This document shows, one piece after another, positions 1 through 40,970 of a stretch of 40,970 bases of DNA. The notes under the pieces were generated by a model, which made no database searches, had not been told where the DNA came from, and saw nothing but the letters and a program-made list of their open reading frames with translations. Where the stretch lies: positions 12,069-53,038 of the forward strand of contig MU604043.1 in NCBI GenBank assembly GCA_025201845.1, given 5' to 3'. The position numbers and the translations under genes were made by a program. Source of the stretch: Martensiomyces pterosporus. Its lineage: Eukaryota > Kickxellomycota > Kickxellomycetes > Kickxellales > Kickxellaceae. The number at the start of each line of letters is the position of its first letter. Position 1 is the first letter of the stretch.

Positions 1-84
1 ATGTGGCTATCACTATCAGTTGACTTTGGCTTGGCTCTAAATAGACTGTGTCCAAAGGACGCCAAAGATGTGCCCGCCTGCTGC

Positions 85-116
<32 letters not shown>

Positions 117-129
117 TTGCTGCTGCTGT

Positions 130-164
<35 letters not shown>

Positions 165-2256
165 GCTACTGTTGTTGGACGCATCGTCGACACCGAATGG
201 CCACCTTTCAGGCGACCCGTTGTTCAAAAGCTCGGAGGCAGCCGCATATATGTCTGCCGAGTGCGGTCCATTGGCAAACGACGGCACAAGCACGCTGTCG
301 ACATCCACGTCTTTTCCCATGCACCATTGCTGCCGCTGACGGTCATGGGCCATCTTGGCGCAAAAGCGGTAAGCCAAGGACCGCTGCCCAGGCAGCATCT
401 GGGACCAAGTGGTTTGGTCGATAGGCACAATGCTCGGTGGCACCTCCAGGGCACCTATAAGCGCCAGGTCAAGCGTGTCTCCGTTTCCAAAAGCAGCCTC
501 GTCCATGAAAAACCGCGAGCTGGCTGCACTTGCCGGGTTAGAGGACTTGTTTGAGTAAGACTGCGACAGCTCCCCAGCCAGCTGCGTCGCTGTCCGGGAC
601 CTGCCGCGAGTCGGCGACTTCTTTGTGGAGGTGGTCAGGACAGTAGGCGACACGAAGCCGTTCATGGAGATGATATCCATTGCCGACTTGGTCTTTTTGT
701 GGGCTCCTTTGCCAAGCGCCCTGTTTGTGATCGCAGATGCAGGGTTTTCCGGCGCTGTCTGCGGCGGGTAGTCTGGCAGGTGGATGACCGGCCGTCCGTC
801 GAGCTTCAGCTGGGGCAGCGGCACGTTTGTAATGGCAGCAATGTTGGCGATCATCATCGATTCCCGCTGCTCCTGCCCAGCGCTGCGCACGGCGTCGGCA
901 GCATCAGCTGTGATGGACCCGTGGTTTTCGATGTACGTCTTGAACCGCTGGTACTCGATATAGTTGAAGTTAACAAACTCGCGCTCAAGCTTTAGCATCT
1001 CTGGCGGCTTTGCGGTTGGTGACTCATCGGTGCTGGCGCCAGCAGCCGCAGCCGCAGGAGCAGGCCTTGGCTTGAAGCCAGTCGAGATGGACTCCCTTTC
1101 GTTTATGCGGTCCTCAAAGTCCAGCGTGGTGTTGTAGTTTGCTGCCTCGCCGTCTGGCACAAACAAGGGCTCGAGCTTGCGCTCCTCGAGCAGCTCCCAG
1201 TTGATTGTGGAGAAGAAGGGATGGCGCTTGATGCGGTCAAACCCGCCGGGTCCACACCCAAGTCTGTGCGCAGGGTCCTTCTTCAGGAACCCGCGCATGG
1301 CCGAGATGCAGTCGAGAGAGACGCGCTGCTCGCTGATGACGGGGAACGCCACCTCGCTGTCCATGATGGCCTGCTTGAGGTCGCTTTTGTTGTCGTTTCT
1401 GAATGGCCGCCTGCCGTAGATGCACTCGTAGAAGACGACGCCCAGGGACCACCAGTCGACCGAGTACGTGTACCCATCGCCGCGCAGCAGCTCGGGCGCC
1501 ATGTAGCTCGTGGTGCCTGCGACGGAGTGGTGCTTGGCGTTGCCCCTGATTCTGGCGGCGGTGTTGAAGTCAGTCAGGGCGACGTGGCCCCTGTGGTCCA
1601 TCAGGATATTGTCGGGCTTGACGTCGCGGTGGACGATGGAGTGCTGCGAGTGGAGGTAGTTGAGGGCGCAGGCCAGCTCAGCGATCCAGAACTTGACCAC
1701 GGCCTCGCCAAAGCGGTTGCGCGAGATGTGGAAGCGCAGGTCGCCGCCCATCATCAGATCGAGCACCATAAACATGCTGTGCTCGTCCTGGAACGAAAAC
1801 CGCAGGTTCACCACAAACGGGTGGTCGATTTCCTCGAGGATGGCACGCTCGCGCAGAACATTCTGCGCTGCATTGCGCTCGATGCACTCCTCCTTGCTGA
1901 TGTACTTGAGCGCGTAGGATCGACGCGCCTCAATGTGCTCAATCACTCGCACCTTTCCGAATGACCCTCGGCCAATGATGCCCTTGAGCCTGAAGTTGTG
2001 CAACCCGAGCCCTACAGCCAGTGCCAGCAGCGGCAACGACAAAAATTCAAGTATATAATCCCACAGAAAGAGTTAGCTTGCATGAATGGCCTGTTTTCTT
2101 CTGTTCATGAGTGTAACGGACCCGTGCAGCCTGCCTCTCCCACTCCCCAGACCGATGTGTGTCTCCACAGCACATGTGTTTCGGGGGCACAGGCTGCTTT
2201 GAGCTGTGACGGCGCTTACCCTGGGCGGACGCCTCCTTTGCCATCGAGTTCCCCAT
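1..2256 (-). CDS. YANK/STK32-type AGC serine/threonine kinase (3' partial)
   Basis: Two exons, 2256..2220 and 2011..1, open to the window edge (about 680 codons seen). The modelled start reads MGNSMAKEASAQ, an N-myristoylation-type N-terminus as in animal STK32 proteins, so membrane attachment is likely. Exon 2 carries a full kinase domain: glycine loop GRGSFGKV, lysine in YALKYI, HRDVKPDNIL, then LTDFNTA (D160-F161-N162) and SYMAPELL. DFN in place of DFG is the diagnostic feature of the YANK/STK32 branch of AGC kinases. The C-terminal extension is long, rich in Ala/Pro/Ser, and contains a run of 29 glutamines near the left edge. The upstream intron has donor GGTAAGC, a CTAAC branch site and acceptor TGTAG, and phase is kept (G|GG). 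Family assignment is strong; the exon 1 model is inference, and the 3' end lies outside the window. Substrates are unknown. Confidence 0.85.
78..164 (-). repeat. CAG/CAA tract encoding 29 glutamines in the kinase C-terminal extension
   Basis: Read on the minus strand in the kinase frame, 29 consecutive codons are CAG or CAA. The mixture of the two codons suggests an older, stabilised tract rather than a fresh pure-CAG expansion. On the plus strand the same tract gives spurious poly-Cys, poly-Leu and Ala/Val-rich ORFs. Confidence 0.95.
2012..2219 (-). other. Intron of the YANK-type kinase gene
   Basis: Spliceosomal intron of 208 nt placed between the myristoylation exon and the kinase exon. 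It starts GTAAGC, holds a CTAAC branch-like site near 2072-2078 and ends TGTAG. Reading frame is restored exactly across it. Without it, the kinase exon has no upstream ATG in frame close to the glycine loop. The branch-to-acceptor distance is about 60 nt, a little long, so the acceptor is the less certain end. Confidence 0.65.
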
Positions 2257-3666
2257 AGTGAGACTGGCGAATGCAGTGGCGTGGCTGTGCACTAGTAGGG
2301 TGTAGTAACAGGAAATGGGGGTGCCACTCTAATGCCACAGCGCTTTCTTCCAAGTGAGCGGGGTGCGAGCGTAAAAAGTGCGTGTGTGCTGTAAGCGTGG
2401 ATAGAAAGAGAGAAAGAAAGACAAAAAGACTGGAGCGTTGGCGTGGAGGAATAGGAAAGTGGAGCAGAGGTAAGATGGATAACTGTTGCAAATGCAAGGC
2501 GTGGCAGAAATCGGCCAGAAAGGAGGAAAGGGGGAGAGAAAGCAGAGAAGGCTGCCAGCGTAGGAGCAATCCAGAGGGCGCCAGGCCGGCAAGACTAGGA
2601 CAGGGCTGTGCTAGAGGGGTGCGTGATGCGGTGCGATGCGGCCGATATTTGCATCGAATGATCACAAGTCTCGCTGTATTTGGCCCAATTGTCAATACCA
2701 AGGTTTTTATTCGTCCATCCCTTTCTCTCTCTAAACCCAAGGAAACCCATGCCTGCACTTCAGACTACAAGCCCTGTCTTCTCGCTTTCTTCTGTCTACC
2801 GCGGAATACCGCCTGTCTGCAGAGCTGCAATGCACAGAAGAATGCATCATTTTCCTTTGTGTGTGCTGCTGCCTTGAAACAAGCAGGAATGGCCCGCCAG
2901 AAAAGCAACAACAGCAAAAGCAACAGCAACAGCAGCTCTGCCACCCTCTGCCCGCCATATTGAAAAAGAATAAAAACAAGCAGCGCCAAAAGGAAACACC
3001 ACGCATAACGTGAAATGGCAAAAATAAGAAACTGCGCCTTGCGGCTGCCGATCGCTCTGCGGCAGGCTTCTTTCTGGTCTCCTACGAGCCCAGTCGCATC
3101 TCCTGCTGCTATCCTTGCGCTGCTTGCTGCGCTTTGCCTTGCCTGGGTGCTGGCGTGGCCCTGTTTGATCGCCGCAGTGCAGCGTTCCATAAATAGACTC
3201 GTCCTTTGTTTGGCTCTGGCTGGCTGAGACATCGACGCGGCGGCGGGGCATTTCCAGCCTCCTCCACTCGGCGGCCATCTCCACACGCAGCCGATCACTG
3301 GGGACTGCAGTGCTGTCTCGTGTAGACACGCTATTGATGCTGCAATCGAATCCACCCTTTTGCAAACAGCCCCTTTGAGCGTGTGCTGACTTTCTGTTTA
3401 TTTACTTGTTTCGTCCTCTGCAGTGTGGCGCTGCCAGGCGACAGCTGCTTCCAACAAGCATCAACACACGAGGTAGATATAGCCCCCACAAGACTATGCG
3501 CAGAAAAGGCAGCAGACATGCTTTGCATATGGCGATGTGTTTATTTGGCCGGCGTGCTTGCAGAAAATAGAACAGATTTGTCTTTACGTCGACCTGGATG
3601 AAGGCGGAAATTAGCGAGTGAAGCAGGAGAAAAACAAAGAGCCAGATTTCCCGTTTGCATTGTTTT
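2257..3666. other. Intergenic: kinase promoter/leader and ATP-citrate lyase 3' flank
   Basis: No gene is supported. The plus strand is purine-rich around 2399-2545 (pyrimidine-rich on the kinase sense strand). A CAA/CAG-rich patch lies near 2907-2938. A TATTTATG element on the minus strand lies near 3189-3197. Short ORFs on both strands are low-complexity or hydrophobic by chance composition. Confidence 0.6.
3540..3545 (-). terminator. Candidate AATAAA poly(A) signal for ATP-citrate lyase
   Basis: AATAAA on the minus strand, about 121 nt past the ATP-citrate lyase stop codon. Position and sequence fit a polyadenylation signal, but fungal signals are degenerate and this is only a candidate. 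Confidence 0.35.
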
Positions 3667-6600
3667 TTACTTGGATGCAATCTTGGCGGCGCCGACCTGG
3701 ACACGGTCGCCCTTGGTGGCCGACATGCCGCCCTGGATGGCAGCCGGGTTGAGGTACGAGATGTCGTCCCAGGGATGGCGGTACAGGCCCTGCTTGAGCC
3801 TCTTCTGGTCGAGGTAGTGTCCAATGAAGCCAATGGAGCGGCCCAGGACGAACAGGCCGTTGAGCGTGCCGATGCGGGCGTACTCCTCAGCCTCCTCGCG
3901 CGAGAACGCACCCGAGTGGCGCAGGAGATCGACAAACAGAACGCCGATGGCGCCGTCGACGTTGAGGATCAGGTTGTCCTTCTTTGCCGTGGTGATGGCC
4001 TCGACGGCCTGCGCGTAGTCGAGCGTGGGGGTGGCGGGGAAGTTCTTGCGAGCGTACTCGGTGATGATGGTGACGCGGAGATCGGGGTTGGTGCGCGACT
4101 TGATCTTGTGCCCAATGCCCAGAATGAGCTTGTTCTGCTTGCGCATCGAGTCGACAAACTCGCGGGGCGTGAGGCCCTTGTCGTATGCGCTGGAGAACAG
4201 ATCCGCGGCGCCATCCAGGGCTCCGCCGAAGCGGTCGCCGATCGTCAGGAGACCCGAGCAAGAACAGATCCGCGGCGCCATCCAGGGCTCCGCCGAAGCG
4301 GTCGCCGATCGTCAGGAGACCCGAGCAAAGAGACGAGATCAGGTCCTTGCCTGCACGAGCAGTGACAATGGTGTTGTGCGCACCCGAGACGGCAGGCCCG
4401 TGGTCGGCGGTGAGCATGAGCACCATCTCAATGAACTTGCACGCGTAGTCCGGCAGGCGGCGCTTGAACCACAGGAGGGAGAGCACGCCGCCAATGCCAA
4501 TGTTCTCCTTGAACACATCCGAGATGCGCATGCCTGCGTACAGGAGCTCCTGGCCGCGGTCATCGCAGATGGTCGAGACGAACGAGGCGGGCTTGCGCAC
4601 AAGACCGAGCTCCTGGGCCCAGGCGTAGTCGATGGGGATCTTGGGTGCCTCGGGCTCGGGCTTGGGCACAATGCGGCCAGCCTGGACGAGCTCCGAGTAC
4701 ACCTGGTTGAGCAGCGCGGGCAGGGCCTCGAAGGTCTCGGGGACGTGGATGCCGGCAGCACGCATCGCGGCGTTCTTGGCCTCGGCAGTCTCGCTGTCCG
4801 AGTTGGCCAGGGCACCGGCGTGTCCGAACTGAACCTCGGTCTCAAACATGCCAGCGCACGTGCCGATGCACCAGGCGACGACGGGCTTGGTGATCTTCTT
4901 GGCGCGCACGGCCTCCGCAACCTTATACTCCTCAACACCGCCAACCTCGCCAAGGAGGAGCAGCATCTTGCACCCGGGGTCAGCCTCATAGCGCATCATG
5001 TGGTCGAGGAAGGTGGTGCCGGGGTAGCGGTCGCCGCCAATCGCGACGCCCTCGTAGACGCCGTCAGTCGTGCGGGCGACAATGTTGTTGAGCTCGTTCG
5101 ACATGCCGCCAGACTTGGACACGTAGCCGACGGATCCGGGGCGGTACAGCTTGGACGACGCAATGTTGTCCATCATGCCGCCGGTGTTGCCGATCTTGAA
5201 GCACCCGGGCTTGATCCCGCCAACGGTGGCTGGGCCGATGATCGTGACTCCGGCCTTCTGCGAGAGGCTGATGAGCTTGCGAGTGTGGCGCTCGGGCACG
5301 CCCTCTGCGATGATGGCAACCGTGCGGATCTGGGGGTACGTGAGCATCTCCTTGGTGGACTCAAACACCGAGCGGCACGAGGCAAAGTTGACGACAACGT
5401 CAGCGTCGGGGAAGCGCTTGGCGGCCTCCTTGAGCGAGGCAAACACGGGGAGAAGCGTCTCCTGCGTGCCCCAGTAGAACTTCTGCACGTGGTTGCCGCC
5501 GAACGGGTACACCATGCACGCAACCGAGGGGACCGACCGCTTGCAGATGTAGTCAAAGTCCAGCATGCCCTGGACCGCGCGGGGCTGCATGCCGTAGACG
5601 ATGGCGCGGGTGTTGGCAGTGAACGGAGCGTACCAGGGAGCAGCCTCGCCATTGGCGGAGGCAGCGGCAGCGGCGGCAGGCACGGGCTGGGGGACGGCAG
5701 GGGTGGCGGCAGTCGAGCCAGCAGACCTCAGAGGGTCAACATCCATCTGGCCGGGCGACCCAGGGGTGCTCGCTGCCGTCGAGTCGGGGATCTGCTTGGT
5801 CAGCGAGTCCTTGAATCCGCCGCCAACGGTGCCCGCCGAGGTCTTTCCCAGAGCGAGGGGGACGATCGCAGTGACGTGGGTCTCGGGACCGTAGACGCGG
5901 ATTTCGACGCCAAGGGTCTCGCCAAGCTCGCGCATGGCGCGCAGACCCTCCTGCCAGTTGGGGCCAGCACGGCGGACAAAGACGCGGACGTTGTTGGCAA
6001 TCAGCGCCTGCTTGTACTCCTTCAGCGCGCGAATGATGCCCTTGAAGGTGGTCGCGACGTTGGTGAAGTTGGCAATGCCGCCGCCAATGATCAGGACCTT
6101 GCCGTCGGGGTGGGCCTTGCGGGTCATCAGATCCAGGATGGTCTTGGCGTACTCGTACGTCTGGTTCTCCGAGGGAGCGCCCGAGTACTCGCCGTAGTTG
6201 GCAAGCTCGTGCGCGTACCCAAGGGCGGCAATGGCGTCAGAGTAGACGACACTGGCACCGCCGCCAGCAACCATGGTCCACACGCGGCCGTCCTTGTTCA
6301 GGATCGTCAGCTTGAGCGATGCGCCGGTTTTGGCATCGAGCTCCTGGATGTACGCCTCCTCCTTGCTGAGCTCGCGGCCAAACGGCGCAGGGAACTCCAT
6401 GGCGGGGCCAGCCTCGGCGCCCTGCGTGTCTGTGATTCCGTAGACGACAGCGTCCGAGCGGGCCCGGGCCCACTTGTCGCCAGACTCAAACTCGGCGGTC
6501 TGGTCGAGCTTGGCCGCAAGATCGAGGTAGACGACCTGGGGGGCCGACGACCCATCGGCAGACTCGAGCACGACAAGGGGGTTGATCTCGAGGTAGGTGA

Positions 6601-7273
6601 AGTTGAGCTCGACGTAGACAGCATAGAGGCGCTCGATGAACGAGGCGAGGGCGCTGCGCTGGGTGTCGCTCTTGATGTCCGCCAGCAGCGCCGACGCGAT
6701 CTTGTCCGCCGCAGGCAGGGTCTGGTCGATGGGGATGGCGAGGCGCAGGGCCTTGGCGTCGACGTCGCCGATCTCAACGCCGCCCTCATGGGTGAACAGG
6801 ATCTCGTCGCCCTCGCGGTGGGACTGGATGCAGACGTAGTACTCGACGTCCTGTGGGTGGGGCACGAAGGGCTCGACCAGGAAGGTCTTGAGCACACCCG
6901 TGATGGTGCCGACGCTGACCTCCTTGACAGCGCGCTCGCGGATCCACTCCTTGACGGCGGGCCACTCGGCGTTGAGCAGCAGCAGGCCGCTCTTTCCGCG
7001 CCGCTTGATCAGCTGGTCGGGCTTGGCCACAAGCTTGGTGGTCGCCAGCCATGGGTTGAGGCGCTCGGCGCGCTCAAGAGCAGCCTCGACGGCCTCGGCA
7101 ATCTTGTCGGCGGAGTCGGCAACGTTGACGTGCGAGAGGTTCACCTGCGCCAGGCGTGGCTGGGGCGGCGTGAACGAAACAGCGGGCTTCTCGGCAGCGA
7201 CGGTGGGTGCCTGGAGAAGGTAGTGAGCAAGCAGGAGCTTGCCATCGTATTCGCGGATAGCCTTTGCCGACAT
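3667..7273 (-). CDS. ACLY: ATP-citrate lyase, single-chain form, interrupted by a 67-bp frameshifting duplication
   Basis: Cytosolic enzyme that cleaves citrate with CoA and ATP to acetyl-CoA and oxaloacetate, feeding lipid synthesis and acetylation. It starts [14 protein letters not shown], close to animal ACLY. Order of domains: ATP-grasp/succinyl-CoA-synthetase beta-like part ([12 protein letters not shown]), an Ala/Pro/Ser linker near residues 500-560, an alpha-like CoA-ligase part with the phospho-histidine site FGHAGA (His about residue 818), then a citrate-synthase-like C-terminus ([20 protein letters not shown] ... [14 protein letters not shown]). All parts are on one chain, unlike the split two-gene form of most Ascomycota. 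An exact 67-bp tandem repeat at 4194-4327 shifts frame inside the citrate-synthase-like part. As read, the frame runs into unrelated sequence, while the true C-terminal 200 codons continue intact in another frame. Removing one copy would give 1179 residues. No canonical intron removes exactly one copy. Either an assembly error or a very recent lesion. No introns seen in the coding region. Confidence 0.93.
4194..4327. repeat. Exact 67-bp tandem duplication inside ATP-citrate lyase
   Basis: Copy 1 is 4194-4260 and copy 2 is 4261-4327, identical. The unit begins AGAACAGATCCGCGG and ends GACCCGAGCA. 67 is not a multiple of 3, so the duplication shifts frame in the [13 protein letters not shown] region. 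Neither junction holds an AG/GT pair that would let splicing delete exactly one unit. Confidence 0.95.
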
Positions 7274-9237
7274 TTTAGGTTGCTACAAAATGAGCCAGGA
7301 AAAGGTATTTAATTAGAAAATGCAGAGCAAATTGAACACAGGAGAAAAGCAGCAGCCTGCTGGCTGGAAAGACGCGGCCGGCTGGGCTTGTTCACAAGCA
7401 CAAGAAAAGAGCGCGACAGTGCGATATGCCATCGCTGTTTTATTCGCCTGCAGCCAGGCCTGCTGTGCCTTTTCTGCTTTCAGCTGATAACAAAGCGAGT
7501 GTGAACAAGCAGCCCAAGCAGCCCAGCAGTAGGGGGGGGAATAGGAGCACAGCCAGCAAATCTTTTTCTGGCCACGCAGCGGAGCTTCGCTTGCTGCGCT
7601 GATTGGATCTGCGCTAGTAACTGAGACGACCGCTCAGCTTGAAGTCAGGCGAGGCCCCAAAAAAAGAAGTGAAATGAAATGAAAGCGCCAGCATGGATTT
7701 CCTCCGCTCGCCTGCACAATACCACCCATCCCACTCTGTCGTGTGAGTGAGCAGAGAGGGTGCGCGCCAGAGCAGCGCAGAGCAGCGGCCAGGCTCGCGC
7801 GTATGCAGACAGGAGGCGCAGCTGTTTGAGCCGCTGCACAGATCGCTATCCGTGCGGACATGCCAGTGCTGCAGCAACCTACCTTGTCTCACTTGTTAGT
7901 TTGCTTGAGCGAGTAAGTGCGCTGCCGTGTGTGGATAGGGGTGTGTAGAAGCAGGTGCAATGTAAACACAAAAGACTGGTGGTCCCGGTACAAAGTGTTT
8001 GTTTTTTTTCAACTGCCGAAGCAAGCAGGAGGAGGAGAAAGAGAAAGAGATGGGATGATGGAAGTGGAGCGGCGAGTGGTGTTTGCTGAGTGAAAGAAGA
8101 ACGAAAGAGAAGGCAGGTGGGCGGGAGGGTGCTGGTGAGCGCTATTTATTCACGCAAGAGCGTGCGCGCTTGGAGGCTCTGGGCGAGGAGGGGGTCAGGG
8201 GCACACGCCATTGAGTCGTGCGACAGGCTGTGAGCACGGCTTGATGCCTGCCAATTTGGCGTGCGGGGGAGGAGGAGAGGCAGCCAGGAAGCACAAAGCA
8301 TGGCGTGTGAGCTTGCGCGCCTCACAATCGAGGTCCCAATTGGGAGCGGCATGGCAGGGCAGTAGGCTGGCTCTGCAGCTTATTTGGAGGGCTGAGGCTG
8401 ATCGTAACAGCAAAACAGTCACTTGCGCCAAATTTCCAGCCAATGCCCAAACTCCGAGTAAGTCGTCCTCGCTGGACCCGCTGCCTCTGCTTTTGGCTGC
8501 TCGCTGTTCTCGGCCGCCCGGGCGTTTGTGTCCATGCCCGCAAGAGAAACCTCCACGTACGTCTGCGTTTGTTGTTGTTTTATTATCCACTGCTGCTCGC
8601 TGGCTGGTCCCGCCAAGGATTTGCGATTATCGGAGACGGAGAACAGCGCGCCTGTAGCCTTGTGCTTTTTTTCTGCAGCTCTGCTCAGCGCTATGGTCGC
8701 ATACATGTGCTGGCAGGAGCGGCAGACTCGGAACGCACAGCGAGGCGATGCGCGCTTCTGTCTGGCCGACGCGGCATAATCCGCTGCCACCTGCCTGCCG
8801 TCCTCGTCTGCTCCATTTCTGGCCTCTCCCGCCCAGCAAAGCCTCGTTTTCCTGCGCAAGCCATCGCCCAAAAGGCCCCACGCACGCTCATTGTCAATCC
8901 CTGGCCGCGAGCTCGTTTGCACAGCAGCAGCGCCGCCTCCAAAAAGCGCGCACTGCCGCCTCTGGCTCGCCAGCTCTGGCACACCGCTATAGACGGTCCG
9001 GCTCGATTCGGCCCAAGCATCTAGAACGCGAGTCGGCTTGGCAATGAGGCAATGCCCACAGCACAAGCGAAGAATAAAAATAGGCTGGCCGCATAAAGCG
9101 TCCCACCGCTCAGTGGACATGCGCATCGCGCTCCTGCCTCTGCTCGTATCCGCCTCGTGAATCCTGCCCCCTCTTTGAACACAGAAAACCACCCACCATC
9201 GCTAGACGCTCTTGCATCGCGTGCATAATCGTTGCCA
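7274..9237. other. Divergent intergenic region between ATP-citrate lyase and the CRAL-TRIO gene
   Basis: About 2 kb separating two divergently transcribed genes, so probably a two-way promoter. Just upstream of the lyase ATG the minus strand reads TTTTGTAG, a possible 5'UTR splice acceptor. A purine-rich stretch occurs at 8023-8125 on the plus strand. ATAAAAATA at 9074-9082 lies about 156 nt before the CRAL-TRIO ATG and is TATA-like. The many short ORFs have no family resemblance and mixed composition. Confidence 0.6.
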
Positions 9238-10599
9238 ATGACAAACAATGTGCTAGAGCAGTACGAAACAGGGAAGCTCCATCTCGAAGGGACATTTGGA
9301 AACCTTACTGCCGAGCAGACCGCGCTTCTGCAGGAGCTATGGAAGAAGCTGCTTGATACGTTCCACGATGCCGCCGACAGCCTGTCTACGCCAGCAGGCC
9401 CGCCGCTTGAGTCTTCGCCAGCAACGCCGGCCTCCTCGGGCAAAGGCAGTGCTCCGGACAGCCGGCGCAGCAGCCGTGTCAGGCTGGACAGGACGCCTCC
9501 GGTCAAGGAGCCATCGAATTCTATCCACAAGAGCAGCAGCGGGTGGTTTGGCTTCGGCAGCAAAAGCAAGGAGGAGCCTGCAAGCTACCGCCAGCTTGTG
9601 GGCGATGTCGCTGAAGCAAGCAGCTTGCCGCCGCCATTTGTGTCCGGGCAGGCGCTGGCTATCCGCGACGCATTCTGGGGAGCTGTTCTGTGTGACCACC
9701 CCGATGTTTTGCTGCTCCGGTTTCTGCGCGCACGCAAGTGGAAGGTTGACGATGCCCTAGGCATGCTCCTCGCTTGTCTCAAGTGGAGGCTTGTCGAGGA
9801 CATCGAATGGCTTATCTGGACCGGAGAGTCGGAGCTCAACTACAGCCTGCTTCAGCGCGGCATCGGCGCCATCCACAAGACCGACAGGCTGGGCCAGCCC
9901 GTGCTCTATATCCCGGTCAAGCTGAACGATCCAAAGGCTCAGCCAGGAGAGCAGATGGTCGAGTACACCATATACCTGATGGAGATGGCGCGAGTTCTCC
10001 TGCGCCCGCCTGTCGAGAAGGTATGCCTGGTCTTCGACACCACGGATATGTCAATGTCCAACATGGACTGGACCTTCTTCAAGACGTTTTTGCACTACCT
10101 GGAAAACTACTATCCTGAGTGCCTGGGCCTTGTGCTTATCTACAATGCGCCGTGGATGTTCAATGGCCTGTGGAAGCTCATCCGCCCACTGCTTGACCCC
10201 GTCGTCGCCTCAAAGGTGCAGTTTGTCGCGCACAAGAAGGACCTGCAAAAGTTCATCGCACCGGAGAACTTGCCTGAGCAGTATGGCGGCCAAGATCGCT
10301 TTGCCTACAGCTACCTGCTCCCCAGACCCGATGAAAACAAGCCCATGTTCGATGCGCAGGCGCGTGCCGATGCCGAGGCTGCTCGCAAGGCTGCGTGCGA
10401 GGCATTTGAATCTACCACACGCAAGTGGATCGGCTTGGACTCTGCTGCCGACGCCACCGCCGCTGACTTGGCCCAGGAGCGCAAGCTTGCTGCCGACACT
10501 CTGATCTCGGCCAGCATCGAGCAGGACAAGTATGTGCGTGCGCGCACGCAGTACCACCGATCCGGCGCTATCGACAGCAACCTCAACGTGAAGTGGTAA
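9238..10599 (+). CDS. Sec14-like CRAL-TRIO lipid-transfer protein
   Basis: 453 residues starting at the first ATG (MTNNVLEQYETGKL); no in-frame ATG lies just upstream. The N-terminal 140 residues are variable and Ser/Pro-rich. A CRAL-TRIO N-terminal helical segment follows near residue 158 (LLRFLRARKWKVDDALGML), then the lipid-binding domain near 210-360 with hallmark blocks VCLVFDTTDMSMSNMDW, YYPECLGLVLIYNAPWMF and the closing IAPENLPEQYGG. Members of this family exchange phosphatidylinositol and a second lipid and support lipid signalling or trafficking. The overall build resembles fungal Sec14 homologues of the Csr1/Sfh type rather than Sec14 itself, because of the long N-terminal extension; that sub-assignment is inference. 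No signal peptide or membrane span, so cytosolic or peripheral. Intron-free. Followed by 546 nt before the chitinase on the same strand. Confidence 0.9.
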   Translation: MTNNVLEQYETGKLHLEGTFGNLTAEQTALLQELWKKLLDTFHDAADSLSTPAGPPLESSPATPASSGKGSAPDSRRSSRVRLDRTPPVKEPSNSIHKSSSGWFGFGSKSKEEPASYRQLVGDVAEASSLPPPFVSGQALAIRDAFWGAVLCDHPDVLLLRFLRARKWKVDDALGMLLACLKWRLVEDIEWLIWTGESELNYSLLQRGIGAIHKTDRLGQPVLYIPVKLNDPKAQPGEQMVEYTIYLMEMARVLLRPPVEKVCLVFDTTDMSMSNMDWTFFKTFLHYLENYYPECLGLVLIYNAPWMFNGLWKLIRPLLDPVVASKVQFVAHKKDLQKFIAPENLPEQYGGQDRFAYSYLLPRPDENKPMFDAQARADAEAARKAACEAFESTTRKWIGLDSAADATAADLAQERKLAADTLISASIEQDKYVRARTQYHRSGAIDSNLNVKW

Positions 10600-11145
10600 A
10601 AGTCAACAAAATGCAGATCGCAGAGGCAGCTGGTATAGAGTTTGCATAGCATCTTCCATGGCTCTGCTTTCATTAGATCCACCATTTCTTGAACGCAAGC
10701 CTCCTTTGCTGCCACACAGGCCCACGGATAGATCTGTGCAAATGCGAAACACGAATGACGTCGTCAGCAAAGCCCATGCGTTCCAGGGATCTGGCTGCCC
10801 ACCGGCTCAGGGAAACAGTCTACGTGCGCAATGTAGACACATGCGGCAGACTCGTGGCTCCTCATATTGGCAAGCATGTACGCAGTGTGTGTGGGCATGC
10901 AGCACGATATAGTCTCAAATAAGCCCACGTGCACCGCGGAACACCATTACCGCTTATATCCTTGGCAGCCCAGTACTCGTGTTTGCCTCGTGCGCTAGGG
11001 CGTGCTACTGGGCTATATATCTCTTGGCATGCAAGCATTAGCCCTTTCCGTTCCGGGTGCGTTTTTATCCCTGCCCTGTGCTTCTCCAACACCTACCCTT
11101 TCTCTCCCCTCGCTCTACCAAAGACTGCTAGAAGAAACCGACCGC
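10600..11145. other. Intergenic: CRAL-TRIO 3' flank and chitinase promoter
   Basis: No gene seen. It contains TGACGTCG at 10756-10763, close to a CRE-type bZIP site, and a TATATAT element at 11014-11020. Any use of the former is inference. Confidence 0.5.
11014..11020 (+). promoter_or_regulatory. TATA-like element of the chitinase gene
   Basis: TATATAT about 126 nt upstream of the chosen chitinase ATG. This spacing is plausible for a fungal TATA box, but no transcript start is known. Confidence 0.35.
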
Positions 11146-12402
11146 ATGCTCAGGAGTCTGATCTGTGCCTCAGCTACCTTGCTTGGCCTTGCTGCCCAGT
11201 GCATGGCAGCCGATGTGATCTTCGGGTACCTGCCAACATGGCAAACTGACATGGCCGAGAAGGTCGACTTCTCCAAATACACACACGTGGCCATCGCCTT
11301 TGCTGTCCCCGACGAGAACGCCACGATTTCGCTCGACAACAGCGATAGCACCCTGAAGGAGTGGATTCCCAAGCTCTCCGAAAGCAACACAAAGGTGCTT
11401 GTCTCGCTGGGCGGGTGGACCGGATCCAAGTACTTTTCGCCGCTGATGAAGGACAAGGACAAGCGCGGCAAGATGATTGTTCAGATGGTGCAGTGGATGA
11501 AGGACTACGGGTTCGATGGCTGGGACATTGACTGGGAGTACCCTGGCCGCCAGGGCAACATCTGCCACGAGTTTGATGCCAGAGCCGATGCACCAAACTT
11601 CCACCAGTTCTTGGGCGGCCTGCGCGAGGCACTGGCGAGCGAATTCAGGGGCCAGAGCAAGCTGATCACACTGGCCACTCGCTTCCAGCCCTTTGACGGG
11701 CCCAATGGACCCATGTCAGATGTGTCCGAGTTTGCAAGGGTCGTCGACTACATCAGCCCAATGCTGTACGATTTCAACGGCGTCTGGTCGGAAACCACAG
11801 GGCCCAATGCCCCATTTGATTTTGCGCAGGGCAAGGGTCTGCAGTTTTCCTTCAAGTCCTCGATCCAGTCGTGGATCGACGCTGGTGTTCCAGCAACCAA
11901 GATCATTCCTGGCGTTCCCTTCTATGGCCGAACTGTGACGGCCAAATCAGACATGTCCAAGATGCACGAGATGTACCAAGGCCTTACCAAGACCATCCCC
12001 AAGGGTGATGGCGACGACAAGGAAGAGGCGGATGCCTCTTGCGGCGGCCCAAAGGTCTTTTCAGGTGTCTGGAAGTACGCCAATTTGCGTAGCGAGGGCG
12101 TCCTCGATTCGCCTGGCAGTGCAGCTGCTCCATGGGTGAGGAGGTTTGATTCTGCGACAAACACTCCCTGGCTGTTCAACACAGAGACCAAAGACTTTAT
12201 CTCCTACGATGACACCGGCAGTCTGACCGCAAAGGCAGAGTATGCCAAGAACGCTGGTCTGGCTGGGATCATGGTTTGGTCGCTTACCGGCGACTACAAC
12301 AACGAGCTTCTCGGCTCCATTGCGTCTGTCATAGGTAGAACTAAGAGCGGACACATCCGCGAAGAGAACCAGCAGGATGAAGACAGCAAAGAGGACGCCT
12401 GA
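11146..12402 (+). CDS. Secreted GH18 chitinase
   Basis: 418 residues. The start is placed at the ATG that opens a classical signal peptide (MLRSLICASATLLGLAAQCMA), directly followed by the family's opening strand ADVIFGYLPTW. The frame stays open further upstream, but that part has no signal-like character and would bury the leader. GH18 motifs: SLGGWTGS, the catalytic DGWDIDWE with Glu at residue 131, substrate-site MLYDFNG, and the closing MVWSLTGDYNNELL. It should hydrolyse beta-1,4 N-acetylglucosamine chains with retention, in wall remodelling or in feeding on other chitin. Only the catalytic barrel is present: no chitin-binding module and no GPI tail, so release to the wall or medium is likely. 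Intron-free. It faces a small secreted protein gene on the other strand. Confidence 0.92.
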   Translation: MLRSLICASATLLGLAAQCMAADVIFGYLPTWQTDMAEKVDFSKYTHVAIAFAVPDENATISLDNSDSTLKEWIPKLSESNTKVLVSLGGWTGSKYFSPLMKDKDKRGKMIVQMVQWMKDYGFDGWDIDWEYPGRQGNICHEFDARADAPNFHQFLGGLREALASEFRGQSKLITLATRFQPFDGPNGPMSDVSEFARVVDYISPMLYDFNGVWSETTGPNAPFDFAQGKGLQFSFKSSIQSWIDAGVPATKIIPGVPFYGRTVTAKSDMSKMHEMYQGLTKTIPKGDGDDKEEADASCGGPKVFSGVWKYANLRSEGVLDSPGSAAAPWVRRFDSATNTPWLFNTETKDFISYDDTGSLTAKAEYAKNAGLAGIMVWSLTGDYNNELLGSIASVIGRTKSGHIREENQQDEDSKEDA

Positions 12403-12484
12403 GAAGAAGCACTCCAAAAAAGCAGCGTTTCACTAGCTTCCATTAAGAAAATAGCGCCTGTGTCGTAACAAAGATGTATCTCTG

Positions 12485-12515
12485 AAAAACAAAAACAAAA
12501 ACAAAAACAAAAAAA
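12485..12515. repeat. (CAAAAA)n microsatellite
   Basis: Four to five units of CAAAAA in the 3' flank between two converging genes, about 80 nt past the chitinase stop. Probably part of its A-rich 3' untranslated region. Confidence 0.8.
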
Positions 12516-12631
12516 CGAAGGTAGGACTGTCTTGTTTGATGCGCAGTGCTGGGAACCAATGTTTTTAGTGCGATACCCAGCCCAGTGCTCGGTTGCAGCT
12601 GCTCAAGAGGAGTATAGCGGCTGCCATATGC

Positions 12632-13234
12632 CTAAAAGCCCAGTGAGATGATGGGCAGATCTCCCTCATTGGAGTGGACTGCACTCATAAGCAGCGAAGA
12701 GAACACGTTGCCGGGGGTTGGTTCACTGTCGTTATTGAGCAGCGCATTTTTAAAGACCTCGTTGTAGCTCCCGTCCTTGCTGGATGCTGCCTTGCTTGTG
12801 GATGGCCAGATCAGCTTGTCCACAAAGCTATCCTTTTGGTGTTTGCGCGAGCTCTTGAAATTGGCTGCTCTTCCATCCTTGGTGCGACTGACACGGCCAC
12901 TATCACTAACACTGGCGGCATCAGCAGTGGTGCTCTGAATAGTATGTGTCTGTGTGGAGGCTTGTTTTGGCGTGCTCTGTGCATCAGTGTTTGCTGGTCC
13001 CAGCACCAATCTCTGTGCACTCTTTCTGCTCCTGTAGATGGTAGCGGTCATTGGCACTCCTGCATTGGCTGTGGCATGGTGTTGGCTTTGTGCAATGGCT
13101 TGCATTAGGACAGCCGCTGGAATGGTGATCTTTACCGATACTCCGCTCACAGTCTTTGTTGCTGCTGGTACTGGATCAAGCGGAAGACAGGACGCTAGTG
13201 TTCCCGATAATAGAAGTATGCAGGCTGTCTTCAT
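12632..13234 (-). CDS. Small secreted protein of unknown function
   Basis: 200 residues from an ATG that opens a clear signal peptide (MKTACILLLSGTLASC, then LPLDPVPAA). The mature part has no cysteines, no membrane span and no recognised domain. It is rich in Ser, Thr, Ala and Lys/Arg, with a central basic stretch (SRTKDGRAANFKSSRKHQK) containing dibasic sites that could be processing points; that is inference. The C-terminus is hydrophobic and ordered-looking (VFSSLLMSAVHSNEGDLPI). It converges on the chitinase gene and lies downstream of the first pseudoprotease gene on the same strand. Support rests on the leader peptide and an uninterrupted frame. It could be a wall-associated or secreted effector-like protein, but nothing in the sequence proves it. 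Confidence 0.6.
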   Translation of the reverse strand: MKTACILLLSGTLASCLPLDPVPAATKTVSGVSVKITIPAAVLMQAIAQSQHHATANAGVPMTATIYRSRKSAQRLVLGPANTDAQSTPKQASTQTHTIQSTTADAASVSDSGRVSRTKDGRAANFKSSRKHQKDSFVDKLIWPSTSKAASSKDGSYNEVFKNALLNNDSEPTPGNVFSSLLMSAVHSNEGDLPIISLGF

Positions 13235-13742
13235 CCTTGCGTAGGCTGAAAATATGTGTTAGCAAGAACCAGGGTTATTGCAGCGAGGGGTACGGCGAAT
13301 GTGGTATGTAAAGCAACAAAGAGGGTGTTTTCGGTTTCAAGGTACCCGCCCTCTCCTCGTTTGTACTCTTTTTGTTAACATTGGTGCCATTGTGTACATC
13401 GCATGCTGCTAGTGCTTCGCTCATCTAGCTGTTTCAGATGAGCCCTACCATCCGACATTTCGGTAAATGCCGTCTTGTGTTTCTCATTTAATACTCCAGC
13501 GCAACCCAGCCCCCTCTTTCATATTATGTCGTTAGGGAGCAGTAATATTTTATACAGCAATACTCTTGCCACTCCTCCACTCAACACCATGGTGGCTGGA
13601 GTGCTTTCTATATTGGCACTGCTGAGTGGAGCAAGAGCACCCATTGGCAGTGCACACATACTGAAACCCCCACCGTTTAATCGACTGCTGATATAAACAC
13701 AAATAGGAATGCAATAAATATTAAGTGCAACCATGCATATCA
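13235..13742. other. Intergenic: promoter of the small secreted gene and 3' flank of pseudoprotease 1
   Basis: About 500 nt with no supported gene. Short ORFs at 13475-13743 on both strands show no domain or leader that convinces. Confidence 0.55.
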
Positions 13743-15122
13743 CTACAAATTCCTCATCCCAGTCGGCTCTCCCTCAGCGATATAGTCGGCGCTAGGGCTT
13801 GGCGGTAACCTGAATGTTACATGCTGTCCATCGGGTATTTGGCCACCCGCAGCAGCAAGACTTGTAGGCTGAGTCAAGGCCTTTTGCGACTGCATGTGCT
13901 CCACCTCTCGATCCCAGTACGACTCTAGCCGACGTTTCTTCCACGATTTGTACAGGAAAAACAGCGCAACAGTCAGCACAATAGCGCCCAGTGCAGCACC
14001 AACGCCGACCCCGGCCCTTTGACCACTCGACAAGCCACCTGAACTCCTTTCCGATGATGCCTCTGCGGGTTTGGTTGGTTTGAGCTCATCGCTGTCGCTG
14101 TCGCTGTCGCCGCCATCTGTTTCTGTGGGTTCATTGGTGTGTGCATCGCCTGTCTGCATGGGTTTGGGCAAGGCTGGCGGCTCTTGGGAATGGGCGGCGT
14201 TTACAAGTGCACTTGAGACGCTGTGCTGTGAGTAAAGGTCTCCCCCAACAACCGTGACACCCTTAATGCTAGTGGCGTTGGCTGGAGCCATCGAATACAC
14301 GGCCTTTATGCTGGTGCCGTTGATTACACTATAGGCCCACTTGTAGTAATTCGGCAAGAGCGTGTAGTAGCTATACTCCTGGACGCCCTTCTGGCATAAA
14401 TCATCAGTGCCATACACGGCCGAGTGGCTGTATATGGCAACGACTGCAGAGTCATCTTTGGATTTCCCGCGCACCGAGCCAAATGGCAAGGAGCAGGAGC
14501 TCTTGCTTGCTGTCGTTGTGGCCAGGCTGGAACACAAAAAGGCGTTTTCATTTGCCCTGTACAAGCTCGAGGAGTTTTTGCAATCGGCACTGGAGCTGAG
14601 CGAACTGATCCCCGACGTTATGATCGATCTCGTTTGCATATCAGCGCTAATCGCGATTCGGACATACTCCAGCGCCGGCCAGTTGGTGATGCTCCCTTCG
14701 ATGCTGTAGAACATGTCTATGTTGTTTGGCCTCTGCTTGGAGTTGAACTGAAGCAGAGCAACGTTGTTCGCCATGGTGAGGTTGTTGTAAGACGGATGCA
14801 CTGTGATGTTTTCAACGTCAAAGGTCCTTGGGTCCACGCCGCTCTCTTGGGACTCTAGGTATACTTGGTAGATACCTGTGAGGTTTTTGCCGACCGATGA
14901 CATATCCAGGCAGCTCGCAGCAACAAATGCAGAGAGGTTATCCACAGGTGCTAGCTCGCACGATGTCTGGTTCCAGTGCTTTAGCAGGATACCCCCGCTA
15001 TACCTGCTGGTGTCGGCTTGGTCGTCTGGAGAGTCATTGCGGGCGCTCCCTGGGTCGCCATATGCCGTCCAAGGCAACTGCACCATCACTGGAAGCAGCG
15101 ACAGATACTTTCGCCACCGCAT
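13743..15122 (-). CDS. Membrane-anchored trypsin-fold pseudoprotease, paralogue 1
   Basis: 459 residues from the ATG that opens a signal-like leader (MRWRKYLSLLPVMVQLPW); the frame continues upstream but without leader character. The ectodomain aligns by eye with trypsin-like proteases: GGILLKHWNQTSCE (first strand and Cys), VAASCLD (normally AAHC), TMANNVALLQF (normally NDIALL), CSLPFGS (normally CxGDSGGP). The catalytic triad positions are thus Ser70, Asn120 and Phe214, so no protease activity is expected, while the cysteine framework is kept. An acidic Asp/Ser stalk follows (GGDSDSDSDEL), then a transmembrane helix with glycine repeats (GVGVGAALGA) ending ALFFLYKSW, then a basic stop-transfer and a tail of about 60 residues with WDREVEHMQS. 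Type I topology. It lies 17 kb from the main array and just downstream of an I78 inhibitor gene. Ligand and role unknown; perhaps a surface receptor or adhesin. Confidence 0.85.
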   Translation of the reverse strand: MRWRKYLSLLPVMVQLPWTAYGDPGSARNDSPDDQADTSRYSGGILLKHWNQTSCELAPVDNLSAFVAASCLDMSSVGKNLTGIYQVYLESQESGVDPRTFDVENITVHPSYNNLTMANNVALLQFNSKQRPNNIDMFYSIEGSITNWPALEYVRIAISADMQTRSIITSGISSLSSSADCKNSSSLYRANENAFLCSSLATTTASKSSCSLPFGSVRGKSKDDSAVVAIYSHSAVYGTDDLCQKGVQEYSYYTLLPNYYKWAYSVINGTSIKAVYSMAPANATSIKGVTVVGGDLYSQHSVSSALVNAAHSQEPPALPKPMQTGDAHTNEPTETDGGDSDSDSDELKPTKPAEASSERSSGGLSSGQRAGVGVGAALGAIVLTVALFFLYKSWKKRRLESYWDREVEHMQSQKALTQPTSLAAAGGQIPDGQHVTFRLPPSPSADYIAEGEPTGMRNL

Positions 15123-15718
15123 GTCTGTGTGAGAGAGAAGAGCCGTGGATTGTGCGTGAAAGTGCAAAGGATGCAGAAACGTGGATAAGCGATATATGGC
15201 AGCAAGTACAAGAGATGGATATATGGAGAAACGAGGGGAAGAGGCAGTGTACACCACAGCAGGCACTGCGTTGCTGGGAATAGATGGAATAAAGAGCAGC
15301 GTGCTCTTTTCCCTCGTTCTACCGGCAATCCATGCCACTGATGTAGACAACCAGCACACCTGAGCATCCCAAGGCAAATTTCTGCACCTGCCTGGTTGCT
15401 TGGTTGCCTGGTTACCCTTTCTCAATTGCCGGTATTTTGACATCATCGGCTGCTGTTGGCAGGCTTGTTTCATGAACACTTTTGCGTTGATATTTAAAAA
15501 TAGCCAGCGGGCCCTCTGAATTTTCCGCATTTTCTATGAATAGACCTGCGACAGATTTGTCGCAAGGATTGGCGCGAAGAATCCTGTTTGCATGCGTGTG
15601 GTGCAGGAGCGCCAAGCGTATCCACACTGCTCATTTACACGCTGTCTTCAGCCTGCACGACCACGGCTTGGCCACAAAGAACAAGTAGACACGGGAGGGC
15701 CAGGTGGCGCCGTGTTGC
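15123..15718. other. Intergenic: pseudoprotease 1 promoter and I78 gene 3' flank
   Basis: No gene supported. TATAT-like elements at 15193-15197 and 15219-15223 lie about 70-100 nt upstream of the pseudoprotease 1 start. The pseudoprotease frame happens to stay open through this region to 15530 but has no family similarity there. Confidence 0.5.
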
Positions 15719-15979
15719 TCAGACAAAAAACACTTCGGTGCAGATGCCTTGGCTGTCCAGCCGAATGTTGATGCGCTCTGGGCGGTAATCCAGCGTCATC
15801 ACCGCATTTTCGCCTCGCAGAATGCGGTGGTTCTTTGGTATGCTTGCCAAGGAAAACTCGGAGTCGCTGGCAGGCGCGACCTCGCTTTCCACAAACTTCT
15901 TGCCCAGGAGCTTCGCGCTCCACAGCTCCGTCCGCTCCTTCTGCTTCTCCACTGCTTCGGGGCCGCACGCATAATCCAT
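15719..15979 (-). CDS. I78-family peptidase inhibitor
   Basis: 86 residues from ATG at 15979 (MDYACGPEAVEKQKERTELW). The frame is open further upstream, but the family is normally about 70-100 residues. Family features: LLGKKF near the start, IPKNHRILRGENAVMTLDYR, then ERINIRLDSQGICTEV at the end, matching the I78 pattern of a loop carrying the reactive bond, an RxxRxGxxVTxDYRxxRxNxxLD core and a final strand. Known members inhibit serine elastases and subtilisin-like enzymes in fungi and bacteria. No signal peptide is visible, so a cytosolic role such as guarding against the cell's own proteases is likely, or non-classical release. It lies about 600 nt upstream of the first pseudoprotease on the same strand. 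Confidence in the family is good; the target is unknown. Confidence 0.82.
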   Translation of the reverse strand: MDYACGPEAVEKQKERTELWSAKLLGKKFVESEVAPASDSEFSLASIPKNHRILRGENAVMTLDYRPERINIRLDSQGICTEVFFV

Positions 15980-17419
15980 TGCTGTAGATGTGCTTGTGTG
16001 ATGTCTAAGGGTAGGGGAGGCGAAAGGGAAGCGAGGCTGCTCCAGGGATGGGCTCTCTTCTTGGCGCCTTTTATCATTGCTGCTTCCTTGTGCAACACTT
16101 GCCACGCAACGCGTAGATTAGCTTTAGCGGGCCGTGACTTCAAGATCAAATCAGAGCCTACAAGAGACGGGAAGGGGGACGAGTATAAATAGGTGTGATG
16201 ATGTCATTTTCTAACCTCAGCAGCCCTTTATGCCTTTACGGATTTACTGCTATTACAACAATCAGCGGCCATTGCTGTTTCAATTGCTTGGAGCAAAACG
16301 GGAAAGCGATTTGGCAAGGAAAACACTGATGCCTTTTTCGACACAGCCATGTAGGCTGTACAGAAAGAGGTGGAAAATCGTGGGCATACTAGTTTTTTTG
16401 TATCTCTAGTGCGAAGGCCATGAGCAATACTTTTTCCACCTACGCCTCAGTGCCGCTGTTTTTTTTTCCTCCTAATCGTGCTTGTCTGCTCTTTGACGCT
16501 TATTTATTTTCGCTCTTTTATCCTTACAACCTTTTCGTTTTTACATTGCACAAACGAGAGTGTGCCTACTGCGGGCTACAGAAACGGGTGCTTAACCTGT
16601 AGGCATCAAGGAGAAGCAGGGCTGCGTAGCATCAAACTCGAACACGCGTCACTCTCTCACACTGCATCAGTACCTTTTGGGTATACATATCTGATACTCG
16701 GGTATAGAAAGAGCTTGCCGACCAGGCATCTGTCGAAGACGCGCTGCCAATATCAGCTCAGCTTATATACGTGCGTACGACAAGAGCGCGCGACCGCAGC
16801 AATTGCAGAAAGAGAATATCTGGTAAGCAGCAGCCCCCATACACACATGTCCGCCGCGATTCCTAGTCCCAGCATGCTTCTACACGCTGCAATGCACCTG
16901 GCCAGAGGAAAGAAATAAGGATGGAGCACAATTCGAGCACAGGGTTGCAAATCCATATAACAGGGTATCCTAAACTTGTCCGAGCTCGCGCTATGGCGCC
17001 AAAATCCCTTACCAGCGACCACCACACCCAGCCCCTGAATGTAACCGGCTTATTTAATTTGGGCGCTCAGGATACTCTTGTGTGCCTTTGAGGGAATATT
17101 GCCCGGACACAGCCCGCCATGTCTTTATTCCCACTGCCACCGGTTCTTTTCCAAAAATGCCCGACGAAGCGGAAAGGATGTATATCCTTGCGCCCTGTGT
17201 GCTTATTATGCGGCTGTCTATTATAGCCGGGGATGGGCTTGTTTGGCTAAGCAAGAAAGTAGCCGGAATGCGTGTGCATATGTGTGATGTGCAGATGAGG
17301 TTGCTAGCTAAGCGCTGACAGTGTCTGCTTTTGCCTGGTTTGTAGCGTGTGTTTGTGTTTGTCAGGGCACTTTGCTCGCTTGATCTGGCAGGCTTTTTCT
17401 TGCCGCTCCTCTACTGGGT
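15980..17419. other. Intergenic: I78 promoter and upstream region of the first bZIP gene
   Basis: About 1.4 kb with no supported gene. It holds a TATAAATA element at 16184-16191 and next to it TGATGTCA, a near-CRE sequence, at 16200-16207. Short plus-strand ORFs at 16420-17318 have no domains. Confidence 0.5.
16184..16191 (-). promoter_or_regulatory. TATA-type element upstream of the I78 gene
   Basis: TATTTATA read on the minus strand, about 205-212 nt upstream of the I78 start codon. Similar elements sit 222-240 nt upstream of two array pseudoprotease genes. The match reads equally well as TATAAATA on the plus strand, but no plus-strand gene lies at a suitable distance. Confidence 0.4.
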
Positions 17420-18003
17420 ATGCGTCGGAGCTCTGCAGAGGTAGGACAGGAGAAAAATAAGCCCGGCTTTTGCATGCAGCTCACAACATGGCCAAACTAC
17501 GAATCCCGCAGCTAACCAGACGACGCGCCACCTTTCCACACGACCAGTGCTTTTAGACAGCCGACTCCAACGCAGTATTGAATGCAAGCACATCCGATGA
17601 TTGCGGAAACAGCAGTAGCAGCGACGATCTGACGAGCAATGCTGTGGCGCACAAGCGACAGCACGACGCTGACGTTGAGCAGAGACGGCAGCAGAATCGC
17701 GATGCCGCGGCGAGGCACAGACAGAGGCAGCAGAGCCGGCTGGATGAGCTAGTGCGGAAAGAGGCTGTATTGAAGCAGAGGGTTGCTGAGCTGGAGCGCG
17801 AGGTCCAGGCGCTTCAGCGAGGGCGCGTGGGGCTGCCTTTACCAGAGCGAGACACGTTCACCGACACCATCGTGGAGATGGTGGATAGCGTCGACGCGCT
17901 GCGAGCGGGCTTGAAGCAGTGTACGGAGGAGTGCGAATCACTCGTGTCGGAACTCGTTCAAATTGCAGATACCGTCATGGAGCGAGCGCCAGGCGAAGGC
18001 TGA
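17420..18003 (+). CDS. bZIP transcription factor-like protein 1 (two-exon model)
   Basis: Model: exon 1 17420..17440 (MRRSSAE) and exon 2 17557..18003, 155 residues. The main frame has no ATG before its basic region and an in-frame TAG at 17554-17556, which is also the end of a good acceptor (CTTTTAG). A CTAAC branch site at 17512-17516 and a donor GAGGTAGGA at 17441 give a 116-nt phase-0 intron, so the split start explains the missing ATG. The basic region QQNRDAAARHRQR has the invariant spacing Asn54-x7-Arg62; a leucine zipper follows (VLKQRVAELEREVQAL). The C-terminal half is a further predicted helix (TIVEMVDSVDALRAGLKQC). It should dimerise and bind DNA in the nucleus. Exon 1 is inference; the bZIP call is secure. 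First of five bZIP-type genes within 7 kb. Confidence 0.75.
17441..17556 (+). other. Proposed intron of bZIP gene 1
   Basis: 116 nt starting GTAGGA and ending TTTTAG, with CTAAC at 17512-17516 placed 41 nt before the acceptor. It removes an in-frame TAG and joins a 7-codon first exon in phase 0. Weak point: the donor is GTAGGA rather than GTAAGT. Confidence 0.55.
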
Positions 18004-18565
18004 GCCCAGCTGCTGGTCTGAAAAATAGTGCAGCTGCCCTTGTGCCAGACAGGGAGAGTCAGAAGCATCACGTGAAGACACATTCAATCTGCCCATCCAA
18101 TCGCCTGTTTACTCCACGCCTTTAGCATTAAAGCAGGGCGGCGGGAGGTGGCGGCCAGGCAGCGCAGGCTCAAGGAGCACTGGTAGACTGAGGGCCATGA
18201 ACAACGAGCGTCTCTTTTCGCTACACCTGCTGCATTTCCTCACAAGGCGCTCCTCCTCTATTTTGCTCATTCACACACCTCCAAAGCACACAGCAGCTGC
18301 ACACTCCCAGCTCGCCTATCGCATCCTCTACTTCTCCACCCCCTGCCGAAAACACTTAGTATTCACCATTCTTTTTCTGCTGGCTAGCCCCGAATCGCAC
18401 AGACGGCCGGGCTTATCTTTTATACATTCTGCTGTAAGGAGAGCTCGCTGAGGCTCCTGTTTCAATCGTACATAGCCTGCCTGCACAACAGCCACGGCAT
18501 ACACTGCATTGACAGCTGCCAGCCTCACAAGAGCCCCAAAGCGAACCAGCCTGGGAACTGCAGAT
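18004..18565. other. Intergenic between bZIP genes 1 and 2
   Basis: Pyrimidine-rich on the plus strand at about 18221-18350, as expected for a fungal promoter just upstream of a start site. TTTATACA lies near 18417-18424. No separate gene seen. Confidence 0.5.
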
Positions 18566-19114
18566 ATGGCTTCAGACAACGCGCTGTTGTCAGCAGCGCA
18601 TGAGGGTCCTGGAGACAACGCCGAATCAGAGGGCGGTGGCAGTGGCAGCCCGGCTGCATCCGAAGACATCAGCATGCCACCAGGGGCTGCTGCGGGGGCT
18701 GCAGTGTCGGGCAATGAATATGATGATGACGAAGCTGGAGAGGACGACGACGACGCTGGGTCGGATGCCGACAACATAGCCAATGTGGAGGACACAGGAG
18801 CCGTGCCCGACCTCCGTGCGCACTCGCCACGATCTGTGCGGCGGATAAGGAACCGATTGGCAGCTGCACGGATGCGCACTCGGCAGAAGCAGCACTTGGC
18901 TGAGCTTGAGAAGCGCAAGTCGGAGCTGGAACAAAGGGCCGCAGAGCTTGAGAAGGAGCTCAGGGAGATCCAGAGACAGAATAACCCGCTCAACTCGTCT
19001 ATTGACAAGCTCTCCGAAATGATCGATGATCTGACAAAGGTCGAGTTCTCCATGCTCTCTGGAATCGACGAGTGCAAGGGCCTGCTACAGAACCTCGAGA
19101 AATTGTACCAAGCC

Positions 19115-19150
<36 letters not shown>

Positions 19151-19153
19151 TAG
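18566..19153 (+). CDS. bZIP transcription factor-like protein 2 with acidic region and C-terminal polyQ
   Basis: 195 residues starting MASDNALLSAAHEG at the first ATG of the frame. Residues 50-75 are strongly acidic (YDDDEAGEDDDDAGSD), a typical activation-type segment. The basic region RRIRNRLAAARMRTRQK shows Asn96-x7-Arg104. Leucines at heptad spacing follow (LAELEKRKSELEQRAAELEKE) to about residue 139. A second helical segment precedes a terminal run of 11 glutamines that ends at the stop codon. A nuclear DNA-binding dimer is expected. Basic region and zipper resemble bZIP 1 in pattern (N-R-x-A-A-A-R-x-R), suggesting that the two adjacent genes arose by duplication. Confidence 0.85.
19118..19150 (+). 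repeat. CAG repeat encoding 11 terminal glutamines
   Basis: Ten CAG codons and one CAA directly before the stop codon of bZIP 2. Nearly pure, hence likely length-variable between strains. Confidence 0.95.
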
Positions 19154-19321
19154 TAATAATAGTGTTCTGTTTACTACACACAGAAAAGAAATCCATACGT
19201 ATATGCTGCCACCCAACCACCCATCTGTCAATGTGCAAGACTCGTGTGTGTTGCAGCATACTTTGTCACCTGGCCGCTAATATAAAACAAGATGAATGAT
19301 GCAACATGCAGCAACGTGCAG

Positions 19322-20047
19322 CTACTGAGGCAACTCATAGCTACCAGGTGTGCCCGTGAGAAACGATATGGATATTCGCGAGTTGTCAAGCAGGTCATCC
19401 TGTACTCTTGCCTCATCCACTGCTGTCGTTGTTGTCGTTGTTGCTGCCACTGGTAGGCCGAGTGCTGCTGCTCTTTCTGCAATCGCCTGTATGACTACCT
19501 GCACCTTCTGGATGGTGCTCTCCAGCCATTCCAGTCTACCTCCAAGTGCTGAGACCAGCTCACTTGTCTCCTCATCACCATGCTCGTCTATCTTTTTCGC
19601 TAGCTGTACCATTATTGCTTTGACTGACTCCTGCTGCTGCTGCTGTTGGCCTACCTCTTTCTGCCGAGCATTTCTTTCGCTGCTTGTATCAAGGCAGGGT
19701 GGTATTGCTGATGCTTGGCGCTGTTTGTGCGCCTTGATCATGTCCTGGAGCGTCTGTATGTGCGATTCAAGTCTCTCGATATCTTTCTCGGTGTCTGCAA
19801 TCCTTTTGCGCTGTCTTTCGCGCAATCTGGCCGATGACAGCTTGCTCTGATACCGCCGGCGGCTCCTGGGCGACATGCTGCCAGGGTTTTCCGAGCCGCC
19901 CCGTTTGCCTTGCTGCTCCTGTGTACGGCTGTGTTGTGGTTCGTGCATCGTTGCAGCCAGTGTCTTTTTCTTCAAGCAATTGCCTCCGTGAACGTATCTG
20001 ATCCTTTTTAGTTTAGCGCGTTGTCCCGCTCGCCTACTGCCTCCCAT
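19322..20047 (-). CDS. bZIP-type protein 3 with Asn-to-Ser basic region
   Basis: 241 residues from the first ATG; alternative starts at 19948 (MHEPQHSR) and at the MSPRSRRRY block are possible, and the last matches where similarity to its sister begins. Residues 58-82 read MSPRSRRRYQSKLSSARLRE plus a basic tail. Aligned with bZIP basic regions, the invariant Asn is Ser68 while Arg76 is kept at the correct spacing. The zipper follows (IADTEKDIERLESHIQTLQDM). A glutamine run (GQQQQQQES) and a second coiled-coil (RLEWLESTIQKVQ) lead to a conserved end block (ISISFLTGTPGS). Sister of the plus-strand gene at 23941. The changed Asn should alter or weaken sequence-specific binding. Nuclear role is inferred. 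Confidence 0.8.
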   Translation of the reverse strand: MGGSRRAGQRAKLKRIRYVHGGNCLKKKTLAATMHEPQHSRTQEQQGKRGGSENPGSMSPRSRRRYQSKLSSARLRERQRKRIADTEKDIERLESHIQTLQDMIKAHKQRQASAIPPCLDTSSERNARQKEVGQQQQQQESVKAIMVQLAKKIDEHGDEETSELVSALGGRLEWLESTIQKVQVVIQAIAERAAALGLPVAATTTTTTAVDEARVQDDLLDNSRISISFLTGTPGSYELPQ

Positions 20048-20271
20048 GCATTAAGGAGGGGCATGTAGTAGGAAAGAGAAATTCTAGACGGTGGTAGAGT
20101 AAATAAATAAACAAGTAGTAGGGTGGTTATAGTGTACAGTATGTATTGGCGAAACCAGTCACTGCTTGGGCAGCTGCATGAATGTGCGCACAGGGAAAGT
20201 CCAGAGGCGGGTTGGAATAGTGGACCGAATGCAGTGACGGAAGAAGGCAGCAGCGTTCTTGTGCTGGGGAA

Positions 20272-20308
20272 GTGCAAAGTGCAGAGTGCAGCGTGCAAAG
20301 TGCAGAGT
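20272..20308. repeat. Short 21-bp-period direct repeat
   Basis: GTGCAAAGTGCAGAGT occurs at 20272-20287 and again at 20293-20308. It lies in the upstream region of the minus-strand bZIP 3 gene, about 230 nt from its ATG, so it could hold paired binding sites, but this is inference. Confidence 0.8.
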
Positions 20309-20748
20309 TTAGTGTTTTTGTAATACGAGTCGAGAAAGAGAAAAAACAAGGACGCAGTGCCGATGAATAACGCCACTTTAAAAACCACTCATGCGTGTTC
20401 ACGTGTGGCGGCGAACCCAGCTTTCTACTCCAGCCCAGTCAGCAGCCAGTCAGACTCGCTGTCCCCGAACCCGCACTTCCTAGCTGGCGCTCCGATCCCA
20501 GGTACCCCTTGCCCCCCAAACAAACATGCCAACAAGCCTGAAGCCCCGCTGCGCTCTCTCTCTCTCGCACTCTCTATTCCCGTTTTCGCTGGTGTGGGTA
20601 AATCCGCTGGGTAAATACGGTTATCGATCTACGCAAGTGGCTCCCAAGCAGGACATGAAACACGGAGATCAGGCACCACGCGGCAACCCCGGGCTGGGCA
20701 CTCGCTCATCCAGCAGGCGCTCAGGGGCTGCAGTCTCGCAGAGCCAAG

Positions 20749-20979
20749 CGGCTCTCTTTTTTGTTTTTTGCTTTGGCGCACCAGATCCAGCCCGACCAAG
20801 GGCCCGCCCAGAATAAGCCACATAGCTGTCCTTGCTCATTTTTACACTTTCAAGGCATTGTACCGGCTCTCTTTTTTTTTTTTTTGTTTTGGCGCACCAG
20901 ATCCAGCCCGACCAAGGGCCCGCCCAGAATAAGCCACATAGCTGTCCTTGCTCATTTTTACACTTTCAAGGCATTGTAC
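20749..20979. repeat. Near-exact 115/116-bp tandem duplication
   Basis: Two copies, about 20749-20863 and 20864-20979. They are identical from GGCGCACCAGATCCAG to GGCATTGTAC and differ only in the length and interruptions of a T tract near the start. Non-coding. Confidence 0.93.
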
Positions 20980-22279
20980 AAAGCTTGATCCCCCACCAGA
21001 CAATGCCTGCTTACTAAAATGTGTCTCGGTTGTATTTAACGGCAGTAATAATGGCTGTCGCTGTTGTGGATACGACCTAACTCAGCCTAGAATCAAATCA
21101 GTGACAATTGCAGTGGCAGCTGCAGGAAATCAAGAGGCACAGCCTCGCGGCATTTACAGTGCTCTGCAGTGGTGGGATACTCACAAGGCCAGCCATCTGG
21201 CCAGGTCGTCGCTACATGTTTCAAAATCGTGTTTGCGGGACCCACACCTGCATCCTGATCGATGGGCGATGGCAGAGCTTCCAGCCAAAAGTGCCATTCC
21301 TTAGGATGCGCGTCATCAGCACAGATCCACCGGCATGTCCGCGTGTCTGGTGCACATTGATGCATGCCTTTTTGTGGCCATGCATGTTTCTGGCCACAGC
21401 GTTGCTTTGCTCCTTCTTGCAAGTTCCACTTGTGTTGCTCGGCAGCAGCGATAGAGCAGCCACTGTTGTGCTGTTTCGCAACCTACCTAGCCCCGCATAC
21501 GGTTCAGAGATGTAAACCAAATGCATTCAAGCCTGGTGCTCGCCGCAGAGACCCTATTCTTCCATCCAAAATGAGACCGCTGTCAACAGCCTCATCTATG
21601 TGGAGGGGGACTGTGTGCTATCGATGCACTGCACTCCTCAGCGCCCGATGCCCGACGCCCGACGCCCGCCTCCACCACTGAACAAAATAGCACCTTGACG
21701 CAATCATTCGGAATCTAATCAATGCCGCTCTCCTTCCTCGGGTTGTCACGGCCACCATGCAGGGAGCCTCTCTTTCACAGACCCGCCTCTGACTTTGCAC
21801 CCACCCCCTTTCTTTTTCCTACAGTCCTTGTCCAGCTTTACAGACCTATTCTTTATGCCTTTATGCGTAGCAACACCAAATTTTGCCTGTAGGCATTGGG
21901 ACAACCTCCTACTCACTGCGAGACACTGAAGCGAAAACGAAGGACCCGTGTTTTGGCAGATTTATCCAGCTGGCTACTTGACCGATCTCAAGCGTACACA
22001 AGCTAGGTGCACCGATACTTTTTTGATGGTAGGCCATTTCTACCTCAAGGCTTTTTGTGTCGCTGTATCTGGCGGCGCTTCAGCCATGTCCTGTTTTTGG
22101 CTGTGTGACTCTGCGAGTTGGTTACGCATGTTTCCGCAGAATGTGACGTATCCCAGATTTCTCCACACACTATTCATGAATGCGCCATTCTGTCTCACAA
22201 TCTGTAGTCAGGGCAGCCCTATAGAGACATCCGCCCGAATGCTGCCGTGCAAGAGCGCAAGGAAGGCTACTTTCTTGCG

Positions 22280-22729
22280 ATGGCGATGAGCCGTAAGAGA
22301 GAGCGGAACAGGATTGCTGCGAGGAACATGCGAAGTCGCAAAAGAAGGCGAATAGAGACACTCCAGGCACGTGAGGTAGAGCTGCAGAAAAAGCAGTCAG
22401 AGCTTGAGCGAGAGCTGCTGCAGCGCAGGCTGCCCAGTGCGCTTCTGAGAGATACTACTGGTGGGCAGTCTGGTAGCGCCTGCTATGCGGATATTGAAGA
22501 GCTACAGGCGGATCTTCACAAAGTGTGTCGCCACGCAGATGAGTCTGTGATGATGATGTGTGCACTAAAGAACGACTTGCTTGGCCTAGTAGAAGCGCTG
22601 GCGTCGTCTCTAGACCAGGGTCCTCCAGCTACCACGACCACTCCAGCGACAGGCCGTACAGAGGCAGACATCGACGCCAAAAGCAAGCCCCAGGCTCGCA
22701 AAAGCACGTCGCCATACACAACGCTGTAA
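22280..22729 (+). CDS. bZIP transcription factor-like protein 4
   Basis: 149 residues from ATG at 22280, which lies immediately before the basic region. The frame is open upstream to a TAG at about 22207 that could also be a splice acceptor (CTGTAG), so an extra 5' exon is possible. The basic region RKRERNRIAARNMRSRKRRR is the most canonical of the cluster, with Asn10-x7-Arg18, followed by a zipper (LQAREVELQKKQSELERELLQ). The C-terminal half holds another helix with DIEELQADLHKVCRHAD and a Thr/Pro-rich tail. Expected to bind AP-1/CRE-like sites as a dimer. It sits between the two mirrored Ser-type bZIP genes. Confidence 0.82.
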   Translation: MAMSRKRERNRIAARNMRSRKRRRIETLQAREVELQKKQSELERELLQRRLPSALLRDTTGGQSGSACYADIEELQADLHKVCRHADESVMMMCALKNDLLGLVEALASSLDQGPPATTTTPATGRTEADIDAKSKPQARKSTSPYTTL

Positions 22730-23940
22730 ATACTGCATGCTTATCTCTCTTAGAGTTGCACCACCAATGAATCTGTCGATCAGTCTTGAGACTGCATTTA
22801 GTCATGTCCAGAAATGGCAGCCAGCTTTGTACGTCTGAGCGAGCCAGCACATGGCATGAGATTCTATGATATGCACCAGAGACATGTTTTCGGAAAGGCG
22901 GGTGCTCTTCCACGGGAGAGTCAAGGGTTTGGGCAATTCGGTCGAGCTGCAGCGGTGGCAGCTGGTGGCAGCTGGTGGCCAGGGCAAAGGTACATGCCCA
23001 AAGTAGCTGGTGCAGCACAGCCCAGATGCAGCCAGGGCCAGAAGGGGATGGCTGCGCATGCCACGCCTCGAACCAGGCTTAGACAAACACAGGCATGCCG
23101 GGGGCAAGCATTAGCCGCTGGCTCAAAGCCCAGTGCTTCCAAGCACATGGCCAGGAGAAACGTGCCCGGCCCGGGGTTTCCGAGGAGCGTGTTCCCAGTG
23201 GCTCCACTCCAAGCCTGGAGCTACTGGGGTTGGCGAGGACCCACCAGCTCAAGCAGCAGTTTGCAAGCGCCAGCGAGAATCGGGGAGGGACTTGTAACTG
23301 CCAGGAAATTACAGCGGAATACCAGAAACGCCGGCTGGCATGCAGATTGTTTTTTTGGGGGGGTAGAGACGGGGCTTAGATCGGAGTGTGCAGTGGGAGA
23401 AGCCAGTAGGGTGTTTCCGACTGCTCGCTGACTGGCCCGCTGACTGGACATTAAGAGCGCATGCCATCACGCAGACACGCACGCATGTGAACACAGTAAC
23501 GCCGGCAATGGCTGCTTGCAAGGCACTCTTTTTATTGTCCTCGCACGCTCTAGACACTCTAGCTTTCTGTCTGCTTTTTCTTTTCTTTCCGTCTATCTTG
23601 CACGGTTCTTTTGGCCTCTGCAGAGCAAGTGCACCCTCCTCAGCTTCTGTTCTACAATCTGCACGATACAGACAGCTCCTGCCTGTGTTCCTCGCTTTTC
23701 CCGCATTTATACAGCAGCTCGGCCAGTGCTGGTTTCCTTAAATAGTTTGCACCAAAGTTATCTGTCATCTCTATTTATACACTCTTTAAGCAAACCAGTC
23801 GCTATTTCTCTTTATTTTGCTCGCTCTGTATGTCTTGCCTAGGCGAATGCACATGGGTATGCGAGAGGAGTAACAAACTAAAGTAGAAGGCCGAGCACGT
23901 CCGCAAACAGGCAGGTTGGAATAAAATATCGAATCTGACG
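22730..23940. other. Intergenic 1.2 kb between bZIP genes 4 and 5
   Basis: No supported gene. An open frame of about 200 codons at 22814-23431 has no domain, leader or plausible start context. ATTTATACA near 23773-23781 and AATAAAATA near 23921-23929 are TATA-like elements before bZIP 5. Confidence 0.5.
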
Positions 23941-24510
23941 ATGAAAAAGCTGTCGCCAGGCCACACGCAGGATGCATCCGAACCCCTTGCCACCATGTCG
24001 CCCAGGAGTCGCAGGCGGTACAAGAGCAAGCTGTCGTCAGCCAGGCTGCGCGAGCGGCAGCGCAAAAGGGTCGCTGACATGGAAAGCGAGGTTGAGCGGC
24101 TTGAGGCACGGATACAGTTTCTCCGGGACACGATCAGCACTTGCAGGCGATACCAAGCAGAATTCTCGGCACCTAGCCGCAGCAACAGCAGCAGCAGCAG
24201 CAGTGGCGGTGCTGAACAGCAACCAGCGAGAGAGCAAAAAACGTCGACGAGAGAGGTGTTGGAGCAGCTGGCCTGGGCAACAAGCGAACTTGGCGATGCA
24301 CAGATGAGCGACATAATCTCAACGCTCCAGCGCAGACTAGAGTGGCTAGAGAGCAGTATCAGACGGGTGCAGGCGATCCGGCAGGCGATCGTTGAAAAAG
24401 CAGCAGCACTAGGCATCCCAACTCCACCTCCGCCTCCACTTCCTCAGCAGGAGACTCTTGACAGGTCGCGATTTTCCATATCGTTTCTCACTCGGAGCCC
24501 TGACAACTGA
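23941..24510 (+). CDS. bZIP-type protein 5 with Asn-to-Ser basic region
   Basis: 189 residues starting MKKLSPGHTQDASEP. The block TMSPRSRRRYKSKLSSARLR is nearly identical to bZIP 3, with Ser29 where bZIP proteins have Asn and Arg37 at the usual distance. The zipper follows (VADMESEVERLEARIQFLRD). After a Ser-run linker (RSNSSSSSSGG), a second coiled-coil (RRLEWLESSIRRVQAIRQAI) and a Pro-rich stretch lead to the same end block as bZIP 3 (FSISFLTRSPDN). The two genes point away from each other and enclose bZIP 4. Paralogy is certain from the shared blocks; DNA specificity is unknown. Confidence 0.83.
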   Translation: MKKLSPGHTQDASEPLATMSPRSRRRYKSKLSSARLRERQRKRVADMESEVERLEARIQFLRDTISTCRRYQAEFSAPSRSNSSSSSSGGAEQQPAREQKTSTREVLEQLAWATSELGDAQMSDIISTLQRRLEWLESSIRRVQAIRQAIVEKAAALGIPTPPPPPLPQQETLDRSRFSISFLTRSPDN

Positions 24511-27500
24511 AAAATAAGCTTCCATCACATTAAGTAACTTATTCCATGGCATTCATACATACAATTAATCATTTGCATGGCTTATGCTCGTCTCGCATTT
24601 TATGCCTGCGACTTGTCTTGCAAGTCTGTTCAATGTATAAGCCACACTGCATGTTATGTAAACACTGAGCAAGAGCAGCAAAATAGATCATGGGCGCCAC
24701 AGTCTTGGCGGCATTTGCGCTACGCCATCGAGTGCGCAGAGAGAAGGAAAGTAGCAGTCCACAAGCCCGCTCCTATGTTTCGTCTTTGCAGTCTAATAAT
24801 ATCCACCGCCCGCTGTTCTTTCAGCATGAAAGGGCTGGCAGCCACAAAGAATCGATGAGCTGCTGCACGCTGCTTCTATTTTTGTTTTGTGTGGAGGCGC
24901 TGGGCAAGTGGCCCAAGAACCGCCAAAGGTGTATGAGAGCGCGCTGGCTGGCTCCTCCCACGCGCTACGCTTTCCAGCCTGGTTCTTTCGTCATGGCCTT
25001 GTCGAAAAAGAGAAAAAAAAAAAAAGAGAAAACAGCAGTTCTCGAGCATCGCAGTCACACATAGTGTTTTTGCGTTTCCCCCTTCGCTTCCCTCCGTTCC
25101 CGTAGAGAAGACACGATGCGCGTGCGTGTGAGAAAAAGGGTGTTTCCAGCACGTAAACGAAGTAGGCAGAGGACAGTGTCGTCAAGTCTTACTACGCTTA
25201 GCTTCCCCTTTCACGCTTGAGCTTCGTAGTCCATCGCCCTTGGTAGAGCTGCGCAAAAGAGTGCACCACCTAGCGTCATCGCCAGTCTACACGCGTTTTT
25301 GATACACTCAGTATAGCCAGCCGTCTCGAAAGCCTAGACAGCCAGTGTCGGTGCGATGCGTGTCTTAAAAGGGTATCCTCTCGGCTGCTTCTGTGCTTCG
25401 GAGTTTCTTCTTCTGGCACTGCATTACACGTTTGCTCACACTCCACCACACAAAACCTCATCTGCATCGCTTGCATGTCTGCATACCTGCATTTTTCAAT
25501 TGATTGCATTGGGCATTAAGGAGCCTTCCGTCTACTAGTACTGCGCGCTATACTCACCAGCATAAGCTATATACACACTGGTAAGTAACCAAGCAGCACA
25601 AACCCTGATTACGCGCCAATCCAGCCCTCGCCATCACCCCCAAATCAAAAGGCAGCAGCAGCAGCATAAACAATTGGGCTGGAGCACCTATTGTCTTCTG
25701 GAGAGCTGTCTGCTTTCATCGACAGGTGGGTGGCACTCTACTCTGACAATGAGTTCTTGATGAGAACAAGCATTCAGGCTGGGGCTGTGCCATTGCCAGC
25801 ATAGGGAGGGTAGAGATGGCGGTTTGTGAAACCCATGGGCCAAAAATGGATGGCAGCATGGGCATCGCAGACTCAGTCTCTCGTGCTCTGCCTCCCTCAA
25901 GGCAAATAGCAGAGATACTGCCGCCTGTGTATTATTCTTGCAGCCCTGGATTTGAGGTATACGTTGGCTTTACTGCCAGTTTACGCCCGTGTTTACAGCC
26001 GACGCCTTTTGCTTTTCCATTCAGCGCACCTTTTCTGCACAAGTAGCCTCTCCATTGCTTCCAACCATGCTGCGTCAGTGCACCCTTGCCTTGCCAGCTG
26101 TCCTTCCTTGCATTCGTTTATAACTGAGTGCCTGCGCGCCATGGGTTGACCACAAACGCCATCTTCCATTCTTCTCTGCTTTCCTTACGTTTCTTAATAT
26201 CCCAGCGTCTCTTGCTGGCTTTACCTTGTTATATACACACGCTTTCCTTCGTTCCTGCAGCTCTGTAGACCATCAGCACTCTCTTCTGTACATGCGCTTT
26301 CGCCCTTTACACGAGCACGGATTCATTTAGTTCTTACGCTTTGCTATTCGGCTGCTGCTTCTTGCTACTGCAACTATCGTAGGTAGATTCTCTCGCTTTG
26401 TTTGCTCCCTAGCCCCCACTTCCCTCCTTCCATGTCATGCCCACAATCCAATGGTGGCGATGGTGCTGTTGTCCAGGTTCGTGGACGTTATATTAGCTGT
26501 CCACGTGTCGTGTCAACCCACCTCAATAATCAGCATTAGCATGATGCACTACGCTCGGGTCGTAGAAAGCTGCATCCATTCTAGCATTGTCCACGTGCAC
26601 TCTATGCACATATCTGTGTGTCTGTGCGCCGTTGTGGTGGCGGCGGCGGCAGGCGAGGGCGAGTGGTTGCTGCATTAGCAGGTCTATGCGCTGTTAGCCA
26701 CCTGTATGTGCACTTGACCACCGCTCTCATGTTGTGCGCCTTGGCAGGATTTATAAATCACGTCAGTGTCTCAAGCCAGCAACACATGTACTGCCTTTGA
26801 GTGTCGGAGTGTTGTGTACTTTTTACTGCTGCTGCCCTAGCTTTCCCAGAGCCATGGCTAAATGTGGCACTGGCGATAAAAGCAGCAATTGGCCCCTGCA
26901 ACCGCTGCTACTGCCTTCGCCTGCGAAATATTGCACCTCCCCCTGGTTTTCACCCACAGACACAATCTCGTTTCTTCTCTTGGCACCGGTGCTCCAGAAT
27001 GCATTAGCCGTATGCCACTTGCATCTTACGTGATCACCACTCATGATCAACCATGGTGTATGCCATATTCGAGCCCCGCTTCATCTGCTTATTTTCTCGC
27101 TTTACAGCGCCCACACGACATGCATCAGCCACACAGGCGACAGAGGCAGTGGCAAGTGGCATGGGCAGCAAAATCAGCAGGCTGCCGACAGCTGGAGCTG
27201 CCATATGTGCTGTAAATTAACAGTTGCGCTCATCATATGTACCGCATTCCAGTCTCATAAGAGCAGGATGGTGAATGGGGACCATGCCGCTTGTACTCCC
27301 GTCTTTCCGTCCTAGGGAAGCTGGATGGATATGTGACCTTTTAGGGACTGCATTGCGCGTGAGCATACATCCGTCGCTGTGATTCTCCCTCTCATCTGCC
27401 CTCTGTTGCTAGATTTCAATGCATGTCATGCCATTGCGCCCTTGTGTCTAGCAGAGAACCTGTTGTGCCCTCTGTTGCTAGATTTCAATGCATGTCATGC

Positions 27501-28000
27501 CATTGCGCCCTTGTGTCTAGCAGAGAACCTGTTGTTCCTCCATCAGCCGCTGGCAGCACAGGCGTCGCATCCACGCACAGCTCGGTGTTTGTAGCTTTGG
27601 GAATCGCTCTCTGAAGGGCGAGAGGAGGGGACAGAGGCTCTACCCTGTTTGAACATCTCCCAGAATCAAGGCGCCAACACCGCCAACATCCTACACTATT
27701 TATCCCATTCTCATATATAGCCATACCCGATCCCAGCCCCACCTCCACCCAAGTCTCCATCTCGCCCAATCTCAGCAACACCCTAGCACACCATTGCGCT
27801 AACTAGCTCCTTGCACAGCACGCGATTGTGTCTTTACTCACGCCTCGACATATCCGTAGGAACCTCCCCCAGGCGCCCTTTATTCTTGCTTCGCTTACCT
27901 CTATCAAGAACACCCAAGCTACCCACCTGTAACACTACCTCCAACCTCCCGAACAAAACAAAAACGCGCCAGCAGAAAACAAGGCGTCTACTTCAAGACC
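24511..28000. other. Gene-poor 3.5 kb region
   Basis: The longest stretch without a supported gene. It holds A/T runs near 25013-25025, a 69-bp tandem duplication at 27397-27534, and many short ORFs without domains. The last 400 nt (pyrimidine-rich, TATTTAT near 27696, TATATAG at 27714-27720) are likely the GH81 promoter and leader. Possibly a relic-rich or regulatory region; I see no transposon ends or RNA genes. Confidence 0.5.
27397..27534. repeat. Exact 69-bp tandem duplication
   Basis: Copies 27397-27465 and 27466-27534 are identical, beginning TGCCCTCTGTTGCTAG and ending AGAACCTGTTG. Non-coding, about 470 nt upstream of the GH81 start codon. Confidence 0.95.
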
Positions 28001-30646
28001 ATGCGCATGTCACCGCTGGCATCCATTGCCACAGCCACGCTTCTGTTCAATGTGGTCTATAGCTCTCCGCTCCAGGCTGCACCAGTGCAGGTCCCAGGCA
28101 CGCCGACCATCGGCACTGTATACACCGAGCTCAACACGCCCGGAATCGGCACGCCTGGAGTCGGCACGTCGACATCAGAGGTCAACGTGCAGACTGAAAA
28201 GTCGCTGACGACAACCAGGGGCAAGGAGCTCTGGATGACCACGCCAGCGACTGTCTCTCGACCAGCGGGCATCTCTACGTTTTTCACACTGACGCCCTCG
28301 CGGCACCCACAGCCACCCAGCGGCGCCCATGTTCCATCGCCCAAGGACCATGATAACATGGGAGATTCCGACAAGGAAGGAAACATCCACTCAGATGCAG
28401 CGTCGAACAACACAGCACCCGGGTTTGGGCACACGGAGCAGAATGTTCAAGGGATCATCTCGGCGCTGGATCCTCAGAAACAGAGCCCCTTGAACACCAA
28501 CGCGCCATTGGCGTTCAAGTCTGCAACCAGCCCTTACACGCCCAACACCAGCCTCTTCAACACCTCGGCCATCCGCACGCCCATGCAGACAAACCGCTGG
28601 TGGCAGAACCTGGTCATCGAATCAGGCATTGACCCAATCCACCCGTACCCGTACATGGTCAAGTGCCTGAGCAACTCATCCATCATCGGATTTCCGCAGT
28701 TCCAGGCCACGGAGACATCGATGACCAGCTCCCAGCCGCCGGACTGGGAGCTATCGGACAGCCAGGGTCGTCTGACCACACGCCAGGTGTCTGCGACTGA
28801 TGACTTGGGTGTGGAGGTCACCTGGATGGGCACGTCTCCCAGCACCTTCATGCGCTCGCGGTACTACAAGGGCATGCCGTTTTTGACGTACGAGATGAAC
28901 AACATGGCACCTCAGCTGAAGACCATCCACGCCATTCTGAAGGTCGAGCAGCTGGCGCGTTCGGTCAAGAGCGACGCCATCAGCACTGGTGCCGCGCTAC
29001 ACAAGATCGCGCGCCAACTAGGCGAACTCCCCTCATTGACGCAGCTGACGCTCAACGACAACTCAAAGTGGCTCCTGGTCTCCAAGCCCGCTCTTCAGTG
29101 GCAGCAAGGTGCAAACGGGCAGCTGGTCCCACAGGGCTTAGGTGCATCTAGCTTTACGGGCTACATCCAACTGGCACATCTGGGCGACGATACCCAGAAC
29201 AATCTGAATGTCCTGCAGCAGTACGCCGGCACGTACCCGATCGATGCCACAGTCACATACACGGCAGTCCAGGGCACGCAGCAGAGCCGCGCCTCAAATA
29301 TCATCTTCTTCTACAAGACCAACACGGATATTGGTGGCAGCACCTCGGGCGTCTTCAGCACACGGCAAGTGCCCACGTCGCTGCAGCTTTTGACCTTCCT
29401 GCTGCCCCACCACATGGACAACCTGAGCACGGCCAACTTGACCCAGCAGCCGCTTTCTGGGTATCGCTGCACCAAGGGGCCACTGACTGCCGTGGCCGGC
29501 AACTTCATCAGCTACAGCCAGCCGCTCGAGCCAGTGTCCTACGACGGACCACAGCCTATCCGCGCAGCCGACCAGGACTCGATCCAGCAGCAGCTGCTTA
29601 AGGACATCGTGCTGAGCACCAACGTCACAGCGCCCGACCCCTACTTCTACGGCAAGGGAGTGGCCAAGGTGGCGCGGCTGTACCAGATCGCACAGGAAAT
29701 CAACGACATCGCCAGCGCAGCCACTCTGCGCGACAAGCTCGTGGCGCTGCTGACGCCATGGCTGACCAGCCAGACAAACAGCGACCCCCTAGTGTACGAC
29801 TCTACGTGGGGCGGTGTTGTGTCCACCAAGGGGCTGAGCGACCCGAGCGCTGACTTTGGCCAGGGGCGGTACAACGACCACCACTTCCACTACGGCTACT
29901 TCATCTACGCCGGAGCCATCTTGGCTCACCACGACATCAACGCATTTGCGCAGTTCCGTGAGCCGCTCAACCAGATGCTGCGCGACTACGCCAACCCCAG
30001 CTACGCCGACTCGTGCTTCCCATTCATGCGGCACTTTGACCCTTACGACGGCCACTCGTGGGCCGCAGGTCTGTTCACCTTTGGCGACGGCCGCAACCAG
30101 GAGTCCACAGGCGAGGCAATCAACGCCTACTACGCCGCGTTCCTCTATGCAAAGGCTCTGGGCCTGGACGAAACGGCCGACTTTTACGAAATCATCCTCA
30201 ACATGGAGGCTGCCTCTGGCCGCCGCTACTGGCACCCGACCTTGGCTCAGGCCAAGGCACAGTACCTGGCGCCATTCACTCACAACGTGGTCGGCATCGT
30301 GTGGTCCAGCAAGGTGGACTACGCAACGTTCTTTGGTGCCGACCCTGAGTTCATCTACGGCATCCAGATGCTCCCGTTCACGCCCGCAACGAAGCTCCTG
30401 CTGAAGCCCGACTGGGTCAAGGAGGCCTGGTGCCCCGACGGCTCGACCTGCGCTGGCGGCATGAAGCCTGCCGCTGCCCACGCAGGCACCAGCGGATGGG
30501 CCCAGTTCCTCTACACGGCGTACTCGCTGGTCGACCGGGCCACTGCTCTGAACAACGTCGCGAGCTGCAGCCCGGACGATGGCAACACGCTGACAAACGT
30601 CCTCCACTGGATCGCCACCTGTGGCCAGCAAGTAGGCGGCAGCTAA
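28001..30646 (+). CDS. Secreted GH81 endo-beta-1,3-glucanase
   Basis: 881 residues starting MRMSPLASIATATLLFNVVY, a signal peptide. Residues 25-150 are Thr/Pro-rich and likely O-glycosylated (for example TPGIGTPGVGTSTSE). The GH81 domain fills the rest: NTSLFNTSAIRTPMQTNRWW at its start, then the central beta and linker parts, and the helical catalytic part with YNDHHFHYGY (acid Asp626) and QESTGEAINAYY (Glu701 and Glu705). Spacing of these carboxylates fits known family structures. It should cleave beta-1,3-glucan internally, typically in cell separation, spore release or lysis of other fungi. No carbohydrate-binding module or GPI tail. Intron-free. Together with the GH18 enzyme it gives two wall polysaccharide hydrolases in this window, though 15 kb apart. 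Confidence 0.95.
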   Translation: MRMSPLASIATATLLFNVVYSSPLQAAPVQVPGTPTIGTVYTELNTPGIGTPGVGTSTSEVNVQTEKSLTTTRGKELWMTTPATVSRPAGISTFFTLTPSRHPQPPSGAHVPSPKDHDNMGDSDKEGNIHSDAASNNTAPGFGHTEQNVQGIISALDPQKQSPLNTNAPLAFKSATSPYTPNTSLFNTSAIRTPMQTNRWWQNLVIESGIDPIHPYPYMVKCLSNSSIIGFPQFQATETSMTSSQPPDWELSDSQGRLTTRQVSATDDLGVEVTWMGTSPSTFMRSRYYKGMPFLTYEMNNMAPQLKTIHAILKVEQLARSVKSDAISTGAALHKIARQLGELPSLTQLTLNDNSKWLLVSKPALQWQQGANGQLVPQGLGASSFTGYIQLAHLGDDTQNNLNVLQQYAGTYPIDATVTYTAVQGTQQSRASNIIFFYKTNTDIGGSTSGVFSTRQVPTSLQLLTFLLPHHMDNLSTANLTQQPLSGYRCTKGPLTAVAGNFISYSQPLEPVSYDGPQPIRAADQDSIQQQLLKDIVLSTNVTAPDPYFYGKGVAKVARLYQIAQEINDIASAATLRDKLVALLTPWLTSQTNSDPLVYDSTWGGVVSTKGLSDPSADFGQGRYNDHHFHYGYFIYAGAILAHHDINAFAQFREPLNQMLRDYANPSYADSCFPFMRHFDPYDGHSWAAGLFTFGDGRNQESTGEAINAYYAAFLYAKALGLDETADFYEIILNMEAASGRRYWHPTLAQAKAQYLAPFTHNVVGIVWSSKVDYATFFGADPEFIYGIQMLPFTPATKLLLKPDWVKEAWCPDGSTCAGGMKPAAAHAGTSGWAQFLYTAYSLVDRATALNNVASCSPDDGNTLTNVLHWIATCGQQVGGS

Positions 30647-31172
30647 GGGTTTTCCCTGCATTTGCGTCTTCTCACTTCCTCTTTCAGTCTGGGTAATATA
30701 ATTTATTGTCAAGTATTGCCGGGGCTGCAATCTACGCATGTCACCACGGCGCTTATTTGTCGGCCTGCACGACGCTTGTGCATCCTGGAAGATCGCCTTT
30801 TGGTACTCTGTCTCTCAAGCTGCCCACTATACCTGCATGTCCCCTTTACTCTAAAACACAAAATCCCGCTGGGGTCCCTGAGTGGGAGACAGCGAGACTG
30901 ATCGGCGCTGCATATCTGTGTGGACCGGCGGGAGTGTGGGGTGGGTGGGATGCGCTGAGCAGCAGGCCTGATTCGATGCTTTGTAATGGGCTGAGGAGGC
31001 CTGTGGGGCCATTGTGGGCAGGACAAAGGGCTGGAGGGGGCACCAAACAGAGCGACTGGCATTGTGTGCTAAAACTGAAGGAACAAAGACGGGGGAGAAA
31101 AAAATACAGTACGGCGAGGGAGGGAGGGGCGGAGGGAAGGAGGGGCGGAGGGGAGGTGCGAGTGCAGGCTGA
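30647..31172. other. Intergenic between two converging genes
   Basis: Shared 3' flanks of the GH81 gene and the zinc-finger gene. Purine-rich on the plus strand at 31090-31160. No gene seen. Confidence 0.5.
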
Positions 31173-31700
31173 CTACGCTGAGGCTGCGCAGCCGTAGAAG
31201 TAGTGGTTTTTGGCGTGCTGTGGTGAGCGGAACTTCTTCTGGCACATCTCGCAGTGGTCTGGATACGACGAGGCGCTGTTGTGCCCAAGCACGCACATGC
31301 GCTCATGCCAAGCACGGGACGATGCAGGCGAGATGCTGATGTTGCAGTGTCTGCACCTGTCCTCGCCGCACCTGTCAGCAGCGTCGCTGTCGTCCATGGC
31401 TGCCCGTGCCTCGACGTCTTCCCAAGAGATCCCGCCTGTCGACGACTGCGAAACCGGCCGCTGCCCCAGAGCCGCCGCTGCTGCTGCCGCTGCACCACCA
31501 GCTGAGGCAGCTGTTGCAGCCGAGTCCGCGGACCTGCATGTGGGAAAGCAGTGTGGGTGGTGGGTTACGTTGTCCTCAAAGTCCAGGTCGAGAAAGTTGG
31601 CTGACGGCTGCTGCAGCGCTTGGCGCCCACTGCTGCTACTTCCAGTGCTTGGGCTGCGGGCATGTGCGGAGAAGGAAAAGAGCTTTTTCAGCGAGTGCAT
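31173..31700 (-). CDS. Small twin C2HC zinc-finger protein
   Basis: 175 residues starting MHSLKKLFSFSAHARSP. The first 110 residues are low-complexity (Ser-rich, a run of Ala and Gly, then an acidic patch). The C-terminal 65 residues hold two related zinc motifs: CRHC-x12-H-x3-C (ending HERMC) and CEMC-x12-H-x4-C (ending HYFYGC), joined by LGHNSASSYPDH. Both are C2HC variants of the classical finger, the second reading like an aborted C2H2 finger (CEMCQKKFRSPQHAKNH). No signal peptide or membrane span. It may bind nucleic acid or a partner protein; I do not recognise a named family. Support: intact frame, paired motifs with equal spacing, good start. Confidence 0.75.
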   Translation of the reverse strand: MHSLKKLFSFSAHARSPSTGSSSSGRQALQQPSANFLDLDFEDNVTHHPHCFPTCRSADSAATAASAGGAAAAAAAALGQRPVSQSSTGGISWEDVEARAAMDDSDAADRCGEDRCRHCNISISPASSRAWHERMCVLGHNSASSYPDHCEMCQKKFRSPQHAKNHYFYGCAASA

Positions 31701-32784
31701 GATATCTACGGGTAGCTTTCCGGTATTTTGTGCTGGGGGGTAGAGCTACAGGGAAGAACAAGGTGTGTGCAGAAAAGTGTGGTGGTGAGAGAAAGGGGAG
31801 GTCTCGGCTTATCGTGCGCGCTATGCCGCGCAATGGATTTTATAGACAACATCAAAGCGCTGCGTGCAAAGCGGGGGAGCGCTTCTCAGTAGCTTTGGTG
31901 GCGGCATTCACACAATGAGGCCATTCACAGCTGCTCCCAGGCACAGAACAAGCTGCCCCCATTCCCCAAAAGGGGGCACGGGAATAAAAAGAGACTCGGG
32001 AGCATGTATCACGCTAGCTTGGGGGCTTTTGAAAAGCCCTCTTCCTGCTCACATATGCAGCAGTGCCCAAGCCTGCGTCTTGCACATAGCCTGGGTTACA
32101 CAGGAGAGAGTTGCAGACACACAATGTCCTATTTCTTTACTTTTTCGTATCTCTGCACAGCCTTCTCGGCAATGCCCGCGGATACAGGAGCGGCGCTTTT
32201 TCTCTCTCCGAATCACCAGCAGCACGTTTTTTTTTGCCTCCGATACCCGGCAAGCGAATCCAGTGTGCAGCACTGATGCCGGTGTCTGGCACACATAACG
32301 CGTGACTGGTGACACGACCCGGCATATCTTGCAAGTGGGCTGCGCCAGCACCCCATGGCAGCGTACATGCTGGATTTGTCCAGGAGCAAGGCCGGTGGTA
32401 ATTCACTCGCTCCTGCAATGCTGCTTTTCTGTTCCACACCAAGCCTTTTTTTTGCGGCCAGTGGTTGCGTCATGAAGACGAGACACGCTGCACATGGCGG
32501 GCTCATCTCCGATAGTCAGTCAGTAATCACCTGTATTATGCCTACATGGGCACATTCAACACAGCTGTTGTTGAGCGATGGGTAGCGGCCATGTTCACGC
32601 ATGCAGCTCGCATGCTACTGGATTTTTTTTATGGTTATTTACCTCGGCTACCTACAAACTCCCTTCCATGCTGTCTTGACAACATAATAAGAATACCTTG
32701 TTTCATTATGCACTGGAAAATGAGGGCGTAGAATAGCTAGGCAGACTACAAATAACATTTGTCCTAAATGGCTCTCCTCCCATG
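31701..32784. other. Intergenic: zinc-finger gene promoter and 3' flank of pseudoprotease 2
   Basis: About 1.1 kb, no supported gene. Short overlapping ORFs on both strands at 31864-32585 have no domains. T-runs at 32226-32233 and 32621-32630. Confidence 0.5.
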
Positions 32785-34128
32785 TCAGGGCTTGGGTGGA
32801 AGTGGCGGAGGAAGAAACGAAACTCTTCTTGGTGGCCAGCTGCGTTCTTGAGGAGCAGTGCTGAACGGACTCACTGACGGGATTTCCCCAAGATCATAGG
32901 CAAGGCTCTGCATGTGGAGCACCTCTGTCTTTGGGTCCCACATGACAGTCCTCACTCTCTTGCGCCACCACTTGTACAGGAAGAACAGCGCGACTATGAT
33001 AATGATAGAGACGATGGGGACGACGATGGCGATAATCATTGTCTGTTGGCGAGTTAGTCCGTTGCGTTCGGTGGACGACAGATCGACAGGTGGCGGAGCG
33101 GCTGGAGATCCAGTGACCGTGGCAGTAGCTAGGGGGGCGGTGCTTGTCGTGGGGGCTGGTGTGCTGGAACTGGCCGGTGCGGTCGCTTGGACAACCCCCT
33201 CAAGAGCGTAAATGTCGCCACCAACACTCTTGAACTTGCTGGTGGTATTTGTTGTTGCGCTAGGGGGGTTCATCGTGTACACGATGTTGTTGTTGTATGG
33301 CGTTGACTTCCCGCTTGAAAACATGACTACGCTGGTGTTTAGCACGTGAACCGCAAAGCCGGCATACTTGTCCAGGATCGTATAGTAGTTGAACTGTGTG
33401 CTGTTGCCACACAGCCCGTCACCATCGACCACGGTGTGGCTGTATATTGCAGCAATGGACAACTGCTGTTTATGAGCGGCATAGATTGCTCCGTAGGGGA
33501 CCTTGCACTTGCTGTCGTAGATGGACACCGTTGATGCGCTAATACACCTGTAACATGATTTATTCTCGGTGTACAGCGGCGATGCCCTGTCACACGCGAG
33601 ATCGCTGCTGAACTGCGTATAAACAGTGGGGACTCGCCACTTCATTTTAGCAACATCGCTGAGTGTCCGGCGCACATAGACCATATCTGTCCAGTCTCCA
33701 GGATTCCCAGCAATGTAGTTTTCAAACGGATTGCGTCCATCCTTGTTGAACTGGATGATGGCAATGTTGTTGGCCAGAGTGACCGAGTCATACGACGGGT
33801 GGACTACGATGTCAGTTGGGTCAATGCGGTACGCTATAGGGTCTACCTTGTTGCCGTCATCCAAGAAAACCTGGTAGGCGGTTTCAGTGCTGGGAAGCTT
33901 GCCAGAGTAGTCCAGGCAGTTTGCTGCCACAAAGGCAGATGAGGGGCCCATCAGTGCTACCTCGCACGACGTCTGGGTGCCGTTCTTCACTAGCAAGCCG
34001 CCACGAAACCCTTGGATATTAGTGGAATTGAAGAGTGGAGCATCAGACGGCGATGAGGTGCTGCCGCCAACTGACTGGAGCATGGCCAGGCCAGAAAGCG
34101 CTGCAGATAGCATGCGGGCAATGGTCAT
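32785..34128 (-). CDS. Membrane-anchored trypsin-fold pseudoprotease, paralogue 2
   Basis: 447 residues from the ATG at 34128 that opens a leader (MTIARMLSAALSGLAMLQSV); the frame is open further upstream without leader character. Ectodomain: GGLLVKNGTQTSCEVAL, FVAANCLDYSG (Asn70 at the catalytic His position; Cys55 and Cys71 match the 42-58 disulfide), VTLANNIAIIQF (Asn121 for the catalytic Asp), CKVPYGA (Cys208, Tyr212 for the catalytic Ser), then IAAIYSHTVVDGDGLCGN with Cys240 for the 191-220 disulfide. A Thr/Ala/Pro stalk follows near 330-375, then a transmembrane helix (IIAIVVPIVSIIIIVALFF), LYKWWRKR, and a tail with WDPKTEVLHMQS and a proline-rich end (SFLPPPLPPKP) that could bind SH3 domains. 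The tail is closest to paralogue 1. Catalytically dead by inspection; likely a surface binding protein. Confidence 0.88.
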   Translation of the reverse strand: MTIARMLSAALSGLAMLQSVGGSTSSPSDAPLFNSTNIQGFRGGLLVKNGTQTSCEVALMGPSSAFVAANCLDYSGKLPSTETAYQVFLDDGNKVDPIAYRIDPTDIVVHPSYDSVTLANNIAIIQFNKDGRNPFENYIAGNPGDWTDMVYVRRTLSDVAKMKWRVPTVYTQFSSDLACDRASPLYTENKSCYRCISASTVSIYDSKCKVPYGAIYAAHKQQLSIAAIYSHTVVDGDGLCGNSTQFNYYTILDKYAGFAVHVLNTSVVMFSSGKSTPYNNNIVYTMNPPSATTNTTSKFKSVGGDIYALEGVVQATAPASSSTPAPTTSTAPLATATVTGSPAAPPPVDLSSTERNGLTRQQTMIIAIVVPIVSIIIIVALFFLYKWWRKRVRTVMWDPKTEVLHMQSLAYDLGEIPSVSPFSTAPQERSWPPRRVSFLPPPLPPKP

Positions 34129-35243
34129 TATTGATGAGATCTTGAGCTGCACGTAGACGCTTGGTATGTGTGGGAATGTGGGGCAAATGCAGTTGCAGTG
34201 ACTGGATCTATGAATAAAAGTCAGGGGTAGATTGAGGTATGCAAACAATGCAGGCGGGAAAGCAGGGAGGGTGTGAGGGCGGTTGGGAACGGGAAGAAAG
34301 GTGCAGATTTCACTTGTCCATTCTCTCCTCCCTCCGTGGTGGAGGCAGCTATAAATATGCAGCCGCCAGCGCCGCCACACATGGGCTTTGTCCTAACTCC
34401 TCGCCTTGAATGTCTTTCGCTGGCTGCATCGACAAGCGGTTGATCAGGCTGCAGTGCTGTCGCTGTTCAAGCCCAAAGAGCAGCCACACCCCGCCACCTT
34501 TGCCTTGCAGTCTAATAATAGGCGCATCAACCGATCAGCAATGCCGCTGTTGTTGTTTGGCAGTCTGCAGGCCAGCTAAAAAAGAGAAAGGCGTTTGTGG
34601 CAACAGAGCGCTGCAAGACATCTGGAGCAGGGATTAGCACATGTACAACCTTTCATTCATCAATGTGCTTTTGTTTAAACCAATTGCACCTGAATGGGGA
34701 ATAGCTGGAAATCAAAACATGGTTGCTTGTGGCAAAGATCTTCGCTAATCGCTTATTAAGGGCATTTGGATGAATACACTGCTATTGTTATTGCGGCTGG
34801 TGTTATTTCTCAGAAGCATCACGAGCTGGCGAGCAGCCACTTGAGGCGCTTTCATGGGCTGGGAGGCGAGGGTGCATGGAGTTCTGATTGACCGAGGGAC
34901 TGGCAGGCTTCCTGGCTTGGTGCGCTGGCTTGCTATTGGTGCCTGGCGGGAACAAAAGCGGAAATGTGCAGCGTGGTGTAAATGCAGTGCTCGTTTTAAA
35001 AATAATGTGCGTAGCAGAAAAGGAAACAAGAAACTAATGGGCTGGCTCATTCGTAGGCCACCCCGTCGGGACTCTATTGGCAAAGAACTGTGCTCATTAT
35101 TCTGAGCGTCTCGAGATGCAGCTCGATGCACCTATCAAAAAGACAATGCATGTTGTATGAAGGCATGCGAGCCATGGAGGTCTGATGCTGCGCTATGCCC
35201 TGTGATTTCGCTTTCCACTTGTCTAGGGTTCCGGTAGAATCAG
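34129..35243. other. Intergenic between pseudoprotease paralogues 2 and 3
   Basis: About 1.1 kb with no supported gene. The half next to paralogue 2 carries its likely promoter; no relic of a further family copy was recognised. Confidence 0.5.
34350..34357 (-). promoter_or_regulatory. TATA-type element upstream of pseudoprotease 2
   Basis: TATTTATA on the minus strand, 222-229 nt upstream of the chosen start, similar in sequence and distance to elements before the I78 gene and pseudoprotease 4. Confidence 0.4.
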
Positions 35244-36581
35244 CTATAAAATGACCTTTGGGCTGAGTGGCTTGGGGCCAGCGAGGCTGTCGTATGTCGG
35301 CGGCTCAGCGTGGTGGCTGCTTGCTGCATCTGTGAACTGGGTGGTGCTCATAACCCGCAGGTTGTCTCTATATGGGCTCAGCCGAACTCTGCTCTTGCGT
35401 CGGCGCCACCACTTGTACAGGAAGAACAGCCCCGCGATAAGAGCAATCGAGACGATCGGAACCACGGTGGCCACAACAATAGTCTGGGTGCGCGTCAGCT
35501 TGGCACTGCTATTATCTGGCTGTGCAGTTGGGGTGGCCGCTATTGTCGGTGTGCTGGATGGCGTGCTGGATAGTGTGCTCGCTGGCGATGTCGGGCTGGG
35601 AGTCGCAATTGCGCTTGTGCTGGACTGTGGAGGGCGGTCAGTCCCCTTTGATTTCTGTTTCAACCCTACGAGTGGATAAATGTCGCCGCCGAACACGGAA
35701 ACACCCGAAATGGTGCTGTTGGCGACATCCTTCATCGCAAGCACTGTGGCATCAGTGACTGTGGACTGCTGGTTGCTGGCAAAGGTTGACACTCCGCGCT
35801 TGAGCACGCTTGCAGCAAACCCGACATATCTGGACAGCATCGTGAAGTAGTTGTACTCTGTGGCATCCGCGCAAATTTTGGTGCCACGAACCGCTGTGTG
35901 GCTGTACAGAGCAGCAATCGCCAAGCTGCTGCCAGCAGCGCCATATGCTGCACCATAGGGAACTGTGCACTCAGCTTTGGTTGAGTGCCATTCCATCGTC
36001 GTACACAGCCAGCTGTCCATATTCGCGCTGTAAATTAGAGATGCGTTGCGGCACTCGCTGTACTGCTTCATGTCGGGAGCCACGGACGGCACCACCCACT
36101 TCAGATTTGGCAGGCTGCCCATGTACCTGCGCACATAGGCAATTTCCGTCCACTCCGTTTTGTTCGCCGCTATCTGGTTGGTAAATGGGTTCGAGCCCGG
36201 CGAGTTGTACACGACTACCGCGATATTGTTGGCCAGCGTCTTTGGGTTGTATTCAGGGTGAACGTGTATCTGCTCGATGGTGTACTTTACAGAGGCGGTG
36301 CCGTTTCCGTTGTCGAGGTATGCATGGTATAGAGTGGTGGTGTTGAGCTTGCCATTGATGAAGTCAAAGCAGTTGGCGGACACAAACGATGCCTGGTGGT
36401 CTATAACGCCTAGTGTGCACGATGTCTGGTACCAATTCTTGGCCAGCACTCCTCCCTTTATCTTTAGTACGTCGGCACTAACAACCCCCCGCTTGCTGTT
36501 GGCATTGCTTCCGTGTGAATATGTTGGCTGCAGAAGCAGCAAAAGTGCGACAAGAGGCGAAGTGGTCCGTAGTATCACCAT
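35244..36581 (-). CDS. Membrane-anchored trypsin-fold pseudoprotease, paralogue 3 (PPxY tail)
   Basis: 445 residues with a strong leader (MVILRTTSPLVALLLLLQPT). Ectodomain blocks: GGVLAKNWYQTSCTLG, FVSANCFDF (Asn70 at the His position), KTLANNIAVVVY (Asn119 at the Asp position), CTVPYGAAYG (Cys205, Tyr209 at the Ser position), AIAALYSHTAVRGTKICAD. Several N-glycosylation sites (for example NTT, NGT, NKT). A Ser/Thr/Pro stalk (SSTSAIATPSPTSPASTLSS) precedes the membrane helix (IVVATVVPIVSIALIAGLFF) and LYKWWRRRK. The tail carries PPTY (residues 427-430), a PPxY ligand for WW domains such as those of Rsp5/Nedd4-type ubiquitin ligases. All three catalytic residues are missing, so a binding or receptor role is inferred. 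Confidence 0.88.
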   Translation of the reverse strand: MVILRTTSPLVALLLLLQPTYSHGSNANSKRGVVSADVLKIKGGVLAKNWYQTSCTLGVIDHQASFVSANCFDFINGKLNTTTLYHAYLDNGNGTASVKYTIEQIHVHPEYNPKTLANNIAVVVYNSPGSNPFTNQIAANKTEWTEIAYVRRYMGSLPNLKWVVPSVAPDMKQYSECRNASLIYSANMDSWLCTTMEWHSTKAECTVPYGAAYGAAGSSLAIAALYSHTAVRGTKICADATEYNYFTMLSRYVGFAASVLKRGVSTFASNQQSTVTDATVLAMKDVANSTISGVSVFGGDIYPLVGLKQKSKGTDRPPQSSTSAIATPSPTSPASTLSSTPSSTPTIAATPTAQPDNSSAKLTRTQTIVVATVVPIVSIALIAGLFFLYKWWRRRKSRVRLSPYRDNLRVMSTTQFTDAASSHHAEPPTYDSLAGPKPLSPKVIL

Positions 36582-37018
36582 CAGAAAAAGAGTGTGGTTT
36601 GGTTAACATGAGCACCGGAAATACAGGAGGAAAGGAGCAGGGGCTGTACTTTTGTTTCTCCAAAGGCCCCTGCGCACATTCGCACTGCTCCACATCGCCT
36701 ACGAATCGCCCCATATGTGGTGCATGGCATGTGGTGGATAGCTGGATGGGACAAAGTGAGGAGAGACACAGGCGATTTTCGTGCCGAACAGATTGCCCAG
36801 GATGCGCTGCATTTTCCCGCCTCAGAGTTCAGCTGCGACCTGCAAACAGCTGTGCGACTGCAAATCGCAATTGCGCTGCCCTTTGTGCGAATTATTCTCG
36901 TCGCCTATTCATAGATTTCCTAATCGGCTGCAATCACGTTTCCGGAAACAAGGAATAACAAGCAAGCTTGTATTTGGAATCAGGTGAGGGAGGTGTGGCA
37001 GGGGATAAAAGAGGCTGA
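36582..37018. other. Intergenic between pseudoprotease paralogues 3 and 4
   Basis: 437 nt, short for this array; promoter of paralogue 3 and 3' flank of paralogue 4. No clear TATTTATA element found here. Confidence 0.5.
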
Positions 37019-38497
37019 TTACATTGCTTTTTCATTTACATTAGCGGCTGGAGACATTGGGGGCAGCGGCTGCGCCATTACTGACTGCCGCATGTGGGGT
37101 TCCATGTATGGCGGCGGCGGCACGCTGAGGCGTGGCGTGGCGGGTCCAAACATCGAGGCAATTCTGAACCTGTCAGTTCGCGGGGTTTGCAGATAGCCGC
37201 CCGGCGGGATGGGGCTCAGCAGCGGTGGCGTCATCGAGTCGTCAAAGTCCCTGGCAATGGTCTGCGCGTTGAGGTTGCTTCGCTCGCTGCGTGGATCCCA
37301 CTCCATCTCGTGCTTGCGCCTTCTGTACCATTTGTACAGGAAGAACAGGCCAATAATGATGGCTATCGAAGCCAGAGGAACAACGGTTGCCACGATAATG
37401 GTCTCGTTTCGCGTCAGCCCTGCGCTGTCGTTTTTCAGAGGCCCTGGTGTGCTGGATAGCACAGTCGGCGTCCCTTCTAGCGACGAGCTGCTTGCTGCGG
37501 ATGCTGTTGGAACCGCGCCGACTGGTGCCGGTGTCTGTGTTACGCCTTCCTGAGGATAAATGTTGCCGCCAAACTGCATGATTCCACTGAGTGTATCCGA
37601 CGAGGGCTTTTTCATCTTGTATCTGGGGTCGGTGTTGGGCACAAAAGAGGTGCTGGCCACATATGTCTCGACGTACCTGCCCAGGACGTTGTTTGCAAAC
37701 ATGACGTAGTTTGAGAGCAACGTAAAGTATGTGAGCTGGCGCTTGTCCTTGCACATGTTGTTGCCTTGTATGGCTGTGTGGCTGTAAATCGCCGCGCTAG
37801 CCAAGTCGGAGCCAACCAGCGCGTAAGCAGAGCCATAGGGGATATAGCACGACTTGCTGTACACTGAGGTTGCTGTCACGTTGCCGCACCAGTAGTCATT
37901 GCGGTTCGTGTTGTAGATGTTCGAGTAGTCCTTGCACTCAGTGTCGATGGCCATGTCCGACTCGCTCATCTGTGGCGGCGCCCAGTTCATTGCCGCCACA
38001 TCCGTCATTGCTGTGCGAACGTACACGATGGACGTCCATTCAGCTCGGTTCAGGGCTATCTTGTTGGTCCACTTCTTTGAGTCAGCCGAGTTGAACTCGA
38101 TCACGACTATGTTGTTTGCCAGCGTGCTGGGATCGTAGACTGGATGCACGTGGAATTTATCCACTGTGTACTTGGCAGCATCCTGCCACTTGTTTTTGCT
38201 TATGTACACCTCGTATATGGTCGTCTTGCTGAGGTCCTTGCCGCTGTAGTCCAGGCAATTCGCAGCTATAAACCCGGCTTGGTTGTCAATGAGCACCACA
38301 TCGCATGTTGTCTGCATCCCATTCTTGATAAGGAGCGCAGTCCCGTAACTGGAAATGTCGATGTTCGAGACGTCCCTTTTGCCAAACAGCGGCGCAGGCT
38401 GCAGCTCGCTATTCCCCCGGACAAGCATAGAGAAGAGAAGCGCGGGCGCCAGGAACGAGAGAACGCTGGCGGGCCTCATGGTATTAAAAGGTAGCAT
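37019..38497 (-). CDS. Membrane-anchored trypsin-fold pseudoprotease, paralogue 4 (PPxY tail)
   Basis: 492 residues from the first ATG at 38497; a second in-frame ATG at 38479 (MRPASVLSFLAPALLFSML) also gives a good leader. Ectodomain: GTALLIKNGMQTTCDVVL, GFIAANCLDYSGK (Asn80 for His), STLANNIVVIEF (Asn129 for Asp), CYIPYGSAY (Cys217, Tyr221 for Ser), SAAIYSHTAIQGNNMCKD. A short stalk (VPTASAASSSSLEGTPTVLS) leads to the membrane helix (IIVATVVPLASIAIIIGLFF) and LYKWYRRRK. The tail is the longest of the family, about 95 residues, with WDPRSERSNLNAQTIARDF, a proline-rich middle and PPPPY (PPxY at 461-464). The tail groups it with paralogue 5 and the adjacent pseudogene. Role unknown; a receptor or adhesin that engages a WW-domain partner is a reasonable inference. 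Confidence 0.88.
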   Translation of the reverse strand: MLPFNTMRPASVLSFLAPALLFSMLVRGNSELQPAPLFGKRDVSNIDISSYGTALLIKNGMQTTCDVVLIDNQAGFIAANCLDYSGKDLSKTTIYEVYISKNKWQDAAKYTVDKFHVHPVYDPSTLANNIVVIEFNSADSKKWTNKIALNRAEWTSIVYVRTAMTDVAAMNWAPPQMSESDMAIDTECKDYSNIYNTNRNDYWCGNVTATSVYSKSCYIPYGSAYALVGSDLASAAIYSHTAIQGNNMCKDKRQLTYFTLLSNYVMFANNVLGRYVETYVASTSFVPNTDPRYKMKKPSSDTLSGIMQFGGNIYPQEGVTQTPAPVGAVPTASAASSSSLEGTPTVLSSTPGPLKNDSAGLTRNETIIVATVVPLASIAIIIGLFFLYKWYRRRKHEMEWDPRSERSNLNAQTIARDFDDSMTPPLLSPIPPGGYLQTPRTDRFRIASMFGPATPRLSVPPPPYMEPHMRQSVMAQPLPPMSPAANVNEKAM

Positions 38498-39059
38498 TGA
38501 CTAATGATGGGGGTGCTAACGTTGATGATTGTATGCAGTGCAGTAGAAGGGAAAGTGCTGGGCGCTAAAGTACAGTGTTGCGAGTGCCGCAGATATTTAG
38601 GGGCGGAAGGAAAGGTAACAGTACGGACGGGTAGAGAAAAGAAAGAGGGCCAAAGAAGCGTATGTCGATGGGGAATCTAGTGGGGAAAAGGAGGCGGCCA
38701 GCTCGTGTAGGTGCGCTTTCTGTTGGCAGACCGGTATAAAATACCAAGGGTCATTAGGCCAAGCCAAACTGTCTCAGCAACCTCGCATCCCCCAAATACA
38801 TGTACATGAATCGCTGGTCCTCACTCGCCTACGCCAGTAGCCGTTCAATGCTGCACATCGAAAATAGCATGGAGATCGCCAGCTGGTGCATTGGGTGGGG
38901 GAAATCGCTCTTGCCTACATGCGGCCGCCATCCTCATGGAAGGTGCATTTTAGAATTTACACGAGGCTCTGCAATGTGGTTTAGCCAGCAGATCCTGTTT
39001 TCATGAGGGTGCCGATTTTGCACGCCATAGGCTGCTGCTTTCACCGCCACAAGAAACCG
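38498..39059. other. Intergenic between paralogue 4 and the truncated pseudogene
   Basis: 562 nt, no gene seen apart from the promoter element of paralogue 4. Confidence 0.5.
38735..38743 (-). promoter_or_regulatory. TATA-type element upstream of pseudoprotease 4
   Basis: TATTTTATA on the minus strand within a short palindrome (GGTATTTTATACC), about 238 nt upstream of the first ATG. Confidence 0.35.
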
Positions 39060-39720
39060 CTACTTTTGTTGCCACAAAGGCACGTCCAGCTCAAATGCGC
39101 CCTTGCTTAAATTAAAGCCCCCACATGTGTACGCCCATATGCACATGTTGAATGGCTTGCGCATCGTGATGCCAGCAACAATGCTAAAGACCTGGGAAAA
39201 GAGCAAACGAGGGGCCACCCGCTTGTTGGAGCATTGCGGCTTCTCTGGCGGACGCCCACTCGCCATTGGCATCTCTGATGATGGCCCTGGCTGGCCAGTG
39301 CGATCGAAGTGGTGGTCGTCACATGCAGCTAGGATGCTCGTCTGTGGGCTGCTGACTGCAAGGTCTCTTGCGATGCTTCGTGAATTAAAGTTGCCCCTCT
39401 CCCCATGCGGATCACATGTCACGGTATTCCTGTGCTTTCTGTGCTTCCTGTGTTTCCTGTAGAAGAAATGCAATGCAACGATAGCTGTAACGAAAGTGGT
39501 GGGCACTGCTGTTGCCACTGCAATTGCCCCGCCTCTCGACAGCCTGGTGCTACTACTGTCGCTTGAAGAGGCAGGCGATAGTGGCAGCGATGCTATTATC
39601 TACAGACACCACCTCGCAGGGCGTCTAGGCACCATTCTTGATCAAAAGCCCAGCTGGGACCTAGCCCATCCGCATTTTGCTGATACTTCGCCTGTCTACA
39701 AGCACCACGGTGTCATTAGC
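39060..39720 (-). pseudogene. Truncated pseudogene of the pseudoprotease family
   Basis: Remnants of both ends of a paralogue lie next to each other. Around 39694-39601 the minus strand encodes DRRSISK, then a stop, VPAGLLIKNGA, a second stop (TAG at 39627-39625) and TPCEVVSVDN, matching the start of paralogue 4 (KRDVSNI ... ALLIKNGMQTTCDVVLIDN). The second stop replaces a conserved Gln codon (CAG). The next segment, in a shifted frame from 39599, reads a Ser-rich stalk (SLPLSPASSSSDSSSTR), a membrane helix (AIAVATAVPTTFVTAIVALHFFY) without the usual KWW, a repeated basic motif (RKH three times) and the tail block CDPHGERGNFNSRSIARDL. Nearly the whole ectodomain, some 250 codons or more, is deleted. 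The remaining 152-codon frame from 39518 could in principle still make a bare membrane-plus-tail protein. Confidence 0.85.
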
Positions 39721-40205
39721 TGAAAATGACCATAAAGCATCACCGCTGATAAAAGCGGCAGCTGCATCTTTGAGGACCTCATCTGCGTAAAGCACGTGCA
39801 TGCGTGAGTATAACGACAGAAAAACCACAACTCTCTCCAAGGCTGAATGAAAAGACACTTTTGACTGTTGTCGGGAGTGCCTGTAAGGCTTGGACAGATC
39901 CGTACATAAATACTTCCTTTGAACCTGCTTTTCCCTTGGATGTTCGTTAGCTTCGCAAACATCCAAATTGCTTGTTCTTATCAATATATTTGCTATACCC
40001 CTCGCTTCGCTAGCACAGACAACATATATTTATGACTCCACCAAGGCTTAGAGGAATGCGAGGCAAGAGATGGCTCATTTATTGAATCCAGCTGATGATG
40101 GTGGTGCCGTCAACATGTGTATTGCAGTAGTGGCATTATACTATGGATATTGCAAACACAGGAAATTGGAGGTGCCCATGTAGAAAAAAGCCCAACAAGA
40201 CTGGG
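39721..40205. other. Intergenic between the pseudogene and paralogue 5
   Basis: 485 nt. The pseudogene's upstream frame is open to 39984 but shows no clear leader or similarity. AATAAA on the minus strand lies at 40078-40083. Confidence 0.5.
40078..40083 (-). terminator. Candidate AATAAA poly(A) signal for paralogue 5
   Basis: AATAAA on the minus strand about 123 nt past the stop codon of paralogue 5, at nearly the same distance as the candidate for ATP-citrate lyase. Confidence 0.35.
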
Positions 40206-40970
40206 TTAACCTGCCTTCGTTGCCGAGTTCGTCGTCATTACGCTGCCATCGCGAGCCTCGCTGTACGAGGGCAGATCGGCATACGATGCTGATGCACCGC
40301 CAATTTCGTTAATAAGATTCTGTGCGTTGATGTTTTGCCGCTCAGCTCTGGGGTTCCACCCTTCCTCGTACTTGCGCTTCTTGTGCCACCGGTAGTACAT
40401 AAAGGCGCCCAGTATGAGCAAGCAAGTTACAACAGGGACCACAACAGCAATAACGATAATCTGGCTTTTTGTCAGCCCAGCATCGCTCCTAGTCGCAGGT
40501 TGACTGGACGCATCAGGAGTCGAGGCAGCAGTGCTAACTGCGTGTGTGGTTCCGGACGCTGTGGAGGATGCGGCGGTGGTTGAGGTGCTGCTCGTGCTTG
40601 TTGCAGATACATCGCCAGTGGCAGTAGAGGAGTACGACCCAAAGGAAGCAGGTGTTTGGATGACACCCTCGCGAGCATAAATGTCGCCACCAAAGACCTT
40701 TGTGCCAGCAGCGTTGCTTTGCGGCGCAGGAGGGTTCATCTTGTACTTGTCATCGAAGTTGGGCTTGTACTTGACGCTTTCTCTGTAGAAGGCATTCATG
40801 TAGCGGCCCAAGACGGTGTTCGCAAAGCTCAGGTAGTTGGAGAGCAGTGTGTAGTAGTGGAACTGGCGGCTGTTTCCACATAGGCTATCTCCGTAGACAA
40901 CTGAGTGGCTGTACAGAGCAGAGATGGCCATGTCACGGTCAACAGCACAGTAAATTGAGCTGTACGGCAC
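40206..40970 (-). CDS. Membrane-anchored trypsin-fold pseudoprotease, paralogue 5 (5' partial, LPxY tail)
   Basis: 254 codons of the C-terminal part; the rest lies beyond the right edge, so the His and Asp positions cannot be checked. The first visible block, VPYSSIYC, corresponds to the degenerate active-site loop and again has Tyr where the catalytic Ser belongs. It is followed by AISALYSHSVVYGDSLCGN, YYTLLSNYLSFANTVLGRYM and GGDIYAREGVIQ, as in paralogues 2-4. A very Ser/Thr/Ala-rich stalk (STSSTSTTAASSTASGTTHA) leads to the membrane helix (IIVIAVVVPVVTCLLILGAF) and YYRWHKKRKYEEGWNPRAE, then NINAQNL as in paralogue 4. The tail ends with LPSY, an LPxY variant of the WW-domain ligand. Confidence 0.88.
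   Translation of the reverse strand: MPYSSIYCAVDRDMAISALYSHSVVYGDSLCGNSRQFHYYTLLSNYLSFANTVLGRYMNAFYRESVKYKPNFDDKYKMNPPAPQSNAAGTKVFGGDIYAREGVIQTPASFGSYSSTATGDVSATSTSSTSTTAASSTASGTTHAVSTAASTPDASSQPATRSDAGLTKSQIIVIAVVVPVVTCLLILGAFMYYRWHKKRKYEEGWNPRAERQNINAQNLINEIGGASASYADLPSYSEARDGSVMTTNSATKAG

Follow-up and report, generated by a model that had tools for sequence, protein, structure and literature searches.

The window, a 40,970-nt stretch of Martensiomyces pterosporus DNA, spans bases 12069-53038 of contig 115 (C115), and its right edge coincides with the end of that contig. On its minus strand we identified four complete open frames of 596, 535, 452 and 493 residues that encode trypsin-like proteins with a replaced catalytic triad, together with a fifth copy truncated at the contig end and a decayed remnant. 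Gene starts were picked by eye. In the following list, triad residues are given in the order 57, 102, 195 of chymotrypsin, and (L/P)PxY is a short motif of the C-terminal tail.

13743..15122, minus strand: complete pseudo-trypsin gene (P0001, L023), presumed start Met at 15122, frame open to 15533; membrane helix at about 13953-14009; triad positions Ser, Asn, Phe; tail without (L/P)PxY
32785..34128, minus strand: complete pseudo-trypsin gene (P0002, L011), presumed start Met at 34128; membrane helix at about 32980-33036; triad positions Asn, Asn, Tyr; tail without (L/P)PxY
35244..36581, minus strand: complete pseudo-trypsin gene (P0003, L009); membrane helix at about 35424-35480; triad positions Asn, Asn, Tyr; tail motif PPTY at 35292-35303
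37019..38497, minus strand: complete pseudo-trypsin gene (P0004, L010); trypsin domain at about 37676-38341; membrane helix at about 37343-37399; triad positions Asn, Asn, Tyr; tail motif PPPY at 37106-37117
39306..39723, minus strand: decayed array copy (remnant); ectodomain start at about 39595-39723, membrane helix and tail at about 39306-39536
40206..40970, minus strand: fifth array copy (P0006, L024), cut at the contig end and present from trypsin-domain position 193 on, with Pro194 and Tyr195; membrane helix at about 40404-40460; tail motif LPSY at 40263-40274

The two parts of the remnant lie in different frames, and a piecewise search did not find the remainder of the trypsin domain between them. 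The window also holds GH81 and GH18 (glucanase and chitinase) genes and a fused ATP-citrate lyase.

We searched the whole 17.4-Mb genome with P0003 as query and obtained 19 matches, comprising 15 complete members, two copies at contig edges, the remnant and a further fragment of a member already counted. P0001 as query returned the same set minus the remnant, and the ectodomain of a divergent member, used as genome query, found no further members. The membrane-anchored, trypsin-fold family with a dead active site that had been proposed from this window alone is thus real, with at least 15 complete members genome-wide, the searches scoring best candidates only. Members lie on C115 (four complete, one edge copy, one remnant), C70 (three), C30 (three), C37 (two), C114 (one complete, one edge copy), C109 and C40. 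All 15 complete members are open frames without stops, and pairwise domain identity in the family alignment ranges from 31 to 50%, with a median of 40%. Outside this genome the search covered viral contigs and prokaryote species genomes, and no relatives were confirmed there. The genome also gave 27 matches to Zn2Cys6, a hallmark of fungi, which with the GH81, GH18 and ATP-citrate lyase genes of the window agrees with a fungal origin.

The head domain has the S1A trypsin double beta-barrel fold, both by collinear profile alignment and by matches to its predicted structure, as the first-pass annotation had supposed. Landmarks shared with S1A peptidases include the collinear domain itself, the C-terminal helix, His-Pro and Asn-x-Ile-Ala. 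Another fold, or an alternative alignment, was ruled out by the same alignment and structure matches. The predicted structure was of medium confidence and was built from five window sequences only, residue-level inference being drawn from alignments; the profile and the tree were built without the two contig-edge members. Protein Z ranked first or second among the structure matches, most of the other rows lying no more than 1 Z from it. An earlier model of the whole P0001 frame, including its untranslated lead, was poor (pLDDT 45.4) and served as a first look only. A single-sequence PDB search returned nine weak matches (E 0.006-1.2), with the best to ribonuclease inhibitor and the others to activated protein C and trypsin; the fold does not bear out the ribonuclease inhibitor likeness, which we regard as chance.

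To place the active site, we aligned the family with the 24 other S1A loci of the genome and used chymotrypsin numbering, with the family positions assigned by sequence landmarks. The whole triad was replaced. Position 57 was Asn in seven members, Ser in seven and Ala in one (His57 in 0/15), position 102 was Asn in every member (Asp102 in 0/15), and position 195, the only one of the triad visible in the two edge members, was Tyr in 10, Phe in 6 and Leu in one (Ser195 in 0/17). The substitutions read from the window, His to Asn or Ser, Asp to Asn and Ser to Tyr or Phe, therefore held for most of the family, the single Ala at 57 and the single Leu at 195 being the exceptions. The neighboring residues were altered as well. 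Oxyanion position 193, which was Gly in 14/14 intact trypsins, was Val, Ile, Met, Leu or Thr in 17/17 family members, and position 194, Asp in 14/14 intact trypsins, was Pro in 17/17. The same losses run through diverged paralogues that form one clade (100/100), and the dead site is conserved, with Asn102 in 15/15, Pro194 in 17/17 and Tyr or Phe195 in 16/17.

The activation switch could be followed in the same alignment. All 14 intact trypsins begin with [IV]-[IVMT]-[GN]-G 27-30 residues ahead of Cys42, and Arg precedes this start in 13 of them. No IVGG-type start was found at that spacing in any of the 15 complete family members; L018 and L020 have chance matches to the pattern, adjoining Cys42. 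The GGxL stretch that the first-pass annotation had taken as the first strand landmark corresponds to the strand that precedes Cys42 and is distinct from the activation start. In 8/15, a Lys-Arg pair is kept 24-30 residues ahead of Cys42, and it looks like a relic of the former activation site. With the catalytic, oxyanion and activation features all lost, the family as aligned here is without catalytic chemistry, oxyanion hole or zymogen switch, and its members, having the S1 fold with the catalytic residues replaced, are putative S1 pseudoproteases.

Other parts of the domain have been retained. Six Cys fall at the alignment positions of the pairs 42-58, 168-182 and 191-220, with the one at 168 read in 14/15. 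Ser214 was found in 15/15, position 215 was His or Tyr (His in 14/15) and position 216 was Thr or Ser in 15/15; the intact trypsins have mostly Tyr-Gly at 215-216. Other blocks of the domain are highly variable. The restricted cleft residues (102, 194, 195, 214, 215 and 216) and the variable blocks would fit a common shaped pocket with variable surroundings. Conserved His columns were found at P0004 positions 119 and 241 (the latter being 215), and conserved acid columns at 67, 72, 84 and 114; the only Ser present in all 15 is the ordinary Ser214. No alternative His/Asp/Ser triad, which would have spoken against a dead site, was evident among the conserved columns of the alignment.

By hydropathy and composition, 16/17 family sequences have a single, strongly hydrophobic helix close to the C-terminus, preceded by a stalk and followed by a tail. 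The exception, L017, has an end like that of a GPI-anchored protein and no tail. The stalk is 37-65% Ser/Thr/Pro/Gly over the 60 residues preceding the anchor, and the tail, which we infer to be cytoplasmic, is basic and 49-107 residues long. Of the proposed plan of leader, stalk, helix and tail, the last three thus held throughout except in L017, and a leader was indicated, by crude hydropathy, in 11/15 complete members, whose presumed start shows a hydrophobic peak. The leader cut-off was not reached in L015, L022 and L023 (the gene at 13743), and L014 peaks only near earlier Mets. When the helix and tail of L018 were used to query the genome, 15/15 returned matches belonged to the family, the remnant included. 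In six window proteins, Pfam gave sub-threshold matches in the stalk and helix region to Mid2 (one match, 14.8 versus a threshold of 23.2 bits), Psg1 and SKG6, and no match to the WSC domain.

The tails carry recurrent short motifs. W-[DN]-P was present in 9/16 tails, and (L/P)PxY, a ligand of the WW domains of Rsp5/NEDD4 ligases, in 11/16 and absent from 5/16. Shuffled tails contained (L/P)PxY in a mean of 0.57 and a maximum of 3 over 1000 rounds; this comparison corrects neither for the common descent of the paralogues nor for the motif having first been spotted by eye. In 9 of the 11 tails it lies 41-46 residues past the helix. Elsewhere it occurred in 1/17 ectodomain parts and in 3/25 other trypsin-like frames. 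A Tyr-x-x-hydrophobic sorting motif was also considered and was rejected, as its occurrence in 7/16 tails was no excess over shuffles (mean 6.68). On C46 the genome has three WW matches and one HECT match, all on the same strand, in the Rsp5 order and inside a span of 2.1 kb. They fall in two separate open frames of 377 and 453 residues, which we assume to be a single Rsp5-like gene.

We also compared the family with the remaining trypsins of the genome. From 29 PF00089 matches we removed three family members, the second piece of L052 and the HtrA-like L062, giving 24 other S1A loci; two further hits were left out, one on C213 that is S1-like but looks broken and a weak one on C19. Fourteen of the 24 have an intact His-Asp-Ser triad and 10 do not. 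Among the latter is a second anchored group, L049, L051, L053 and L056, in each of which a dead head is joined to a single membrane helix followed by a tail. The residues at 57, 102 and 195 in the loci of this group and in three further dead loci were as follows.

L049: Tyr, Asp, Tyr (second anchored group)
L051: Thr, Asp, Gly (second anchored group)
L053: Leu, Asp, Ala (second anchored group)
L056: Phe, Asp, Phe (second anchored group)
L055: Asp, Asn, Ala
L057: Glu, Asn, Ala
L058: Lys, Asn, Gly

L055, L057 and L058 are placed beside the intact L004, L046 and L047, and L059, L060 and L061 make up a third set of dead trypsins. Among the intact S1A loci, none of the 14 has a hydrophobic helix near its end with more than two residues after it. 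The 20 sequences that do combine helix and tail (16 of the family, four of the second group) are all without an intact triad, judged in the two edge members from position 195.

In the tree the family falls on one side of a branch supported at 100/100, and the second anchored group is supported at 100/98. The tree calls for a minimum of four switches between the intact and the dead state. A single clade of all dead trypsins of the genome, implying one common loss, was rejected (AU p 8e-5), as were two other groupings that were tried (p 0.012 and 1.6e-4). Neither the family with the second anchored group (p 0.345) nor the family with L059-L061 (p 0.269) was rejected as one clade. The strongest non-family match to a divergent member's ectodomain was L049 (E 2.8e-5); L049 as query found a family member at E 5.7e-6, and intact trypsins much better, down to E 7e-40. 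Tails of the family and of the second group scored a mean of 34.75 against each other versus 28.0 for shuffled tails (sd 1.25; 0/200), yet a tail of either group, used as query with E up to 10, found no member of the other. With the grouping not rejected and the tails more alike than shuffled ones, yet without cross-matches, one origin for the anchored dead trypsins of both groups is possible.

The first-pass interpretation is partly supported: it holds for the fold, the triad loss, the single clade, the conserved dead site and the anchored plan, and its peptide-binding pocket and receptor role are putative. A dead trypsin on a stalk, with a membrane anchor and an inner tail, probably makes these proteins binding receptors, not enzymes. 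With the fold, the residue losses, the single clade, the architecture and the tail motifs as computed, we favor, tentatively and with somewhat less than even confidence, a single clade of fungal cell-surface pseudoproteases whose head binds a ligand and whose tail recruits an Rsp5/NEDD4-type ligase for uptake. The head would be a binding module that the stalk holds out through the cell wall, and the altered active-site cleft or the diversified loops would touch a protein or peptide ligand. The tail would engage the ubiquitin ligase through the WW domains of the latter, leading to ubiquitination and uptake of the receptor, ligand-bound or not. That copies have been duplicated in tandem, have decayed in part and have diverged to 31-50% identity suggests several recognition specificities and not one housekeeping role.

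The plan of stalk, single helix and short tail would also suit structural or adhesive wall proteins, or wall-stress sensors of the Wsc/Mid2 type, in which the head is stable, glycosylated and mechanically coupled, with no specific pocket. The sub-threshold Mid2, Psg1 and SKG6 matches and the glucanase and chitinase genes in the window are in keeping with such a role, to which we give a minor but real share of probability. Against it stand the six window proteins without a WSC match and the cleft: positions 102 and 214 are identical in 15/15 and 194 in 17/17, and 57, 195, 215 and 216 are narrowly restricted despite identities of 31-50%. Such constraint across diverged paralogues is more than a mere spacer would need. 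The proteins might instead be decoys that soak up protease inhibitors, or hold protease substrates, of prey, host or competitor and so protect the 14 intact S1A trypsins of the same genome. One of these trypsins is some 7 kb distant from family members on C70, and on C30 two are separated from them by about 41 kb. We consider this improbable, since the docking surface has been remodelled, with [VIMLT]-P-[YFL] at 193-195 in 17/17 and His/Tyr-Thr/Ser at 215-216 in 15/15, changes that should weaken canonical inhibitor binding, and since a membrane anchor fits a receptor better.

That the heads are active through another set of residues is very unlikely. His215 (14/15) adjoins Ser214 (15/15), and an Asp or Glu lies at P0004 position 84, two residues after Cys58, in 13/15, but Gly193, Asp194 and the activated N-terminus are gone, and in known S1 structures Ser214 is buried and residue 215 is in the S2-S4 wall. 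We give equally little credence to functionless relics, dead genes on their way to being lost. One remnant is indeed present in the array, but 15 full-length frames persist at 31-50% identity, with the cysteines kept in 15/15, helix and tail in 14/15 and tail motifs in most, a pattern that would point to long purifying selection on the family. The binding-receptor reading can be widened to a trypsin turned into diversified surface recognition receptors, with a WW-binding tail that couples ligand to ubiquitin-dependent uptake, recognition-gene-like arrays, and a link between anchoring and enzyme death that arose once or twice; in this full form we hold it to be unlikely, if worth stating.

Pseudoenzymes are difficult to prove and tend to be studied singly. 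The small fungal genome examined here contains a graded series, from 14 intact trypsins through partly stripped anchored forms to a family of 15 without the catalytic and activation apparatus, so that the path from enzyme to binding module can be tested step by step. Should the heads bind ligands, they would represent a class of fungal receptors derived from a protease fold, with a predicted partner for the tail.

Compared with S1A peptidases, represented by the 14 intact trypsins, the family shares the collinear domain, the three-pair cysteines, the C-terminal helix and the landmarks, is without the triad, Gly193, Asp194 and the IVGG start, and adds a conserved segment after the domain, a stalk, a helix and a tail. 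The second anchored group likewise combines a dead head, one helix and a cytoplasmic tail, with a LAEELGG-like tail motif in 3/4 and Tyr or Phe195 in 2/4; unlike the family, it keeps Asp102, Gly193, Asp or Glu194 and an IVGG-type start, and is a separate clade. Adaptors and cargo of Rsp5/NEDD4 have (L/P)PxY in a predicted cytoplasmic tail in common with 11/16 family members, and side-by-side WW and HECT matches are present in this genome; we know of no such adaptor with a pseudo-trypsin ectodomain. Fungal wall sensors of the Wsc/Mid2/Hkr1/Msb2 type have a leader, a Ser/Thr-rich stalk, a single helix and a short tail. The same plan of stalk, helix and tail is seen in 16/17 of the family, whose head is a pseudo-trypsin and not a WSC, Cys-rich or mucin domain. 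Non-catalytic S1 homologues include haptoglobin, azurocidin, insect serine protease homologues and the oomycete glucanase inhibitor proteins, which are soluble and secreted. With these, and with protein Z, the family would share the use of the trypsin fold as a binding or cofactor module after catalytic loss, and it differs from them in being fungal, partly tandem and membrane-anchored, with a recurrent tail.

The pseudo-trypsin family shares the window with a protein kinase gene and two glycoside hydrolase genes, one on each side of the first family member:
3-2072, protein kinase gene
10999-12402, GH18 chitinase-like gene, to the left of the first pseudo-trypsin family member
27860-30646, GH81 beta-1,3-glucanase-like gene, between that member and the array
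The C-terminal part of the kinase gene contains a long glutamine run.

Elsewhere in the genome we observed a second set of membrane-anchored trypsin-like (S1A) proteins that are dead, that is, without an intact catalytic triad (loci L049, L051, L053 and L056, on contigs C204, C184 and C18). All four retained Asp102, Gly193 and an IVGG-type start, and when the tail of L049 (QLAEELGG) was used to query the genome, the only matches were L051 and L053. An additional dead S1 group comprised L059, L060 and L061 (contigs C77, C150 and C30), with alignment gaps at or adjoining the Ser195 loop in two of the three. A relative appeared broken:
contig C213, 9288-10151, broken-looking S1-like locus

Both His57 and Ser195 were substituted in three further trypsin-like proteins, L055, L057 and L058 (contigs C45 and C104), which carried Asp, Glu or Lys at position 57 and Ala or Gly at position 195; their closest kin were intact trypsins on contig C28.
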